The position numbers were made by a program, and so were the translations under genes. Below, piece by piece: positions 1-64,000 of a stretch of 64,000 bases of DNA. The notes beneath the pieces were generated by a model. It saw nothing but the letters and a program-made list of their open reading frames with translations, had not been told where the DNA came from and ran no database searches. The DNA is taken from positions 930,001 through 994,000 of the forward strand of contig JABTUS010000001.1 in the NCBI GenBank assembly GCA_015075305.1, given 5' to 3'. Numbering within the stretch: position 1 is the first letter of the stretch; every line of letters starts with the position of its first letter. Source of the stretch: Opitutaceae bacterium. GTDB lineage: Bacteria > Verrucomicrobiota > Verrucomicrobiia > Opitutales > Opitutaceae.

Positions 1-1
1 G

Positions 2-556
2 CTCCCGGAGCCATTCCTCGTCATGGCCACTCAGAATCCTGTGGAACAAGAAGGCACCTATCCGCTGCCCGAGGCACAAACTGACCGATTTCTTTTCAAG
101 CTGCTTGTCGGCTATCCCTCCGCGGATGAGGAGGCGTTGATGCTGGCCCGGTGGGGACAGTTGACAAAGAATCCGACTTTGAAGGCAGTCTCCAGTGGAG
201 ACGAACTCCTCTCGCTGCGCACATGCGTCGACCAGATCCATGTCTCTCCTGCGGTGGAGGCATACATCCTCGCACTGGTCCGCGCAACGCGGGCATTGAC
301 GGTTGCCGATGACAAGGGATTCCGCCTTCTCACTTTCGGCGCGTCTCCCCGGGCATCCCTTGCTCTCTACACGGCCAGCCGGGCCCTCTCATGGCTCCGT
401 GGAACTGATTATGTCAGCCCCGCCCTTGTGCAGGAAATCGCACCCGATGTGCTGCGCCACCGCATTGGACTGACGTATGAGGCGGAAGCCGTCGAGCAAA
501 CGACTGACAAAATCATCACACAGGTTTTGGAGAAGACCGCCGTGCCCGTTCTTTAG
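2..556 (+). CDS. moxR: MoxR-family AAA+ ATPase, 5' end outside the window
   Basis: This is the C-terminal part of a MoxR-type AAA+ ATPase; the Walker A half lies left of the window. The visible protein opens in the sensor-1 region ([18 protein letters not shown], diagnostic for MoxR) followed by TDRF, and continues through the helical lid ([11 protein letters not shown]). MoxR ATPases act as chaperones or assembly factors for proteins with von Willebrand A domains. The gene is followed by a DUF58 gene and two vWA genes, the classical MoxR-DUF58-Bat layout. The open frame runs to the left edge with no stop, so the first visible ATG at 23 is internal. Identity is secure; the start is not visible. 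Confidence 0.93.
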
Positions 557-597
557 GTCATGTTCGAGTTCCAGACAACGATTACAGGTTTAGGTCC

Positions 598-1530
598 GTG
601 ACAGCCAGACTCAATAGTCCAAGCGCATCGTCAACGGCTTCCTCCCTCGCCCTCCTGCGCCAATTGGAGTGGCGGGTTCGGCATGCCGTGGAGAATGTTC
701 TGAGCGGGGAATATCGATCCGCACTCAGAGGTCGCGGAATGGAATTCGACCAAGTGGTCCGTTACGAATTTGGAGACGATGTCCGCGATATCGACTGGAA
801 TGTCACCGCACGCCTGGGAGAACCGTATCGAAAAAAGTACATCGAGGAACGCGAGGTCACGGTGCTGGTTCTTTTCGAGGACACCCCAAGCCTTCAGTTT
901 GGTTCCGGTGTCACCTCAAAACGCGACGCCCTGCTCGAACTGGCCGGACTGGTCATGATGCTGGGCGCCATTAACCGGGATCGCGTGGGTTTCGTGCACG
1001 CTACTCCGAAAGGTTATTACTTCCGTGAGCCTGTTCGCAATCGTGGGGCCATCATGTATTCAGCTGCAACCCTGCTTGCAAGCCCGCCTCCTTCGATGGT
1101 CTCCATGACTTTCGATGCAAATCCCGGGCAGCCTGTTCTCGATATCCCCTGGAAACTACTATCGCGAGCAGCTCCAAAGCACTCCGTCTTCATCTGGCTC
1201 GGCGACTTTCCCCCCCGCTCGAGTCCACCTGGCTGGACAATCTTCAATCGGCGCTTCCAGACATTGGGGTTTCGCATTGACGACCCATGGGAGCATGAAC
1301 TGCCACATGGAGAGCAATTCAGCGCATTCGATCCCACCCAGGGTCGTCTGGTCACAATTGAGGGATCTGCGGATGAACGCGATGCGCTGGCGGAATGGGG
1401 CAGGCGGCGCGACGACGCATGGTTCCGCCTTTTTCCCGATCCGCAATCTCGCCTGATTGTCTCAACTGAGGACAATCGATTGGAGGCGCTGGTCAGTTTC
1501 TTTCGATCACGAATGCGAGCGCGTCGATGA
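598..1530 (+). CDS. DUF58 domain protein of the MoxR/Bat operon
   Basis: A 310-residue protein with the DUF58 signature: RHAVENVLSGEYRS and RGRGMEFDQVVRYEFGDD near the N-terminus, then DIDWNVTARLGEPY. DUF58 proteins are found next to moxR and Bat genes and are thought to be adaptors in the same complex; their biochemical role is not established. The chosen start is GTG at 598; no in-frame ATG precedes the conserved region. The stop overlaps the start of the next gene (ATGA at 1527-1530), which suggests translational coupling. No transmembrane helix stands out, unlike some DUF58 proteins with two N-terminal helices. Confidence 0.88.
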   Translation: MTARLNSPSASSTASSLALLRQLEWRVRHAVENVLSGEYRSALRGRGMEFDQVVRYEFGDDVRDIDWNVTARLGEPYRKKYIEEREVTVLVLFEDTPSLQFGSGVTSKRDALLELAGLVMMLGAINRDRVGFVHATPKGYYFREPVRNRGAIMYSAATLLASPPPSMVSMTFDANPGQPVLDIPWKLLSRAAPKHSVFIWLGDFPPRSSPPGWTIFNRRFQTLGFRIDDPWEHELPHGEQFSAFDPTQGRLVTIEGSADERDALAEWGRRRDDAWFRLFPDPQSRLIVSTEDNRLEALVSFFRSRMRARR

Positions 1531-2609
1531 GCGATCTCACCCTCCATTCTCCCTCATGGCTTGCGCTCCTGCTGGCGCTTCCTCTCCTTGCGTGGCTCCG
1601 CCGCAGGCGCCCGGTCAGCGTGCTTTTCGTCCCATTCGCCGCATCCTGGCATCGACGCCCGCGTTTCACCCCATCACGCCTGCCCGGGTTCCTTGCGATT
1701 GCCGGACTGGCCCTGCTCATAGTCGCGGCTGCCCGCCCTCAGCGAATCGATGAACGACGCGAGACCAAGTCCCAGGGATACGATCTGATTCTGGCGATTG
1801 ACTTGTCAGGCTCGATGCTTTCGGAGGATTTTGAACGCAATGGCCAGCGGATAAACCGACTTCAGGTCATCAAGCCCGTCATCCAGGCGTTCATCAGCAG
1901 GCGCCCTGCCGACCGCATTGGGATCGTCATTTTTTCCGGTCGCGCCTACACCCTGTCTCCCCTGACTTTTGATCATGACTGGCTGGCTCGTCAGGTGGAG
2001 CGACTCAAGATTGGCCTCATTGAAGATGGAACTGCCATTGGCGACGGCTTGGGGGTCGCGCTCACCCGGCTTGAACAAGCGAGTCGTGAAACGGAGGGAC
2101 ATCGGATGGGCGCATTTGTGGTCCTGCTCACTGATGGAGCCAACAACCGAGGCGCAATGACACCGGAACAAGCCACCGAAATCGCCAAATCGCGTTCCAT
2201 CCCAGTCTATACAATCGGAGCGGGAAGAGAGGGCAGCGTGCCTTACCCCGTCTTTGATCAAAACAACAATCGCATCGGCAGTCGCAGGGTGCCATCCGAC
2301 CTTGATGAGCCCGCGCTGCGGGAGATCGCGAATCAAACGGGCGGAAAATATTTTCGAGCCGACGACGTTCGCACGGTCGAGGACGCCTTTGCATCGATAG
2401 ATCGCGCCAAGAAGATCGAATTTCAGGCAAAGCGCTTTCTCGTCACAACGGAGCTCTTTTGGATCCCTGCGACAGCCGGTGCAGTTTGCCTCCTGCTCGC
2501 CTCAATTCTTGAGCACGGGAGACACGGTCGCTTCAAGCCGAACCTACAAACGCCGCCAACCATCAAAACCGTCGCGCAATCTCGCTCGACCATGTCCGTG
2601 CGCGGATAG
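1527..2609 (+). CDS. batA: BatA-like membrane-anchored von Willebrand A protein
   Basis: A 360-residue protein. An N-terminal helix (about residues 10-24, LALLLALPLLAWL) and a second around residues 55-70 precede a vWA domain whose MIDAS motif DLSGS begins at D92; a C-terminal helix follows near residue 310. This helix-vWA-helix plan is typical of BatA/BatB, which place the vWA domain in the periplasm. The gene overlaps the DUF58 gene by four bases and is followed closely by a second vWA gene. Bat proteins were named for aerotolerance in Bacteroides; in this lineage the role is better read as envelope stress or assembly with MoxR. The substrate is unknown. Confidence 0.88.
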   Translation: MSDLTLHSPSWLALLLALPLLAWLRRRRPVSVLFVPFAASWHRRPRFTPSRLPGFLAIAGLALLIVAAARPQRIDERRETKSQGYDLILAIDLSGSMLSEDFERNGQRINRLQVIKPVIQAFISRRPADRIGIVIFSGRAYTLSPLTFDHDWLARQVERLKIGLIEDGTAIGDGLGVALTRLEQASRETEGHRMGAFVVLLTDGANNRGAMTPEQATEIAKSRSIPVYTIGAGREGSVPYPVFDQNNNRIGSRRVPSDLDEPALREIANQTGGKYFRADDVRTVEDAFASIDRAKKIEFQAKRFLVTTELFWIPATAGAVCLLLASILEHGRHGRFKPNLQTPPTIKTVAQSRSTMSVRG

Positions 2610-2622
2610 TGAAACTCTCAAA

Positions 2623-3651
2623 GTGACCTTTGCGTTGCCACACCTTCTCCTTCTGCTCCTGATTCCAACCGGGCTCCACCTGCTGGCATTGCATCGAAGA
2701 AGTCGAGCCCCCTCAACGTTCGGGAGCAGGATCCTTCGGGGCGAGGCAACTCAAAGAAGTATCAGGCTTTCAGATACAGAGCCCGGGCGCTCGAGGCCCG
2801 GTCACCTGCTTCGCCTTCATCTTGGAATCGCCGGCGTGGTACTGGCGCTCGCGCGGCCGCAATGGGGAAAGATCGAGGAGCCCGTCTTCGATCAATCCCG
2901 TGAGATCATCGTCGCGTTGGACCTGTCGCGTTCAATGCTTGCATCGGATGTGAAACCCTCCCGGCTGGAACGCTCCAAATTGCTCATTCAATCCCTCCTC
3001 GAACAACTGGCTGGCGAGCGGGTTGGATTGATCATTTTTGCCGGCACCGCCTTTCTGCAGTGCCCTCTCAGTTCGGATTACGAAATCATGCGGGAATTTC
3101 TGCCCTCACTCGATCCAGAATACCTCCCGCAGGGTGGGAGCAACTATCACTCCATGCTGGAAACAGCGCTGCGCTCCTTTACACCCGGCAGCGACGCTGA
3201 CAGGTTCTTGATAGTTCTCAGCGATGGCGAAGCAACCGACGAAGAATGGGAACAAGTCGTGGATTCATTGAAGTCCAGCCATATCCGCACGATCGGTCTT
3301 GGTGTCGGCACGAATGAAGGATCCATGGTTCCTGACTCCACGGGCGGGTTTGTGAAGGACGAAAGGGGAGCCGTGGTGCTTTCACGGCTTGAAAGCCGCA
3401 CACTGCAGAGTCTTGCCGAGAAGACCGGCGGTACCTATGCAGACGCATCAAGCTGGGTGGATCTGGCCTCCATTTTGAAAGCAAACATCGAATCGGCCAA
3501 ACGAGGTGAATTCCAAGAGATGAACCATGTGAGACTCGCGGAGAGGTTTCAATGGGTGCTTCTACCGTCAATTCTGATCCTTCTCTGGAGTTACTACCGC
3601 GATTTTCCCGTTCGACCCAGACCGCGCGACCTGACGCTGGCTATATCTTGA
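2623..3651 (+). CDS. batB: BatB-like membrane-anchored von Willebrand A protein
   Basis: A 342-residue protein starting at GTG 2623, just after the batA stop. The open frame extends upstream to 2479 inside batA, but that extension has no family similarity and starting at 2623 puts the hydrophobic helix LPHLLLLLLIPTGL at the N-terminus. A second helix (HLGIAGVVLALARP) precedes the vWA domain with MIDAS DLSRS at D100 and RVGLIIFAGTAFLQCPLS, which is very typical of BatB. A C-terminal helix (WVLLPSILILLWSYY) closes the protein. It probably pairs with BatA in a membrane complex served by MoxR. Confidence 0.87.
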   Translation: MTFALPHLLLLLLIPTGLHLLALHRRSRAPSTFGSRILRGEATQRSIRLSDTEPGRSRPGHLLRLHLGIAGVVLALARPQWGKIEEPVFDQSREIIVALDLSRSMLASDVKPSRLERSKLLIQSLLEQLAGERVGLIIFAGTAFLQCPLSSDYEIMREFLPSLDPEYLPQGGSNYHSMLETALRSFTPGSDADRFLIVLSDGEATDEEWEQVVDSLKSSHIRTIGLGVGTNEGSMVPDSTGGFVKDERGAVVLSRLESRTLQSLAEKTGGTYADASSWVDLASILKANIESAKRGEFQEMNHVRLAERFQWVLLPSILILLWSYYRDFPVRPRPRDLTLAIS

Positions 3652-3653
3652 AC

Positions 3654-4514
3654 ATGATCCTCCCGCACCATTTCAACTGTTCCATCGTCGCAATGCTCGT
3701 GCTTGCGCCGCCTCTTCTTGCACGAGTGGACTCCACAATAGCAGAGCCATTGGTGAAAGCCATCGGCGAAATCTGTGTCAAGGAGTCACCCTCCGCCAAG
3801 GATTACGCCCGCATCGCGGACAAAACGATCGACTATGGCCGTCGCATGCTGCAGGCGAAGAGTCACCCTGCGGAAGCCGTTGTCGATACCGGATTGGATT
3901 CCGTCGAAATTGGTGAGCGATTGGACCCAAGGGCTGCTGATTGGACGAAACTGCGCCAGGAGCTGGCATCATTGCGAAATACAAAGGATCAACAATCGCC
4001 ACCGCAGCCGAAAGAAGAATCGAACAAGCAGCACCAAGACCAGGACAAGAAAGAAAACCAAGCCGGAACCGATCAAGAGCAGCATCAATCTTCGCAGAGC
4101 TCCCAAGAGGGATCGTCCGATGGAGGGAGAAACCAAAAGGAGACCCAAGGATCCCAAAGCCAGAACAGAGAACCAGCCGAAGACCAATCCAATGCAAAAG
4201 GTGAACCGCATACCAAGAGTGAGGACAGTCGGAATCAGCGCGAGGCAGGCGGCTCGGCGTTCGGTGACATGACCGATAAAAAGGAGAATGAGTCCCAAAC
4301 TTTTCCCGATGCCCAATCGGATCCGTCTGAATCTCAAAAAGTGGGCGGACAAGCGGCAAGAAAGGCCTCAAACTTTGGCAATGAGGATCCTGAGTTGGTT
4401 ATTCCACTCCAAAAACTGGATCAGCTCCGGAATCTGGATTCCCCCGCAAAGCTATTCCGCATGATCGAAGGTCAATCGGAACTGCCTGCCGGGAAGAAAG
4501 GCAAGGATTGGTAG
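3654..4514 (+). CDS. Secreted low-complexity protein at the BatC position
   Basis: A 286-residue protein starting at ATG 3654, two bases after the batB stop. It has a signal peptide (ILPHHFNCSIVAMLVLAPPLLA), a short helical region (about residues 30-115), a long Gln/Glu/Lys/Ser/Asn-rich segment (about residues 115-235) and a short conserved-looking C-terminus ending in KDW. In other Bat operons this place holds BatC, a TPR protein with a charged C-terminal part and a similar ending. Here I do not recognise a clear TPR pair; only the tail and the position resemble BatC. I infer a diverged BatC equivalent. It could also be an unrelated extracytoplasmic linker. Confidence 0.7.
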   Translation: MILPHHFNCSIVAMLVLAPPLLARVDSTIAEPLVKAIGEICVKESPSAKDYARIADKTIDYGRRMLQAKSHPAEAVVDTGLDSVEIGERLDPRAADWTKLRQELASLRNTKDQQSPPQPKEESNKQHQDQDKKENQAGTDQEQHQSSQSSQEGSSDGGRNQKETQGSQSQNREPAEDQSNAKGEPHTKSEDSRNQREAGGSAFGDMTDKKENESQTFPDAQSDPSESQKVGGQAARKASNFGNEDPELVIPLQKLDQLRNLDSPAKLFRMIEGQSELPAGKKGKDW

Positions 4515-4516
4515 GC

Positions 4517-7093
4517 ATGCATCATTCAGCGTTCAATCAATTCATGCGCAGGGCGAATAATACCGCGTTCGTGCTGCTCTGCTTGTGGTCATTTGGACGC
4601 CTCGAAGCACAGACAGCACAGTGGCAACCGAATCATGGATCCCTGGGTGTGGGACAGGCGTCAGAAATTCAACTCGTCTTTGAAGACTGTGCGCCCACCA
4701 GCAATCCGCAGCCGCCGAAGGTTCCCGGTTTGAGTCTTGAACTGACAGGCACATCCCAGAGCATCCAAACTTTCAACGCATCCATCTCCCGCAGGATCAA
4801 CTATACGTTCCTCGCGCGGCCGACCCAGCGTGGCCCAGTTAGAATCCCTGCATTCGATGTCGCCACTGACAAGGGCCAGGTGCGCGCCGGTGCTGCGGAT
4901 TTCGATGTTGGAGATGCGACCGTGGGACAAGCGGGAACTTCACTTGATGCCATTGTTCAGTCTCGAATTCATCTTCCCTCCCAAAGCGTCTGGGCCGGAG
5001 AGGTCTTCCCCTTGCAATATACACTAACCATTGCGCGCCGCTACAGCCCGCAACTCGCGAGCGCGATAGAATGGACTCCCGCTCCGCTCACCGTGGAGGA
5101 ATGGGGCAAGCTGGAAACCTCCGAAATGATGGTTGGCGGCGAAGCCCGCCTGCAGGTCACGAACCGGTCCCGCGGCCTGGCGCGTTCGGCGGGAACGATC
5201 ATCATCAAGCCAGCACAACAACTGGTCAACTTGCAGACTGGCACCTCCATGTTCGGGGTTTTCTCGCGACCAACAATGGAACAGTATTCGATCAGTTCTC
5301 CGCCTGGCACGCTGAATGTAAAACCACTGCCTTCTCCCGCACCTCCAGGGTTCAATGGAGCTGTTGGAAAGTTTGACCTCGCATCCAAAGTCGTCCCATC
5401 AGCGGCCGCCGTGGGAGAGCCCATTACTTGGACTCTTGAACTCTCAGGCACCGGCAACTGGCCCGATATTGCAGAACTTCCCGCGCGCCAGGTCAGTCGC
5501 GATTTTCGCATCGTTCAACCCCAACCCAAACGCACGGTGAAGGAAGGTTCCCTCTTCGATGCCAGCTTTTCGGAAGATATCGTGCTCATTCCAACAAAGG
5601 CCGGCACCTACCCAATAGGTCCGTACCAATGGAGCTACTTCGATCCGAAAGCAGGTGAATACAAGACCGTGATGATTGCGAAAGCGTTTGTCACTGTATC
5701 CGCTCCTCCAACGCCTGTGACGCTGCAATCCGCCGGCGCGCTTCCCCCTGGAGCCGTCGAGCGCGGCGCGAGCAGATCCGGATCAATCGCAAGCACACTT
5801 GAGCCGGCCCCGCCGCCAAAACCCGTACCCGGCGATCCCATCATCGGCTCTCACATTGTACCGGCTCCAAAATCCACTGGTTCCGTCGCCACATGGTCCC
5901 TTCTGTCGCTACCGGCGCTTGCATTGCTCTGGTTCGCTCTCGCGCTTCGACGCGCGCGATTGACTGACTCGCACAGACGTCAGAGGGACGCGCGTATGCG
6001 CCTTGGGCTGACATTGAAGGCCCTGGCAGCCGCTACTGAAACGCCGGTGACACACACCCTGCTGCGAGAATGGCAGCACGATACCCTGGTATTGCTCGGC
6101 CTCTCGCGAACATATGCTTCCGCAAGTCACCTTGTACATTCGCCACTAATCAACGACAAGTCCGCACTCGCCGCCTGGATAGATCTTTGGGCTGAGGCAG
6201 ACCGCGTCCTCTATTCGATCCGTCAAAACCTGCCTGAAGGATGGATTGAGCGGGCTCAGGGAGCAATGGCGTCGGCCAGCCTCCCGCGATTCTCGCTGCT
6301 GTCGCTTTTCGCACCAAGGAATCTTCTGCCGTTTGTCGCGAGTTTCTGCGTGTTGATGATCCTTCCCCCAGTCCGAGGCGCGAATGCGCTCGAGCTTTAC
6401 CGTGAAGGCAAGTTTGCCGAGGCGCAGAAATCCTGGTCGGATCAAGTCGCGCGTGATCCGACCGACTGGGTCGCTCGTCACAATCTTTCCCTCGCACTGG
6501 AACAGCAGGATCGCTGGGGAGAGGCTGCAGCGCACGCAACGGCGGCATACCTCCAGCAGCCTGCAAACGAGGAGGTGCGCAAAAACTGGTCATTCGCGTT
6601 GAATCACGCAGGCTACCTGCCCTCTCAGATCAACAACTTCGTTTCACCCGGACCATTGCACCAAGTCGCGCAGGAGTTTTCTCCGTCGGTGTGGAAGCTT
6701 CTCTTGATTGTCTGGGCATGGAGCGCAGCTGGGGCAGCGGGTGTCCTGCTCTTACGTGCCTTCAGCTTCCTTGGAGCTTGGGCGCACCCAGCCGCGTACG
6801 TTGTCGGATGCATCTCAGTTCTGCTCGCGGGCGCGTCCTATGCATCCATCCACGCTTTTGGCCTCACGGCGGACAGCCGATCCGTGATCTTCTGGCGCTC
6901 GGCAAACTTACGGTCGGTTCCAACGTTTGCCGACACCACACAGAAAACCACACCGGTCGCACCGGGTACGGTCGCCGTCGTCGACAAGACCTTCCTCAAG
7001 TGGCACCGACTTCGATTTCCCGATGGTCAGACCGGATGGATCCCTGCTGCGGAGGTGATCCCGCTGTGGCGCAGTGATCGGCAGGGCGGCTGA
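4517..7093 (+). CDS. Fused BatD/BatE-like protein: BatD region, TPR and SH3-like domain
   Basis: About 858 residues. After a signal peptide (LLCLWSFGRLEA) comes a long beta-rich BatD-type region (oxygen-tolerance family; GQASEIQLVF, ISRRINYTFLARP, AGTYPIGPYQW) to about residue 440 and a membrane helix near 455-475. A cytoplasmic-looking stretch follows, then another helix near 600, a TPR segment (ALELYREGKFAEAQKSW to about residue 690), two more helices (about 715-775) and a C-terminal SH3-like domain (WHRLRFPDGQTGWIPAAEV). The TPR plus SH3 half corresponds to BatE, so BatD and BatE are one polypeptide here. TTG at 4508 is an alternative start; ATG at 4517 follows the previous stop by two bases. 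Confidence 0.82.
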   Translation: MHHSAFNQFMRRANNTAFVLLCLWSFGRLEAQTAQWQPNHGSLGVGQASEIQLVFEDCAPTSNPQPPKVPGLSLELTGTSQSIQTFNASISRRINYTFLARPTQRGPVRIPAFDVATDKGQVRAGAADFDVGDATVGQAGTSLDAIVQSRIHLPSQSVWAGEVFPLQYTLTIARRYSPQLASAIEWTPAPLTVEEWGKLETSEMMVGGEARLQVTNRSRGLARSAGTIIIKPAQQLVNLQTGTSMFGVFSRPTMEQYSISSPPGTLNVKPLPSPAPPGFNGAVGKFDLASKVVPSAAAVGEPITWTLELSGTGNWPDIAELPARQVSRDFRIVQPQPKRTVKEGSLFDASFSEDIVLIPTKAGTYPIGPYQWSYFDPKAGEYKTVMIAKAFVTVSAPPTPVTLQSAGALPPGAVERGASRSGSIASTLEPAPPPKPVPGDPIIGSHIVPAPKSTGSVATWSLLSLPALALLWFALALRRARLTDSHRRQRDARMRLGLTLKALAAATETPVTHTLLREWQHDTLVLLGLSRTYASASHLVHSPLINDKSALAAWIDLWAEADRVLYSIRQNLPEGWIERAQGAMASASLPRFSLLSLFAPRNLLPFVASFCVLMILPPVRGANALELYREGKFAEAQKSWSDQVARDPTDWVARHNLSLALEQQDRWGEAAAHATAAYLQQPANEEVRKNWSFALNHAGYLPSQINNFVSPGPLHQVAQEFSPSVWKLLLIVWAWSAAGAAGVLLLRAFSFLGAWAHPAAYVVGCISVLLAGASYASIHAFGLTADSRSVIFWRSANLRSVPTFADTTQKTTPVAPGTVAVVDKTFLKWHRLRFPDGQTGWIPAAEVIPLWRSDRQGG

Positions 7094-7678
7094 TCACTGC
7101 CAAAGGTCATCCGCGACAAACGGTCGAGCCGAATCCAGGTGCCGCCAGACATCCTCGACCGAATCCGCCACGTTGAAGAGATCGCCCGCCCCCCGAGACT
7201 TGAAGCGCTCCCGCTTCATTCGTTCGAAAAACCGCAGCAGATCATCGTAGTACCCACCTTGATTCACAACGACCACGGGTTTTGGCAATTGATTGAGGTA
7301 CCGCAATGTCATGATCTCCGCAAGTTCCTCCAGAGTTCCTATGCCGCCAGGGAGCGTGACAAAGCCCGCAGCCCTCTCTTCCATGATTTGTTTTCGCTGA
7401 CGCATGGTCGTCACCGTCACCAGTTCATTGGATTCATTGAAGGCGAGTTCGCGAGTCTTCATGAACTCCGGGATCACTCCAACAACATGTCCGCCGGATT
7501 CCTTTACAGCTCTCGCCAGAGTCCCCATCAACCCCCTGTGTCCACCACCATAAACGAGGCCCCATCCACGCGCCACCATACCGCGACCCAAAGCATCGGC
7601 CGCTTCAAAATATTTCCGGTCAATCAAGTCGCTGGACGAGCAATAGACACAAAGCAGATTCGGCATCGTTGGCTTCAA
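7094..7678 (-). CDS. LOG-family phosphoribohydrolase (TIGR00730 type)
   Basis: A 194-residue cytoplasmic protein with the LOG motifs GGGHRGLMG and PGGIGTLEEL. Family members hydrolyse nucleoside 5'-monophosphates with an N6-modified base, releasing free base and ribose 5-phosphate; in bacteria the physiological substrate is often unclear. The start is probably TTG at 7678, because AGGAG lies about six bases upstream of it, whereas the ATG at 7666 would be too far from that ribosome site. It converges with the BatD/E gene: the two stop codons touch head to head within TGATCA, leaving no intergenic DNA. Confidence 0.87.
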   Translation of the reverse strand: MKPTMPNLLCVYCSSSDLIDRKYFEAADALGRGMVARGWGLVYGGGHRGLMGTLARAVKESGGHVVGVIPEFMKTRELAFNESNELVTVTTMRQRKQIMEERAAGFVTLPGGIGTLEELAEIMTLRYLNQLPKPVVVVNQGGYYDDLLRFFERMKRERFKSRGAGDLFNVADSVEDVWRHLDSARPFVADDLWQ

Positions 7679-7756
7679 TTCGATCTCCTGCCATCGCAGT
7701 GCAAATCAGGACATGCATAGCCGCCTGAATTGCAAGCGGCCAAACATCCCCTTTCC

Positions 7757-8599
7757 ATGTCCACGGCGCACCCAGGATACTGTGGAAGGCTTGCTCCTTC
7801 TCCCACGGGGTTGCTGCATGTCGGTCATGCCCAAACCTTCAATATCGCCTCGCAGCGAGCGCGCGCGGCCCAAGGAACTTTGCTGCTTCGCAATGATGAT
7901 CTCGATCGTGCACGATGCCGGTCGCAGTATGTGGAGGCATTCATCGAAGACCTTTCCTGGCTCGGCCTCCACTGGGACGGTCCCATAGTCACCCAAAGCT
8001 GTCGCATCTCCCGGTACCGGCAGACAATGGAGTTTCTCCATGCGCAGCGCTTGATCTACCCGTGCCACCGATCCCGCCGGGATGTTGCGGAGGCCGCCAG
8101 CGCTCCGCATGAAAACGAACGCACGCTCTCCCAGGACGAGTGTGTCTACCCCCTTGCCTTTCGACCGCCAGTCAATGCGCCTCTTCCTCCCTTGGATGAA
8201 ATCATTTCTGAAAACTGGCGACTGCGCGTGCCCGAGGGCAGAAGGCTGGAATTCAATGACGGTTGCACCGGAATCCACTCAGCTACGGCTGGGGTGGATT
8301 TTGGCGACTTCCTCGTCTGGCGGAAGGACAACATCCCGAGCTATCAGCTTGCGACGGTGATTGACGACATCGATTTCGGGGTAAGCGAGGTCGTTCGTGG
8401 AGCAGACCTCATTCAATCAACCTTCCGGCAGTTGTTGCTTTATCAAGCACTGGAAATGCCGCCTCCCGCATTCTTCCACTGTCCATTGGTACGAGATCAA
8501 TCGGGAAATCGTCTCGCCAAGCGCCATGATTCCCTCAGCGTGCGCGCATTGCGCGCCGCAGGCTGCACTCCCGAAGAGGTGCTCAGCTGGCGACCATGA
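7757..8599 (+). CDS. gluQ: Glutamyl-Q tRNA(Asp) synthetase
   Basis: A 280-residue truncated class I synthetase. It has the HIGH-type motif in PSPTGLLHVGHA, NDDLDRARC, the specificity region GVSEVVRGADL and the KMSKS equivalent NRLAKRHDSLS, but lacks the anticodon-binding half of GluRS. GluQ-RS attaches glutamate to queuosine at position 34 of tRNA(Asp). The zinc-binding region looks altered: CHRSRR and CVYPLAF replace the usual paired cysteines, so zinc binding may be weak or lost. ATG 7757 is preferred over TTG 7730 by family length. The mogA gene follows after 45 bases. Confidence 0.9.
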   Translation: MSTAHPGYCGRLAPSPTGLLHVGHAQTFNIASQRARAAQGTLLLRNDDLDRARCRSQYVEAFIEDLSWLGLHWDGPIVTQSCRISRYRQTMEFLHAQRLIYPCHRSRRDVAEAASAPHENERTLSQDECVYPLAFRPPVNAPLPPLDEIISENWRLRVPEGRRLEFNDGCTGIHSATAGVDFGDFLVWRKDNIPSYQLATVIDDIDFGVSEVVRGADLIQSTFRQLLLYQALEMPPPAFFHCPLVRDQSGNRLAKRHDSLSVRALRAAGCTPEEVLSWRP

Positions 8600-8644
8600 A
8601 ACGACGCTGGAGAAGCTCGTGCCCTTGTGTCAATCCCTCCTCCC

Positions 8645-9172
8645 ATGAGTCTTGTCATCGGCATCCTGAACATTTCAGACAGAGCCAGTGCAGGCATCTA
8701 CGACGATGCACCGGGCAAGGCCTGCGCAACGCTGCTGCGTGAATGGATCTCCTGTCCAATCGAGATCGATTACCGCGTGATCCCAGACGATCAGCCACAA
8801 ATCGAAAACGAACTAAGACGCCTCTGCGATGAAGTAGCCTGTGCACTCGTCGTAACCACCGGGGGAACCGGACCCGCGCCTCGCGACGTGACTCCGGAAG
8901 CAACCATCGCGGTCTGCGACAAGCTGCTTCCCGGGTTCGGCGAACAGATGCGATCAACTTCGTTGAAGCATGTTCCAACAGCGACACTCTCCCGGCAGAC
9001 GGCAGGCATCCGAAAAAGGACGCTGATCATAAACCTCCCCGGAAGACCAAAGGCCATTAAGGAGAACCTGGCGGCAGTTTTCCCTGCCGTTCCCTATTGC
9101 ATCGATCTGATCGGCGGACCGAGAATCGAGACTGACGAGAGGGTGATGAAATGTTTTCGGCCAGCTTCTTGA
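8645..9172 (+). CDS. mogA: Molybdopterin adenylyltransferase, MogA/MoaB family
   Basis: A 175-residue protein of the MoCF-binding fold, with the nucleotide motif TTGGTGPAPRDVTPEAT and the C-terminal INLPGRPKAI. MogA activates molybdopterin by adenylation before molybdate insertion. ATG 8645 is used because GILNISDRAS starts immediately after it; the upstream GTG adds residues outside the family. No other molybdenum cofactor genes are in the window. MoaB-type members are very similar, so the choice between MogA and MoaB is not certain. Confidence 0.85.
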   Translation: MSLVIGILNISDRASAGIYDDAPGKACATLLREWISCPIEIDYRVIPDDQPQIENELRRLCDEVACALVVTTGGTGPAPRDVTPEATIAVCDKLLPGFGEQMRSTSLKHVPTATLSRQTAGIRKRTLIINLPGRPKAIKENLAAVFPAVPYCIDLIGGPRIETDERVMKCFRPAS

Positions 9173-9199
9173 CATCTCCAACCGCAAATCCTGCTGCGC

Positions 9200-9574
9200 C
9201 TACAGGTCAGTGTACTTTTCTGAGCGCCCGCGAGCTTTCTCAACGGGATATTTGGCGGCGTTGGCCTGCATCTTGCGAAGTATGGCCTGCGCAACATCAA
9301 TACCAGTGACATTCGCGAACTCCATCGCGTAAATCATCACATCCGCCAGTTCCTCCTCGATCTTCGCGCGTTTGGCTGCCCCTCGTGCGATTTCCCTGGA
9401 GTCTTCCGGTGTCGCCCAAAGGAAATGTTCCATCAACTCCCCTGCTTCGGCAGCCAGCGCCATGCTTAAATTCTTGGGTGAATGGAACTGTTCCCAATCC
9501 CGTTCCCGGGCAAATGCGAGCACGCGATCCTTGATCTGAGCGATGGACATTTCGGAATCAGTTGGCTGCAGCAT
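9200..9574 (-). CDS. MazG-like nucleotide pyrophosphohydrolase (dCTPase-like)
   Basis: A 124-residue all-alpha NTP pyrophosphohydrolase. RDWEQFHSPKNLSMALAAEA followed by GELMEHFLW, and EEELADVMIYAMEFA, carry the acidic metal-binding helices (EExxE and ExxD) of the MazG / DCTPP1 group. Such enzymes hydrolyse non-canonical or deoxycytidine triphosphates to monophosphates and so clean the nucleotide pool. Start at ATG 9574 is favoured because AGGGTGA lies at suitable spacing; ATG 9550 is the alternative. It converges with mogA, 27 bases away. Confidence 0.85.
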   Translation of the reverse strand: MLQPTDSEMSIAQIKDRVLAFARERDWEQFHSPKNLSMALAAEAGELMEHFLWATPEDSREIARGAAKRAKIEEELADVMIYAMEFANVTGIDVAQAILRKMQANAAKYPVEKARGRSEKYTDL

Positions 9575-9951
9575 GGTGGTGTCACCCTAGACCAGACCAT
9601 ATCGCGGGCAATGCGGTTTACCTTTGAAGACCATATGGGCCAACCAACACGCATGGAAATCATGACGCAGCGAAATATTTTCGCTTGGCGATGATGCCGT
9701 GTTGTGCCATGGTGGGTTCATTCCAAGTTCATGAGCATGGCTCATCAGCATAATCACAGCATCGCCGACGCTTCGTTCACGAAGGTTCGCGCGCAGCAAA
9801 GCTGTGCCTTTATGCGCCACGCTACCGCGAATTGGAATAAATCCAAACACCGGGCCGGCTCTCAGGCGTAGTTTCCGTTTTTCGGACGTTTTAACGCCTT
9901 CCAAAGAGCTCCCGGTCCAGAAATGGAACCGAGCCAAATCGCTATTTACCC
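9575..9951. other. Region without a confident gene between the MazG-like and Hsp20-like genes
   Basis: About 377 bases. The only sizeable frame is a 116-codon one on the minus strand (9587-9937) that would end 13 bases before the MazG-like gene, in operon-like position. Its product has no recognisable motif or signal peptide. I cannot decide whether it is coding, the remnant of a gene, or chance. Promoters for the divergent flanking genes must lie here or inside the uncertain frame. Confidence 0.4.
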
Positions 9952-10365
9952 ATGCATACGATCATCCGCCCACCCAGCTCGCTCCGAAATCGGAACAGTC
10001 AATCCGGCATCGTGGACGATCAGAAACATCTTCGCACTCCCCACTATGAGTGTCAGGATCGCGACAACGCCGTCGAAATCACGGCATTTGTGCCTGGTGT
10101 TGAGGCGCCAGGAGTTGAGATAGCGGCGAGCGGCCCGGACTTGATGATCACGGCTAGAAAGTCCCGATTTGTCCGTGTCAATTTCCAGTCCCTCCATCTG
10201 GAGAACGCCCAGAGAGACTATCGCTTGGTGTTAAGGCTGGGAAATGGACTGGCCTTCGGAGATCTCGCCGCAGAGATCCGCGACGGGATATTGACGCTTA
10301 GAATTCCCAAGAAGGACATACAGCCCTTGGCGGGCAATCCACTTGCCCTCAGCCAGGTGGCCTGA
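9952..10365 (+). CDS. Hsp20/alpha-crystallin-like small heat shock protein
   Basis: A 137-residue protein. After a basic, probably disordered N-terminus of about 30 residues, the alpha-crystallin beta-sandwich pattern is clear: AVEITAFVPGVEAPGVEI, DLMITARKS, YRLVLRLGNGL and the near-diagnostic DGILTLRIPKKD. Small heat shock proteins hold unfolding proteins without ATP. The usual FxRxFxLP segment is replaced by AQRDYRLVLRLG, so this is a diverged member. It appears monocistronic. Confidence 0.78.
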   Translation: MHTIIRPPSSLRNRNSQSGIVDDQKHLRTPHYECQDRDNAVEITAFVPGVEAPGVEIAASGPDLMITARKSRFVRVNFQSLHLENAQRDYRLVLRLGNGLAFGDLAAEIRDGILTLRIPKKDIQPLAGNPLALSQVA

Positions 10366-10861
10366 ATCCAACGACCGCGGGCTACGCAATGCCTCTTGGA
10401 GAGACAGTGCAGCCAGCCCCTGTCGCTTGTCCATTTCCTGATGTCTTACGGCCGATTATTGCGGCACAAAAGTTTTTTCGAACTGTCCCTCAAGTTCGTC
10501 CTGCTTTAGACGATCTACACACCACCAACCGTTCTCCCGATGCCCCTCCCATTCCAGCCATATCCACTGCCTCCCCCACGGTCTGACGGCTCGGTATTGG
10601 TTGTGCCACATTACGATGTACAGTGGGTTCGACCCATTTTTCGCGCTCCATCGCTGCCAACACCATCGCAATTCTACACTGAGGTGCCCTTCACAGCGAC
10701 ACGCGTGAAGCGGGATACCGTCAGGAATCGCCCCTCCGCAGTCGGCGACCGGGTCTGAAGTAGCCTGCTCAGCTGGTTGCCCTTGGCAACGGCCCCCCTT
10801 GGGCTTGGACGCCCTGAAAATGGCTCAGTAGGCAATGCACGGATATCGAAATTTTGCAGTT
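10366..10861. other. Long region without a confident gene
   Basis: About 496 bases between the Hsp20-like gene and the convergent end of rlmJ. A minus-strand frame of 71 codons (10456-10671) has a Trp-rich product containing WIWLEWEGH and NGWWCVDRLKQDE, unlike ordinary random translation, but I know no matching family. A small palindrome GTTGCC-ctt-GGCAAC lies at 10776-10790. Nothing else stands out. Confidence 0.4.
10456..10671 (-). CDS. Possible small Trp-rich protein, uncertain
   Basis: A 71-codon frame starting with ATG. The product is aromatic-rich (RPWGRQWIWLEWEGH, then GWWCVDRLKQDELEGQF) and ends with a plausible amphipathic tail. Nothing confirms it: no Shine-Dalgarno site, no recognised family, no operon partner. 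It is listed because it is the only plausible coding frame in a 496-base gap. Confidence 0.25.
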   Translation of the reverse strand: MRWCWQRWSAKNGSNPLYIVMWHNQYRAVRPWGRQWIWLEWEGHRENGWWCVDRLKQDELEGQFEKTFVPQ

Positions 10862-11734
10862 TTAGGATTCCGGCACGAGCCAGCTCAGGCCGCCGCGCGC
10901 ACCAGTATCTCGCGCCAATATCTCTGCGAGCCACTGAATGGCGGTCGTCACCTCCTCATCTGCCTTCCAGGGTGGATTCAGCACCAGAACACCACAGCCA
11001 CGCATCTTCAATTCATTTTGCGGTCCGGCAACAATGACCTCCGCCATCCATGCGGCCGGAGGCTGGAGTCGCTGGATTTCCTGGAGAAAATGTTCGTTTC
11101 TCGCTCGCTCTGTAATCGGATACCAAACCGCAATAGTTGCCGATGGCATTCTCGCGATCGCTTCAGCGACGCATGCAACCAGTGAGCTCCATTCGCTGGT
11201 TGATTCGAAAGGCGGATCAATCAGCACCAACGCGCGCTTCTCCTCAGGTGGCAGAAATGCCCTGACCGCGCCATAGCCGTCCCGCCGTTGGACTGCCACC
11301 CGCTCCGCGGTCTGAAGTTCCGCTGCCAGCACATCATACTCACTCGGATTCAGCTCACAAAGCACGAGCCGATCCTGGGGTCTCATCCATAGACGGGCCA
11401 GCCAGGGAGATCCGGGATAGAACCTAAGCGTACCACCCAGGTTTCCACGGAGTTTGTCAAACCTTCTGACCGCATCCCGATAGATTTCCACGGACACGGG
11501 AACTCGGGATGCCGCATCAGCTATTCTTTCGTACCCATGCGGAAATTCCGCCTTCCGCGGCAATGATCGCCCCCACTCCGCATCCAGAAGGTCGTAAACT
11601 CCCCTTCCCGCATGGGTGTCCAAAAACAAGAATCCCTTCTCCTTTCTCTGCATGCCGCGAAACAGAACGCCGAGGAGCACATGTTTCACCACATCGGCAA
11701 AGTTTCCGGCGTGAAACTGGTGTCGATAGTTCAA
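10862..11734 (-). CDS. rlmJ: 23S rRNA (adenine(2030)-N6)-methyltransferase RlmJ
   Basis: A 290-residue methyltransferase beginning MNYRHQFHAGNFADVVKH, which is highly characteristic of RlmJ. Further signatures are LDTHAGRGVYDL (SAM motif I region), GSPWLARLWMRPQDRLVLCE and the catalytic LIDPPFE (DPPF/NPPY type). RlmJ methylates A2030 of 23S rRNA. Its start lies three bases after the stop of the YhcH-family gene, so the two are probably one transcript. The family is also annotated as YhiR. Confidence 0.92.
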   Translation of the reverse strand: MNYRHQFHAGNFADVVKHVLLGVLFRGMQRKEKGFLFLDTHAGRGVYDLLDAEWGRSLPRKAEFPHGYERIADAASRVPVSVEIYRDAVRRFDKLRGNLGGTLRFYPGSPWLARLWMRPQDRLVLCELNPSEYDVLAAELQTAERVAVQRRDGYGAVRAFLPPEEKRALVLIDPPFESTSEWSSLVACVAEAIARMPSATIAVWYPITERARNEHFLQEIQRLQPPAAWMAEVIVAGPQNELKMRGCGVLVLNPPWKADEEVTTAIQWLAEILARDTGARGGLSWLVPES

Positions 11735-11737
11735 ATC

Positions 11738-12250
11738 TCAACCGTGCGCTCCCCACCAGACCACCGGCACCTTGATGACCGTCTTTCTAACTGAAACAGG
11801 AGCGTCAACCGCCAACGACGGACGATGGGCGTCAACGGGGAAGAAAACTCCGCCTGCTCCGCCCGAAACCTTAAGCATGGATTCACGTTCCGACGGAAAA
11901 TAGAACAGAACGTCCTTCTCTGAACTCAGGTCCTCAGCAACGCGAAGACGGGAGACATCGGCAACTTCCATGTATTCTTCACCGACTACGACAACCTGGA
12001 TGTCAATGTAGGCTCGGTGTGATTCCCATCGCACGGAGGATGAGGCCTTCGTTTGATAGGCCTGCTCCATGGCAAACGCACCCGATGCAAGCTCAATCCT
12101 GGCCACGTCACCGTCGCGCATCTGAATCAGTCTCTCATGGGCCGCACCCCGCGGGTGCAGCAGATCTTCAAGGTACTGAAACAATGCCGGCAAATGCGGG
12201 CGCTCACCAAGTTGGGTTTGCAAGGCCGAAATTGAACCAAATATCGCCAT
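11738..12250 (-). CDS. YhcH/YjgK/YiaL family protein (DUF386)
   Basis: A 170-residue beta-barrel protein of the YhcH/YjgK/YiaL family. Visible signatures are the WESHRAYIDIQVVVVGEE segment, followed by DVLFYFPSE, FFPVDAHRPSLAV and RKTVIKVPV; the histidines sit where the family binds a metal. Members occur in sialic acid and other sugar operons and are proposed to handle sugar anomers. Here it sits with rlmJ, which gives no sugar context. ATG 12250 is chosen over 12271 because MAIFGSI matches the family start. Confidence 0.82.
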   Translation of the reverse strand: MAIFGSISALQTQLGERPHLPALFQYLEDLLHPRGAAHERLIQMRDGDVARIELASGAFAMEQAYQTKASSSVRWESHRAYIDIQVVVVGEEYMEVADVSRLRVAEDLSSEKDVLFYFPSERESMLKVSGGAGGVFFPVDAHRPSLAVDAPVSVRKTVIKVPVVWWGAHG

Positions 12251-12376
12251 TTCGGCTCCTCTTGAATGCATCCATCGGCGTCAATGCAAGCCTTGCAGTT
12301 GCATGTTCGTTGGAAAACGCAGTCCGCTTCAGAACCGGGCTTTGACCTCGTCACCCGCAACCGCTAGCACCAACCA

Positions 12377-12625
12377 ATGAGCACCGAGTTCGGATGGTGG
12401 GACAAGGATGACGACGGTCGGAAATATCAGATTGTTGCCGAGATTCACGGCGGGAATATCACATGGGCCCGCAAGCAGGGCCATCACAAGCCATGGGAAC
12501 CCCATCCTCCAACTGCATCGAATTGGGACAGGCTTCTCAACGAGGCTAGGCGGCGGGTGCCGCGCCGTCTCCTTTCTCCCAAACAATTCGCTGAGATCGA
12601 ACGCCTGCGTGAGGCCGCAAGCTGA
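12377..12625 (+). CDS. Small conserved-looking protein of unknown function
   Basis: An 82-residue soluble protein beginning MSTEFGWWDKDDDGRKYQI. It is rich in Trp, His and Arg (GGNITWARKQGHHKPWEP) and ends in a basic helix (RRRVPRRLLSPKQFAEIERL). Composition and the absence of stops argue that it is coding. I recall no functional family. It stands alone between a minus-strand operon and the next plus-strand gene. No metal or nucleotide motif is visible. Confidence 0.65.
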   Translation: MSTEFGWWDKDDDGRKYQIVAEIHGGNITWARKQGHHKPWEPHPPTASNWDRLLNEARRRVPRRLLSPKQFAEIERLREAAS

Positions 12626-12781
12626 AAATGGCCGCCAGGATGCGCCGACCGATGTGCAGCTCGACCTCATGGGCTTCGCCGTCCTCAACTTCTTCCGTCA
12701 GATCACCCCTCGTTTGGGGTGACGTTAGCTTGTCTTCGAGCCTCTTCACGCTCCATTCATCAGGAAACTTGTCACCACACC

Positions 12782-13261
12782 ATGGCTAAAATCGAAGTCA
12801 ACCAAGTCGCTGAAATTCTCAAGCGGAACAAGCTCGATCCTGCTCTTCTCAGGCAGGTGCTCGAGGAGCTAAACCACCTTGCAGACGCCGCGGCAAAGGC
12901 TGACGAGGAAAAACCGCCCGCATTGAAAAAGCAATTTGTCATCCTGATCAGCGATCCGGAACAAAGGCTGCCAAAGCACGATTTCGCCGGCTGGGTGCTT
13001 CAAATTCCCGAAAACGAAAGCCCGGCCACAACACAGGATCGGATCCACCGCAGCGCCTACGAATTCAATGCCTCAAAGAAGGGCCGATTGCTTCCCGTCA
13101 AGACTGTGGGCGAAGCTTTGGAGAACGTGCCGGCAAAGCACTTCAAGGATGCGGACGTCTGGGTGAAGACGAAGACACCCGTTCTGATGCTGCGCACTGA
13201 CAATGAAATCCCCAGGGATTCTGACTCCACAAAGCATGCCCGTGGCCGGCGCATGGAGTGA
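12782..13261 (+). CDS. Conserved-looking cytoplasmic protein of unknown function
   Basis: A 159-residue protein starting at ATG 12782 (MAKIEVNQVAEIL); the frame extends upstream to 12719 with an unconvincing Arg/Ser/Cys-rich extension. The N-terminal third is helical, the middle reads as alternating strands (KKQFVILISDPEQ, FAGWVLQIPE) and the C-terminus is basic. No signal peptide or membrane segment is seen and no catalytic motif is recognisable. A hairpin downstream (13272-13301) may end transcription in both directions. Confidence 0.65.
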   Translation: MAKIEVNQVAEILKRNKLDPALLRQVLEELNHLADAAAKADEEKPPALKKQFVILISDPEQRLPKHDFAGWVLQIPENESPATTQDRIHRSAYEFNASKKGRLLPVKTVGEALENVPAKHFKDADVWVKTKTPVLMLRTDNEIPRDSDSTKHARGRRME

Positions 13262-13271
13262 TGAATGGGGA

Positions 13272-13301
13272 TTCCCAGCCATGCTGCGCTATGGTTGGGA
13301 A
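13272..13301. terminator. Inverted repeat between convergent genes, possible bidirectional terminator
   Basis: TTCCCAGCCAT (13272-13282) pairs with ATGGTTGGGAA (13291-13301) over 11 positions with one G-T pair and an 8-base loop. It sits where the unknown gene ending at 13261 converges with the DUF192 gene ending at 13289. No U-tract follows on either strand, so termination is an inference from position and stem strength. Confidence 0.4.
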
Positions 13302-13804
13302 AGGTAGTCCTTGGAATTGAAGCCCCGTGCCTCCAAAGCCGCGGCCAACGCCTTCATGTCGAGTTTCGCGTCAACGAAGACCTTGTTCTCGCGAAACCAC
13401 CCCTGCTTCAGTTCCACCGCAAATTGAAGCTCAGAGCTCCTGGATCTGACGACATTCTCATCGTAGGGATAGAGCGGATAGTGCTCACGGAGCACCCCTG
13501 ATGCATCGAGGAACCCGATGTCGAGTGGCAACGGCGTGTTTCTCATCCAAAAGCTCATCGCCTGCGGGCGCTCAAAAACGAAGATCATCCCGTGACCGGG
13601 CTTGAGATCCCGCCGCTCCATCAGCCCACGCTGCTGTTCCGCTGGAGTCACTGCCAGTTGCAGGAAAAGAACCTTCCCACCCAACGAAATCTCAAACTCG
13701 TCAGCAACTGTCTTCGGTGCCTGCCCGGGTTTGTCCCCAGCCGATGGCAGGACAGCGAGGATCACGAACATGCAGCCGGCGAAAAAACGCCATCCCCACG
13801 GCAT
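13289..13804 (-). CDS. DUF192 family exported protein
   Basis: About 171 residues from ATG 13804. An N-terminal signal peptide or anchor (WRFFAGCMFVILAVLPSAG) precedes the DUF192 domain: VTPAEQQRGLMERRDLKPGH, MIFVFERPQAMSFWMRNT and PLDIGFLDASGVL. DUF192 proteins are small secreted or periplasmic proteins of unknown biochemical role. ATG 13867 would remove the clean signal peptide and leave almost no room before the divergent peptidase gene. Confidence 0.85.
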   Translation of the reverse strand: MPWGWRFFAGCMFVILAVLPSAGDKPGQAPKTVADEFEISLGGKVLFLQLAVTPAEQQRGLMERRDLKPGHGMIFVFERPQAMSFWMRNTPLPLDIGFLDASGVLREHYPLYPYDENVVRSRSSELQFAVELKQGWFRENKVFVDAKLDMKALAAALEARGFNSKDYLSQP

Positions 13805-13875
13805 TGTCGAAAGCGGATTTGCGTTTTTCACGGCATGCAGCGAAATGAAAACACCGAAACGTATCAACTCCCATC

Positions 13876-15024
13876 ATGCACGCACGTTTGACGCCCCGTT
13901 CAGACCTCCTGCTTTGCGCTGACTCCGCAAGCAACCCGGACATGCGCTACTTCTGCGGAATACACGTCCCGGATCCATTCATCGCCTTTCGATGCAAGGG
14001 CCGGAAGATCGGCATCTTCAGTGCGCTTGAGTTCGGCCGGGCGTTGAAGGAGTCATCCCTCGATGTTGTACTGCCGCTTGAGCCTTTGAGAGAAAAGGCC
14101 AAGACCCGGTGGCGCATGACAAATCCGTCCCACGCAGAGATCATCCTGATCGCAGCGGAACAGCTCAAGCTTCGCCGCTGCTTTGTAGCCGGCAATTTTC
14201 CAGTTTCGGTTTTTGCCAAACTTCGCAGACGGGGCATGCAGGTCGAAGTTGCTGATGCTCCCATCCTGCCCGAGCGGGAAGTCAAGACACCCGGGGAGAT
14301 TCAAGCCATTCGAGAGGCAAACCGGATCTCGGCGGCTGGAATTGCGGCCGCAGAACGCATACTTTCAAGAAGCCGCGTCAAGGCGGGCAAACTCGTCCAC
14401 CTCGGCAGAATCCTCACCAGTGAGGTGCTGCGAACCTCCATCGAGGTGGCATGCCTCGAAGCTGGCGGCGTTTCTTTGGACACCATCGCCGCGGGAGGCG
14501 ACCAGGCCTGTGATCCACACAACCGAGGAAGCGGTCCCCTGCGCGCCAACGAATTGATCATCATCGACGTTTTTCCCAAGGCAAACGGCTCCGGATACCA
14601 TGGTGACATGACACGAACTTTCCTGAAAGGGCGTGCCTCCGACGCACAGCGCGCCATGGTTCGGACCGTCGCAAACGCGCAAAAGAAAGCACTGAAAATG
14701 ATCACTGAAGGCGTAAGCGGGCGCGATGTGCACAGCGCCTGCGTGGATGAGTTCCGGCTTCGCGGCTACGAAACAAGATCCACGCCCAAAGGGTCCATCG
14801 GGTTCTTCCACGGGACCGGTCATGGCTTGGGACTCGCCGTTCACGAACTCCCAAGGCTTGGAGAAACATCAGACTCCCGTCTCAAAGCGGGAGCCGTCGT
14901 CAACGTGGAACCCGGTCTCTACTATCCGGGCACGGGCGGGTGCCGCATTGAAGACGTGGTACTGGTCACGTCAGGCAAGCCGCGCATGCTTTCGTCCTAT
15001 CCCTATGGCTGGGAATTACCCTGA
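13876..15024 (+). CDS. M24-family Xaa-Pro aminopeptidase-like metallopeptidase
   Basis: A 382-residue pita-bread fold peptidase. The C-terminal catalytic domain carries the dinuclear metal ligands: the first Asp in IIIDVFPKANGSGYHGD, the second in HGDMTRTF, the His in GFFHGTGHGLGL, and glutamates in NVEPGLYY and RIEDVV. The N-terminal domain (residues 1-135) is a short creatinase-like domain. Such enzymes remove N-terminal residues before proline. No signal peptide is seen. A hldA-like kinase gene follows after 20 bases, probably only by co-transcription. Confidence 0.85.
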   Translation: MHARLTPRSDLLLCADSASNPDMRYFCGIHVPDPFIAFRCKGRKIGIFSALEFGRALKESSLDVVLPLEPLREKAKTRWRMTNPSHAEIILIAAEQLKLRRCFVAGNFPVSVFAKLRRRGMQVEVADAPILPEREVKTPGEIQAIREANRISAAGIAAAERILSRSRVKAGKLVHLGRILTSEVLRTSIEVACLEAGGVSLDTIAAGGDQACDPHNRGSGPLRANELIIIDVFPKANGSGYHGDMTRTFLKGRASDAQRAMVRTVANAQKKALKMITEGVSGRDVHSACVDEFRLRGYETRSTPKGSIGFFHGTGHGLGLAVHELPRLGETSDSRLKAGAVVNVEPGLYYPGTGGCRIEDVVLVTSGKPRMLSSYPYGWELP

Positions 15025-15044
15025 ATTCCAGGCGACACTCCACC

Positions 15045-16034
15045 ATGTCAATTTCTCCCTCAAGAGCCAAAAGGCTCCTGGAAAGAATCTCCAACAAGCG
15101 CGTGCTGGTTGTGGGTGACGTCATGCTGGACCACTACATTTGGGGAAACGCCACCCGCATCTCGCCCGAGGCCCCAGTGCCTGTGGTTGAGGTGTCACAT
15201 GATACCTATGTGGCCGGCGGCGCAGCCAATGTCGCCATGAACTGCCGCTCTCTTGGCGCCGGAGCGGCTCTTGCTGGAATCTTCGGGAGGGATGAAGCCG
15301 GTCGGCGCCTGCGCTCATTGCTCGACTCCGCCGGAATCGCTGCAATCCCGATTGCCGGACGCGGCTCGACCATAATCAAGTCGCGGGTGATTTTGCAGCA
15401 TCAGCAGCTCTGCCGGTTGGATCGCGAAGAAAACCCCGAAGCATATCATGCCGACGCCAAAGCCGTTGTCAGGCGGCTGGAACATGAGCTGGATGCATGT
15501 GATGCCATTCTAGTTTCCGACTATGCCAAGGGGCTTGTCACCGACGATCTCATCCAATGTCTGGCGACTGAAGCGAGAAAACGGCGCATATTCGTCACGC
15601 TCGACCCAAAGCCAAAGAGGCCGATGCACTTCACCGACATCGATTTAATCACTCCGAACCGTGCGGAGGCCGCACAGCTCGCAGACGTGCCATGGCGACC
15701 GGGTCGTCCATTTCCCGCGGATGAAATCTGCCGCAAGATCCATGAGCGCCATCATGTCAAATACCTCGTGATAACCTTGAGTGAAGACGGTCTTCTTCTC
15801 AGTTCGGAAGGCCGGATTGTGCGGCAGATTCCCACTGCCGCACGAGAGGTCGCTGATCCATCAGGCGCTGGTGACACCTCCCTCGCAGCCATGGTACTCG
15901 CGCTTGCGGCCAATGCTGACCTTGAAACGGCAGCCCACTTTGCCAATGCAGCCGCAGGAGTCTCTGTGGGCAAGCTTGGCACCGCAACGGCGAGCCCGAG
16001 GGAACTCATCGCCTATATCTCCCATCGCGGCTGA
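15045..16034 (+). CDS. hldA: D-glycero-beta-D-manno-heptose-7-phosphate kinase (RfaE/HldE kinase domain)
   Basis: A 329-residue PfkB-family sugar kinase matching the N-terminal half of HldE: RVLVVGDVMLDHYIWG, RISPEAPVPVVEV, GGAANVAMNCRSLGA and the catalytic anion hole DPSGAGDTSLAAM near residue 270. It phosphorylates heptose 7-phosphate at C1 on the way to ADP-heptose for LPS core. The adenylyltransferase half of bifunctional HldE is absent, as in species with separate hldA and hldC. This fits the LPS genes elsewhere in the window. TlyA follows 54 bases later. Confidence 0.86.
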   Translation: MSISPSRAKRLLERISNKRVLVVGDVMLDHYIWGNATRISPEAPVPVVEVSHDTYVAGGAANVAMNCRSLGAGAALAGIFGRDEAGRRLRSLLDSAGIAAIPIAGRGSTIIKSRVILQHQQLCRLDREENPEAYHADAKAVVRRLEHELDACDAILVSDYAKGLVTDDLIQCLATEARKRRIFVTLDPKPKRPMHFTDIDLITPNRAEAAQLADVPWRPGRPFPADEICRKIHERHHVKYLVITLSEDGLLLSSEGRIVRQIPTAAREVADPSGAGDTSLAAMVLALAANADLETAAHFANAAAGVSVGKLGTATASPRELIAYISHRG

Positions 16035-16088
16035 TGGAAGCGCTCTCAATCCCCCAGCAGCATCGGCAAACCGACCTGCCAAGCAATC

Positions 16089-16850
16089 ATGGCCAAATCC
16101 AACCGACTGCGCCTGGATGAACTGCTTGTCCTTAGAGGTCTCGCGGAGAGCCGTACTCAGGCTAAGGCATTGGTCATGGCTGGGCGTGTCAAACTAGGCA
16201 CCGAGCGCCTGGACAAGCCCGGCAGAACGCTGCCGATTGACTCCTCCAATCTCACGGTTGATCAGCCTCCCCAGTTCGTTTCGCGCGGTGGTGACAAGCT
16301 GGATGCATTCTTGAAAAAATTCCACCTTGGAGTTCAGGGCCTGCATGTTCTCGATGTCGGCGCGTCAACAGGTGGATTCACCGATTGCGTGCTGCAACAC
16401 GGAGCCAGCGATGTCGTCTGCATCGATGTCGGACGAGCCCAGCTCCATGCCCGACTCCGTGCAGACTCAAGGGTCACCAACCTCGAGCAAATCAATGCAC
16501 GCAAACTCAATCCCAAGGACCTGCCACGTGAAAAATTCGAGTTGGTGGTTGTTGACGTTTCCTTCATTTCCCTGCGTGTTGTCCTCCCGGCCATCTGGCC
16601 GCTTGTTTCCAAAGCCGGCAATCTTGTCGCCTTGGTCAAACCCCAGTTTGAAGCTGGCAAGCGCGACGTTGATCGGGGTCGTGGAGTCATAAGGGACGCG
16701 GCTGTACACAATGCCGTTCTCCAAGGTGTACTTTCCTTCTGCGAAACCGACCTGCCGGCAGCACGAATTATTGGGGCAATGGACTCCCCGATCAAGGGAG
16801 CGGACGGCAATCGGGAGTTCCTGATCGGCGTCACGAAGGACGAATTTTGA
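16089..16850 (+). CDS. tlyA: TlyA family rRNA 2'-O-methyltransferase
   Basis: A 253-residue protein with an N-terminal S4 RNA-binding domain (residues 4-65, [20 protein letters not shown]) and a Rossmann methyltransferase domain starting at [13 protein letters not shown] with the SAM motif [13 protein letters not shown]. TlyA methylates cytidine 2'-hydroxyls in 16S and, in some species, 23S rRNA. Some homologues are annotated as hemolysins, which the sequence does not support. The nadK gene follows after 42 bases, an arrangement seen in other bacteria. Confidence 0.88.
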
Positions 16851-16892
16851 TCGTTTTCAGGTCAACTTCTTCTAGCCTTTTCCGCGTCAAAC

Positions 16893-17732
16893 ATGGACCC
16901 CATCCGCACCCTCGCCTTCGTCATCAATCAGGACAAAGCCGGGGCGCCTGAGTTGGCTGCAGCCTTGGAAGACATTGCACGATCCCACGGCGTCACCGTA
17001 CGCAGCAGCACCCGCTTTCCCATCGCGCACGATTTCCTTCACGGGTGCGATGCATGCTGCGTGATCGGAGGCGACGGTACGCTGCTGGGTGTCGTCGGAG
17101 CCGCCGCCCACTTCCAAATTCCTGTCATCGGCGTCAATCGAGGGAGTCTTGGATTCCTCACGACATTTTCCGCGGAGGAAGCGCGCGAGCAGTTTTCTTC
17201 GCTCCTGGACGGGAACTATGTGGTCGCTCCGCGCTCCCTGCTCGACTGTTCAACCGGCCCCGGCCAGCACGATCTTGCACTCAATGACGTCCTCATCAAG
17301 ACGGAGATGAATTCACGACTGGCCCGACTTGAGGTTTTTGCAGACGGCCAGTTTGTGACAGAATACTATTGCGACGGTCTGATATTCTCCACGCCAACCG
17401 GTTCGACTGCCTACAACCTCTCTGCCGGCGGCCCGCTCATTCACCCCACTGCGGCTGTCATTGCGATGACACCGATCTGTCCGCATACCTTGAGCAATCG
17501 CTCCATCATCTTCCGCGACGATGTGCACCTCCTCGTGTACAATCGCACCAAGTCACGACTGCTGGTCGCCATGGATGGGCAGCGAAATCTCTTCACGTGC
17601 GAAACCTCGCCAATCGAAGTTTCGTTGTCCACCAAACGCGTTCTGCTCGCGCAAAGACCCGGCTTCGAACACTTCTCTGTCGTTCGAACAAAGCTAAAAT
17701 GGACGGGAGGCTACACGAATCACGGCCATTGA
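16893..17732 (+). CDS. nadK: NAD kinase
   Basis: A 279-residue NAD(+) kinase. It has the GGDGT motif at residues 59-63 (CVIGGDGTLLG), VNRGSLGFLT, and the NE/D-type substrate motif ALNDVLI followed by DGLIFSTPTGSTAYNLSAGG. It makes NADP(+) from NAD(+) and ATP. The gene probably shares a transcript with tlyA and ends in a convergent junction with the EF-hand gene, with a strong hairpin at 17752-17779. Confidence 0.93.
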   Translation: MDPIRTLAFVINQDKAGAPELAAALEDIARSHGVTVRSSTRFPIAHDFLHGCDACCVIGGDGTLLGVVGAAAHFQIPVIGVNRGSLGFLTTFSAEEAREQFSSLLDGNYVVAPRSLLDCSTGPGQHDLALNDVLIKTEMNSRLARLEVFADGQFVTEYYCDGLIFSTPTGSTAYNLSAGGPLIHPTAAVIAMTPICPHTLSNRSIIFRDDVHLLVYNRTKSRLLVAMDGQRNLFTCETSPIEVSLSTKRVLLAQRPGFEHFSVVRTKLKWTGGYTNHGH

Positions 17733-17751
17733 CTGATGCTTTGCGGCGCGA

Positions 17752-17779
17752 GCCATGGTTGCATCGACACAACCATGGC
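17752..17779. terminator. Perfect 10-bp hairpin between nadK and the EF-hand gene
   Basis: GCCATGGTTG (17752-17761) and CAACCATGGC (17770-17779) are perfect inverted repeats around an 8-base loop. The position between convergent genes suggests bidirectional termination, but no U-tract follows, so a rho-independent mechanism is not shown. It could instead be a protein-binding palindrome. Confidence 0.4.
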
Positions 17780-17832
17780 CGGCAAATGAACAATCCCGAG
17801 GTTAACCATTGAGTGCCAGTTGGCCGGCGAAG

Positions 17833-18249
17833 TTACTTCGGTACAGATTCACTCTTGTGATCGGTACCATTCGATGTTCCCGATTCGAAGGCTTCATCGG
17901 CGCCATTCGCTGGCGGTTTCTTTGCGTTCCCGCGCGGCTTCTTAAGTGCGTCACCGACCGCTGCAGCCTTTTCCGCCTTGTCGAGCCGTCCGTCTCGATT
18001 TCCGTCATATTTTTCCAATCGGCGCGTCTGCGCCTCCTGGCGTCCTCGCTGAACATCCGCCTTCCATACCGCTTTTTCCGCTTCGTTCAGGAAACCATCT
18101 TTGTCAGAGTCATACTTTCGCAAGATTGCAGCCGGCATCTGCTTTGGTTTTTCAACCACAATGTCCTGTCCCGCCGCTCCAACCGTCAATCCAACAAGGG
18201 CAAGAAACACGATTTCCGCCCGATAAAACTTGTAGGTGATGAATTTCAT
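17833..18249 (-). CDS. Exported EF-hand protein
   Basis: A 138-residue protein with a signal peptide (AEIVFLALVGLTVGAAG) and two EF-hand loops, DSDKDGFLNEAE and DGNRDGRLDKAE, with acidic or Asn residues at the calcium-coordinating positions. The tail is charged and Pro/Ala/Lys-rich, probably disordered. It is likely a periplasmic calcium-binding or structural protein. Such small EF-hand proteins are common in Planctomycetes and Verrucomicrobia, function unknown. ATG 18249 gives the cleanest signal peptide. Confidence 0.72.
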   Translation of the reverse strand: MKFITYKFYRAEIVFLALVGLTVGAAGQDIVVEKPKQMPAAILRKYDSDKDGFLNEAEKAVWKADVQRGRQEAQTRRLEKYDGNRDGRLDKAEKAAAVGDALKKPRGNAKKPPANGADEAFESGTSNGTDHKSESVPK

Positions 18250-18311
18250 ACACCAGCAGCACATGCCATTTGATGGCGTTTATCAAGCTTTATTTTCAAC
18301 TATTTTGCACA

Positions 18312-20882
18312 TCAGCCCTTCTGCCCAACTTTCAATTGGATACAACTGTTCCTTCTCAATCGGCTACTGGCGAACGCCGCTAGGTCCGAGAGTGTCACGG
18401 CATCAACTCTTTGGTCATACTCCTGCCAGTTATTGATCGCTATTCCCATTGCGCCATTAAGGGCAGCCTGCATCGCACGGCTCGCATTCGTCTGCATGGA
18501 TTGCCTCCTCGCGGCCTTGAGTCGAGTCTGGCTCCGAAGCAGCTCCCTGGCATCCAAACGTCCCTCAGAAACGCGCCCAATTTCTGCATCAAACTCGCCG
18601 AGCACTTCGTCTGCATGGGCGGGTGCAGTTCCCGCAAGAAAAGAAAACATGCCTGAATACTGACCCATGACCCGAGCGGAACGCACAAAGTAGGCCAGTC
18701 CCTTTTCTTCTCTAACACGTTCAAAGAGCACCGAGGCCATTCCGCTGAACAATTCATCGGCGACTTCTCCGACATAAAAGTCCGGACTCAAAATGCCAGG
18801 TCCGGCATAACCCTGCAGTACAACGGCCTGTTCGCGCTGCTGGACCTCCGAAATGCTCCTAGCGGACTTGATGCCAACAAAATCCGGCTCGGGCGCAGGA
18901 ACTCGTCCCTTTGGAAGCGATGCGAGGAACTTTTCCAGCTTGGGAACCACCGATTTCGGTGAAATCGATCCTGAAATGGCGAGAACAACATTTCCTGCGA
19001 CAAACAACTCGCGGTACAGCCTGCTCAGCACCGCGACCGTCATCGAAGCAAGCCCTTCAATGTCTCCCTGGGAATCGAGTGCGAGCGGATGAGATCCAAA
19101 AAAATGGCGACGCAGGGATTTGCGAGCGTAGGTGACAACATCGTCGGCATCCTGCTTCAAATCTGCCAACTGCGCTTCTCGTTCAGTCTCGAAGGTTGAC
19201 GTCTTGAATCGAGGCTCCAGCACCGCGTCCTGAAGCAGTTCCAAGGAAAGATCGAAGTCTGGAGGCAGGCATTCCACGGCGAGACCAATCACGTTGTTGC
19301 CGGCAACCGAAGTGAAGGATCCACCCACGCTTTCAATGCGCCGTGCAATGGTCGCCGCCGAGTGTTTTCCCGCATCCTTGGTCAGCATCGTGGCCAGCAT
19401 GGCCGAGGCTCCGCGTTTGTCGTCAGGCTCGTGGACGACTCCACCACGCACCAAAAGACGCATGTGCACATTGGGCAGGCGGGTCTCCCGCTGCCACAAC
19501 ACGCGTGAGCCATTTGTCAGCCGATGCTCTTCAAAAATTGGCGAAGTGGGGCGATGCGCGATCGTTGCATTGACCTGTGGGATGCTCTCTCTCGGATTCA
19601 GGGAAACGGATGTCAGACGTGCAGGTACAAGGTAGGCTCTCGCCACCCGCACCAGACGGTGCGACGTGACGCCCTTCAGTCGGTTGAAGTATTCCTCGGA
19701 GAATTTCAGATCTCCCACCACCACCTCAGCAGAACCCAAACGAGAGGCCTGACCCGACATCGTCTTGCGGGAGTTGATTTCACCCACCACCAGTTGTCGA
19801 ATCGCCTTGCGGATCTGCGGGGCAGCAAAGCCTTTTTTCAGCGTGGCTTGAATTGTTTCCAGAATACCCTGTGTGGCTGCAGTCCGCTTGTTTGAATCAC
19901 AATTGAACGAAACGTAGAACAAACCCACGGAACCTGGATTCCAGCTGCTGACATCCACGGAATGAACAAGCCGCGCCTTCTCCCTCACCTCCTGCCAAAG
20001 CACCGAACTATCCCCGTTCCCCAGGATCATCGCGAGCAGGTCGAGAAATGGAGCGTCCGGATGGGTGATGCCAGGGATCTGCCACCCCAGTCCGGCACGC
20101 GTCATTTCAACATTCTCAAAGAGGTGCAGGCTGCGCGGTGCCAGCGGAGGTTCCTCCATCGGTACGAGAACCGGGGCGAGTTTCTTCCGGGTTAAAGATC
20201 CAAAATGGCTGTCGACCAAGGCACGCGCATTGCCCACGCCTACATCGCCAACGATGGTTACGACTGCGTTGTTGGGAACATACCTGGCTTGATGGTAGCC
20301 AACGAGGTCCTCTCGCGATGCGGTCGCGAAGACGTTTCGATGCCCAATAATCGGCAATCGGTAGGGGTGCTGATGAAACGCTGTTTCAAACAACGCTTCG
20401 CCCAGCCGCTGATCAGGATCATCCCTCCCCATGTCAATTTCACGCAAGATGACCTGCTTCTCCCTTTCGACTTCATTCTCGGGAAGGGTCGGGTGGAACA
20501 CCAGATCGGCAAGCAGGTCGACTGCCACTTCAAGATGCTCGCTTGGAAGATCGACATGGTAGACGGTTCGATCAAATGTCGTGTATGCGTTGATGTAGCC
20601 CCCGTGGGTCTGGACAGTGGCGCTGATTTCACGACCAGTACGCCGGGAGGTCCCCTTGAACACCATGTGCTCCAGAAAGTGGGACAGTCCCGAACCTAGG
20701 TTGGCACCCTCATGAATGCTTCCTGACTTGACCCATACCTGCACAGAAGCGAGGGCTGCGGAATTGTCGGGCTTGATGATCAGCGTAAGGCCATTGGGAA
20801 GCACCATGCGCTCCACCGGCTCATTCCAGAATGGAGCAAGCAAACTGAGGTCAGATGTCTTCGAATTTGTCCTGTGTCGCAT
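18312..20882 (-). CDS. M16 (insulinase/pitrilysin) zinc metallopeptidase, two-domain
   Basis: An 856-residue protein made of two M16 repeats. The N-terminal repeat carries the inverted zinc motif HFLEH (H68, E71, H72) with the downstream glutamate in EVEREKQVILREI; the C-terminal repeat (from about residue 440, THRPTSPIFEEHRL-like start and LVRGGVVHEPDDKRGASAML) lacks the zinc motif, as usual for the inactive half. No signal peptide is obvious, so location is uncertain; many homologues are periplasmic. It likely degrades peptides or is a processing enzyme. Its start lies 59 bases from the Minf_1886 gene on the same strand, so co-transcription is possible. Confidence 0.86.
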   Translation of the reverse strand: MRHRTNSKTSDLSLLAPFWNEPVERMVLPNGLTLIIKPDNSAALASVQVWVKSGSIHEGANLGSGLSHFLEHMVFKGTSRRTGREISATVQTHGGYINAYTTFDRTVYHVDLPSEHLEVAVDLLADLVFHPTLPENEVEREKQVILREIDMGRDDPDQRLGEALFETAFHQHPYRLPIIGHRNVFATASREDLVGYHQARYVPNNAVVTIVGDVGVGNARALVDSHFGSLTRKKLAPVLVPMEEPPLAPRSLHLFENVEMTRAGLGWQIPGITHPDAPFLDLLAMILGNGDSSVLWQEVREKARLVHSVDVSSWNPGSVGLFYVSFNCDSNKRTAATQGILETIQATLKKGFAAPQIRKAIRQLVVGEINSRKTMSGQASRLGSAEVVVGDLKFSEEYFNRLKGVTSHRLVRVARAYLVPARLTSVSLNPRESIPQVNATIAHRPTSPIFEEHRLTNGSRVLWQRETRLPNVHMRLLVRGGVVHEPDDKRGASAMLATMLTKDAGKHSAATIARRIESVGGSFTSVAGNNVIGLAVECLPPDFDLSLELLQDAVLEPRFKTSTFETEREAQLADLKQDADDVVTYARKSLRRHFFGSHPLALDSQGDIEGLASMTVAVLSRLYRELFVAGNVVLAISGSISPKSVVPKLEKFLASLPKGRVPAPEPDFVGIKSARSISEVQQREQAVVLQGYAGPGILSPDFYVGEVADELFSGMASVLFERVREEKGLAYFVRSARVMGQYSGMFSFLAGTAPAHADEVLGEFDAEIGRVSEGRLDARELLRSQTRLKAARRQSMQTNASRAMQAALNGAMGIAINNWQEYDQRVDAVTLSDLAAFASSRLRRNSCIQLKVGQKG

Positions 20883-20941
20883 GTAAACAGATAATGCGCC
20901 GGGAAATCCTCGCCTGGATCAACCCGCGCGCGCTGACCAGC

Positions 20942-21379
20942 CTAGACAGATTCCAGAACGGCCCGCGACCACCCGACGGGTGGCGGTTGCTTCGGGCGGA
21001 ACGGCTTCACAAACGCATCTTCAAAATCAAAGACTTCAGCAAAATCCTCCAGTCGATCGTTCTCAGTCTTGGAGAAGACACTGTAGTCGATGAGACTGAA
21101 AACTATGTCACCAAAATCAGAGCAGCTCCGGACTCCCCAGGAGTTCAAGACCGTTATTGCCAATGGTCCAAACTGCTCGAGGGCAAACACGCGCAACCCA
21201 TCAAGCAACTCCGGCCCTGTAACATGAAGTGAACGACCCGCGCGCCTGCTATCGCGCTTTTTCAAAGCCTTGACCGCATGGTCCAAGCCTTCCCGGGTAA
21301 ACAGATAGGCGCGTCGGTCAAAACGAGAGTCCTCTTTCCGAATCAACTCGATAATTTCCTCAAAATCCAGTTCCGGCAT
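20942..21379 (-). CDS. Minf_1886 family protein (Planctomycetes/Verrucomicrobia family)
   Basis: About 145 residues from ATG 21379, beginning MPELDFEEIIELIRKEDSRF followed by RRAYLFTREGLDHAV, which I recognise as the Minf_1886 family, restricted mainly to Planctomycetes and Verrucomicrobia. The middle segment GPLAITVLNSWGVRSCSDFG and FSLIDYSVFSKTEND is also typical. Function is unknown. The open frame continues to 21547 and would overlap the divergent fur-like start, but family length supports 21379. This leaves a 166-base divergent promoter region containing repeated dyads. Confidence 0.82.
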   Translation of the reverse strand: MPELDFEEIIELIRKEDSRFDRRAYLFTREGLDHAVKALKKRDSRRAGRSLHVTGPELLDGLRVFALEQFGPLAITVLNSWGVRSCSDFGDIVFSLIDYSVFSKTENDRLEDFAEVFDFEDAFVKPFRPKQPPPVGWSRAVLESV

Positions 21380-21450
21380 GGTGATGGCAGGAGCTACTTG
21401 TTGCATACCTGCCCGGAATCCGCAATCGCCGGCTTCCTGAATGCTTAAAC

Positions 21451-21514
21451 TTTGCGCTAGTGCTTGGACATCATGAACTCCGCCTTGCCGCAATTTTCTC
21501 ATTTGCGTTAATGC
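21451..21514. promoter_or_regulatory. Two repeated dyads upstream of the Fur-family gene, candidate operators
   Basis: TTTGCGCTAGTGC at 21451-21463 and TTTGCGTTAATGC at 21502-21514 share 11 of 13 bases. Each contains the imperfect palindrome GCGYTARTGC. They lie 51 bases apart, about five helical turns, in the divergent region between the Minf_1886 gene and the Fur-family gene; the second is 31 bases from the fur-like start. A third partial TTTGCG is at 21518. Autoregulation by the Fur-family protein is an inference. Confidence 0.4.
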
Positions 21515-21545
21515 ACTTTGCGATTTCTCTTTCAAACCATTGACC

Positions 21546-22058
21546 ATGATTGAAACTCAAGAAACAAACACCTTGCCTTCCACGGACGCGACAACACGGA
21601 GTACTCCCATTGAAGTCGCCGTTGCCCGCCTGCGTGCCGCTGGCCTGAGAATCACGCAGCCTCGCATTGCCATCCTGAATGCGCTGATTCGACGCGAACA
21701 GCCTGCGAGTATTGAGCAGATCCACAATGATCTTAAAGGTAATACGTTTTGCGATTTGGTAACCGTCTACCGCTGCCTCGCGGCATTTGAAGAACTGGGC
21801 TTGGTTCGACGTTGCTTTTTCCACAATGGCACCAGCCTTTGGCAGATCAACCTTGCTGGAGAAACGACCTATCACGTGGTCTGCAAGTCTTCCAATACGA
21901 TGGAACAACTCGATCCGCAAACCTCCGCCGAGCTTAACACCGCCATCAAACGGGTGGAGGATCTCCTCCAGTCAAGGGGTTACACCGATGTAAGTCACAT
22001 GGTGGAGTTCTTCGGAATCAGCCCAGGCGCATCCAAGGCATCTTTGTCGGAAGGCTGA
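21546..22058 (+). CDS. Fur-family transcriptional regulator with degenerate metal sites
   Basis: A 170-residue protein. The winged-helix domain is clear: LRAAGLRITQPRIAILNALI, IHNDLKGNTFCDLVTVYRCL and LGLVRRCFFHNGTSLWQ. After the hinge a canonical Fur has a His-rich HHHH-type metal site and a CxxCG zinc motif. Here the matching stretch reads TTYHVVCKSSNTMEQLD: one His remains and the CxxC pair is reduced to a single Cys. The downstream CxxC pair is also missing. The protein may sense something other than iron or zinc, or bind metal differently. It is followed by a strong terminator and a superoxide dismutase gene on the opposite strand. Confidence 0.82.
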   Translation: MIETQETNTLPSTDATTRSTPIEVAVARLRAAGLRITQPRIAILNALIRREQPASIEQIHNDLKGNTFCDLVTVYRCLAAFEELGLVRRCFFHNGTSLWQINLAGETTYHVVCKSSNTMEQLDPQTSAELNTAIKRVEDLLQSRGYTDVSHMVEFFGISPGASKASLSEG

Positions 22059-22087
22059 AAAAGACCGCACTCCCCAGTGCAGACAGA

Positions 22088-22116
22088 ACCCGCACCCTGA
22101 CGGTGCGGGTTTTTTT
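22088..22116 (+). terminator. Rho-independent terminator of the Fur-family gene
   Basis: ACCCGCACC (22088-22096) and GGTGCGGGT (22102-22110) form a perfect 9-bp GC-rich stem with a 5-base loop, followed by a run of seven T (22110-22116). It lies 29 bases after the stop codon. No T-run exists for the opposite strand, so it serves the plus-strand gene. Confidence 0.93.
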
Positions 22117-22138
22117 GTTGGTCAAGCCATGGATTCAC

Positions 22139-22903
22139 CTACGCGGCAGCTGCGAAGTGCTTGGCAGCTACATCCCAGTTGAGCACTTTCCAAAAGGCCT
22201 GGATGTAGTCGGCCCGGCGATTCTGATACTGGAGGTAGTAGGCGTGCTCCCAGACATCCAACCCAACAATCGGCACCGCATTCTCCAGCAATGGCGAATC
22301 CTGGTTCGCCGTTGACAGGATCTTGAGTCCACCCTGTTCCGGCACAACCAGCCACGCCCATCCGCTGCCAAAACGTGACGAGGCAGCGGTCGAGAATTCC
22401 TTCGCAAATGCATCAAATGAGCCGAACGTCGACCTGATTGCATCCGCCAAACGTCCTGAAGGGGCACGCGCCCCTCCCGGAATGAGCAGCTTCCAGAAGA
22501 TCGAGTGATTCACATGTCCACCGACATTGTTTCTCAATGCGGCGCGAGCCGGTTCAGGAGCTTCGAGGAGATTCAACAGCAGGTCCTCCGCCGTGTATTT
22601 CCTCAGCCCAGGCAGCAGACTCAAGGCCTTGTTTGCATTGTCGACGTAGGCCTTGTGATGTTTGGCAAGGTGGATCTCCATCGTTCGGGCATCGATATGC
22701 GGCTCCAGAGCGTCGTAGGCATAAGGAAGCGATGGCAGCACGAACGGCTGGGTATGCACCTCTGCAATCCGCGATGCAAACATCCGTTCGCTCGACTCCT
22801 GTTCCGCGGAAACGTCCAATGTCATCACAGCAGTACCAATTGAACCAAGCATGGCAATTGCACCACGACGGGAGACCGGTGCAGAGAAGGGTGCGGGTTT
22901 CAT
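22139..22903 (-). CDS. Iron/manganese superoxide dismutase with N-terminal export signal
   Basis: A 254-residue Fe/Mn-SOD. The metal ligands are visible: His in [13 protein letters not shown], His in [12 protein letters not shown], and Asp and His in [11 protein letters not shown]. The first 45 residues form an extension with [20 protein letters not shown], a twin-arginine-like signal, so the enzyme is probably exported, unlike most cytoplasmic homologues. The [10 protein letters not shown] context does not by itself settle Fe versus Mn. It is divergent from an isomerase-like gene that also carries a twin-arginine-like signal, 141 bases away. Confidence 0.9.
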
Positions 22904-23044
22904 TCGTCAATCGTAAGTGTATCAGCGCCGCGGGCAAGCTGTGGTGCACGATCATTCTCGATTGTCCGGCTGCACGCGATCTGAGGCTCCACCCGAATGC
23001 GACCGGACTTGCGAATCACGACCGAAGTCTTCATTGTTTGCGCA

Positions 23045-23911
<867 letters not shown>

Positions 23912-23941
23912 CCCTGGAGCAGGGATTACAAGCGACAGTGC

Positions 23942-25435
23942 CTACATCTCTGCAAGCAGGCCACGCAGCATCTCGTCCACGAGCTTCGGATTCGCACGGC
24001 CCTTCGCCGCCTTCATTACGGGGCCTTTGAACGCATTGATGGCGCTCTCCTTGCCCGCCTTGAAGTCAGCCAGCGACTTCGCGTTGGCAAGAATCGCTTC
24101 ACGACACCACTTCTCAAGGTCGCCGGAATCCGTCGCAGTTCCCAAGCCTTTGGACTCAACGATCGCCACCGGCCGCTGACCCGTTGCGGCCATCTCGACA
24201 AACACGTCCTTCGCAAGATTGGGCAGGAGCGTGCCAGCATCAATCAAGCCGACGAGTTCGGCGATGTGCACAGGCCGGACTCTGGCCTCCGGGATCGACT
24301 GCCTCTGGAGCCGCAATTCTCGCAAGAGGTCGTTGATGATCCAATTGCCCACGGCCGGCGCCCTGCCATCACCAGCGAGTTTCGCCGCCGCCTCAAAGTA
24401 CTCGCTGAGTTCGCGATCGGGGATCAATACCGAGGTGATCGTGTAGGGCAGTTTGTACTGCTCCTGGAACCGTCTCTGTTTGTCGAAAGGCAGTTCAGGG
24501 CATTCAGCCTTGAGTCTCGATTGCCATGCCTCGTCCACCTTGACGGGCATGAGATCCGGATCCGGAAAATAGCGGTAGTCGTGCGCCATTTCCTTGGAAC
24601 GCAGCGCCTGAGACGTGCCGGTCAGCCCGTCGTAGTCACGCGTTTCCTGGCGAATCGCGCCTCCCGAGGACAGAACAGAGATCTGGCGCTTGATTTCGTG
24701 CGCGATTCCATCCCTCACGAAGGAGATCGAATTGAGATTCTTCAGCTCAACCTTCGTGCCAAGTTTCTGCTCGCCAGCCGGTCGGATCGAAATGTTCGCG
24801 TCGCAGCGCAACTGACCCTTCTCCATGTCGCAGTCGGAAATCCCCGCATGGACCATCACGGTTCTCAGTGCGGTGAGATACGCGAATGCTTCATCGGGCG
24901 TGTGTAGTGCCGGTTCAGATACAATCTCCATCAGGGGCGTGCCCGCACGGTTGAAATCGATGAGGGAATCGGCCGCCGCGTGGTTCAGCTTGCCGACATC
25001 CTCCTCGAGGTGAATGCGAGTGAGAGGGATCCTCTTGTGCTCCCCCTGAAGGTTGCGGGCCGCACCAGGCAGTTCAATCTCGACGCTCCCGCCTTCGCAG
25101 ATCGGCTGGTCGTACTGGGAAATCTGGTAATTCTTGGGGGAATCCGGATAAAAATAGTTTTTCCGGTCCCATTTGCAGACCGGTGCAATCCGACACCCCA
25201 GCATCAGGCCAGCCTTTATCACCGCATCAAGCGCGGCCTTGTTCATCACTGGCAGGACTCCCGGCAGCGCCAGCACCACCGGATCCGTGAGCGTGTTGGG
25301 TTCATGACCGTAGCCGGCGCCCGCGCGGGCGAACATCTTCGACTTCGTCTTGATCTGGACATGCACTTCCAGGCCGATGACTGCTTCGTACTGCATGGCT
25401 GGCGTGGTCACAACGGTGGGCGTCGTTCCGCCCAT
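23942..25435 (-). CDS. gatB: Aspartyl/glutamyl-tRNA amidotransferase subunit B
   Basis: A 497-residue GatB: YEAVIGLEVHVQIKTKSKMF, NTLTDPVVLALPGVLPVMNK, the GatB fingerprint RTGTPLMEIVSEP-like RAGTPLMEIVSEPALHTPDE, LRCDANISIRP, and the C-terminal YqeY/tail domain (DFKAGKESAINAFKGPVMK). It transamidates Glu-tRNA(Gln) and/or Asp-tRNA(Asn). Start at ATG 25435 is preferred because AAAGGG lies about eight bases upstream; this overlaps gatA by 28 bases. ATG 25396, the strict family start, is the alternative. Third gene of gatC-gatA-gatB. Confidence 0.94.
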   Translation of the reverse strand: MGGTTPTVVTTPAMQYEAVIGLEVHVQIKTKSKMFARAGAGYGHEPNTLTDPVVLALPGVLPVMNKAALDAVIKAGLMLGCRIAPVCKWDRKNYFYPDSPKNYQISQYDQPICEGGSVEIELPGAARNLQGEHKRIPLTRIHLEEDVGKLNHAAADSLIDFNRAGTPLMEIVSEPALHTPDEAFAYLTALRTVMVHAGISDCDMEKGQLRCDANISIRPAGEQKLGTKVELKNLNSISFVRDGIAHEIKRQISVLSSGGAIRQETRDYDGLTGTSQALRSKEMAHDYRYFPDPDLMPVKVDEAWQSRLKAECPELPFDKQRRFQEQYKLPYTITSVLIPDRELSEYFEAAAKLAGDGRAPAVGNWIINDLLRELRLQRQSIPEARVRPVHIAELVGLIDAGTLLPNLAKDVFVEMAATGQRPVAIVESKGLGTATDSGDLEKWCREAILANAKSLADFKAGKESAINAFKGPVMKAAKGRANPKLVDEMLRGLLAEM

Positions 25436-26871
25436 GGGTGGTCCCTTTCGTAGGCGCGACCGATCGCAAGCAGCGCGGCCTCCTTGAAAGGCTGCCCGAT
25501 CAACTGAAGGCCGATCGGGAGCCCGGTTCGTGCAAAGCCGCACGGCACGCTCACCGCCGGAAGGCCGGCAAGGTTCACTCCGATCGTATAGATGTCGTTC
25601 AAGTAGAGCTCGAGAGGGTCCTTCTTCGCACCGTGCCTGAACGCAGGCGTAGGGGACACGGGCGCCAGAATGGCATCAACATCCTGAAACGCAGCCAGAA
25701 AGTCATTGCGGATGAGCGTCCGCACTTTCTGCGCCCGGAGATAGTAGGCGTCGTAGTAGCCGCTCGAGAGAACATAGGTGCCCAGCACAATGCGGCGCTT
25801 GACCTCCTGGCCAAAGCCTTCGGCGCGCGACAGGAAGTAGAGATCGTTGATATCCTTTGCGTCGCTCGATCGATGACCGTAGCGAACACCATCGAACCGC
25901 GCGAGATTCGAGGAGCACTCCGCCGTGGCGATGATGTAGTAGGCTGCGATGCCATACTGCGTGTGAGGCAGTGAAACCGCGCGAATGTCGCACCCAAGCT
26001 TCCGATAGTGCTCGATGGCCGACTGCACCGCCGCCCCAACTTCAGGATCCAATCCCTCTCCAAAATACTCCTTTGGAATGCCCAGCTTCCAGGGGCCCGC
26101 CGTCTTCGTGACGGCGGCGCGATAGTCCGGGATTTCCGCAGGGTACGATGTCGAGTCCTTCTCGTCCTTCCCCGCCATGACACCGAGCACCATTGCGGCA
26201 TCCTCCAGCGTGCGCGTCATGGGTCCAATCTGGTCGAGCGACGACGCATAGGCGATCAGGCCATACCGGGAGACCAAGCCATAGGTTGGCTTCAATCCGA
26301 CAACATTGCAGAACGACGCCGGCTGCCGAATGGATCCGCCCGTATCCGAGCCCAGTGTGGCGATCGCACAGCCCGCGGCGAGTGCAGCTGCGCTTCCACC
26401 CGATGATCCACCCGGAACGCACTCGAGATCGTACGGATTGCGGGTCACTTTGAACGCGGAGTTTTCCGTCGACGAGCCCATGGCGAACTCATCGAGATTG
26501 AGCCGCCCCCAGCATATGGCTCCCGCCGCCTTCAGCCTCCGCGTCACCGTGGCATCGTAGGGAGAAACAAAATTCGCGAGCATCCTGCTGGACGCTGTCA
26601 ACGGCTGCCCTTCCACGGCGATGACATCCTTGAACCCAATCGGAATTCCATCGAGCGCGCCCAGCGAACCGCCCATGGCGCGTCGTGCATCGGAAGCACT
26701 GGCCTGGGCCAGCGCATCCTCCTCATCGTAGGAACTAAATGCGGCCACCCTCGGCTCCACCTGTCTCGTGCGCGCGATCACCGCCTTCATCAGCTCAAGC
26801 GAGGACACTCTGCTTTCCCGGAGAGCCTCGGAAAGTTGTGCAATCGTGCAATAATTGAGCGGGATCTTCAT
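25408..26871 (-). CDS. gatA: Aspartyl/glutamyl-tRNA amidotransferase subunit A
   Basis: A 487-residue amidase-signature protein. Catalytic features are the first Lys in IPIGFKDVIAVEG, the Ser of PGGSSGGSAAAL and the nucleophile region GSDTGGSIRQPASFC. It releases ammonia from glutamine for GatB. ATG 26871 (MKIPLNYCTIAQLSEAL) is preferred over GTG 26883. It lies 15 bases after the gatC stop and overlaps gatB, as expected for one transcript. Confidence 0.95.
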   Translation of the reverse strand: MKIPLNYCTIAQLSEALRESRVSSLELMKAVIARTRQVEPRVAAFSSYDEEDALAQASASDARRAMGGSLGALDGIPIGFKDVIAVEGQPLTASSRMLANFVSPYDATVTRRLKAAGAICWGRLNLDEFAMGSSTENSAFKVTRNPYDLECVPGGSSGGSAAALAAGCAIATLGSDTGGSIRQPASFCNVVGLKPTYGLVSRYGLIAYASSLDQIGPMTRTLEDAAMVLGVMAGKDEKDSTSYPAEIPDYRAAVTKTAGPWKLGIPKEYFGEGLDPEVGAAVQSAIEHYRKLGCDIRAVSLPHTQYGIAAYYIIATAECSSNLARFDGVRYGHRSSDAKDINDLYFLSRAEGFGQEVKRRIVLGTYVLSSGYYDAYYLRAQKVRTLIRNDFLAAFQDVDAILAPVSPTPAFRHGAKKDPLELYLNDIYTIGVNLAGLPAVSVPCGFARTGLPIGLQLIGQPFKEAALLAIGRAYERDHPWAERRPPL

Positions 26872-26886
26872 CGACGACGGCACCGG

Positions 26887-27177
26887 CTAATCAACGACTT
26901 TCGGAACCGAAATCATGTTGTCACGACAGGCCGGGGCATTCGCCATGGCCTGTTCCACGGGAAGGCTCGGTCCGGGAACATCATCGGCCCATACATTATA
27001 TACGGGAAAAGCGTGCGCCATCGGCTCCACACCCGAAACATCCACCTCCTTGAGCTTTTCAATGTACGCTAGCACATCGCCCAACTGGGATGAAAAGGTC
27101 CGCTTTTCCTCCTCCGTCAACGCGATGCGAGCCAGGTTCGCAACGTGATCAATGTCGATGTTCGTGCCTCCAGACAT
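26887..27177 (-). CDS. gatC: Aspartyl/glutamyl-tRNA amidotransferase subunit C
   Basis: A 96-residue GatC with DHVANLARIALTEEEKRTFS, GDVLAYIEKLKEVDVSGVEP and the C-terminal motif MISVPKVVD. GatC wraps the A and B subunits and stabilises GatA. It starts two bases after the pheT stop, so gatCAB is probably co-transcribed with pheST. Confidence 0.93.
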   Translation of the reverse strand: MSGGTNIDIDHVANLARIALTEEEKRTFSSQLGDVLAYIEKLKEVDVSGVEPMAHAFPVYNVWADDVPGPSLPVEQAMANAPACRDNMISVPKVVD

Positions 27178-27179
27178 CG

Positions 27180-29642
27180 CTATTTCCTCAAAACGTATCC
27201 CGGATGCGAGGATAGTTCCGTCTGCAACTTCTGGAACACCGCGTTGACCTCCTCATCGGTCAGCGTCCGGTCTTCGGCGCGAAAGACCAGGGAGAATGCG
27301 AGGCTCTTCCTGCCTTCCGGCACGCCCGGTCCATTGTAGACGTCGAATACCTTCACCCCTTCCAAGTGGAACGCATTGCCAATCGCGGTCCGGGCCATTC
27401 CAGCCAGGGTCTTCCGCACTTCATCCGCCGGGACGCTGCCATCGACGATGATGGCAAGATCGCGCAAGGCCGGGGGGAAGGACGAGAAGGGCTTGTACCG
27501 GCGCCGCACGGTCTCGCTCGAAATCTTTCCGGGCAGCACGGCAAGCACACCCGCGAAGACTTTCCCTTCGACACCCAATTGTCTCACAGCAGACAAGCCA
27601 AGCAGGCCGAAGCTGGCCGTCCAGCCATGCGCCAGATTGCCGGCAGTGCATGCATGCCCAGGCTGCCAACCGCTTTCCAGCGAAGTCACCGGAGCCAGCG
27701 GCTGGCGGGAAAGATCGATCCCGGCAAGCGACGCGATCGACTCGATGCAATGCTTGGCAGAATAAAAGTCCCCAGGCTCCCGGCGAAGCCAGGCGCGTTC
27801 ACCAACTGGCTCAGCAATGACAAATCCCACGGACGCACACTCCCAGATCTGCTCACCTTCCTTGCGGAACACCCGCCCGGTCTCCGCCAGGCGCGAGACA
27901 ATCACGCCACGAGCCTGATTCAGCTTCAGCGATTCAAGCAGTCCTCCAATCAGCGAGGAGCGCAGGTGCGACTGATCCTCCACAAACGGATTTGCCAGCG
28001 CGAGGTCGTCCACGGGCGCACCCGCCGCCTGCTGCTCCTGCTTGGAGCGCAGCGTGTAGTTGACGCACTCGTGAAAGTCGTGTCCGACGAGGTATTCCAT
28101 CGCCGCCCGATTGAATCGAACAACCGGATCGTCCTCGGCCAGAAGGCCGGGAGCGGAGACCTGCGCGACAGGAATCTTGTCCGTCCCGTGCAGACGAAGA
28201 ATCTCCTCCACCAGATCGATGGGGCGATCAAGGTCGTCCCTCCAACTTGGAATCGAAACGGTCCACTGGACGGCTTTGTCCTCGGAAATCTCCCGCTCCC
28301 GGTTCACCATCAGCTCGAGGGATTCGAGTGATGCCTTCATCTCCTCGGTGGAAAGTTTGAAGCCGATGCGATCGTTGACAAGATCGGGGCGCATCACGAT
28401 CTCACGCTGCCAGGGTACATCGCTTCCCACGCGGTGGATCTTTCCAACCACCCTTCCACCGGCAGTTTCGAGAATCAGATCCAGAGTCCGGTGCGCCGCC
28501 TCCAGCAGCGTATGCGGATCGACGCCCCGTTCGTACCGATAGGATGAATCGGAAGTGAGGCCAAGGCGACGGCTGGTGGCGCGGACCGATTGGCGCCTGA
28601 AAACAGCCACCTCGAGGACAAGGTCCCCGGTATTCTCGCCGACACCCGAATCCATGCCTCCCATTACGCCCGCAACCACCACCGGACGTTCAGCATCGGC
28701 AATCACCAGCATGGAGGAACTCAATGTCCGCTCCCTTCCATCGAGGGTCGTGATCTTCTCCCCCTCGCTCGCGTTCCGGACGATGATCTGACTTCCTCTC
28801 AGCTTTGAGGCATCGAACGCATGCACAGGCTGGCCGTATTCGTGAAGGACATAGTTGCCGACATCCACGACGTTGTTGATCGGACGCAACCCCACCGCGC
28901 GCAGCCGATCCTGCATCCAGCCTGGGCTGGGACCAATCCGCACCCCCGCGATGGTGAACGCAGTGTACAACGGACAATCCTGCTGCGAATCGACGCGCAC
29001 TTCCTTTAGCAGTTCGCCGGCACCCGCAACGTCGGAAACCGAATTGGCCGTGAACTTGATCTCAGGGTAGCGCAGCTCGCGCTTGAACCATGCAGCCAGT
29101 TCGCGCGCGATTCCCAGATGTGAAAGGCAATCCGGACGATTCGGTGTCACCTCGATGTCAAACACGACGTCGCCGGCGGGTAGCACGTCATTGATCGGCA
29201 GGCCAAGGTCCGGACGATCCGTCAGTATCAACAATCCGGTGTGATCGTCACCGACTCCCAGTTCACGACCGGAACACATCATGCCGTCAGAGGCCTGCCC
29301 CCGGATCTTCGATTGCTTGATCTCGAAATTGCCGGGCAGAACCGCTCCAGGAAGCGCGACAGGCACTCGATCGCCAGCCTTGTAGTTCTGCGCGCCGCAT
29401 ACAATCGTCCGGATGCCATGCTTGGGGCCGACATCAACCGTGCAGACGGAAAGCTTGTCTGCGCCGGGATGCTTTTCCCGCGTCAGAACCTCTCCCACGT
29501 AAACAGACGCGAGAGCGGGTGCTCCGGTGTGCAGGACTCCCTCCACCTCAAATCCGAGAAAGGTGATGGCGCGGGAGATTTCCTCTTCCGACAGATTGCC
29601 AAGGTCGACGTAGGACTGAAGCCAGTTTCTGGAAACTTTCAC
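27180..29642 (-). CDS. pheT: Phenylalanyl-tRNA synthetase beta subunit
   Basis: An 820-residue protein of the expected length. Domains in order: the N-terminal catalytic-fold mimic (VSRNWLQSYVDLGNL), the OB tRNA-binding domain (residues ~40-150, VGEVLTREKHPGADKLSVC), the B3/B4 editing domain (ITLDGRERTLSSSMLVIAD, VAGVMGGMDSGV), B5, the catalytic mimic (HDFHECVNYTLRSK) and the ferredoxin-like anticodon-binding domain at the C-terminus (FSSFPPALRDLAIIVD). Start is GTG 29642. Acts as the alpha2beta2 enzyme with PheS encoded 23 bases upstream. Confidence 0.95.
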   Translation of the reverse strand: MKVSRNWLQSYVDLGNLSEEEISRAITFLGFEVEGVLHTGAPALASVYVGEVLTREKHPGADKLSVCTVDVGPKHGIRTIVCGAQNYKAGDRVPVALPGAVLPGNFEIKQSKIRGQASDGMMCSGRELGVGDDHTGLLILTDRPDLGLPINDVLPAGDVVFDIEVTPNRPDCLSHLGIARELAAWFKRELRYPEIKFTANSVSDVAGAGELLKEVRVDSQQDCPLYTAFTIAGVRIGPSPGWMQDRLRAVGLRPINNVVDVGNYVLHEYGQPVHAFDASKLRGSQIIVRNASEGEKITTLDGRERTLSSSMLVIADAERPVVVAGVMGGMDSGVGENTGDLVLEVAVFRRQSVRATSRRLGLTSDSSYRYERGVDPHTLLEAAHRTLDLILETAGGRVVGKIHRVGSDVPWQREIVMRPDLVNDRIGFKLSTEEMKASLESLELMVNREREISEDKAVQWTVSIPSWRDDLDRPIDLVEEILRLHGTDKIPVAQVSAPGLLAEDDPVVRFNRAAMEYLVGHDFHECVNYTLRSKQEQQAAGAPVDDLALANPFVEDQSHLRSSLIGGLLESLKLNQARGVIVSRLAETGRVFRKEGEQIWECASVGFVIAEPVGERAWLRREPGDFYSAKHCIESIASLAGIDLSRQPLAPVTSLESGWQPGHACTAGNLAHGWTASFGLLGLSAVRQLGVEGKVFAGVLAVLPGKISSETVRRRYKPFSSFPPALRDLAIIVDGSVPADEVRKTLAGMARTAIGNAFHLEGVKVFDVYNGPGVPEGRKSLAFSLVFRAEDRTLTDEEVNAVFQKLQTELSSHPGYVLRK

Positions 29643-29665
29643 GGTGATGATTCTAAAGGGACCTC

Positions 29666-30709
29666 TCAGGCAAACTGACGCAGGAAACGCAGGTCGTTCT
29701 GATAGAAATATCGGATGTCATCGATGCCGTAGAGTAGCATCGCCAGGCGTTCGAGTCCCATGCCAAACGCATACCCCGTCCAGATCGAAGAATCGTAGCC
29801 GACTCCGTCGAACACGACGGGATCGACCATGCCGCAACCGCCGATTTCGATCCAGTCCTTGTTCACCTTCGGCAGGTGCCTGGCGCTCAGATCAACTTCA
29901 AAGCTCGGTTCGGTGTATCCGAAATAGTGCGGCCGAAAGCGCGTCTTGGTGTCCTTGCCGAGAAGCGATGTGAAGATGTAGTCCAGCAGCGCCTTGAGGT
30001 CCCTCACCGTGACGTTGCGATCGACGTAGAGGCACTCGAGCTGATGGAAGTTCGCGGAGTGCGTCGCATCCGTGGCATCGCGCCGATAGACCCGCCCGGG
30101 GGATACAATGCGGATGGGCGGAGGGCCCTTCAGCATCGTGCGGATCTGCACGGATGACGTATGGGTGCGCAGCAGATACTTCTCGTCGGGAGTCCGTTTC
30201 GCGATGTTTCCGAAACGCGCCCCCGTCGGAAGGTAGAACGTATCCTGGGCATCGCGTGCAGGGTGATCCGCAGGAGTGTTCAGCGCGTCGAAGCACATGT
30301 ATTCTGTTTCCACCTCCGGTCCATCGGCAACTGAGAATCCCACTTTCCTCAGTATGCGGCACATTTCCTCACGCACAAGGGTGAGCGGGTGATATGTGCC
30401 GGGCCCTGCATCAGGCGATGGAAGCGTGGGATCGATCGTCGGGCCAAGCTGCGAGGTGATTTCCGCCTCGCCGATTCTCGCAAGCGCGGCGTCGAGCTCC
30501 AGCTGGAGTTTCGCTTTCGCTTCATTGATGAGTTTTCCCATGGCAGGACGCTGCTCCTTGGGAACACCACCCATCTGTTTCATCAGGGCGGTCAGCTCAC
30601 CGTTTGGTCCGACCAGCCGCGCCTTGGCCGCCTCGAATTCGGGGCGGGACTTGAGCGCATTCAAATCGGCGTGAGCCTTGGAAATAAGTGCGGTGAGAGT
30701 CTGTTCCAT
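29666..30709 (-). CDS. pheS: Phenylalanyl-tRNA synthetase alpha subunit
   Basis: A 347-residue PheS. The N-terminal coiled coil precedes class II motifs: GTYHPLTLVREEMCRILRKV, ETEYMCFDALNTPADHPARD, LLRTHTSSVQIRTM (motif 2 region), and motif 3 GLERLAMLLYGIDDIRYFY. It catalyses phenylalanine activation. The gene sits between the rplT terminator-like hairpin and pheT. No attenuator leader peptide or T-box is visible upstream. Confidence 0.95.
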   Translation of the reverse strand: MEQTLTALISKAHADLNALKSRPEFEAAKARLVGPNGELTALMKQMGGVPKEQRPAMGKLINEAKAKLQLELDAALARIGEAEITSQLGPTIDPTLPSPDAGPGTYHPLTLVREEMCRILRKVGFSVADGPEVETEYMCFDALNTPADHPARDAQDTFYLPTGARFGNIAKRTPDEKYLLRTHTSSVQIRTMLKGPPPIRIVSPGRVYRRDATDATHSANFHQLECLYVDRNVTVRDLKALLDYIFTSLLGKDTKTRFRPHYFGYTEPSFEVDLSARHLPKVNKDWIEIGGCGMVDPVVFDGVGYDSSIWTGYAFGMGLERLAMLLYGIDDIRYFYQNDLRFLRQFA

Positions 30710-30750
30710 GGGAAATGGCGCGCAAAAATGGGTTCAACCAATGGCAAAGT

Positions 30751-30792
30751 GAAAATAAAAAGGACGGTACTCCAGGGAGGAGGCCCGTCCTT
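30751..30792 (-). terminator. Rho-independent terminator-like hairpin between rplT and pheS
   Basis: On the minus strand AAGGACGG (30792-30785) pairs with CCGTCCTT (30767-30760) around a 17-base loop and is followed by TTTATTTTC. It lies 72 bases after the rplT stop and 42 bases before pheS, so it could end the rpmI-rplT transcript or attenuate pheS. The large loop lowers certainty. Confidence 0.7.
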
Positions 30793-30864
30793 CAAGGGCA
30801 GGCACCTGGGCGATCAGGCGCCGCCGCGGGGGGCGAGCCGGTCCGGCTCGCGTTGAGCATAACC

Positions 30865-31251
30865 TCAGGCCTTCGCCTTCGCGGCAGAAGCCTTGTTCTT
30901 CAACGCGTCCTTGGCCTGATTGACCAGCACGTTGAACGCCGCTTCATCCCGAATTGCAATGTCGGACAGGACCTTGCGATCGAGATCGATTCTGGCGGCC
31001 TTGAGCCCCTCTATGAAGCGGCTGTAGCTGATGCCTGCATTGCGGCAGGCTGCATTGAGGCGCACGATCCAGAGACCGCGCATCTCGGACTTCTTCTTTT
31101 TCCGGTCACGGTAGGCATACTGCCAGGCATGCTGGACAGCCTCCTTGGCGTAGCGGAAGAGCTTCGATTTGCTGGCGAAGTAGCCCTTGGCGTACTTCAG
31201 TACTTTCTTGCGACGACGGCGGGAAGCCGGGGCGTTTGTTGAACGAGCCAT
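30865..31251 (-). CDS. rplT: 50S ribosomal protein L20
   Basis: A 128-residue basic protein with the L20 signatures RRRRKKVLKYAKGYFASKSK, YRDRKKKKSEMRGLWIVRLN and YSRFIEGLKAARIDLDRKVL. A short Ala/Lys tail extends beyond the family core. It is required early in 50S assembly and in several bacteria represses its own operon. It follows rpmI by 84 bases. infC, often upstream of rpmI, is not found here. Confidence 0.95.
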   Translation of the reverse strand: MARSTNAPASRRRRKKVLKYAKGYFASKSKLFRYAKEAVQHAWQYAYRDRKKKKSEMRGLWIVRLNAACRNAGISYSRFIEGLKAARIDLDRKVLSDIAIRDEAAFNVLVNQAKDALKNKASAAKAKA

Positions 31252-31335
31252 GTTGGTATTTCCTTTTGGTTTTGTCGCCGGAAGGTCGGCTGAGGATCAC
31301 CTTCCAAGCGTGGTTGTATTTTTCGGCGTGCTGTG

Positions 31336-31530
31336 TCAGAGGCCGAAGGGGAGACAGCGCTTGAGGGGCGCTTCCCTGCCTGGATCGACGAGCTTGTCCT
31401 TGGTTGCACGACGCTTTGACTTCGTGCTTTTCGCAGACAGCAAATGCCGGAAGCCGGGCGTGCGGCGAATCAGTTTGCCCTTGCCGGACATCTTGAAGCG
31501 CTTGGCTACGGACTTTTTGGTCTTTTGCAT
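31336..31530 (-). CDS. rpmI: 50S ribosomal protein L35
   Basis: A 64-residue protein starting at ATG 31530 (MQKTKKSVAKRFKMSGKGKL), with the typical RTPGFRHLLSAKSTKSKRR. The longer frame up to 31617 adds a non-family hydrophobic stretch and lies in what looks like a structured leader. It pairs with rplT as usual. Upstream, instead of infC and thrS, there is a divergent tRNA cluster. Confidence 0.93.
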   Translation of the reverse strand: MQKTKKSVAKRFKMSGKGKLIRRTPGFRHLLSAKSTKSKRRATKDKLVDPGREAPLKRCLPFGL

Positions 31531-31566
31531 GGAAAAATGTAGAAAGCAGACGTTGAGCACGACCTT

Positions 31567-31626
31567 GGCAAGGGCAAAATGCCTCCAAAAAAGCCTCAAA
31601 CCAGGCATCCACACCATCGCCTTGCC
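31567..31626 (-). promoter_or_regulatory. Candidate structured leader of rpmI-rplT
   Basis: On the minus strand GGCAAGG (31626-31620) can pair with CCTTGCC (31573-31567), enclosing ATGCCT paired with AGGCAT. Within the same interval GCCT-GGTTTG-AGGC followed directly by six T forms a small terminator-like hairpin that would compete with the ATGCCT/AGGCAT pairing. The element ends 37 bases before the L35 start. Autoregulation by L20 is known in other bacteria with different structures; here it is an inference. Confidence 0.4.
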
Positions 31627-31645
31627 GAAGACTCATGAAAAGCTG

Positions 31646-31651
31646 TTGACA
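31646..31651 (+). promoter_or_regulatory. Candidate -35 element of the tRNA cluster
   Basis: A perfect TTGACA lies 40 bases before the tRNA-Lys gene. The expected -10 position about 17 bases later (AGTTTT, near 31669) is a poor match, so this is only a weak promoter proposal. Confidence 0.3.
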
Positions 31652-31690
31652 GCAGGTCGGCTTTAGTGAGTTTTCGCCCCTCGCTTTGAT

Positions 31691-31765
<75 letters not shown>

Positions 31766-31860
31766 ATGCCAGGTTTTCCCTCTCGGGTTGACCGCTGCCG
31801 GATTCCTTTTTTCATATCTTTTCACCGTCCGCTCTCAATCAACTTGGTTCTTTCTCACGC

Positions 31861-31935
31861 GCCGGCGTAGCTCAATGGCAGAGCACCTGTTTTGTAAACA
31901 GGTGGTTGCAGGTTCAACTCCCGTCGCCGGCTCCA
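31861..31935 (+). tRNA. tRNA-Thr (anticodon TGT)
   Basis: Acceptor GCCGGCG pairs with CGCCGGC, followed by T and an encoded CCA. Anticodon stem CCTGT/ACAGG encloses TTTGTAA, giving anticodon TGT for ACA. It lies 95 bases after tRNA-Lys, with no gene in between. Confidence 0.96.
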
Positions 31936-31993
31936 TCTTCTCCGTTCAAATCTTGTTTTCCTTTTCCCTCATGGAATAATTTCGATCTTCCAC

Positions 31994-32067
31994 TGCCTGG
32001 TGGTGTAATGGTAGCACAACAGATTCTGACTCTGTTTGTCTAGGTTCGATCCCTAGCCGGGCAGCCA
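31994..32067 (+). tRNA. tRNA-Gln (anticodon CTG)
   Basis: Acceptor TGCCTGG pairs with CCGGGCA including one G-T pair; the discriminator is G, and CCA is encoded. Anticodon stem ACAGA/TCTGT encloses TTCTGAC, giving CTG for CAG. GatCAB in the window may serve tRNA-Gln charging by transamidation; whether GlnRS also exists cannot be seen here. Confidence 0.95.
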
Positions 32068-32371
32068 ATTCATGTCGCTTGACGCATCCACGCAACCAAT
32101 ACCTGATTGGATGTTAAGCCCAAGCCCTCCTAATACCTCGTCTTTCACAATTCCGTTCTCGACCACAGCAGACTCTCGCGGTCTGATTCGTTCCTTAACG
32201 TCCCAAAAGCCTTGATTTTCGCATCCGCCCTTTTCGACACGCTGCTGACGCAAATTGTCCGTGTCATCTTTTTTTGAGCGATTTGTCGCCCCTCACGTCA
32301 AAGGTTCACCAACTCACCTGTTCCTGCAAATCCCCTTTCTCTCCCAACAACTCATCATCCACTGCTAAAAC
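32068..32371. other. Gap between tRNA-Gln and exbB
   Basis: About 304 bases without a supported gene. A 66-codon minus-strand frame here overlaps the tRNA and shows no family features. The promoter of the long exbB operon is expected here; I could not identify a convincing -35/-10 pair, a hairpin or a ribosome site before the ATG at 32372. Confidence 0.5.
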
Positions 32372-33034
32372 ATGACCGCATTCAATCTGCCTCTCGCGTT
32401 CCTCATGGGCCATACTCCGATGGAGCTCTTCAAGGGAGGAGGCCCCATCATGTGGCCGATCATCATCCTGTCGTTCCTGACAATCACCGTGATTATCGAG
32501 CGTGCAATCTTCTCCCTCAAGGAGACTCTTTCCCGCGAGCCTGAAGTCATCGAAAAGATGCTGGAGAAAGCAAAGTCACAGGATTTCGACGGCGCGATTG
32601 CACTCGGCAAGAAGAGCAGGGACTTCATCGCACGCATGCTTGTCTACGCGTTCAACCATCGGGAACAGTCCATCCATAACGCCTTTGCACGCGCAGCCAG
32701 CAAGGAGTTCGCCCGCTACCATCAGGGAATGCCCACGCTCGACACCTGCATCACCGCCGCCCCGCTGCTCGGCCTCCTGGGAACAATCACAGGCATGATG
32801 AACACCTTCGGAGCGCTTGGCACGGCTGGCGGCGATATCGCAGCAGCAGCCGGTCAAATCACCGGCGGTGTCGGTGAAGCGCTGATTGCGACAGCCATGG
32901 GTCTCGTCATCGCGATCATTGGCCTTTTCCCATTCAACTTCTTGAATGCCAAGACTGCTGAGGCCCGTACGGAAGTGGATGATGTCGCCAACTCATTGGA
33001 CTCGATCGTCTCAAAGGTCGACGCTCGCGCTTGA
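32372..33034 (+). CDS. exbB: ExbB/TolQ/MotA-type proton channel protein
   Basis: A 220-residue protein with three membrane helices: about residues 26-46 (MWPIIILSFLTITVIIERAI), 130-150 (ITAAPLLGLLGTITGMMNTF) and 170-190 (GEALIATAMGLVIAIIGLFP). The conserved helix 2-3 pattern with small residues and the Thr in LLGTITGM matches ExbB/TolQ. It forms the stator channel with ExbD and powers TonB by proton flow. It is the first of seven plus-strand genes ending at a terminator at 37253. Confidence 0.92.
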   Translation: MTAFNLPLAFLMGHTPMELFKGGGPIMWPIIILSFLTITVIIERAIFSLKETLSREPEVIEKMLEKAKSQDFDGAIALGKKSRDFIARMLVYAFNHREQSIHNAFARAASKEFARYHQGMPTLDTCITAAPLLGLLGTITGMMNTFGALGTAGGDIAAAAGQITGGVGEALIATAMGLVIAIIGLFPFNFLNAKTAEARTEVDDVANSLDSIVSKVDARA

Positions 33035-33075
33035 TTCGGCCAAAGGCGCTCTAACCCCCATAATATTTTTCATCC

Positions 33076-33504
33076 ATGGCAGGCGGATCCTCAGGAGGAG
33101 GTGGCGGAGCCAAGAAAGCGCGGATTGAGATCATCCCTCTCATTGACGTGATTTTCTTCCTGCTCGCAACTTTCGTTCTCTTCACGCTTTCGCTCAACAA
33201 GTCGCAGGGATTGCCCGTTGTCCTCCCAAAGGTCGAAACGAGCATTCCACGGGATCCCGCGGGATCCGTTACCATAACGGTAACCGCCGAAGGCACGCTC
33301 GCTTGGGACAAGGATCCGATCACCTTGGACGACTTTCTGATTCGCCTTGAAAAATACAAGGCAGCGGCTGGTCCCGATGCCCGTGTTCTGATCAATGGTC
33401 ATGAAGACGCATTCTTCGCGCAGGCTCGCTACGTTTTTGACGAAGTACGCAAGAAGGGGATCCAGAAAGTGTTCATTGAGACACGTGTGCGTCCCCCACA
33501 GTGA
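33076..33504 (+). CDS. exbD: ExbD/TolR family protein, first copy
   Basis: A 142-residue protein: short Gly-rich cytoplasmic N-terminus, one helix with the proton-carrying Asp in IEIIPLIDVIFFLLATFVLF, then a periplasmic domain ending DEVRKKGIQKVFIETRV. It partners ExbB. A second, closely similar copy follows 52 bases later; the two share ARIEIIPLIDVIFFLLATFV almost exactly but differ in the periplasmic part. Confidence 0.93.
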   Translation: MAGGSSGGGGGAKKARIEIIPLIDVIFFLLATFVLFTLSLNKSQGLPVVLPKVETSIPRDPAGSVTITVTAEGTLAWDKDPITLDDFLIRLEKYKAAAGPDARVLINGHEDAFFAQARYVFDEVRKKGIQKVFIETRVRPPQ

Positions 33505-33556
33505 TTTCTGCTAAGAAATCCTGCAATCTCCCGTCACCATTCGAATAGATCCACCC

Positions 33557-33985
33557 ATGGCAGGCACATCTTCAAACAGCAGTGGAAAGAAACAAGCACG
33601 CATCGAGATCATTCCACTAATCGATGTCATTTTCTTCCTACTGGCAACGTTCGTGCTCTTCACACTGTCACTCAACAAGATCCAGTCGCTGGATATCGTA
33701 CTACCCCAAGCGTCGAATGCCGAGAAAAATGAGGACAACGAAAGTGTAACGATTCAGGTTTCTGATGCTGGAACGGTATACTGGAATCGGGAATTGATCA
33801 CCGCTTCCGAAGTGGAACCAAGGCTGCAAAATTATGCAGCGCAGCATCCGACGGATGCAAGAGTCCTGGTCACCTCTGACGACCGGGCAAAATATGGCGC
33901 GACCGTTCAGGTCCTTGACGAAGTGCGCAAGGCGGGGATCACCAAAGTATCCATCGAAACCGTCTGGCGTGGTACAGGAAAGTAA
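33557..33985 (+). CDS. exbD: ExbD/TolR family protein, second copy
   Basis: A 142-residue paralogue of the preceding gene, with the same length, the same Asp-bearing helix (IEIIPLIDVIFFLLATFVLF) and a diverged periplasmic domain (IVLPQASNAEKNEDNESVTI, ending VLDEVRKAGITKVSIETV). ExbD works as a dimer in the ExbB ring, so two genes allow a heterodimer, with asymmetric contacts to TonB or other stalks. TonB starts 12 bases later. Confidence 0.93.
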   Translation: MAGTSSNSSGKKQARIEIIPLIDVIFFLLATFVLFTLSLNKIQSLDIVLPQASNAEKNEDNESVTIQVSDAGTVYWNRELITASEVEPRLQNYAAQHPTDARVLVTSDDRAKYGATVQVLDEVRKAGITKVSIETVWRGTGK

Positions 33986-33997
33986 TCAACCCCGCAC

Positions 33998-34669
33998 ATG
34001 AATCGCGATCTAATCATCGGACTTGCTGTTTCAGCCGCCCTTCACGGCGGGGTATTCTTCGGCGAGACGCTATTCCACAAGAAATCTCAGCATGCCCCCA
34101 AAAAACAGGAGGAAGCTGTGATCGAACTGATGGAGATGCCTCCACCCCCTCCCGAAGAAGAACCTGAGCTTCAGGATCCAACCGAAGACACCCCACCCGA
34201 AGCGGCGGAACTCGCACCGCCGATGGCCGTTGACCTGCCATCCGCTGTTACCATCGACTCATTTGTTCAGAAGCTTCAACCGCCCCCTCCTCCAGGTTTG
34301 GATCGTCCCAAGGGCAATATCACAATCCCGACTGGCCGCCCGAGTGTTGGCAGCATTGGACACGGAATGAAGGATCTGTTTGATTTGGCCAATCTTGATC
34401 AGGCTCCTCAGGCGCGAATTCAGGCTAAACCCAATTACCCGTTTGAAATGCGCCGTGCGGGCATCACCGGAGACGTATTGGTTGGGTTCATTGTGAATTC
34501 CAGTGGCGACGTCGTTGAAGCGACGGCGCTAAAATCCTCCCAGCGGGAATTCGAAGCCGCGGCAGTTCAGGCTGTCTCGAAATGGAAGTTCAAGCCCGGA
34601 CGCAAGGGAGGCAAGGCGGTCAATACCCGAATGCAGGTCCCAATCGTATTCAGCATCACCGACGAATGA
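33998..34669 (+). CDS. tonB: TonB-family energy transducer
   Basis: A 223-residue protein. The N-terminal helix (about residues 5-25) carries the SxxxH-type motif SAALHGG used to contact ExbB/ExbD. A periplasmic Pro/Glu-rich region (MPPPPPEEEPELQDP and LQPPPPPG) spans the envelope, and the C-terminal TonB domain runs from about residue 140 (YPFEMRRAGITGDVLVGFIV, ASKWKFKPGR-like SKWKFKPGRKGGK). Its stop overlaps the start of the TPR gene (ATGA at 34666-34669). Confidence 0.92.
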   Translation: MNRDLIIGLAVSAALHGGVFFGETLFHKKSQHAPKKQEEAVIELMEMPPPPPEEEPELQDPTEDTPPEAAELAPPMAVDLPSAVTIDSFVQKLQPPPPPGLDRPKGNITIPTGRPSVGSIGHGMKDLFDLANLDQAPQARIQAKPNYPFEMRRAGITGDVLVGFIVNSSGDVVEATALKSSQREFEAAAVQAVSKWKFKPGRKGGKAVNTRMQVPIVFSITDE

Positions 34670-36102
34670 GACTTTACCGTATCATGCCGCTTTTTTCGCC
34701 ATCTCTCCGCACCCCTCTGCGAGTAGGTTCCCTTCTGCTTGCCTTGGGGCTGGCCGAGCCCTTCGTAAGTCATGCCCAGGATCGTCAGAATGCTCCGAAG
34801 AAGGAGTTGAGTGACAAAGTTTCTGAAGAACTGGGCAAGATCCGCACCCAGACTGATGCCAAGAACTACGACGGTGCCTTGGCCATCATTGATGGCCTTA
34901 TCAAGATTTCAGGTCCCGAAAGCTACGATCTGGCACTGCTGTCCCAGGTAAAGGCGCAGATTCTGTTAACAAAGGGGGATTACGCAAAATCAATTCCTCC
35001 CTTGGAAACCGCCGTCTCCATTTCCGACAAGTACGGATTCTTCGACGATCGGCAGACCCAGGAACTTACCTACTACCTGTCACAGCTCTACTACCAAGAG
35101 GCGGTAACCAGCAAGGTTCCGGCGGATCAACGGCGGTATTACGGCAAGGCAGTTTCGTACATGGACCAATGGGCCAAGCGGAATACCAAGCCAAATCCCG
35201 ATGTTCAGCTCTATTACGCCACGCTGCTATTCTATCAATCCCAGCTGGATTCGAACAACCCGGATCGCAAGTTGCTCAAGCGCGCACAGGAAGAGGTGGA
35301 GAAGGGCCTGCAGATGTCTGTCCATCCCAAGGACACCTTTTACCTACTGCTATTCGCAACGCTTCAACAGCAGGAGAAGATCAAGGAATCAATCGATATC
35401 CTTGAGCTCTATCTGAAGCTGAAACCAGATGCGAAGACATACTGGCCCCAGCTTGCGTCCCTCTATCTTAATCAACAGAAGGATATTCGCGTTATCGCTA
35501 CAATCGAACGGGCTCAGAAACTTGGGGTAATGACAAGCCCCAAGGACAACTTCACCCTGGTCGGACTCTATTTTAACATCGGGCAGTTCGATTATGCCAT
35601 AGACCTTCTCAGCAAGGGTCTTAGGGATGGCTCAATCGAGAACGAACAGCGGAATTGGGAACTACTCGCTGCGGCCTACATGCAGCTCCACAAGGAGCTG
35701 AAAGCGATCGAAGTGCTGAAGGAAGCTTCAAAGCTCTATCCCGAATCCGGCGCACTCCTTGCGCAAATCGCACAAACCTATTATCAACTCGAAAGAATTC
35801 AGGACGCCTATACCTATGCCAAGCAAGCGGTCTCCAAAAAGTTGGAGAAGCCGTGGACAACGCAACTTTTTCTCGCCTATGTTTCGTATGAGCTGAAGAA
35901 GTACGACGACGCGCTTGCAGCGGTGAACACGGCGGCTTCCTACCCGCAAGGGGTCAAGGATGCTGAACGCCTGAAGAAGGGTATCGAAGACGCAATCGCC
36001 GAGGCAGCCGCACTTCGTGAGCAGATAGCCGCTGAAACCGGAAAGAAGGCGCCAAAATCGGACGCTACGAAGACTCCGACAAACCAGCCCACCAAGAAGT
36101 AA
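34666..36102 (+). CDS. Exported TPR-repeat protein of the ExbBD-TonB operon
   Basis: A 478-residue protein with a signal peptide (LRVGSLLLALGLAEPFVSHA, likely cleaved before QDRQ) followed by tandem TPR-like helical repeats through about residue 430, and an Ala/Lys/Thr-rich C-terminal tail. ATG 34666 overlaps the tonB stop, which supports a shared function. In Tol systems a periplasmic TPR protein (CpoB/YbgF) accompanies TolQRA; this gene is in the comparable place but is larger. Ligand unknown. Confidence 0.82.
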   Translation: MRLYRIMPLFSPSLRTPLRVGSLLLALGLAEPFVSHAQDRQNAPKKELSDKVSEELGKIRTQTDAKNYDGALAIIDGLIKISGPESYDLALLSQVKAQILLTKGDYAKSIPPLETAVSISDKYGFFDDRQTQELTYYLSQLYYQEAVTSKVPADQRRYYGKAVSYMDQWAKRNTKPNPDVQLYYATLLFYQSQLDSNNPDRKLLKRAQEEVEKGLQMSVHPKDTFYLLLFATLQQQEKIKESIDILELYLKLKPDAKTYWPQLASLYLNQQKDIRVIATIERAQKLGVMTSPKDNFTLVGLYFNIGQFDYAIDLLSKGLRDGSIENEQRNWELLAAAYMQLHKELKAIEVLKEASKLYPESGALLAQIAQTYYQLERIQDAYTYAKQAVSKKLEKPWTTQLFLAYVSYELKKYDDALAAVNTAASYPQGVKDAERLKKGIEDAIAEAAALREQIAAETGKKAPKSDATKTPTNQPTKK

Positions 36103-36123
36103 CCATTTCCATCATCGAACTTC

Positions 36124-36675
36124 ATGAACAAAGCTTACATCATCTTCCCCCTGATCATGCTCCTGATCTTCGGAGGATTCTATTGGAATTTCGCCAAAGA
36201 CTACCAAATCAAACAGGACGCGAAGGTTGCCGCCCAAAAGAAGGCCGTTGAAGACAAGAAGAAAGCGGAGCTGGATGCCCGAAAGCAGGCGATAGAAGAC
36301 GCCACCCGCATGGCCGAGCAACGCATTCGCGAAAAGAAGGAAAAGGAGGAAAAGGATCAGCGGGAAAAAGAGGCTCGCGCTGCAGCGATCGAAGCTCGCG
36401 AAAAGGCCGCCCGCGATCAGGAAAAACTGAGCAGACAGGTGGTTCGCCTCACAAAGGATATCGAAGAGGAAAAAACCGCCATTGCGCAGGTGGAGGAAAT
36501 CAAAGCGAAGAGTGTCGATGAGGTGGCGTTCCTGAAAACAGCAGTCAAAGAATCGGAGGCCAACGTTAAGGGCCTCGAAACTGTCCTCACCAAGATCAAG
36601 GCTGCTGATGACGCCAGGGCAGCTGCCGAGGCGCTTGCCGCCGCTGCCGCTGCCGCTGCAAAGAGCAAGAACTAA
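36124..36675 (+). CDS. Single-helix coiled-coil protein, TolA-stalk-like, copy 1
   Basis: A 183-residue protein: a membrane helix at residues 5-22 (YIIFPLIMLLIFGGFYWNF), then a long Lys/Glu/Ala-rich coiled coil (residues 28-165) and an Ala-rich tail ending KSKN. The composition resembles TolA domain II, but there is no TolA C-terminal domain. The next gene is a paralogue. The orientation in the membrane is uncertain because lysines flank both sides of the helix. Spacing of 21 bases after the TPR gene implies one operon with ExbB/ExbD/TonB. Confidence 0.75.
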   Translation: MNKAYIIFPLIMLLIFGGFYWNFAKDYQIKQDAKVAAQKKAVEDKKKAELDARKQAIEDATRMAEQRIREKKEKEEKDQREKEARAAAIEAREKAARDQEKLSRQVVRLTKDIEEEKTAIAQVEEIKAKSVDEVAFLKTAVKESEANVKGLETVLTKIKAADDARAAAEALAAAAAAAAKSKN

Positions 36676-36693
36676 CCCCCACCCCTCGAAGCA

Positions 36694-37236
36694 ATGAACA
36701 AGATCTATTTAATCGTTCCCATCGTGCTTTGCGCACTCTTCGGTGTCTATTATTACAAGTTCATCCAGGATGAGGCGGTGAAGACAGAGCAGCGCGAGAA
36801 AGCCGCCAAGATCGCCAAGGATGAAGCGGATGCGAAAAAGAAGGAAATCGAGGACAAGGCGCGAAAGGATGCGGACGATCGTCAACAGAAGCGTTTGGCA
36901 GACGAAAAGAAGAAGGATGATGATCGTCGCGCAAAGTGGGAAAGCCAGAGCAGAGAAATCGCCGAGGCGACTGCCAAATACAGTGCCGAGGCCGCCAAGT
37001 ACACCAAGCAGATCGCCGATCTTGACGCTCAGCTTAAGGAAACCCGACTCAAGAAGGACACTGCCACACGTGAATCCTTTGACCTGAAGAAGCAGGTGGA
37101 GCTTGCCCTCATCGCCAAACGCAATGCCGAACTCGAGATTCAACGCATGGTTAGCATGGTCGCAAACAAGGCGGCCGAAAGCGCGATGGCGCGCCCGCCT
37201 CCCCCTCCGCCCGTAGAGAAGGGCAAATCCAAGTAA
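36694..37236 (+). CDS. Single-helix coiled-coil protein, TolA-stalk-like, copy 2
   Basis: A 180-residue paralogue of the preceding gene: the N-termini align as MNKxYxIxP followed by a helix ending in FGVYYYKF. The Lys/Asp/Ala-rich coiled coil extends to about residue 150, and the C-terminus is proline-rich (ARPPPPPPVEKGKSK), unlike the Ala-rich tail of copy 1. The different tails suggest separate partners. It is the last gene before a strong terminator. No known family name comes to mind. Confidence 0.75.
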   Translation: MNKIYLIVPIVLCALFGVYYYKFIQDEAVKTEQREKAAKIAKDEADAKKKEIEDKARKDADDRQQKRLADEKKKDDDRRAKWESQSREIAEATAKYSAEAAKYTKQIADLDAQLKETRLKKDTATRESFDLKKQVELALIAKRNAELEIQRMVSMVANKAAESAMARPPPPPPVEKGKSK

Positions 37237-37252
37237 CCTTCGCCATTTCATG

Positions 37253-37287
37253 AAGGCGGCCCCAACTCAACGGGCCGCCTTTTTTCT
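37253..37287 (+). terminator. Strong rho-independent terminator of the exbB operon
   Basis: AAGGCGGCCC (37253-37262) pairs perfectly with GGGCCGCCTT (37272-37281), with a 9-base loop, and the T-tract TTTTTTTCTT follows. It begins 16 bases after the last coiled-coil gene. Confidence 0.94.
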
Positions 37288-37411
37288 TACGGTTGAATTT
37301 CGCATTTTGGCTCATCCAGTCGCACGCAGAATTCACCTCGATGACCTCGGTGCGCGGCTCAGCACACAATCTTGCGCAGACACGAAGACATTGTCACCGT
37401 CCTCTTACGAC

Positions 37412-39445
37412 ATGGATTTTCCCGCCGTTCCCTCAGTTCTGGCCGGCCGTGACCTTCAATTGCCTCGTTTGGATTTCGAGGATATTGAACAACGCCTTCA
37501 AGTCTACGCTTGGATGCATCTCGCCCGGACGGGTGACAATCGGATACTGGAACTCTTCAGACAGGGCCTGATCAAGGGCACCGTAACCGGCGGGCAGGGA
37601 AGCGAAGCCCTGATTGTTCCGCTGGCACTGCTGGCCGACAAGGCGGTCGATGTAATTTCATTCACGCATCGTGGCTTCGGTGGTCAGCTCATTTGGAGTG
37701 GCCATCTCGTTGAACATCTCTGCCAGTATTTCGCCAATGCCCTGAGCCCCACCAAGGCACGGGAGGGAAATGTGCACCACGGTGATCCAGCAAATCGTTC
37801 CCTGCCCATGATCAGCCACCTGGGCGCCATGATTTCGAATGTACTGGGTCTGACAGATGCGCAAAGACGCCAGGGCAAACGCGCTGTGGGATTCGCATTT
37901 TTCGGTGATGGCGGTTCAAGCACCGGTGACATCCATGAATCAATGAACCTGGCGTCGCTGCTCTCGCTGCCCATTGTTTTTGTCATTGAAAACAACCGAT
38001 ACGCGTACTCAACACCGCTAAGCGAGCAGTACGCCCCAGGCACCGATCTCTGGAAGCGTGCCGCAGGCTACGGCATCGAAGGCATTTCACTCAATGCCAC
38101 GACCGATCTCAAAAACATAGTCGCCACCCTCGCCCGCACGATCCAGCAGGTACGCGAAACTTCCCGTCCAATGCTCATTGAGGCCCATGTTCTCAGATTG
38201 AGAGGACATGCAGCCTACGACACCTGCAATTACCTGGTGCCCGGCGAGGCGGAATCTTTTCACGCCGCCGATCCCGTGCCTCGCTATCGCGCGGAACTTT
38301 GTAACGCGGGCCTAGCACAGCGTGTTGAAGCCATGGAATCGGAGCTCAATGCCTTCCTGGAGGACTGCATCCAGCGAGCTCTTCCACTGCCACGTCCATC
38401 TCCGGACGGAATGAGTGAGGACTTGTTCGAGGTAGAAGATGCTCCAATGCCCTGGACTGCCACTCCGGCCCCCACGGAACCCCTCACATTTGCTCAAGCG
38501 CTCAACCATGGATTGCGAAAAATCCTCAATGAGCGACCCGAAGCCATGATCCTTGGACAGGATATCGCCACCTACGGCGGCGCATTCAAAGTTACAGATG
38601 GCCTGTTTTCCGCGTTTGGACGACACCGGGTCTTCAATACTCCCCTGGCCGAAAGTGCGTGCACAGGCTACGCCGTCGGTCTGGCCTTGGGCGGCATGCG
38701 CCCGATTGAAGAGTTCCAGTTTGCGGATTTCGTCACGGAAGCCTTCACTCAAATCACACAAAACGCGGCGACCTATCGCTTTCGCTCCGGGGCGAAGGTT
38801 CCACTGGTACTTCGCCTCCCCTGTGGCAGCGTGGGCCTGGGGTCATTCCACTCACAGGAACTGGAGTCGGTGCTCCTGTCCTTCCCAGGGCTCAAGGCAC
38901 TGTATCCCAGCACCCCCCAGGATGCCTTTGACTGCCTTCTTGCCGCCTACGAAGACAACAATCCCGTCCTAATTTTCGAACACAAGGCGCTCTACCGGCA
39001 TCACAAGCAGGCAATTGCATGGAATCCACGCTACCGCGAAGTATGGCAACCAAGACACCTGCAATCGGGCGACTACGCCACTTTGGTGACCTACGGGGAG
39101 ATGACCTACCTGGCCCACGAACTTGCCACCTATTTTTCAACCGAATACGAGCGCAATTTTGACATCTGGGATCTTCGGGCCCTGGCACCGCTTCAACTTC
39201 AGGAAATTGCAGCCTCGGTCGCTCGAACGCACAGGCTGATCATCCTGCATGAGGGCCGGCTTTCCCACGGATTCGGGGCCGAATTGGTGGCAAGGCTCAC
39301 GGAGCTTCATTTCTTCGACTTGGAAGCCCCCCCACTGCGAATAGCATCCATGGACCTTCCTGTGCCATTCGCCCATGAATTGGAACTCGCCTATCGCCCG
39401 ACATTCTCCAAAGCCGTGGAGCAGATTTCCAACTGGATGGCCTAG
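37412..39445 (+). CDS. Fused branched-chain 2-oxoacid dehydrogenase E1 (alpha plus beta)
   Basis: A 677-residue thiamine-diphosphate enzyme. The N-terminal half is E1-alpha: the TPP motif GDGGSSTGDIHESMN followed by IENNRYAYST, with the cofactor-binding GDG...NN pattern. From about residue 350 an E1-beta half follows (QALNHGLRKILNERPEAMIL, FNTPLAESACTGYAVGLALG, EEFQFADF). Alpha and beta are separate chains in most organisms; the fused form is known. It decarboxylates branched-chain 2-oxoacids (or pyruvate) for acyl-CoA formation. E2 and E3 are not in the window. ATG 37412 starts at the family N-terminus; upstream frame is leader. Confidence 0.86.
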   Translation: MDFPAVPSVLAGRDLQLPRLDFEDIEQRLQVYAWMHLARTGDNRILELFRQGLIKGTVTGGQGSEALIVPLALLADKAVDVISFTHRGFGGQLIWSGHLVEHLCQYFANALSPTKAREGNVHHGDPANRSLPMISHLGAMISNVLGLTDAQRRQGKRAVGFAFFGDGGSSTGDIHESMNLASLLSLPIVFVIENNRYAYSTPLSEQYAPGTDLWKRAAGYGIEGISLNATTDLKNIVATLARTIQQVRETSRPMLIEAHVLRLRGHAAYDTCNYLVPGEAESFHAADPVPRYRAELCNAGLAQRVEAMESELNAFLEDCIQRALPLPRPSPDGMSEDLFEVEDAPMPWTATPAPTEPLTFAQALNHGLRKILNERPEAMILGQDIATYGGAFKVTDGLFSAFGRHRVFNTPLAESACTGYAVGLALGGMRPIEEFQFADFVTEAFTQITQNAATYRFRSGAKVPLVLRLPCGSVGLGSFHSQELESVLLSFPGLKALYPSTPQDAFDCLLAAYEDNNPVLIFEHKALYRHHKQAIAWNPRYREVWQPRHLQSGDYATLVTYGEMTYLAHELATYFSTEYERNFDIWDLRALAPLQLQEIAASVARTHRLIILHEGRLSHGFGAELVARLTELHFFDLEAPPLRIASMDLPVPFAHELELAYRPTFSKAVEQISNWMA

Positions 39446-39459
39446 CATCATCCGACCGA

Positions 39460-40005
39460 ATGCCGGCTTTGCGCACTTCCTCAGATTCGCGTGATTCAAC
39501 CGCCACGACATTGTCATGGGGGAAAATCCGTCTGTTTGCAATGGACGTGGACGGCGTCCTTACCGACGGCACCATCACCATTGGTTCTGACGGCACGGAA
39601 TCGAAACAGTTCTCGATTCTCGACGGCTTGGGCTTGGTGCGCTTGCGGGATGCCGGGATAGAACTGGCCTGGATCAGCGGCCGATCTTCAAGGGCCACTC
39701 AAAGACGCGCAGAGGAGTTGAAAATCCCCCACGTCATCCAGGGTCGCAGCGACAAACTTCAGGCGCTTCAGGAACTCGCTGACAGGCTGGGTGTCGCGGC
39801 GAAGGACTGCTGCTACATGGGCGACGACGAAATTGATGTCCCGGCCATCCTCTGGGCGGGCATTGGCGTCAGTGTGAAGGACGGCATGCCCGCGGCGACA
39901 ATGGCTGCGAGATACATTCCCCGCAGGCCTGCCGGAAAGGGGGCGGTTCGCGAGGTTTGCGACTTGATTCTGGCCGGAAGAGGAAACGGGATCCCCGCAG
40001 CATGA
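39460..40005 (+). CDS. kdsC: KDO-8-phosphate phosphatase
   Basis: A 181-residue HAD phosphatase of the KdsC type, without a cap domain. Motif I is AMDVDGVLTDGTI with catalytic Asp pair, then DGLGLVRLRDAGIELAWISG, GRSDKLQALQELADRLG, and the HAD acidic motif MGDDEIDVPAI. It removes the phosphate from KDO-8-phosphate for LPS. It overlaps lptC by four bases and begins a kdsC-lptC-lptA-lptB operon similar to that of proteobacteria. Confidence 0.88.
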   Translation: MPALRTSSDSRDSTATTLSWGKIRLFAMDVDGVLTDGTITIGSDGTESKQFSILDGLGLVRLRDAGIELAWISGRSSRATQRRAEELKIPHVIQGRSDKLQALQELADRLGVAAKDCCYMGDDEIDVPAILWAGIGVSVKDGMPAATMAARYIPRRPAGKGAVREVCDLILAGRGNGIPAA

Positions 40006-40451
40006 TCACGAGCTTCCACGTTTGTGCCATCTCAGTTGCGCTGAGCCTGGGCGCGACCGTATCCGGCGCAGATGGACCGAGAATCACGACCAACGCGCCC
40101 ATAAGAAACTTCTCGCTTCCCTCATTCAATGAAAAGGGATTTCGCACAATGTTGATCCGCGGAAGCGAAGCGATGCTGCTCAACTCAAATGAAGTCAGCC
40201 TCTCCAACATGACGTTGACCCTCTTTTCCGGCGAGGCGGATGCGCGCGTGGAAACCGTGTTCGTCAGTCCGTCGGCCCGCGTACTGGTCGCCCAGCGCAT
40301 CGTTTTCGGAGAAGAGACCGTGCGCGTTGTCAACGATGACTTTGAGCTCCTCGGCACCGACTGGCGCTACGATGACGCGAAAAAGACCATTCTCATTTCC
40401 AGACACGCGCGCGTGGTGTTCCATGCCGAACTGAAGGACGTCGTCAAATGA
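40002..40451 (+). CDS. LptC-position LPS export protein
   Basis: A 149-residue protein starting at ATG 40002, overlapping the kdsC stop. A signal peptide or anchor (FHVCAISVALSLGATVSGA) is followed by a beta-jellyroll-like series of strands (MLIRGSEAMLLNSNEVSLSN, VVNDDFELLGTDWRYDDAKK). Position between kdsC and lptA and its fold pattern point to LptC, which links the inner-membrane transporter to LptA. Sequence similarity to proteobacterial LptC is low, so the assignment relies on context. Confidence 0.68.
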   Translation: MITSFHVCAISVALSLGATVSGADGPRITTNAPIRNFSLPSFNEKGFRTMLIRGSEAMLLNSNEVSLSNMTLTLFSGEADARVETVFVSPSARVLVAQRIVFGEETVRVVNDDFELLGTDWRYDDAKKTILISRHARVVFHAELKDVVK

Positions 40452-40999
40452 AGCCGATTCCGCATCTCATCGCCTCGCTTGGCGCTCTTTGCGTTCTCTC
40501 CGCCGCATTCTGCAATGACATCCCACCCACAGTCATTGAGAGCACGACTCTCGAAATGCGAAGCAGCGATTCCGAGATTACTGCCGTCTTCGACCAGAAT
40601 GTTGTTGTGACCGGAAACAACCTCCGGATCAGCTGTGACCACCTTGAGGTGCTGGCAACCCGGATCGGGGACCCCTCCTCAACAGTTGGCAAGCCTGACA
40701 AGTTCAGGTCCTTGATTGCCATTGGACGGGTGCATATCGTTCAGGGCGATCGTGAAGTCACCTGCGGCCGAGCGGAGGTGTTTCCCGGCGAGGAAAAGAT
40801 CATTCTGACAGAAAACCCGGTGGTCATCGACAAATCCGGACCCTATGTTGCCTCAGGCACACGCATCGTGCTGCTCAGAGGTGAACGTCGTCTCTATGGT
40901 GACAATATCCGGCTTACGGGACCCGCCTTGAAGGACCTTGGCTTCGACAAGGATGCGCCCATGAAGCCGCCGGCAGCGGTTCCTGAAGAAAAAAAATAG
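40448..40999 (+). CDS. lptA: LptA/OstA-like periplasmic LPS transport protein
   Basis: A 183-residue protein with a signal peptide (IASLGALCVLSAAFC) and an OstA-like jellyroll: STTLEMRSSDSEITAVFDQN, VVVTGNNLRISCDHLEV, AIGRVHIVQGDREVTCGRA, NPVVIDKSG. LptA forms the periplasmic bridge carrying LPS. The Ala-Phe-Cys end of the signal may indicate a lipoprotein. It overlaps the LptC-like gene by four bases; lptB follows 52 bases later. Confidence 0.84.
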   Translation: MKPIPHLIASLGALCVLSAAFCNDIPPTVIESTTLEMRSSDSEITAVFDQNVVVTGNNLRISCDHLEVLATRIGDPSSTVGKPDKFRSLIAIGRVHIVQGDREVTCGRAEVFPGEEKIILTENPVVIDKSGPYVASGTRIVLLRGERRLYGDNIRLTGPALKDLGFDKDAPMKPPAAVPEEKK

Positions 41000-41051
41000 C
41001 CAGTCTGGGCGTCCCTCCTGACAACCACATCCCTGCGCACCCGCGTTTCAC

Positions 41052-41807
41052 GTGCCTCTGGATCAACCCTCAACATCCTCCGCAGCCTCCTCGATCCGAA
41101 CCGATGGTCTGGTCAAGACCTTTGGCGCGCGAACTGTCGTGAACGGCGTGAACATTGGACTCGCCGCCGGGGAGGTCGTGGGATTGCTCGGCCAAAACGG
41201 GGCGGGAAAAACCACAACCTTCTACATGGTGGTCGGCCTCATACAGGCAACCGCCGGTTCGGTTTTCATCGATCAGCGCAACATCACCAGGCTCGGCATG
41301 CACAGGCGCGCGCGACTGGGCATCGGCTACCTGCCCCAGGAAGCCTCGGTCTTTCGCAAGCTGACCGTGGCGGAAAATATCAGCGCAATCGCCGAAGCCA
41401 TCGGAATCGCCCGCAGGCACCGCTCGTCACTGGTTGAACGTCATTTGACCGACCTGCAGCTCCTTCATGTCGCCTCGCAGAAGGCCTACACGCTTTCCGG
41501 AGGCGAGCGTCGCCGGCTCGAAATTGCCAGGGCCCTCGTTTCAGAACCAAAGTTTCTCCTCATGGACGAGCCTTTCGCCGCAATAGACCCCATTTCAGTG
41601 GGAGAAGTCCAGCGCATCATCGGCGAACTCAAGGCCCGAGGGATCGGCGTCCTGCTCACCGACCACAACGTCCGTGAAACACTCCGGATTGTCGATCGAG
41701 CCTACCTGATGCACCAAGGCCGCGTTCTGACCCAGGGATCCGCGGAATTCCTGATAAATGACCCGCAGGCGCGGGAGTTTTATCTTGGCAAAGACTTCGA
41801 TCTGTAG
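41052..41807 (+). CDS. lptB: LPS export ABC transporter ATPase LptB
   Basis: A 251-residue ABC ATPase: Walker A GQNGAGKTTTFYMVVG near residue 50, Q-loop GIGYLPQEASVFRKL, signature LSGGERRRLEIARAL and Walker B FLLMDEPFAAIDPISV. The IGYLPQEASVFR motif is typical of LptB. It energises LPS extraction by LptFG; the permease partner may be the LptF/G gene at 50.2 kb. The start is GTG 41052. Confidence 0.93.
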   Translation: MPLDQPSTSSAASSIRTDGLVKTFGARTVVNGVNIGLAAGEVVGLLGQNGAGKTTTFYMVVGLIQATAGSVFIDQRNITRLGMHRRARLGIGYLPQEASVFRKLTVAENISAIAEAIGIARRHRSSLVERHLTDLQLLHVASQKAYTLSGGERRRLEIARALVSEPKFLLMDEPFAAIDPISVGEVQRIIGELKARGIGVLLTDHNVRETLRIVDRAYLMHQGRVLTQGSAEFLINDPQAREFYLGKDFDL

Positions 41808-41854
41808 AGCGATCTCACTTGTCGGCGGCCCACGCAGGCTCCTCCCTTTTCGTC

Positions 41855-42841
41855 ATGCCCAAAGTCATTCACGGGATCACTGTCGCCCATTTCCTGGAGA
41901 CCTACCGGGAAAAGCTGAAGATTGAGCTGGTCACCGGCGAACGAGGTCTCCACCGGATGATACGCGAGGGATCAATCAATCGTCCCGCCCTCGCACTCAC
42001 GGGTTTCTTTCGATACTTTGCCAACAAGCGCATCCAGGTTCTTGGTTCGGCGGAGATGACCTACCTCAAGACACTCTCCCCGCAGCGGCAGATGGAAATC
42101 TTCAGCGAAATGGTCGAGCGTCAGATTCCCTGTCTGGTCCTAACCCGCAACTACAACCCCACCCCGCCGCTGCTGGCGATCGCCCAGGAAAAACACCTTC
42201 CCATATTTCGCACCCCCATGATCACCATGAACTGGGTGAACCTGGGCACGCTCTGCATCGACAATGAATTTGCCCCATCCACAACTGAGCATGCGACAAC
42301 CTTGGATATCCGCGGAATCGGCGTCATGCTCAAGGGTTCATCCGGTGTCGGAAAAAGCGAATGTGCGCTCGCCCTGATTGAACGGGGGCACTCGCTGGTC
42401 GCCGACGACCTCACCGTCATCAAGCTGCTCGATGAACGCGAACTCATGGCCTCCAGCCGCCCCCTCAACCGCGGCTATATGGAGTGCCGGGGCATCGGCA
42501 TCATCAACATCGCCGAAATGTTCGGCGTGAAGTCCATCCGGCTCGACAAGCGGGTCGACATGGTGGTCTCGCTGCACGAATGGACTCCCGAGGCCATCGA
42601 GGAGCGCACGGGACTGGAGGAAAACAAGTATGATATCCTCGGGCTGCAGATACCCCACATCGAGCTGTACGTTCGACCCGGTCGCGACATGGCGCGCCTC
42701 GTCGAGGTTGCCGCCCTCACCCAGGCGTTGAAAAAAATGGGGCACGATCCCGCCAGGGATTTCAACGACCGGCTCATCGCCCACATGACGGAGAATCCGG
42801 AGTCCTCCAAGCCCGTATCCATACATCCGTTACATCCATAG
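41855..42841 (+). CDS. hprK: HPr kinase/phosphorylase
   Basis: A 328-residue protein starting at ATG 41855. The N-terminal lobe precedes the P-loop GSSGVGKSECALALIERGH, ADDLTVIKLLDE and the HPrK signature RGIGIINIAEMFG, then PHIELYVRPGRDMARLVEVAAL. In Gram-positives it phosphorylates HPr on a serine; in Gram-negatives its targets are varied and often linked to other metabolism. Its place after lptB recalls the proteobacterial lptB-rpoN-hpf-ptsN-hprK group, with the intermediate genes missing. Confidence 0.9.
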   Translation: MPKVIHGITVAHFLETYREKLKIELVTGERGLHRMIREGSINRPALALTGFFRYFANKRIQVLGSAEMTYLKTLSPQRQMEIFSEMVERQIPCLVLTRNYNPTPPLLAIAQEKHLPIFRTPMITMNWVNLGTLCIDNEFAPSTTEHATTLDIRGIGVMLKGSSGVGKSECALALIERGHSLVADDLTVIKLLDERELMASSRPLNRGYMECRGIGIINIAEMFGVKSIRLDKRVDMVVSLHEWTPEAIEERTGLEENKYDILGLQIPHIELYVRPGRDMARLVEVAALTQALKKMGHDPARDFNDRLIAHMTENPESSKPVSIHPLHP

Positions 42842-42854
42842 CACTCCGCCTTTC

Positions 42855-43604
42855 ATGCCATACTCAAATCGCCCAGACGGCCGTCATCCGGATCAGCTTC
42901 GTCCCATTTCCTTCGAGGCCGGAATCGCTCCAAATGCCACCGGATCGGTGCTCGTGTCCTTCGGATGCACTCGCGTGATCTGCGCCGCAACCATCGAACC
43001 AAACGTTCCCACCTGGATGAAACAACAGGGCGTCAAGGGCGGGTGGCTCACTGCGGAGTATTCAATGCTACCCTACTCAACCCATGAGCGAAAGGCGCGC
43101 GATATTTCCAAGGGAAGGATCGACGGGCGCACGGTCGAGATCCAGCGCCTCATCGGACGTTCCCTTCGGGCGGTCATCGACCTGCAGAAACTCGGCCAGA
43201 ACACGCTTTGGGTCGATTGCGACGTGCTCCAGGCTGACGGCGGAACACGCACCGCCTCCATTACGGGTGCCTACCTCGCCGCGCGGCTCGCCGTGCAGAA
43301 TCTGATCGACTCCAGGCGCATCGCCGAGAATCCGCTCAACGATTCGGTCGCGGCGGTGAGCGTCGGTGTCTTTGAGGGACAGGAACTCCTCGACCTGCCC
43401 TACCTCGAGGACAAGGATGCCGAAGTCGACTTCAATGTAGTCATGACCGGACAGGGTCGTTTTGTCGAAGTGCAGGGATCAGGGGAGGAGGCAACTTTCA
43501 CCGAAACCCAGCTTCAATCTCTCCTGACCCTCGCCCGCAAGGGCCTCAAGGAAATCGCCTCACTTCAGACTGCCTTTCTCACGCGTCAGCTCCTGAAGTC
43601 TTGA
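42855..43604 (+). CDS. rph: Ribonuclease PH
   Basis: A 249-residue phosphorolytic exoribonuclease with PDQLRPISFEAGIAPNATGS, GGWLTAEYSMLPYSTHERKA, EIQRLIGRSLRAVIDLQKLG and DCDVLQADGGTRTASITGAY. It trims the 3' ends of tRNA precursors. It begins 13 bases after hprK, so one transcript is likely. Five bases separate it from the convergent CII-like gene. Confidence 0.94.
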   Translation: MPYSNRPDGRHPDQLRPISFEAGIAPNATGSVLVSFGCTRVICAATIEPNVPTWMKQQGVKGGWLTAEYSMLPYSTHERKARDISKGRIDGRTVEIQRLIGRSLRAVIDLQKLGQNTLWVDCDVLQADGGTRTASITGAYLAARLAVQNLIDSRRIAENPLNDSVAAVSVGVFEGQELLDLPYLEDKDAEVDFNVVMTGQGRFVEVQGSGEEATFTETQLQSLLTLARKGLKEIASLQTAFLTRQLLKS

Positions 43605-43609
43605 GTTGA

Positions 43610-44095
43610 TCACGGATTGCCAGACGCCGGCAGTGCGTCCTTGAGCGAGCCGAAATTGCCTTCCTCAGCCGCGCGGATGAAGCCTTCCGCCAGGCTCTTC
43701 AGCTCCTCCCAGCGACGCCGGATCTGCTTCGCTTCCTCGCGAGTGATGTGATTGTCGGCCGCCGCCGTCGCAATAACCGCAAGCATGTCTGCGAACTCCT
43801 GAACAATTGCGTGGGTCGTTGGAATCAGCGAATTCGGCTTGGCCTTGATCAACTCCGGATTGGCGATGAAAAATCCGCCGGCTCGCTCGCAAACCCATTG
43901 CGCGATTCGGGTGTCCCCCGTGACCTTGAGAATCTGATCGACGCGATCGAGCGGATTGTAGGCACCACTGCCTGTCGCTTCACCGGGAGGCTCGGCCCAC
44001 TTGTAGATCAGCGAGAGCGACAGCCCCATGTCGGCTGCAATCTGCTTTGCACTCGTTTTCTTGAGTACCTCGCGCAGCACCTCGTGTGATTCCAT
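43610..44095 (-). CDS. Small HTH protein resembling phage CII-type regulators
   Basis: A 161-residue protein. The N-terminal region has a helix-turn-helix (SAKQIAADMGLSLSLIYKWA) and the rest is a helical domain with WVCERAGGFFIANPELI and REEAKQIRRRWEELKSLAEG. It resembles the phage regulatory CII family, but no other phage genes are near, so it may be a domesticated regulator. ATG 44107 with two more possible starts leaves the N-terminus uncertain. Confidence 0.62.
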   Translation of the reverse strand: MESHEVLREVLKKTSAKQIAADMGLSLSLIYKWAEPPGEATGSGAYNPLDRVDQILKVTGDTRIAQWVCERAGGFFIANPELIKAKPNSLIPTTHAIVQEFADMLAVIATAAADNHITREEAKQIRRRWEELKSLAEGFIRAAEEGNFGSLKDALPASGNP

Positions 44096-44204
44096 CCGGC
44101 CCTTCAAACAAGGTTGATGAACGAAGGCAATCCTGTCCGACCTGCATCAAGCATCAATTTTTGTCCTGTCTTCGCTCCACCGTTTCTGGCACGGTTTTCC
44201 CCTC

Positions 44205-45386
44205 ATGAACATCCATGAATATCAGGCCAAGGCGCTCCTCGACAAATACGGTGTTCCCGTCCCCAAAGGGGCGCCGGCCAGGACACATGAGGAGTTTGTG
44301 ACAGCGCTGGCCCAGCTTCCCGATGGCCCCACCATGGTGAAGTCACAGATACATGCCGGCGGCCGCGGAAAGGGCACCTTCACCAACGGATTCAAGGGCG
44401 GCGTAAAATTCTGCCGCACGAAGGCTGAAGCCAGGGAGGTGGCTGGAAGGATGCTCGGCAACACCCTGGTCACCGTGCAGACAGGCCCGGCGGGCCGGAA
44501 GGTTCAGACCGTCTATTTCACCGTCGCGAGTGACATCAAGAAGGAATACTATCTGGCCATCCTCCTCGACCGCGCCACCTCAAGACCCGTGATTGTCGCC
44601 TCCACGGAAGGTGGAGTGGAGATTGAAAAGGTCGCCCATGAGACCCCCGAGAAAATCTTCAAGGTCCTCGTCGATCCCGCCTACGGTCTGGCAGATTTCC
44701 AAGTCCGCCAGCTCATCACCGGGCTCGCCCTGAACTCCGCCGAGGCAAAAGCCGCAGCCAAACTCATTCGCAATCTCTACACGATGTTCTGGGAAACAGA
44801 TGCGGCGATGATCGAGGTCAATCCTCTCATCACCACCCCCGCCGGTGAGGTTCTTGCCCTCGACGCCAAGGTGTCCTTTGATTCGAACGCACTCTTTCGC
44901 CATCCCGGGATCTCCGCTCTGCGCGACCTGAACGAAGAGGACCCCAAGGAAATCGAGGCATCCCGGTTCAACCTTTCGTACATCGCCCTCGACGGCAACA
45001 TCGCCTGTCTGGTCAACGGCGCCGGGCTCGCCATGAGTACCATGGACATCATCAAGCACTACGGCGGCAATCCCGCCAATTTCCTTGATGTCGGCGGAGG
45101 TGCATCCAAGGACCAAGTTGTGGCAGCCTTCAAGATCATCCTTGGCGATGCCAATGTGAAGGGCATCTTCGTCAATATCTTCGGCGGAATCATGGATTGC
45201 AATGTCATCGCCACGGGCATCGTCGAAGCCGTCAGGGAGGTTGGACTCAAACTTCCCCTGGTCGTTCGCCTGGAAGGCAACAACGTGGCCGCTGGCAAGG
45301 CCACGCTCAGCGGAAGCGGGCTCACCATCGTGAGCGGCGACACCATGGCCGATGCCGCACAGAAAATCGTCAAGCTCGTCGCCTGA
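44205..45386 (+). CDS. sucC: Succinyl-CoA synthetase beta subunit
   Basis: A 393-residue ATP-grasp protein: [40 protein letters not shown], the grasp region and C-terminal [29 protein letters not shown]. It forms the nucleotide-binding half of the TCA-cycle enzyme making succinate and ATP or GTP from succinyl-CoA. sucD follows 46 bases later. No ribosome site is obvious before the ATG. Confidence 0.95.
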
Positions 45387-45432
45387 GCAATTCAACGCCG
45401 CCCAACAAACTGACTTCAGCCGCACCTCTCCC

Positions 45433-46356
45433 ATGGCCATTCTCATCACCCCCGAAACAAAAATCCTCGTTCAAGGAATCACCGGTGACTTCGGCGGACG
45501 CCACGCCCGGTTGTCACTCGACTACGGCACAAAGGTCGTCGGGGGGGTGACCCCCGGCAAAGGTGGCCAGGTGTTCGAACATGAGCAGCACCGCGTGCCA
45601 ATCTTCAATTCGGTTCACGACGCTGTCGCGGCCACTGGTGCCATGGTCTCCGTCGTGTTTGTCCCACCGCCTTTCGCTGGCGACGCCATTCTTGAGGGCG
45701 TGGATGCCGGTCTTGATCTCGTTGTCACGATCACCGAGGGCATTCCTGTTCGTGACATGATACGCGTGAAGCGGACGATCTCCGGCAGCAAGACCCGCCT
45801 GGTTGGGCCGAACTGCCCTGGACTCGTGACACCAGGAACGGGTCCGCAAAGCACCGGTGGCTGCAGAATTGGCATCGCTCCCGGTTACATTCACAAGAAG
45901 GGCCACGTGGGCGTTGTTTCGCGCTCAGGGACACTGACCTATGAGGCGGTCTATCAATTGACCACCAGAAACATCGGCCAATCCACGTGCGTTGGCATCG
46001 GAGGTGATCCTGTCAACGGCACCTCCCACTTGGATGTGGTCAGGATGTTCAACGCAGATCCAGACACTCACGGCATCATCCTGATCGGAGAGATCGGAGG
46101 CAACGCGGAGGTTGAAGCAGCGCGCTGGATCAGGGCCAACGTGACAAAGCCGGTCGCCGGTTTCATCGCGGGAGCCACAGCTCCGGCGGGCCGCCGCATG
46201 GGACACGCCGGCGCAATCGTGGGAGGCGCCGAAGACACAGCCGCAGCCAAGATCGCCGTATTCAAGGAGTGCGGCATTGAGGTTGCAGCAACTCCGTCCG
46301 ACATGGCCGAAGCCCTGCTGCGCTCTGCAAGGGCCAGGGGCGTCACCCTCAAATGA
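45433..46356 (+). CDS. sucD: Succinyl-CoA synthetase alpha subunit
   Basis: A 307-residue protein starting at ATG 45433 (MAILITPETKILVQGITGDF). It has the CoA-binding Rossmann domain and the active-site histidine in RRMGHAGAIVGG (about H258), plus PGYIHKKGHVGVVSRSGTLT. Partner of sucC. Confidence 0.95.
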   Translation: MAILITPETKILVQGITGDFGGRHARLSLDYGTKVVGGVTPGKGGQVFEHEQHRVPIFNSVHDAVAATGAMVSVVFVPPPFAGDAILEGVDAGLDLVVTITEGIPVRDMIRVKRTISGSKTRLVGPNCPGLVTPGTGPQSTGGCRIGIAPGYIHKKGHVGVVSRSGTLTYEAVYQLTTRNIGQSTCVGIGGDPVNGTSHLDVVRMFNADPDTHGIILIGEIGGNAEVEAARWIRANVTKPVAGFIAGATAPAGRRMGHAGAIVGGAEDTAAAKIAVFKECGIEVAATPSDMAEALLRSARARGVTLK

Positions 46357-46525
46357 TCACTCGCCGGAGTCCGTCCCGAAACGGTCTGCCCGCTCCCGAG
46401 TGATGGAGCGAGGCGCGTGCTGCACTTGGAACGCCGGGCGGCCGGCTTCGTCACCGCCACCTCGTTGCTGCCGCCAGGCGCAGTTTGGGCCGAACATCGT
46501 CCACAGTACTGGTGAGAAATTGGGT

Positions 46526-46621
<96 letters not shown>

Positions 46622-46694
46622 GATCGACACGGTGGCGGCCGATCCAGGTAGTGCAACTGGAATCTTGAGCAACCGCGACGCCTCCCAGGATGGG

Positions 46695-47138
46695 CTACGG
46701 CGCACGTGAATCCGATGGACGTCCGGTCTTCGGCGCAGACGGGCGCCTGCCTCCCTTGGTTTCGGGCCCTGTCGACGGTATCTTGCCACGTCGATCGTGC
46801 CAGCGCTTCTGCATCGCTTCAAATTCCCGGCGCTGATCCGGTGTCAGCTCGGCCTCAATCCTGGATTCCATCGACTGGTAAAGTCGTCCCGATTCACGAC
46901 GCACCTTCTTCAATTCCTCGGTCGTCTCATCCACGATCGCATCGATGCGCGCCTTCTGGGCGGGGCTGAGTTGAAGGGCCTGGTGAAACCGCCCCTTGTG
47001 CACTATCGCAAACTCGGTGGGTCCACCGCGCTGCCGGACAAACGACCGGGCCGCCAGCAGCGACACAAATCCGCCCACGACCCCACCGGCCAGGAAGATC
47101 CCGACAAAAACCAAGGAAACTTTCCAAGACCTGCTCAT
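46695..47138 (-). CDS. Membrane-anchored Spy/CpxP-like periplasmic protein
   Basis: A 147-residue protein: a helix at residues 7-29 (VSLVFVGIFLAGGVVGGFVS), then a helical hairpin domain with two LTxxQ-type motifs (LQLSPAQKARID and AELTPDQRREFEAM), typical of Spy/CpxP/CnrX-like metal or stress sensors. His47, His52, Met109 and His114 (RWHD) could bind metal. The tail is basic and Pro-rich. It lies directly after a small membrane protein and an ECF sigma factor, as in CnrYXH, in which CnrX is the anchored metal sensor. Confidence 0.72.
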   Translation of the reverse strand: MSRSWKVSLVFVGIFLAGGVVGGFVSLLAARSFVRQRGGPTEFAIVHKGRFHQALQLSPAQKARIDAIVDETTEELKKVRRESGRLYQSMESRIEAELTPDQRREFEAMQKRWHDRRGKIPSTGPETKGGRRPSAPKTGRPSDSRAP

Positions 47139-47144
47139 CTGTTC

Positions 47145-47447
47145 TCAGTCCACCAATACGGAAACCGGGTCAGCACCGACTGCCGCGGTCTCCTCGCGCA
47201 GATTCTGCAGGACCGGACTGAAGCTCAACGCCATGACAACCAGGGCAGCCACGGCGGCAATGCCCAGCGCCCTCAGTCCGAGGGGTTCAAAAAGGCTCGC
47301 AACGCCTTTGTCCATCGCTGACAGCGCGCGGGCGGCGACTCTCGTGGCAAATCCCAGCGGTATCTCCACCGGCGCAGGTTCCGCGCAGGGCGCCCGGCGC
47401 GCCAGCGCAACCAATCGACTCCAACTTTCCCGGGATGTGGGTTTCAT
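47145..47447 (-). CDS. Small one-helix membrane protein, candidate anti-sigma factor
   Basis: A 100-residue protein. Its start overlaps the sigma factor stop by four bases (ATGA at 47447-47444). The first 57 residues are cytoplasmic-like and basic (RESWSRLVALARRAP), followed by a helix (LGIAAVAALVVMALSFSPV) and a short periplasmic tail. Size and topology match CnrY-type anti-sigma factors, and it lies between the sigma factor and the Spy-like protein. No zinc anti-sigma motif is visible, so the role is inferred from context. Confidence 0.65.
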   Translation of the reverse strand: MKPTSRESWSRLVALARRAPCAEPAPVEIPLGFATRVAARALSAMDKGVASLFEPLGLRALGIAAVAALVVMALSFSPVLQNLREETAAVGADPVSVLVD

Positions 47448-48040
47448 AAGCGTTCTGATGATTCGAGTTCTTCCAAGGCCTTCCTCAATCGCTTGCGAGC
47501 GCGAAACGCACGCACCTTGATCAGGGAAGAATTCCATCCAGTCAATCGAGCTATTTCCGCAATCGACTTCTGCTCGAGGTCGAGAAGCTGAATGACCATG
47601 CGATCCGCCGGCTTCAAGGTTTCCAGCAGCTTGCCAACCAGCTCCTTCGCCGACAGCGCGTCGTCCGGCCCCCGGTCATTCTCATTTGTCAGGACATTTT
47701 CCAGCACTTCAGCCTCATTTTCGGAAAGATCCGCCCAGCGGAACTCCGGCCGGCGCTGCTGCTGGCGCAGATGGTCGATGCAGGTGGTCAGCGCAATGCG
47801 CGACACCCAATGGGTGAACGGCACCGTTCCCTGATACTGTGAAAGCCGCGCAAACATTTTCAAAAAGACGTCCTGCGCAATGTCCTCCTCTGACACGCGA
47901 CGCGGCAGGCGCGCTCGTGCAATCCGGATGACCAGCGGATAAAGGTGTTCAACCAACGCTCGCGCAGCGTCCTGGTCATTGTGTCGAACGCGCTCCAGAC
48001 ACCCGGAAAAATCGAATTCGACACCGTCGGCATCAGGCAT
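47444..48040 (-). CDS. ECF-family RNA polymerase sigma factor
   Basis: A 198-residue sigma-70 family protein. Region 2 includes EDIAQDVFLKMFARLSQYQ and PFTHWVSRIALTTCIDHLRQ; region 4 contains LKPADRMVIQLLDLEQKS and the helix-turn-helix IAEIARLTGWNSSLIKVRAF. No region 1.1 or 3.1, as in ECF sigma factors. It is first in a three-gene unit with a putative anti-sigma factor and sensor. Its own promoter should lie in the 395-base gap before leuA. Confidence 0.9.
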   Translation of the reverse strand: MPDADGVEFDFSGCLERVRHNDQDAARALVEHLYPLVIRIARARLPRRVSEEDIAQDVFLKMFARLSQYQGTVPFTHWVSRIALTTCIDHLRQQQRRPEFRWADLSENEAEVLENVLTNENDRGPDDALSAKELVGKLLETLKPADRMVIQLLDLEQKSIAEIARLTGWNSSLIKVRAFRARKRLRKALEELESSERL

Positions 48041-48435
48041 GTGGAAATGGAGAACGGTGCAAACATAAAGAGCAAGACGCAGCTAATGGCATTCAAGTTA
48101 CGTCCGGGCGCCACAATGCGCACAGGCGGCGACTTAAGCAACTGCCTCAACCTCCGATACTATGGTTTTTATCATGAACAAATGCATGATACTATCATCA
48201 GGCTGGCGCGACTGGTGCCTCGACTTGACTTCCAACCCGATTAACCGATATCGATGAGATTCTGATGCGAGAATTCGTTCAGGCGCTTCGACTAACCTAG
48301 ACGCACGGTCCGTGAGAGCCGCGTGCGCGGCCGACTGTGCGTCCGTCTGGGAACACCGCCCGTCTCCGTCATGCGGCGCGGGCGACTTCAAATCCAAGCT
48401 CCCGTTCGAATTTCCAAACTATCAAAATCTGCATC
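48041..48435. other. Divergent gap with hairpins between the sigma factor and leuA
   Basis: About 395 bases without a supported gene. It contains an inverted repeat TATCATG-aacaaatg-CATGATA (48170-48191), GATACTAT repeated at 48156 and 48188, and, nearer leuA, hairpins at 48300-48343 and 48357-48384. Promoters for both flanking operons should be here, but no clean -35/-10 pair is visible to me. Confidence 0.55.
48300..48384 (+). promoter_or_regulatory. Candidate structured leader upstream of leuA
   Basis: GACGCAC (48300-48306) pairs with GTGCGTC (48337-48343), enclosing a perfect inner hairpin GCCGCG-TG-CGCGGC (48318-48331). A second stem CGCCCG / CGGGCG lies at 48357-48384. The two hairpins are 93 and 52 bases before the leuA ATG. 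No T-tract follows the stems and no leucine-rich leader peptide was seen, so classical attenuation is not shown. Confidence 0.4.
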
Positions 48436-50097
48436 ATGAAGTCCCAACCCATTTCCAAATACCGGCCCTTCCCGCCGGTTTCACTGCCACATCGACAATG
48501 GCCGAATCGCACGCTCACGCGTGCTCCAATCTGGTGCAGCGTCGATCTCCGCGACGGCAACCAGGCGCTCGCCCAGCCCATGAGCGTCGACGAGAAGCTC
48601 GAGTACTTCGAAATGCTCGTGAAGATAGGCTTCAAGGAGATCGAGGTCGGTTTCCCTTCGGCCTCCCAGATAGAATTCGATTTCTGCCGCCGGCTCATCG
48701 AAGAGAACCGCATCCCCGCCGATGTTTCCATCCAGATCCTCTGCCAGTGCCGCGAGGACCTCATCGTGCGGTCGATAGAGGCTCTCAGGGGCGCAAGGAG
48801 TGTCATATTCCACCTCTACAACTCGACCTCGCCGGCCCAGCGGCGCTACGTGTTCAACTCCGATACATCGGAAATCATCCGCATCGCCACCCGCGGCATC
48901 GAATGGCTCAAGCAGCATGCAGCGGAACTCGTCGCAAGCGGAACCAGGCTCAGGCTCGAATACTCCCCTGAAAGCTTCAACAGCACCGAACTCGATTTTT
49001 CGCTGCAAATCTGCGAGGCCGTCACGGATGTCTGGAAACCCACGCCAGAAAACAGGATCATCATCAATCTCCCAGCGACAGTCGAATACGCCACGCCCAA
49101 CGTGCATGCCGATCAGATTGAATGGATGTGCACCCACCTGACCCGTCGGGACAGCACGATCATTTCCCTGCACACCCACAATGACCGGGGCACCGGCGTT
49201 GCAGCCTCGGAACTCGCGCTGCTCGCGGGCGCCGATCGCGTCGAGGGAACGCTTTTCGGAAATGGCGAACGCACGGGAAACCTCGACCTGGTCACCATCG
49301 CCCTGAACCTCCACACGCACGGCATTCCCACCGGCCTCGATCTGAGCGATCTGCCTTCGATCCGGGAGGTCTACGAGCGGACTACGCGCATGGATGTCCA
49401 TACCCGCCACCCCTACGCAGGTGACCTTGTGTTCACCGCCTTCAGCGGCTCGCATCAGGATGCGATCAAGAAATCCTGGGACCGCCAGGTTTCGGGCACG
49501 CCCTGGGATGTGCTGTACATCCCGATCGATCCCGCTGACATCGGCCGAAGCTACAAGGCGATCATCCGGATCAATTCCCAGTCGGGCAAGGGTGGCGTCG
49601 CCTACGTCCTCGAGCATGAGTTCGGCTACCAGTTGCCCAAGCTCATGCACAAGGAAATCGGCCGCACCATCAACGAACTCGCCGACTCCACCGGGAGGGA
49701 GCTGACCCCGCAGGAAATTCACGACGCTTTCATTCGTGACTACATCGAGCGCAAGTCGCCGGTGTCCCTGCTCGAATTTCGCACGGTCGACCGCGCGAAC
49801 CAGGTGACCTGCCAGGCCGAGCTTGTCGTCAATGGAAACGCGAGGCTCGTGTCCGGCAGGGGCAACGGCCCAATTGATGCGTTCGTGCAGGCAACACGCG
49901 AGGCCGGCATTCCCAAATTCGAGCTGCTCAGCTACTCCGAGCATTCGCTCGGCAGCGGAGCAGAGGCCCGCGCAGTCAGCTACATCCAGATCAGAACCGA
50001 AACGGGGCGCACCTGCTTCGGTGCGGGCATCGACACCAACATCGAGCTTGCATCGATCAAGGCTGTTGTCAGCGCAATCAATCGCGCATCCGCGTGA
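48436..50097 (+). CDS. leuA: 2-isopropylmalate synthase
   Basis: A 553-residue enzyme starting at ATG 48436. It has the DRE-TIM catalytic start APIWCSVDLRDGNQALAQPM, KIGFKEIEVGFPSASQIEFD, the metal-binding HTHNDRGTG and the GADRVEGTLFGNGERTGNLD signature, and from about residue 430 a C-terminal LeuA dimer/leucine-regulatory domain (VTCQAELVVNGNARLVSGRG). This is the longer LeuA form seen in actinobacteria and others. It is the first committed leucine step; end-product inhibition through the C-terminal domain is likely. A hairpin with stem AAACCACGGC follows. Confidence 0.93.
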   Translation: MKSQPISKYRPFPPVSLPHRQWPNRTLTRAPIWCSVDLRDGNQALAQPMSVDEKLEYFEMLVKIGFKEIEVGFPSASQIEFDFCRRLIEENRIPADVSIQILCQCREDLIVRSIEALRGARSVIFHLYNSTSPAQRRYVFNSDTSEIIRIATRGIEWLKQHAAELVASGTRLRLEYSPESFNSTELDFSLQICEAVTDVWKPTPENRIIINLPATVEYATPNVHADQIEWMCTHLTRRDSTIISLHTHNDRGTGVAASELALLAGADRVEGTLFGNGERTGNLDLVTIALNLHTHGIPTGLDLSDLPSIREVYERTTRMDVHTRHPYAGDLVFTAFSGSHQDAIKKSWDRQVSGTPWDVLYIPIDPADIGRSYKAIIRINSQSGKGGVAYVLEHEFGYQLPKLMHKEIGRTINELADSTGRELTPQEIHDAFIRDYIERKSPVSLLEFRTVDRANQVTCQAELVVNGNARLVSGRGNGPIDAFVQATREAGIPKFELLSYSEHSLGSGAEARAVSYIQIRTETGRTCFGAGIDTNIELASIKAVVSAINRASA

Positions 50098-50117
50098 TCC
50101 AATTCTGACTGCTCCCG

Positions 50118-50146
50118 AAACCACGGCTCCATGCGGGCCGTGGTTT
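50118..50146. terminator. Bidirectional hairpin between leuA and the LptF/G gene
   Basis: AAACCACGGC (50118-50127) is a perfect inverted repeat with GCCGTGGTTT (50137-50146), with a 9-base loop. It sits between convergent genes (leuA ends 50097, the permease ends 50154). The A and T ends give a short T-tract on both strands (TTT then mixed), so weak bidirectional termination is plausible. Confidence 0.72.
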
Positions 50147-50153
50147 CATCTGC

Positions 50154-51293
50154 TCAGACGCGCCCCAGGCGTCTGAACATTGCCAAACCAAGAACGAGGA
50201 ACAGCGATACCGGAATCCAGATGAGGATGTCCGGACGCAGCGCAGGTTTCTTGTCAAGCCACTCGACGCACACCGTGAGAAAGTAGTAACTCATCACCAG
50301 CAGCAGGGCGACGCCGAGATTGGCGCTGGTCTCCTTCCTTGACACCTTGATGCCGAGCGGCACGGCAAGCAGCGCAAAGGCTAAAACAGCCACTGCCGAC
50401 GTCGCCTTTTCATTGATCGCAAAGGAAATCGCCATGCGTTCCCGCTCGCGCCTTTCGGGGTCAGCCGATTCGTCCGGCCGGGCGAGCTTCTGCTGTTGCG
50501 TGAACAGCTCCTCCAGCGTCATCCAGCCCGGTTTCTGCCGCACCGCCTGCGTTCCAAGCAGGTGCTCCATCGCCAGCTCAACCGTAAATTCCTCGGAAGT
50601 GCCGCGCTGGACCGGCTTGCTGAAGTCCTCCGGGTTGTCCTTGTCGCGCACCTCGAAGCTCACATGGCTCAGGACCAGTACAAGCCGTCCCCCGGCATCA
50701 TCAAAGGAGACCTTTCCGCTCGCCGCCCGACCCGAGCGAATCACGCGGTTTTGATCGTCAAGCTCCCAGATCCACACATCCCGCAGCAGATTGTCCTGCT
50801 TCGCACCCACGTAAATGACGACTCCGCGAAAATCCCGGATGAAGGTCTTCGGCACGATGAAGCTGAGCGGATTCCTCTGAACCGCTTCCGCCAGTATGCG
50901 TTTGTAGGCGGTTTTCGACTTCGGCATGGAATGAAAATTGATGTATCCGCACAGGAGCGTCCCGGCAAGTCCGAGGAAAAGGATCGGCTGCGCAATATAG
51001 ACAAGGCTCAATCCCGCCGCCCGCATCGCAGTGATCTCATTCTGCGCCGACATTCTGCCGAGAACGAGGAGCACTCCCGTAAGCACTCCCATCGGCAGTG
51101 CATAGGCGGCCACGACCTGCGCCAGCAATCCCACCAGCTTGAGAAAGGTTCCCGGCGAAAGCTGGCCGCCCATCACAAACGGCAGCAGGTCCTTCAGCAT
51201 GTTTCCAACAATCAACATGAAGGCAAAGAGCGCCACCGCCGCGCCACAGGCACCCAGTACGGCAAGGAATATGTAGCGGTGCAGAAGCGACAT
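50154..51293 (-). CDS. LptF/LptG family LPS transport permease
   Basis: A 379-residue YjgP/YjgQ-type permease. Three N-terminal helices (FLAVLGACGAAVALFAFMLI, then about 50-75, then about 95-115), a large periplasmic beta domain (about residues 140-280), and three C-terminal helices (AVLAFALLAVPLGIKVS, LGVALLLVMSYYFLTVC, LIWIPVSLFLVLGLAMF). The cytoplasmic loop GRMSAQNEITAMRAAGLS matches the coupling helix for LptB. Whether it is LptF or LptG cannot be decided; only one copy is in the window. Confidence 0.85.
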   Translation of the reverse strand: MSLLHRYIFLAVLGACGAAVALFAFMLIVGNMLKDLLPFVMGGQLSPGTFLKLVGLLAQVVAAYALPMGVLTGVLLVLGRMSAQNEITAMRAAGLSLVYIAQPILFLGLAGTLLCGYINFHSMPKSKTAYKRILAEAVQRNPLSFIVPKTFIRDFRGVVIYVGAKQDNLLRDVWIWELDDQNRVIRSGRAASGKVSFDDAGGRLVLVLSHVSFEVRDKDNPEDFSKPVQRGTSEEFTVELAMEHLLGTQAVRQKPGWMTLEELFTQQQKLARPDESADPERRERERMAISFAINEKATSAVAVLAFALLAVPLGIKVSRKETSANLGVALLLVMSYYFLTVCVEWLDKKPALRPDILIWIPVSLFLVLGLAMFRRLGRV

Positions 51294-51419
51294 CGGGAGG
51301 ATTCAACGCAAGCCATACGCGCCCCCTCGAATCCCCGCAATCCGAGATTAATTTCCCGACGCCGCAAGCCGGTCGCTTGGCACTAGACTCTGCCGTCGAA
51401 TGCGGAATGATTTCACCTC

Positions 51420-52541
51420 ATGCGATTCACTCCCGAAAAGCCTCCGATCACTGGGGAAACCTTGGGCACGCTCTCCGCGAGCCTCAAGGACCAGGGGGAG
51501 CCCGCATTCCGCGCACGCCAGATCCTCGATTGGATTTACAAGAAACGCGCCCGCCGCTGGGACGACATGTCCAACCTTTCAAAGCCGCTCCGCGCCTGGC
51601 TTTCGGATACCTACGACCTCTCCCCGCTCTCGCTTGTCCTCGACAAACAGTCCCGCGACGTCACCGACAAGCTTCTCCTCGAGCTTCGCGACCGCTCACT
51701 CATAGAAACAGTCATCATCCGGGCACCTCAGGAAGGCGTGGGTCTCGAGTACTCGCGCAAGACAATCTGCATCTCAACCCAGGTCGGCTGCGCCATGGCC
51801 TGCGCGTTTTGCGCCAGCGGCCTCGCAGGCTTCAAACGCAACCTGTCCGCCGGCGAGATTGTCGCGCAGCTTCTGCACGTCTGCTATCGCGAGGACTCCT
51901 CCACCAGCCGCGCCCGCGAGGAACTCGCCTCGTTTGACAATATCGTTGTCATGGGAATGGGCGAGCCCCTGGCCAACTACGACAACCTCATCCGCGCCCT
52001 CACCATTCTCAACGCCGAATGGGGCCTCGGCTTCGGCGCGCGGCGCATCACGGTTTCCACAAGCGGACTCGTCCCGAAAATTCTCAAGCTCGCCGATGAG
52101 CCCCTCGGCTTCAGACTGGCTGTCTCGCTTCACGGCGCCACTGACGAGGTGCGCGAAAAAATCATGCCGGTAAACAAGGCCTATCCCCTGGCAAAACTGC
52201 TGCCCGCCATCCGCACATTTTCGGAAAAACACGGTCGCATGATCACGCTCGAATTCATCCTCATCGAGGACGTCAACGACTCGATCGATCAAGCCGGTGA
52301 ACTGCGCGACATCGCCCGCGACTTGCATGCGCATGTCAATCTAATCCCCTACAACACCGTGCACGGCCTCGAATGGCGGCGCCCCAGTCCCGAGCGCCAG
52401 GAGGCCTTCGCCGATGTTCTGCGGGCTGCACGCATTCCTGTGACACTGCGCAGGGAGAAGGGACACGACATCGACGCCGCCTGCGGCCAGCTTCGTCTCA
52501 AGACTGAGAAGGACCGGGAATCCATCGTGTCCACTCGGTGA
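51420..52541 (+). CDS. rlmN: Dual-specificity RNA methyltransferase RlmN
   Basis: A 373-residue radical SAM enzyme with the CxxxCxxC motif at C124, C128, C131 (GCAMACAFCASGLAGF), the RlmN-specific STQVGCAM context, and VMGMGEPLANYDN. The C-terminal Cys in AACGQL (DIDAACGQLR) is the family's catalytic second Cys. It makes 2-methyladenosine at A2503 of 23S rRNA and A37 of some tRNAs. The start gives the expected family length. Confidence 0.93.
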   Translation: MRFTPEKPPITGETLGTLSASLKDQGEPAFRARQILDWIYKKRARRWDDMSNLSKPLRAWLSDTYDLSPLSLVLDKQSRDVTDKLLLELRDRSLIETVIIRAPQEGVGLEYSRKTICISTQVGCAMACAFCASGLAGFKRNLSAGEIVAQLLHVCYREDSSTSRAREELASFDNIVVMGMGEPLANYDNLIRALTILNAEWGLGFGARRITVSTSGLVPKILKLADEPLGFRLAVSLHGATDEVREKIMPVNKAYPLAKLLPAIRTFSEKHGRMITLEFILIEDVNDSIDQAGELRDIARDLHAHVNLIPYNTVHGLEWRRPSPERQEAFADVLRAARIPVTLRREKGHDIDAACGQLRLKTEKDRESIVSTR

Positions 52542-52704
52542 AATATCGCCCGCCAGGGCAATGAATCATCGTTGCTGGAACAGGCATTCCGGGAGTTTTT
52601 TCTTGAACAAATGCACTTCCAGAGCTTACGGAAACATCCTTTTTCACGGAACCTTCCCGTCTCGGGACGCGTCTCCTTTCATCCCTATCTCCTTCCGGCT
52701 CCCT

Positions 52705-53427
52705 ATGATCGAAGTAAAAGGCCTGGTCAAAACCTACGGTTCCAAACGCGCAGTCGATGATGTGAGTTTCACGGTCAAGCGTGGCGAGATTCTCGGATTT
52801 CTCGGACCCAATGGTGCAGGAAAATCGACGACGATGAAGATGATCACCGGTTATCTCCGTCCCACGGCCGGGACTGCCATTGTCGATGGACACGATGTGG
52901 CGGTGGATCCTGTCGCAGTGAAGCGGAAAATCGGATACCTCCCGGAAAGCGCCCCCGCTTACGGCGAAATGACCGTGCAGGAATTCCTGGACTTCATCGC
53001 CGAGATCCGCGGCTTCGTTTCCGCTGAGGCCCGCGATGCCCAAAGGGAACGCGCCATTCGGCTCACTCACCTCGAACCGGTCCGGCACCAGTCAATCGAA
53101 ACCCTTTCGAAAGGATTCAAGCAGCGGGTCGGCTTCGCCCAGGCACTGCTTCACGATCCTCCCGTGCTCATCCTCGACGAACCCACGGACGGCCTCGACC
53201 CAAATCAGAAGAATGAGGTGCGCTCGCTCATCAAGAGCATGGCCACGGAAAAGGCCGTCGTGCTTTCAACCCACATTCTTGAGGAGGTCGACGCCATCTG
53301 CACGCGCGTCATCATCATCTCGCAGGGAAAGGTTGTCGTCGACGAGACACCCGCCCGGTTCCAGGCCCGTCAACCGGGCGCCCGGCTTGATGCCATCTTC
53401 CGGAGCCTGACGCAAAGCGACACGTGA
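52705..53427 (+). CDS. ABC transporter ATPase, GldA-like
   Basis: A 240-residue ATPase starting at ATG 52705 (MIEVKGLVKTYGSKRAVDD); the upstream frame to 52561 is not family-like. Walker A is GPNGAGKSTTMKMI, the signature is LSKGFKQRVGFAQAL (LSKGF instead of LSGGQ, usual for this subfamily), and Walker B is VLILDEPTDGLDP. It is followed by a permease, a GldG-like protein and a DUF4340 protein. In Bacteroidetes GldA-GldF-GldG support gliding; in other phyla the same set has no proven role. Confidence 0.86.
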   Translation: MIEVKGLVKTYGSKRAVDDVSFTVKRGEILGFLGPNGAGKSTTMKMITGYLRPTAGTAIVDGHDVAVDPVAVKRKIGYLPESAPAYGEMTVQEFLDFIAEIRGFVSAEARDAQRERAIRLTHLEPVRHQSIETLSKGFKQRVGFAQALLHDPPVLILDEPTDGLDPNQKNEVRSLIKSMATEKAVVLSTHILEEVDAICTRVIIISQGKVVVDETPARFQARQPGARLDAIFRSLTQSDT

Positions 53428-53449
53428 ACCATCGTCCGCATAATTTCCG

Positions 53450-54172
53450 ATGAGCCAAATCGTACCATTGTTCAAACGCGAGTTTCTCGGCTACTTCCGC
53501 TCGCCCGTCGCCTACGTGTTTCTGTCGATCTTCCTGATCGCAAGCGTGGGTCTGGCGTTCTTCATCGGCGAATTCTTCAAGGCCAACGTCGCCAGCCTGA
53601 ACAGCTTTTTCAACCTTCATCCCTGGCTGTTTCTTTTCCTGATCCCCGCAGCCGGCATGCGTCTGTGGTCCGAGGAAAAGCGAACCGGCACGATCGAGCT
53701 GCTGTTCACGCTTCCGGTGACGACCCTCCAGGCGGTCCTGGCCAAATTTCTCGCGGCGTGGGCGTTCCTGGCGGTCGCGATTCTTCTTTCATTTCCGATG
53801 ATCATCACGGTTGCCTACCTGGGTGACCCCGACTGGGGGATCATCATCACCAGTTACTTCGGCAGCATCCTGATGGCCGGCGCCTACCTCGGTGTCTGCG
53901 CCGTGACTTCCGCGATGACAAAGAACCAGGTGATCAGTTTCGTGATCAGCGTCGTGGTGTGCCTGGTCATTCTCCTGCTGGGCTACAGCGTCTTCAGTGA
54001 AACGCTGACCTCGATCCTTCCCATCTGGCTCACCGATCTCATCGCGAACTTCAGCTTCTCCACTCATTTCGAGCCCTTCACCAAGGGCATCGTCGATCCC
54101 AAGGATCTCGTCTATTTCCTGTCCCTGATCGGATTCACGTTGTTCGTCAACGTGCTTGTTCTCGAACGCTGA
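53450..54172 (+). CDS. ABC transporter permease, GldF-like
   Basis: A 240-residue membrane protein with six predicted helices and the typical start LFKREFLGYFRSPVAYVFLS followed by SIFLIASVGLAFFIGEFF, then PWLFLFLIPAAGMRLWSEEK and RTGTIELLFTLPVT. It partners the preceding ATPase. Next gene begins 36 bases after. Substrate unknown. Confidence 0.85.
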   Translation: MSQIVPLFKREFLGYFRSPVAYVFLSIFLIASVGLAFFIGEFFKANVASLNSFFNLHPWLFLFLIPAAGMRLWSEEKRTGTIELLFTLPVTTLQAVLAKFLAAWAFLAVAILLSFPMIITVAYLGDPDWGIIITSYFGSILMAGAYLGVCAVTSAMTKNQVISFVISVVVCLVILLLGYSVFSETLTSILPIWLTDLIANFSFSTHFEPFTKGIVDPKDLVYFLSLIGFTLFVNVLVLER

Positions 54173-54208
54173 ACCACCGGTCCCTGTTTTCGCACGCACG
54201 ACGCCACC

Positions 54209-56086
54209 ATGAAACCCGGCCTGAAAACTCTTTCCGTCGCCCTGCTCGTTCTGGGCCTCATCCTCGTCAACTACCTCGCCTCGCGCCTGCCGCTGAGGGC
54301 CGACGCCACAGCCGAGCACATCTACACGCTCTCGGACGGCACGAAATCCCTGCTCTCGAAAATCGAGGAACCCATCGTCCTCGACTACTACTTCTCCCGC
54401 TCCGCGAACGGTCTTCCGATCCAGTACAAGAACTACGCCGAGCGCATACGCGAGATGCTCAGGCAGTACGTGCGGGCATCCGGCGGAAAAATCACCCTCA
54501 ATGTCGTGGATCCGCGCCCGGACACGCAGGAGGAGGAGCGCGCCGGCGCAGCCGGCCTGCAGCCCCAGCGGCTCCCAACCGGCGAAACCTTCTACTTCGG
54601 CCTCGTTGCAATCCAGGCCGACCAGCAGAAGGAGATCCCATCATTCACTCCGCAGCGTGAGTCGTTTCTCGAATACGACATCTCGGAGCTCCTCTACAGC
54701 GTCCAGACAATCGCAAAGAAAAAGCTCGGCCTCATCACCAGCCTGCCCCTCCAGGCGCCTCCCATGAACCCGATGATGATGCAGCAACGGCAGCGGCCGA
54801 CCGGCCAGCTTGTCGCCGACGAGTGGGCGAAGACTTTCGAAATCGTCCCGGTGGAGGCGACAGCCACGTCCCTTCCCGACGGCCTCGACGTTCTCGCCGT
54901 CATCCATCCCCAGAATCTCACTCCCAAGCTGGAGTTCGCCATCGACCAGTTCCTGCTCGCGGGAAAACCCGTGTTCGTCGCGGTCGACCCCGCATCCCAG
55001 TACTTCAGGCGAATGGGAGGCCAGAACGCTATGTTCGGAGGCCCCCAGCCCAATGTATCCAGCGACCTGCCCATGCTGAAGGCCTGGGGGGTGAACTACA
55101 ATCCGCAGAACGTCGTCGGCGACCTCGACAACGCCACCTCGGTTCAAACCGGCCCCGGCGGCGTCGTGCGCTACCCCATCTGGCTTTCCTTGACGGAGGG
55201 CTCGTTCAGCAAACAGGCAACGATGGTGGGCCAGTTGAAGTCGCTCCTCTTCGTCGAAAGCGGAAGCCTCAGCGTGACCGCGTCGGGCCGCACGGTGACG
55301 CCCTTGATTGAAACCTCCGCAAACTCGGGCGACCTTCCCGCCATGACCCTTCAGTTCGCACAGCCGGATGAGGTTGCGCGTCAGATCACGCCATCCGGGA
55401 AGAAAACCCTGGCGGTCCTCATCACCGGAAAATTCACCACCGCATTTCCCGACGGCGCTCCCAAAGCGGAGCCGCCAGCGGATGCAAACGCAAAGGAACC
55501 GAAGCCACCCGAACCCGCCGCGGCTCCCGCCCTCAAGGATTCCACATCAAGCTCCACTCTCTTCGTCATCGCCGACACCGACTGGCTCTTCGACGACTAC
55601 AGCGTCGAGCGCTTCAATTTCCTCGGCACCCAGGCCGCACGTCCGCTCAATGACAACCTTGCATTTGCAAGCAACAGCCTTGAGTTCCTCGGCGGATCAA
55701 AGGATCTGATCTCCCTGCGCGGAAAGGGAAGCTCCGTGCGGCCCTTCACCGTCGTGCGCAATTTGGAGATCGAGGCGCAGAAACGCTATCAGGATCAATT
55801 GTCCGCCCTCGAGAGCCGTCTCTCGGATGTGCAAAAGAAACTGAGCGACCTCCAGGGCAAGAGCACCGAAGGCAATCGTCTCATCGCAACGCCGGAGGTC
55901 CAGAAGGCCATCGAGGACTTCCAGACGCAGCAGGCGACCATGCGTGGAGAGCGCCGCGAAATCCGAAAGGCGCTCCGCGAGGACATTGAATTCCTGGAGA
56001 ACAGCCTGCTCGCCATCAACCTCACCGCACCGGTCATTCTCGTCATCCTGTTCGGATTCTGGTTCCAGCGGCGCCGTCACGTGTAG
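54209..56086 (+). CDS. GldG-like transport-associated protein
   Basis: A 625-residue protein: N-terminal helix (LSVALLVLGLILVNYLASR), a large extracytoplasmic region starting TAEHIYTLSDGTKSLLSKIE and YFSRSANGLPIQYKNYAERI, an Ala/Pro-rich linker near residue 425, a coiled coil (about 515-600, DQLSALESRLSDVQKKL) and a C-terminal helix (LTAPVILVILFGFWFQRRR). The ABC-2 accessory / GldG pattern is clear. It likely works with the upstream ATPase and permease. Confidence 0.82.
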   Translation: MKPGLKTLSVALLVLGLILVNYLASRLPLRADATAEHIYTLSDGTKSLLSKIEEPIVLDYYFSRSANGLPIQYKNYAERIREMLRQYVRASGGKITLNVVDPRPDTQEEERAGAAGLQPQRLPTGETFYFGLVAIQADQQKEIPSFTPQRESFLEYDISELLYSVQTIAKKKLGLITSLPLQAPPMNPMMMQQRQRPTGQLVADEWAKTFEIVPVEATATSLPDGLDVLAVIHPQNLTPKLEFAIDQFLLAGKPVFVAVDPASQYFRRMGGQNAMFGGPQPNVSSDLPMLKAWGVNYNPQNVVGDLDNATSVQTGPGGVVRYPIWLSLTEGSFSKQATMVGQLKSLLFVESGSLSVTASGRTVTPLIETSANSGDLPAMTLQFAQPDEVARQITPSGKKTLAVLITGKFTTAFPDGAPKAEPPADANAKEPKPPEPAAAPALKDSTSSSTLFVIADTDWLFDDYSVERFNFLGTQAARPLNDNLAFASNSLEFLGGSKDLISLRGKGSSVRPFTVVRNLEIEAQKRYQDQLSALESRLSDVQKKLSDLQGKSTEGNRLIATPEVQKAIEDFQTQQATMRGERREIRKALREDIEFLENSLLAINLTAPVILVILFGFWFQRRRHV

Positions 56087-56135
56087 CCGCCCAGGACCAC
56101 TCATCCATCCATCGCCCCTCCCACTCGCTGAAGGC

Positions 56136-57344
56136 ATGAAACTGAAAACTCTCGTCGTCGTCGTCGTCATCCTTGCCGCGGTTTCCGTTGGCGTGCATTT
56201 CCTCACCCGTCCTGCGAAGCATCCTCCCACCGATGCGCGTGTCGGCCAGCTGCTCGTCGCGCGAAATGTGATCGAGCAGGCCCGCACGATCGGTCTGACG
56301 GAGAATGGAAAGGCCGTGACACTGACGAAGGCGGCGGACGGCAACTGGCAAGTCACCAACTACTACGACTTCCCCGCCGACTTCACCAAACTCTCTCGGC
56401 TCATCGGCGACCTGACCACAGCAAAGCTTGATCGACTGGTGACACAGAATCCCGAGCGCATAGGCGCCCTTGAGTTCAAAGACACCGGCATCACGATTTC
56501 CGACGGCGCAAACCAGGAGCCTTGGTCACTGACCATCGGCAAGTACGCGGAAGGCGGCGGACGCTTTGTTCGATTCGGCAAGGAGAACAAAGCCTTCCTC
56601 ACCCGGTTGAACGCGTACCTCGACGTGGAGCCGAAAAACTGGGCTGACGCGAGTCTGCTCTCACTGAAACCCGAGGATATCTCCTCGGTGGAAATTTCCT
56701 TCCCCAACGGCGACAACCTGACTGCAAAACGCACCAGGAAGGAGGATTCATTTGCATCGACCGAGGCGCCCAAGGGCAAGCGCCTGAAGAACGAAAGCAT
56801 CACATCGCTCATCTCCAGTGCCGGCAGCATTCGTTTTTCCGATACAAGCGACCTCACAGATCCCAACGCCGTCGCCGCCAGGGAACACTCCCGGAATATC
56901 CGGTTCACGACATTTGACGGAAAGACGATCGATGTGGCCCTGGGCCGCAAGCCCGAGCAAAAAATCGTCAAGGCACCCGAAGCCAAAAAGGACGGTTCCA
57001 CCGGCCCTGCAGCCCTCGGATCGGTCGCAGATCTTGCCAAGACCGACGACAAATCCAAGAGCAGCGCCAGCGCTGATGCGGGACACAAGGCCGACGAAAA
57101 GGGAGGCCCGGCAAAGGCCGCTGAAACCACGGAAACCATCCCCGCCGGTCCGGTTTTCGTGGTCGTCAAGAGTTCCGATTCGGCTGCCCCCGTAAACGCC
57201 CTGATGAAGAAGCGTGCATTTCAGGTGTACGAATCGGCATTCACAAGTCTCCCTGCAAGCGAGCCCGATATGTTCGAGGACGCTCCCGCTCCCACGCCGG
57301 CGCCTGTCACACCAACCTCAAGCTCCAAGCCTTCCACTCCTTGA
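56136..57344 (+). CDS. DUF4340 domain protein of the Gld-like operon
   Basis: A 402-residue protein starting at ATG 56136. An N-terminal helix (TLVVVVVILAAVSVGVHFL) anchors a periplasmic region with the DUF4340 pattern (GKAVTLTKAADGNWQVTNYY, LVTQNPERIGALEFKD, NWADASLLSLKPEDISSVEI). The C-terminal third is Lys/Ala/Pro-rich and ends in Pro/Ser/Thr. DUF4340 genes commonly follow GldG-like genes; function unknown. A hairpin with stem CGCCGG/CCGGCG lies just after the stop, without a T-tract. Confidence 0.8.
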   Translation: MKLKTLVVVVVILAAVSVGVHFLTRPAKHPPTDARVGQLLVARNVIEQARTIGLTENGKAVTLTKAADGNWQVTNYYDFPADFTKLSRLIGDLTTAKLDRLVTQNPERIGALEFKDTGITISDGANQEPWSLTIGKYAEGGGRFVRFGKENKAFLTRLNAYLDVEPKNWADASLLSLKPEDISSVEISFPNGDNLTAKRTRKEDSFASTEAPKGKRLKNESITSLISSAGSIRFSDTSDLTDPNAVAAREHSRNIRFTTFDGKTIDVALGRKPEQKIVKAPEAKKDGSTGPAALGSVADLAKTDDKSKSSASADAGHKADEKGGPAKAAETTETIPAGPVFVVVKSSDSAAPVNALMKKRAFQVYESAFTSLPASEPDMFEDAPAPTPAPVTPTSSSKPSTP

Positions 57345-57528
57345 AGCAGCGCCGGCCTTGCAATCCGGCGTCGACCAGCCAGTTCAACAGCAATCGCCTT
57401 TCCTAGCCAATGGAAGGGCAAGTCCGGGTATGTAAATCCCCTCGATGGCTCCAAGCTCTGTGACGGGCTCAAGCGTCGCGTTTTGAACTCACGCCATTCG
57501 TCTGCCGATTCGGCGAATCCAGAATGGC

Positions 57529-57565
57529 TTTACATCATATCAACACATACGCATATGTTGATATG
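57529..57565 (+). promoter_or_regulatory. Perfect inverted repeat overlapping the metF promoter region
   Basis: CATATCAACA (57536-57545) and TGTTGATATG (57556-57565) are perfect inverted repeats around a 10-base spacer; the palindrome ends two bases before the metF ATG. TTTACA at 57529-57534 is a plausible -35 with CATATG at 57552 as a weak -10, so a bound protein would block transcription or translation start. ArsR-type regulators of methionine/SAH cycle genes bind comparable ATAT-flanked palindromes, but no regulator gene is nearby. Confidence 0.65.
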
Positions 57566-57567
57566 AA

Positions 57568-58446
57568 ATGATTCCTGATCATCCGATCTCAGCCTTGTTC
57601 GCCCAAAAGCGGCCGCTGCGCTCTTTGGAATTTTTCCCGCCCAAGGACGAATCAGGGATCGAGTCGCTTCGACAGTCTGCATCCGCACTCAAGCGGATTT
57701 CACCCGATTTCGTTTCTGTCACCTACGGGGCAGGCGGAAGCACGCGCGATCGGACCAGTCAGGTCAGCGCCATTTTGAAAAATGACCTCGGCTTCACGGT
57801 CATGCCCCACCTCACCTGCGTCGGACATTCCCGCACCGAGCTTGCCGCGCTGGCGGATCGCATCCACGCGGATGGCTTCCGAAACATCATGGCACTCCGC
57901 GGCGATCCCCCCAGAGGCACCGCCAGTTTTCCTGTCGCATCCGACGGCCTGCGTTACGCCAGCGAGCTGGTTGTCCTGCTCAAGAACCGCCATCCTGATT
58001 TCTGCCTCGGCGTCGCCGGTTATCCCGAAAAGCACCCCGAAGCGGCATCCCTTGATTCGGACCTCGACGCGCTGAAACGAAAGGTCGACGCCGGAGCCTC
58101 CTTCATCACAACCCAGTTGTTCTTCGACAACGCGATCTACTTCGACTTCGTCGCACGCTGCCACCGACGGGGAATATCGGTCCCGGTTGTCCCCGGCGTC
58201 ATGCCTGTGCTCTCCCTCAAGCAGATCCAGCGTTTCACCGCCTTGTGCGGCGCAACCTTGCCGCAACGGTTGCTGCGTCGCCTCGAAGCCACAGACGACA
58301 ACCCCGACGTCGCCGAAATGATCGGACTCGACTGGGCGTTGGACCAGATCCGAGACCTGCTCGGGCAGGGTGCCCCGGGCTACCACTTGTACATCATGAA
58401 CCGCACGCGCGGTGCCCTGGCTTTGGCCGCCGGTTTGGCTGCGTAG
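57568..58446 (+). CDS. metF: Methylenetetrahydrofolate reductase
   Basis: A 292-residue TIM-barrel flavoenzyme: SLEFFPPKDESGIESLRQSA, FVSVTYGAGGSTRDRTSQV, PHLTCVGHSRTELAALADRI, NIMALRGDPPRG, and GASFITTQLFFDNAIYFDFV. It reduces methylene-THF to methyl-THF for methionine synthesis. ATG 57568 is the only start compatible with the conserved N-terminus; it leaves almost no 5' leader after the operator-like palindrome. No ribosome site precedes it. Confidence 0.93.
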   Translation: MIPDHPISALFAQKRPLRSLEFFPPKDESGIESLRQSASALKRISPDFVSVTYGAGGSTRDRTSQVSAILKNDLGFTVMPHLTCVGHSRTELAALADRIHADGFRNIMALRGDPPRGTASFPVASDGLRYASELVVLLKNRHPDFCLGVAGYPEKHPEAASLDSDLDALKRKVDAGASFITTQLFFDNAIYFDFVARCHRRGISVPVVPGVMPVLSLKQIQRFTALCGATLPQRLLRRLEATDDNPDVAEMIGLDWALDQIRDLLGQGAPGYHLYIMNRTRGALALAAGLAA

Positions 58447-58535
58447 ACTCGGCGGGAGATCAACAGCGTACATGTTCTTCCCATGGTCGCTGATTCGCGC
58501 GACCAATTGTCAGCCGGCTGGCACCCACGATTGCG

Positions 58536-58547
58536 CATGATATCATG
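58536..58547. promoter_or_regulatory. Perfect 12-bp palindrome upstream of the PilM-PEGA-TonB gene
   Basis: CATGATATCATG is a perfect palindrome 73 bases before the start codon at 58620, in the 173-base gap after metF. The half-site CATGATA also occurs in the inverted repeat upstream of leuA (48170-48191). A dimeric regulator is possible; chance is also possible for a site this short. Confidence 0.3.
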
Positions 58548-58619
58548 GTATCGCTATATTCTTGCGCTTCAACTTAACCGCAAATCAGCCGATGGAAGGA
58601 GTCTAAACCCTTTTCAAAG

Positions 58620-61409
58620 GTGCCCAACTCCCTAGGAAATGCCCTCTTCATTGAGATTTCAGAGCTGACTGTTCAGCTCGTACGGGCTCGCGGTCATACG
58701 ATCGAGCTCTACCGCGAATGCCTGCGCGATCAACGCGATGACATCCTGCAGGCATTGAAGGAGGGATCTCCCAAAGGAGAGTTTTCCTCGAGTCCCGTTC
58801 TTGCAGCCATCAGTCCATCCCGAAGCTTCTCGTATCTCGCCTCTGAAGATGAATGCAGGCAGCTTCAAACCCCGGGCGAAATTGTCCGACACATCGAGAT
58901 GCCGTGCGAGCGTCTCGTCGGTCCAATCGCCCTCGCTGCGTGCAATGCAGATGACGGTAGATCGATCAACGCATCGGCGCGCTCCCGCTGGCTGCTTGTC
59001 GGCTCGGGACAGGAGGTACTGGCGGCTTCGCAGGCCTATCTTTCTGACCTGGGGCTGAAGGAAACCATCATATCACCTGCCGTCACCAATCACCTCGGAG
59101 CTCTTCAAACCGCCTGCCAACTCTCCGGCGCACCCAGTTCAGTTCTGGTTTGGGATCTGGGCAGGCAATCCTCCACTTTCCATCTCGTCAATCGCAAGGG
59201 TGTGCTCGCGGTTCGAGGCTGTTCCGTCGGATTGGACCATGTCGCCGACGCCATTCAAGCGGAGCTCTCTCTCGCCTCACGGGGTGCAGCGGCAAAACTC
59301 TTTCTCAATTCGTTCTTCGATTTCGCCGACACCGGCCCCAAGGTCGTGAAACGTCTGCTTCCTGAGGTTAAAGCGGCGGTCAAGGCCGTCGGAGGAGATC
59401 CATCGTCCATTTTCTGCCTCGGCCTTCCCTCAGACAACATCTGGTTTGCTCACGACGTTGGCATCCTCCTCGGTCTCACCCCATGGCACCCAGCGATCAC
59501 CTCCCTCGCACAGGAGTTGGGCGTGGATTTTGTCGGCAACTCATTGGTCAACCGGCTCGGTTTCAATGCTGCGGGATTGCTGCACATGGTGGGGAGCCGG
59601 GCTGGGGGCTCCGATTGCTGGCACCCCGCATGGCAGATGATCGAAATTGAAGCCAAATCCAAAGTCCACTCCGGGCAAACCGCTCCTGCTTCGTCAGCCA
59701 GGGAAGCGGAGGCCTTGGTGACGCCCGGGGTCGGAGCCGGGGTGCCTGAGTCCGCACACAGCTTTGCGGCGAGGACTCACACGCAATCTGAATCAAGGCC
59801 GGCGGCAACCTCCGTGCTCGCTCAGGCGACCGCGCGGGCAAAGGCTCTTACAAGCCCGACGCCTCCCGCTGAAAACATCGCAGTCAGACAGGCGCCAACA
59901 CAAAAAAGTCCGACGGCGAGGGCGCTGGCGGCATCCGTCCTGACTCAGACGGAAACAAAGGCACTGCTTTCGGACAGGACCACCAAGCACGTTGAAACCC
60001 ATCCGCTGGCGAAACCAGAAGAGCAGTCCGCAACAAGCCTCCAGCATGCGACCAATGAGGTTGCAACTTCATCACCGCCGCCCGCTGCTGTCCCGAAGGT
60101 TTCTCCGTCCGCGGAAGCTTCAAAATCCGACACTCCCGGCGACGCAACGAAGGAGAAGGGAGGGAAACGCCCAATCGCGCTGTTTGTGGCAATCACGGCT
60201 GTTCTCGCCGTCGGAGTGGCCGGCTGGTTCACTTTCGATGCACACAGACAGCAAGAAATCGCCCAGACTCTCCGAGTCGAGGCCGAGAAGCGGGCTGCTG
60301 ACGCCCTCGCCAAGGCCAGGCAGGAGGAGGAAGCTGCGCGTTTGGAAACGGAGCGCCTTCGCAAGGAAGCCGAGATTGAACGCGAGAAAGCCGTCGCCGC
60401 CGTCAGACTGCGCACCGAACAAGAGATCCTCGAACGAGTCGAAGCTGAGCGTCGCGAAAACGCACCAGGCATTCTCGTTGTTCGCACGGATCCAACCGGC
60501 GCCCATGTTTCAATTGACGGTGCGCTTCCGCAGGCGACTCCTCTGACTACCAACAGCCTTTCCATCGGAACACACAGCCTGGCCATCAGTCTGCCCGGCT
60601 ATGACACGACCACACGCACAGTCGAAATCAAGCGCGACCATACGACGGATCTCGGCCTGATTGAACTCATGCGCCAAGTCGGCCGGCTTGAAATCCTCAG
60701 TGAACCCGCCGGGCTGACGTTTGAGTTGCGCCAATCGACGGAGCAGCCGGAATCCAAACCCATCCAGACCGGTGTCACCCCGGCCACGCTCAACGATCTT
60801 GTTGTAGGCGACTATGTGGTCACACTCCTGCGCACAGGATGGAAACCGGTGACCGCAACTGCAAAAATCTCCTCCTTGAGCACGACTCAGGTGGTGCCTC
60901 TCTTTGCAACCTCACGCCTGACGGTGAGTTCAACTCCCGCGGGTGCGATTGTCATGAGGGACGGCGAAGTCATGGGCACCACGCCGCTCCAATTGCCCGA
61001 ACTTGAGCCGGGGGAGTACACCTTCGATCTATCGCTGGCGGAACATGACTCCGCGACCATCACCACCCGAATTAAGGCCGGTTCCGACTCGGAGGTCACC
61101 GCCAGTCTGCTTCCCTTTGATCGCATACTGAAGACTTCCGAAATTGCAAAAGCCCCTGTCGCCATCAAGACAGTCGCTCCGGACTATGAATCACGGGGAC
61201 GCGACGTTCCGGAGGAAGCGGTGATCTCCTGTGTGATTGATCGCGACGGTGTGCCTCGTTCGCTGAACGTGGAAAAGACATCCTCCGTGAACTTTGGAAA
61301 CGCCTGTCTGGTCGCCCTCGCAAAGTGGCGTTTCAAGCCGGCAACCACCAACAGCGGCCGCACTGCCAATGTGAGGGTTTCCGTACCATTCAACGCAGGC
61401 TCACGCTGA
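58620..61409 (+). CDS. Chimeric membrane protein: PilM-like domain, coiled coil, PEGA repeats, TonB C-terminus
   Basis: A 929-residue protein. Residues 1-345 resemble a PilM-type actin-like domain (LFIEISELTVQLVRARG, then VLVWDLGRQSSTFHLVNRKG and GCSVGLDHVADAI). A Pro/Ala/Thr-rich linker leads to a membrane helix (about 517-538, IALFVAITAVLAVGVAGWF) and a charged coiled coil (540-615). Three PEGA-like repeats follow (VVRTDPTGAHVSIDG near 617, LEILSEPAGLTFELR near 688, LTVSSTPAGAIVMRDGE near 764), then a TonB C-terminal domain from about 850 (VISCVIDRDGVPRSLNVEK, ALAKWRFKPA). Topology would put PilM inside and the rest in the periplasm. The start is GTG 58620; GGAAGGAG lies rather far upstream. 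Confidence 0.82.
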   Translation: MPNSLGNALFIEISELTVQLVRARGHTIELYRECLRDQRDDILQALKEGSPKGEFSSSPVLAAISPSRSFSYLASEDECRQLQTPGEIVRHIEMPCERLVGPIALAACNADDGRSINASARSRWLLVGSGQEVLAASQAYLSDLGLKETIISPAVTNHLGALQTACQLSGAPSSVLVWDLGRQSSTFHLVNRKGVLAVRGCSVGLDHVADAIQAELSLASRGAAAKLFLNSFFDFADTGPKVVKRLLPEVKAAVKAVGGDPSSIFCLGLPSDNIWFAHDVGILLGLTPWHPAITSLAQELGVDFVGNSLVNRLGFNAAGLLHMVGSRAGGSDCWHPAWQMIEIEAKSKVHSGQTAPASSAREAEALVTPGVGAGVPESAHSFAARTHTQSESRPAATSVLAQATARAKALTSPTPPAENIAVRQAPTQKSPTARALAASVLTQTETKALLSDRTTKHVETHPLAKPEEQSATSLQHATNEVATSSPPPAAVPKVSPSAEASKSDTPGDATKEKGGKRPIALFVAITAVLAVGVAGWFTFDAHRQQEIAQTLRVEAEKRAADALAKARQEEEAARLETERLRKEAEIEREKAVAAVRLRTEQEILERVEAERRENAPGILVVRTDPTGAHVSIDGALPQATPLTTNSLSIGTHSLAISLPGYDTTTRTVEIKRDHTTDLGLIELMRQVGRLEILSEPAGLTFELRQSTEQPESKPIQTGVTPATLNDLVVGDYVVTLLRTGWKPVTATAKISSLSTTQVVPLFATSRLTVSSTPAGAIVMRDGEVMGTTPLQLPELEPGEYTFDLSLAEHDSATITTRIKAGSDSEVTASLLPFDRILKTSEIAKAPVAIKTVAPDYESRGRDVPEEAVISCVIDRDGVPRSLNVEKTSSVNFGNACLVALAKWRFKPATTNSGRTANVRVSVPFNAGSR

Positions 61410-61688
61410 CATTCCAGTGTCACGGGGCCGACAACCTCCGGGAACTCATCCCCGCACGGCACGCTCCGCTCCGTCGTGACCGGTTCGACCGCTCGATGTC
61501 GTGATTTCGATTCTCACACCCTGAAATCTCCCGCCATGCTCCAACCGCGCTACCTCCGGCGCCGCACCGCGATGCGCGTCCCCTGGGCATGACAAAGCAT
61601 GCCCCTCCAACGGAACTTCAACCAATATTGGAGGGGCACGCTCCGTCGTGACCGGCTTGTTCTCCGGCGCGCCCGTCCCAACCGGATT
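61410..61688. repeat. Intergenic hairpin and repeated motif, possibly REP-like
   Basis: GCCCCTCCAA (61601-61610) and TTGGAGGGGC (61628-61637) form a perfect 10-bp hairpin. It is followed by GCACGCTCCGTCGTGACCGG (61636-61655). A related string, GGCACGCTCCG with a CTCCG duplication and TCGTGACCGG, occurs at about 61458-61482. This suggests a dispersed extragenic element with a stem and a conserved flank. Whether it recurs in the genome cannot be seen here. No gene is supported in these 279 bases. Confidence 0.5.
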
Positions 61689-63536
61689 TCAACGCCCGAT
61701 GTCGCCAAGGAAGTCATCCATTTTCGCGTATCGCTCCAGCAGCGATCTCGCCGCCCGGCATCGCTCGATGGACGCCAGACCCGTGTGCTCCGCAAGGAAG
61801 ATGATGTAGGCCGCGACATTGCGCGCATAGTTCAGCCGGCCCTCTTCGCTGATTGAATAAAAGCGCGCCCGCTGGCGGTAACCCGCGGACGAATGATCGC
61901 CAAGCGCGCTCTTTTCCGCACGCCCCTCGGCTGCAAGCACGAACAGGAAATTGTACTCAAACCAAAACATGTGCTCAGGGCTCGGAGCCAGTTTCTCCAG
62001 CGCCGCACGTGTCGCCGTCTGATTTGTGAAGGGTTCGGAATCCCCCGCTCCCGACTTCAGCAGCGCATCCGTGATGAAGCTTCGCGCCATCTTCCGCTCG
62101 GTCGCATCGGCGCTGAACGCCCCCAGAAGCGCGAGCTCAACCGTAAAGCGATACCAGTCGCGCCACAGCGCCTGATCCGCCGGATCCCGGGATGCAAAAA
62201 GCGCGCGTCCCATCTCATAGGTGTAGCGTCCGCTCGTCTTGATCTCAAGATGCCGTCCCGTGACCTCTCCCATGACGCGGTAGTTTTCAGCGGATTTTCC
62301 CGACCCAGAATGGAATCCGATGCTCGCTCCAAACTGACGACACACCCGCCATTGCTTCTCGATGAGACCGCGCAGCGCCGCATTGTCTGGATACGGCATG
62401 TTTTTCTGGAAACCAAACGCCGGAGCCACGAAGTGAATCTTCATGCCCATCACCTCGCACAGCGCGAGCATGATGGCTGTTGTCTCCGGCGTCGTGAGTC
62501 CCGGAAGTTCATCGATCGACAGTTCACGGAGATACGCACGCCCTGCCCGCGTCGCAAATGCCGCCGCGCGCGCCGCTGCATACTTTTCATCGCGGCGCTT
62601 CATCTTCTGCAGCGAGGGCCAGACCGTCGCAAGGAGGGTTGAAAACGCATCATCGTCCAGGATGACTCCGGCTGCAGCAACGCGCGTCCTGACCGCCGCG
62701 ATCAACGCCGCATCGATCGACTTCACATCCGCGGGCTGCTTTCGCGCAAGCTCGGGCGAGAGATCGAAGGTGATGTAGCTGGCCAGCAGACATCCCCCCA
62801 CGAGCTGATCTTCACGCGCATCGAACTTTCCGCCAATCGGCTGGTGATCCGCATTGAAGCTCCAGGCAATCTTCAAGTGATGAAATCCATGCTTCAGCTT
62901 CGACAGCACGGAGCCATGGCTCATGCCCTCCACACTCTGTCCCTGGTGCCCTTCCGGGACGTTCGTTCCAATGAATGGAAACGGCACAGTGTCCAGCCCG
63001 CCTGCAAGCATGGCGTCGACGTCGAAAACCAGCTCGCGCGGGATGGAGTTCTGATTTGCCGTCACTCCAATGTCCAGCGCACTCATGGCCCACTCCACCG
63101 CCGGCCAGTGCAGCGTCGTGAATCGCGCCCCTATTCCCAGTGTCGACTGCCCAAGCCGCTCGGTTGCCGTCGGAAAAATCGTCGAGTCGGCATCGTGCGT
63201 CTGCACCAGATTCTTCAACCGGAGAAGGTTCTCCCAGGTCGCGGGAAAATAGCGCGCACTCCCAATGTTCCGCCCATCCTCAAGTCCGGCTGACACCGCG
63301 CGCGCCTCCGCAGGGCTGAACTTCCAAGCGCAGTCTCCGGTCGATCCATCCTCAACCAGACACCACTGCCCCTCGGCTGTTGCAAAGCTGCTCTTCGGCC
63401 AGTTCCGAACCGACAGGTGATTCCCTGAAATCGCCGCCGCCAGCGCCGGCCAGTCCAGACAGAAGTCAGGGCTCACGCACGGGTTCGTGCTGATGCGGAG
63501 GGAGTTTTGGACAAGGAAACGGTTGATCGATCGCAT
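61689..63536 (-). CDS. Tagaturonate epimerase-like protein (UxaE family)
   Basis: A 615-residue protein with the strings KIHFVAPAFGFQKNMPYPDN, ASIGFHSGSGKSAENYRVMG and LEIKTSGRYTYEMGRALFAS, which I associate with UxaE-type D-tagaturonate/fructuronate epimerases; conserved His and Glu would bind a metal. UxaE converts tagaturonate to fructuronate in galacturonate breakdown, plausible for a polysaccharide degrader. The protein is longer than the enzyme I recall, and no other uronate genes are in the window, so the exact substrate is uncertain. The N-terminal 100 residues are poorly recognised. Confidence 0.68.
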   Translation of the reverse strand: MRSINRFLVQNSLRISTNPCVSPDFCLDWPALAAAISGNHLSVRNWPKSSFATAEGQWCLVEDGSTGDCAWKFSPAEARAVSAGLEDGRNIGSARYFPATWENLLRLKNLVQTHDADSTIFPTATERLGQSTLGIGARFTTLHWPAVEWAMSALDIGVTANQNSIPRELVFDVDAMLAGGLDTVPFPFIGTNVPEGHQGQSVEGMSHGSVLSKLKHGFHHLKIAWSFNADHQPIGGKFDAREDQLVGGCLLASYITFDLSPELARKQPADVKSIDAALIAAVRTRVAAAGVILDDDAFSTLLATVWPSLQKMKRRDEKYAAARAAAFATRAGRAYLRELSIDELPGLTTPETTAIMLALCEVMGMKIHFVAPAFGFQKNMPYPDNAALRGLIEKQWRVCRQFGASIGFHSGSGKSAENYRVMGEVTGRHLEIKTSGRYTYEMGRALFASRDPADQALWRDWYRFTVELALLGAFSADATERKMARSFITDALLKSGAGDSEPFTNQTATRAALEKLAPSPEHMFWFEYNFLFVLAAEGRAEKSALGDHSSAGYRQRARFYSISEEGRLNYARNVAAYIIFLAEHTGLASIERCRAARSLLERYAKMDDFLGDIGR

Positions 63537-63601
63537 GGTGGCGGTGGTTGGTATCGCTGGAGGAGACCCAACCTACCCGGGGCGAACATGCGAGTGAAGC
63601 C

Positions 63602-63632
63602 AAAGAAAAGCCGGACCACACAAGGGTCCGGC
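63602..63632 (-). terminator. Rho-independent terminator of the gene at the right edge
   Basis: On the minus strand GCCGGACC (63632-63625) pairs with GGTCCGGC (63617-63610) around a 7-base loop, followed by TTTTCTTTGG. It lies 36 bases after the stop of the partial gene and separates it from the epimerase gene. Confidence 0.88.
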
Positions 63633-63667
63633 GAAGGATTGCACGAAGGCGTGACTTTTCGATCCGG

Positions 63668-64000
63668 CTAGTGCTCCTGCTGGATCTCAATGACCTTGTT
63701 GTCCGAGAAAACCACGCGAAAACGCTCACGCGTGCGGCGACTCGGGAAATTCAGGTAATAGGGATACATGGGATCCGCGTAGCAATAGTATCGATGATAC
63801 CAGCCGCGGTAGAGGAATGCGCCGTCCATGCCCTCATAGGTCGTGTAGCTCCAGATTTCCTTGGTGCCCGATGCATCCGTGCGCGTGATCAATCTGTCCG
63901 GCTCACCGAGCGCAAGCTGGACCGCCTCCTTGTCAAAACCGAGCGCGACCTGCCCTTTCTTGATCAGGTCCTGCTGCTGCGGCGTCAGTCGTGAGAAAGC
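63668..64000 (-). CDS. SmpA/OmlA-like small protein, 5' end outside the window
   Basis: The last 110 residues of a gene that continues beyond the right edge; the frame stays open to base 64000. The visible region reads SRLTPQQQDLIKKGQVALGF, then KEAVQLALGEPDR, and later SGTKEIWSYTTY, RTRERFRVVFSDNKVIEIQQ. The pattern of a helix followed by LGEP and then KEIWSY is typical of SmpA/OmlA- or BamE-like folds. A YYCYADPMYPYY stretch is unusually aromatic. Lipoprotein status cannot be judged without the N-terminus. Confidence 0.7.
   Translation of the reverse strand, partial: AFSRLTPQQQDLIKKGQVALGFDKEAVQLALGEPDRLITRTDASGTKEIWSYTTYEGMDGAFLYRGWYHRYYCYADPMYPYYLNFPSRRTRERFRVVFSDNKVIEIQQEH

Follow-up and report, generated by a model that had tools for sequence, protein, structure and literature searches.

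TonB must cross the periplasm to reach its transporters, and the Ton systems of some bacteria need extra TPR and coiled-coil subunits to work. In Escherichia coli, the Ton system consists of ExbB, a single ExbD, and a TonB that carries the S-x3-H motif, and contains neither a TPR protein nor rod-like subunits. Operons in which a single channel protein is combined with a pair of ExbD/TolR proteins are known from Xanthomonas (exbD1/exbD2) and Myxococcus (AglRQS), where they have other roles, and to our knowledge they do not encode rods like those described below. The TonB2 and TonB3 systems of Vibrio (ttpB-ttpC-exbB-exbD-tonB-ttpD) comprise subunits beyond the three-part Ton system, and TonB2-dependent iron uptake in Vibrio vulnificus needs both TtpB2, which bears a leucine zipper, and TtpD2 (available part of PMC6957404). 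The TolQRA-TolB-Pal-CpoB system has a related motor, a TolA that may have a helical periplasmic stalk, and TPRs in CpoB; TolA and TonB bind their motors via the SHLS motif, while domain II of both is highly variable in length, and deletions in TolA are tolerated (accessible sections of PMC12204202). The same sections describe PVC-group systems in which a TPR gene stands beside one TolQ-like and two TolR-like genes together with vWA transducers (PMC12204202).

The window analysed here is a stretch of 64,000 nucleotides from an Opitutaceae bacterium (assembly GCA_015075305.1, contig JABTUS010000001.1, positions 930,001 to 994,000). Its plus strand encodes, in this order, ExbB, ExbD1, ExbD2, TonB, a TPR protein, and two putative rods, CC1 and CC2 (Table 1). 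The seven genes are flanked by tRNA genes on one side and by a strong terminator on the other. With its motor and a TonB containing both the S-x3-H motif and a TonB_C domain the cassette resembles the Escherichia coli system, and with ExbB, ExbD, and TonB followed by a TPR protein it resembles the Vibrio systems (as far as described in the available part of PMC6957404). It shares with the PVC-group systems a TPR protein encoded close to one TolQ-like and two TolR-like genes, but it contains a TonB, has another gene order, and lacks a vWA protein (compared with the accessible sections of PMC12204202).

Table 1. Features of the seven-gene cassette, in positions of the window
Feature	Position	Strand	Evidence
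ExbB/TolQ-family proton channel, 220 aa	32372..33034	+	Pfam PF01618 4.4e-26
ExbD1, 142 aa, membrane Asp in PLID	33076..33504	+	Pfam PF02472 4.7e-21
ExbD2, 142 aa, periplasmic part unlike ExbD1, membrane helix same	33557..33985	+	PF02472 6.2e-29
TonB, 223 aa, SAALH motor-binding motif, TonB_C domain	33998..34669	+	PF03544 5.7e-20
TPR protein, 478 aa, TtpD-like, signal-peptide-like N-terminus	34666..36102	+	Several Pfam TPR models
CC1, 183 aa, predicted N-in membrane anchor and one long helix, Ala-rich tail	36124..36675	+	AlphaFold2, family alignment
CC2, 180 aa, CC1 paralogue, long helix then Pro-rich tail	36694..37236	+	AlphaFold2, hhalign
Intrinsic terminator: 11-bp stem, 9-nt loop, T run	37252..37287	+	-21.4 kcal/mol, z -5.18

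Organisation and recurrence of the cassette

The open reading frames, the Pfam matches, and the hairpin fold agree with the first-pass annotation, which had described seven plus-strand genes closed by a strong terminator. The hairpin itself covers positions 37252-37282 and is followed by the T run; a simple scan did not list it, and its loop exceeds the limit of 8 nt set in that scan. The TPR gene, for which translational coupling to TonB had been proposed, has an ATG that shares four bases with the end of the TonB gene (ATGA); the mechanically defined ORF starts at 34582, upstream of the likely start. Intergenic gaps are short, with medians of 6-48.5 nt in 36 complete cassettes, and the three promoter-like sites (both strands) compare with 3.0 expected, which is no signal for internal promoters.

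Linkage was assessed at 50 named loci, each with a gene for a TPR-protein relative. A complete cassette with its genes in order is present at 40 of these, seven further loci agree with it but are cut by contig ends, one is a decayed cassette, and two (L160 and L161, Puniceicoccales) have no ExbB, ExbD, or TonB upstream. Among 34 CC-bearing loci in relatives the seven genes are in order at 31, the remaining three being cut by contig ends, and in all 30 CC2 loci returned by a survey of the class TPR and CC1 lie upstream of CC2. Strong CC2 matches were found in 33 of the 38 genomes of the window's family versus 1 of 346 others in the class sample. Some genomes have more than one whole cassette, with four copies in one genome (G014) and two in another (G013). 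Because the same gene order recurs in many genomes, the cassette is more than a product of chance, and judged from this order it is a real operon-like unit. The coiled-coil genes, which had been tied to exbBDD-tonB-TPR in the first-pass annotation, thus do not lie mostly elsewhere. Random coiled-coil ORFs were rejected as an explanation of CC1 and CC2 because the two recur as an adjacent, ordered pair. No strong CC match was seen outside the cassettes, where the matches are weak (E 4e-8 to 9e-4), and G418, a genome of the family that lacks the cassette, has one CC2-profile match of 3.9e-8 covering residues 6-109.

The distances of TPR, CC1, and CC2 correlate at 0.89-0.90, but correlation is found for every pair in the cassette (0.69-0.86), which is what one would expect from shared history alone. 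No eighth conserved gene was found among flanking ORFs of at least 110 aa clustered at E 1e-10. By reading alone, the top cluster of flanking ORFs (19 of 45 loci) resembles shadow ORFs and the second (18 of 45 loci) resembles pheS. No description of the seven-gene unit was recognised among open-licence PMC papers. The earlier statement that the composition has no precedent holds for the two rods and not for the rest, since exbB-exbD-tonB-TPR is the Vibrio TonB2/TtpD arrangement (available part of PMC6957404).

Motor, TonB, and TPR protein

Parts of a Ton system are found, namely an ExbB-family channel with an ExbD carrying the membrane Asp, a TonB with the membrane S-x3-H motif and TonB_C, and TonB-dependent transporters in the same genome (G000), which has at least 67 TonB-dependent plug domain matches (67 of 99 candidates scored). 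The two ExbD proteins share the membrane stretch IEIIPLIDVIFFLLATFVLFTLSLNK including the membrane aspartate and differ in their periplasmic parts, in line with the first description. P-x-I-D is present in 42 of 42 ExbD1 and in 46 of 47 ExbD2 relatives, where the one exception comes from an ORF truncated at the 5' end. All 46 TonB relatives of at least 160 aa have a His at residues 11-23, and S-x3-H is found in 44 of 49 TonB relatives; of the other five, three have Ala for Ser and two are fragments from L155.

The TPR protein, by its N-terminus, is probably secreted. Its gene lies directly 3' of tonB, which is the position of ttpD in the Vibrio TonB2/Ttp systems, and its profile aligns to three TPR proteins in TtpD position with an hhalign E-value of 3.1e-42 over 370 columns. 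A control, the seventh non-cassette TPR protein, gave 1.9e-7 over 185 columns, although as a single sequence it is not a matched alignment. Across 57 genomes there are seven TPR matches outside the cassettes, and six of them fall within TtpC-containing Ton operons. The cassette protein therefore resembles TtpD by sequence, the comparison being with Ttp-type operons of Opitutales rather than with Vibrio sequence.

Sequence and predicted structure of the rods

Neither CC1 nor CC2 matches a Pfam or NCBIfam family above cut-off. They had been called paralogues with an Ala tail and a Pro6 tail, respectively, and this is borne out by the hhalign E-value of 1.3e-20 between them, the Ala-rich end of CC1, and PPPPPP near the end of CC2. 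AlphaFold2 monomer models show each as one unbroken helix (CC1 residues 4-182, mean pLDDT 91.6; CC2 residues 4-164, mean pLDDT 90.2, with a tail without structure), and charged Lys/Glu/Ala-rich proteins are readily drawn in this way. Heptad-like periodicity is significant only in parts, at about 91-174 in CC1 and 49-118 in CC2, and as these stretches overlap little they count against a simple in-register pair of CC1 and CC2.

The subunits b and b' of ATP synthase pair in its peripheral stalk, and like the rods they have a membrane anchor and one long helix. The likeness is an analogy only, as complex, membrane side, and partners differ. Among solved structures the CC1 profile weakly matched an ATP synthase b subunit at E 9.4e-4 and, at 4.8e-3, a short coiled coil; both matches were treated as compositional.

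A K or R at residues 2-4, just before the membrane helix, is found in 45 of 45 CC1 and 45 of 45 CC2 and, by the positive-inside rule, predicts that the N-terminus is inside and the C-terminus outside. Going by this charge and the predicted helix, both may be single-helix anchors with a periplasmic stalk. CC1 and CC2 could also face the cytoplasm and take part in the assembly or regulation of ExbB, given that their sequences are highly charged and that no cleavable signal peptide or lipobox was seen by eye. This is quite improbable, not only because of the charges but also because the periplasm is where TonB acts and, judged from its N-terminus, the TPR protein too.

The length of the rods has hardly changed while their sequences diverged widely. 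In the 36 complete cassettes each rod contains an indel-free run of 163 residues at 43% mean identity, compared with 96 residues at 44% in TPR and 137 at 66% in ExbB. With the most divergent cassettes added, the strict gap-free run drops to 97 in CC1 (36 rows) and 76 in CC2 (35 rows), and indels inside the rod are found in only one CC1 and two CC2 rows. Rod length is thus nearly locked, and it offers a testable handle on the need for a fixed-length scaffold. In one genome (G024, L097) both rods have a one-residue insertion, after residue 101 in CC1 and 25 in CC2 by eye; it was set aside as evidence, being one event at differing places.

Possible roles of the rods

The first-pass annotation proposed a hybrid envelope machine whose one motor drives TonB and one or two TolA-like stalks. 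On this reading CC1 and CC2 would transduce force as TolA does, in a Ton/Tol hybrid supporting the outer membrane. Their layout, one membrane helix and then a helix rich in Lys, Glu, and Ala, is indeed like the helical domain II of TolA, and the window's genome has no TolB_N match, which would leave room for a Tol substitute. However, TolB_N exceeds its cut-off in only 3 of the 57 genomes examined; it is missing across the order in general, from genomes without the cassette too, and this pattern does not follow that of CC1 and CC2. A His at residues 11-23, present throughout TonB, is found in none of 45 CC1 and in 4 of 45 CC2; at residues 4-30 there is one in 9 and 19 of 45, respectively, chiefly at the outer helix end. 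The rods thus lack the conserved membrane His of the SHLS motif, and their locked length differs from the variable domain II of TolA and TonB (accessible sections of PMC12204202). A globular end domain is also absent, as CC1 is helical to its end and the CC2 tail is unstructured in the models, and no Pfam match to the TolA C-terminal domain was above cut-off on CC1 or CC2. Membership in Tol-Pal was rejected, there being neither TolB_N nor a TolA family match; the hybrid is not supported, and motor-driven TolA-like stalks are unlikely. A role as vWA transducers was ruled out because no Pfam vWA match was found among the seven proteins.

Alternatively, the rods might be periplasmic coiled-coil tethers for the cell wall or envelope spacing that are co-transcribed with the Ton genes and remain outside the Ton complex. 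Near-constant length, helices of periplasmic scale, and tails without a recognisable transporter-binding domain would suit such tethers. The presence of several entire cassettes in one genome and the lack of strong CC matches elsewhere argue against them, and we regard tethers as rather unlikely.

We lean slightly towards an extended Ton system that serves TonB-dependent uptake across the outer membrane, with the two matched rods as scaffold or peripheral stalk for TonB and the TPR protein; the composition is read from the cassette itself, and the scaffold role is what we infer. In such a system, ExbB with the ExbD1/ExbD2 pair would drive TonB, and CC1 and CC2 would cross the periplasm beside the motor without being force transducers themselves. 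They might be anchored, at a site other than that of TonB, via a shared membrane motif, Y-x3-P-x6-F, which is present in 45 of 45 CC1, 41 of 45 CC2, and 0 of 46 TonB. Their far ends, the Ala and the Pro tail, may hold the TPR protein and/or a partner in the cell wall or outer membrane, and the fixed spacing could let TonB be delivered to transporters at a set distance. In this family, which often has many TonB-dependent transporters, the two rods are kept strictly together with the motor. More tentatively, the rods could pair as a heterodimer whose reach is fixed and serve the Ton motor as its ruler or peripheral stalk, setting the membrane distance at which TonB meets transporters; such a dedicated scaffold in the periplasm would have evolved in Opitutaceae, replacing the Vibrio-type TtpB/TtpC.

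In this extended Ton system the rods would occupy the place that belongs, in Vibrio-type TonB2 systems, to TtpB and to the N-terminal arm of TtpC. Unlike those, the cassette has two ExbD genes, and two single-helix rods after, not before, the motor genes; it lacks the long second ExbB-like TtpC, its only ExbB being that of 220 aa, and the genome has no match to TtpB (DUF3450). Among genomes of the family, TtpB exceeds its cut-off in 8 of the 52 that have the cassette, and thus occurs together with it in eight, versus 8 of the 11 that lack it (Fisher p 3.6e-4, shared ancestry ignored). TtpD-type TPR proteins are thereby tied to a Ton subtype found mostly where TtpB is missing. The TtpC-like proteins of two loci, L103 and L104, have, by reading, a long Glu/Arg/Ala-rich stretch ahead of the channel domain.

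Composition and conservation of the seven-gene unit

Pfam assigns members of the cassette to ExbB, the two ExbDs, TonB, and the TPR protein, and together with the hairpin listed below these matches bear out the first-pass annotation, which had claimed those genes and a strong terminator. The rods CC1 and CC2 are paralogous (hhalign 1.3e-20), and neither matched a Pfam or NCBIfam family above the cut-off. From 5' to 3', the intergenic distances are 41, 52, 12, -4, 21, and 18 bases. Of 45 named-genome loci, 18 have a pheS-like gene close to the cassette, and this position therefore looks old.

Coordinates of the cassette, its neighbours, and further Ton genes of the same genome (G000)
Feature	Coordinates	Strand	Remark
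Seven-gene cassette	window 32372-37236	+	ORF reading
pheS, rplT, rpmI	window 29666-31617		names by reading; just 5' of cassette
Three tRNA genes	window 31691-32067		ahead of cassette
Hairpin terminator, strong	window 37252-37282		3' of cassette; z -5.18
Second TonB	L106:1072-1743 (G000:C1 about 600.9-601.6 kb)		TonB match
Two more ExbD genes, adjacent	G000:C1:1018064-1018896		no TonB_C match nearby

CC1 is present in 32 and the TPR protein in 36 of the 57 genomes compared, the window's own counted. The stretches around their matches contain, with the window excluded, 34 loci bearing CC genes, of which 31 show the order ExbB-ExbD-ExbD-TonB-TPR-CC-CC and the remaining three (L070, L077, L101) are interrupted by contig ends. 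One ordered locus (L096, genome G011) has three CC genes, not two. A scan of named genomes yielded 50 loci, partly overlapping with this set, and 40 of them contain the complete ordered set of seven genes, including three in which ExbB is partly lost to the contig start (L137, L139, L148) and one in which CC1 is spread over two ORFs (L134). Another seven (L114, L120, L127, L130, L152, L156, L157) are limited by contig ends and consistent as far as present. In L155 (Synoicihabitans palmerolidicus MAG) the cassette ORFs are shortened or split, by decay or sequencing error, and in L160 and L161 (Puniceicoccales MAGs) a TPR relative borders the contig end, and the genes upstream of it are unrelated and include no motor genes. 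The proposed tie of the CC genes to exbBDD-tonB-TPR thus holds in both sets. The named-genome loci belong mostly to Opitutaceae, Opitutia/Opitutae, or Opitutaceae genera, or are named at phylum level only; L157, Puniceicoccales by title, has the cassette. When L155, L160, and L161 are left out, the seven genes are all full-length in 36 of 47 loci, and these 36 cassettes are all colinear with median gaps of 6 to 48.5 nt. Several whole cassettes can be present per genome (four in G014, two in G013). About 2.6 kb downstream of one of the G014 cassettes (L085, G014:C1:7152000-7166000) a TonB-dependent plug domain is encoded, and this protein may be a dedicated receptor.

The rods and the comparison with TolA

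CC1 and CC2 are predicted to be single helices with N-in topology. AlphaFold2 models one helix for residues 4-182 of CC1 (mean pLDDT 91.6) and for residues 4-164 of CC2 (90.2). At a helix rise of 1.5 angstrom per residue, the predicted reach past about residue 24 would be roughly 24 nm for CC1 and 21 nm for CC2, a distance close to commonly cited periplasm widths. In proteins at least 160 aa long, the membrane motif Y/F/H-x3-P-x6-F is found in 45/45 CC1, 41/45 CC2, and none of 46 TonBs, and all 45 CC1 and all 45 CC2 have K/R at residues 2-4. The tail is Ala-rich in 43/45 CC1 and Pro-rich in 37/45 CC2. Heptad-like periodicity is significant only at about 91-174 in CC1 and 49-118 in CC2; these stretches overlap only briefly, and full in-register pairing is therefore unsupported.

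The first-pass annotation had read the rods as TolA-like stalks in a Ton/Tol hybrid driven by one motor, and neither the motor contact nor the length supports this reading. In TolA and TonB, the motor is contacted by a membrane SHLS motif (PMC12204202). A His within residues 11-23 is present in 46/46 cassette TonBs, in 0/45 CC1, and in 4/45 CC2; with a looser window (residues 4-30) it is found in 9/45 CC1 and 19/45 CC2, most of these residues lying at the helix's outer end. The periplasmic domains of TolA and TonB are widely variable in length (PMC12204202), whereas CC1 and CC2 each contain a gap-free run of 163 residues in the 36 cassettes at 43% mean identity. In the same cassettes, 71 core columns of the TPR protein (44% identity) are gapped and its longest gap-free run is 96; the longest runs elsewhere are 137 in ExbB (66% identity), 85 in TonB, 45 in ExbD2, and 36 in ExbD1. 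If the most divergent paralogues are added, the strict run shortens to 97 residues in CC1 (36 rows) and to 76 in CC2 (35 rows), with indels inside the rod in only one CC1 and two CC2 rows. A domain search, which a divergent TolB could escape, gave no TolB_N match in G000, and TolB_N is barely above the cut-off in 3 of the 57 genomes.

Distribution and kinship with Ttp-type Ton systems

In the class sample, the CC2 profile matches 39 of 384 genomes, 34 of them strongly (best E 1e-38 or better). Strong matches occur in 33 of 38 genomes of the window's family (those listed, the window's included) and in 1 of 346 outside (G055). The five weak matches are G418 of the same family (3.9e-8) and four others (1.8e-6 to 2.8e-4). 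The G418 match (G418:C61:42490-42807) covers residues 6-109, in a genome with a Ttp-type operon and without the cassette. The CC1 profile agrees, matching 34 of 387 genomes of the phylum sample, one weakly, and TPR and CC1 lie upstream of CC2 in 30/30 CC2 loci among the class-sample matches listed.

The motor, TonB, and TPR protein of the cassette are an already-known kind of system. In Vibrio vulnificus, ttpB2 (DUF3450, leucine zipper) is the first and ttpD2 (TPR) the last gene of the tonB2 operon, and both are needed (PMC6957404). G021 and G027, two genomes of the window's family, have a TtpB-TtpC-ExbB-ExbD(-ExbD)-TonB-TPR operon. Other TtpC-containing Ton operons were read from loci of G016, G018, G020, G039, G040, G043, G055, G253, and G418, with no TPR match in those of G016 and G055, no TonB match in that of G253, and no TonB immediately ahead of TPR in that of G043. 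TPR matches outside the cassette number seven in the 57 genomes, and all except that of G023 lie within TtpC-containing Ton operons. When the profile of the cassette TPR protein is aligned to three proteins in the TtpD position, 370 columns are covered with 3.1e-42, compared to 185 columns with 1.9e-7 for the G023 protein, a control consisting of a single sequence. DUF3450 is above the cut-off in 3/30 and 5/22 family genomes with the cassette (two sets) and in 4/7 and 4/4 without it, two cassette-less genomes being incomplete (G019 67%, G008 89%). It is thus rarer with the cassette (pooled Fisher p 3.6e-4, in a test that ignores shared ancestry). G055, from a different family, has both DUF3450 and the cassette.

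Because the rods match no Pfam or NCBIfam family above the cut-off and no description of the seven-gene unit was recognised in the open-licence PMC literature, the cassette is regarded as a variant of the known Ton kind. In such a variant, ExbB with ExbD1/ExbD2 would power TonB, and CC1 and CC2 would form a paired scaffold next to the motor, bearing or positioning the TPR protein and TonB. The genome's second TonB and the cassette TonB have almost identical N-termini (MNRDLIIGLSVSAALHGG in the second TonB); the ExbD match closest to the second TonB is about 26 kb off, and this TonB may therefore share the motor of the cassette.
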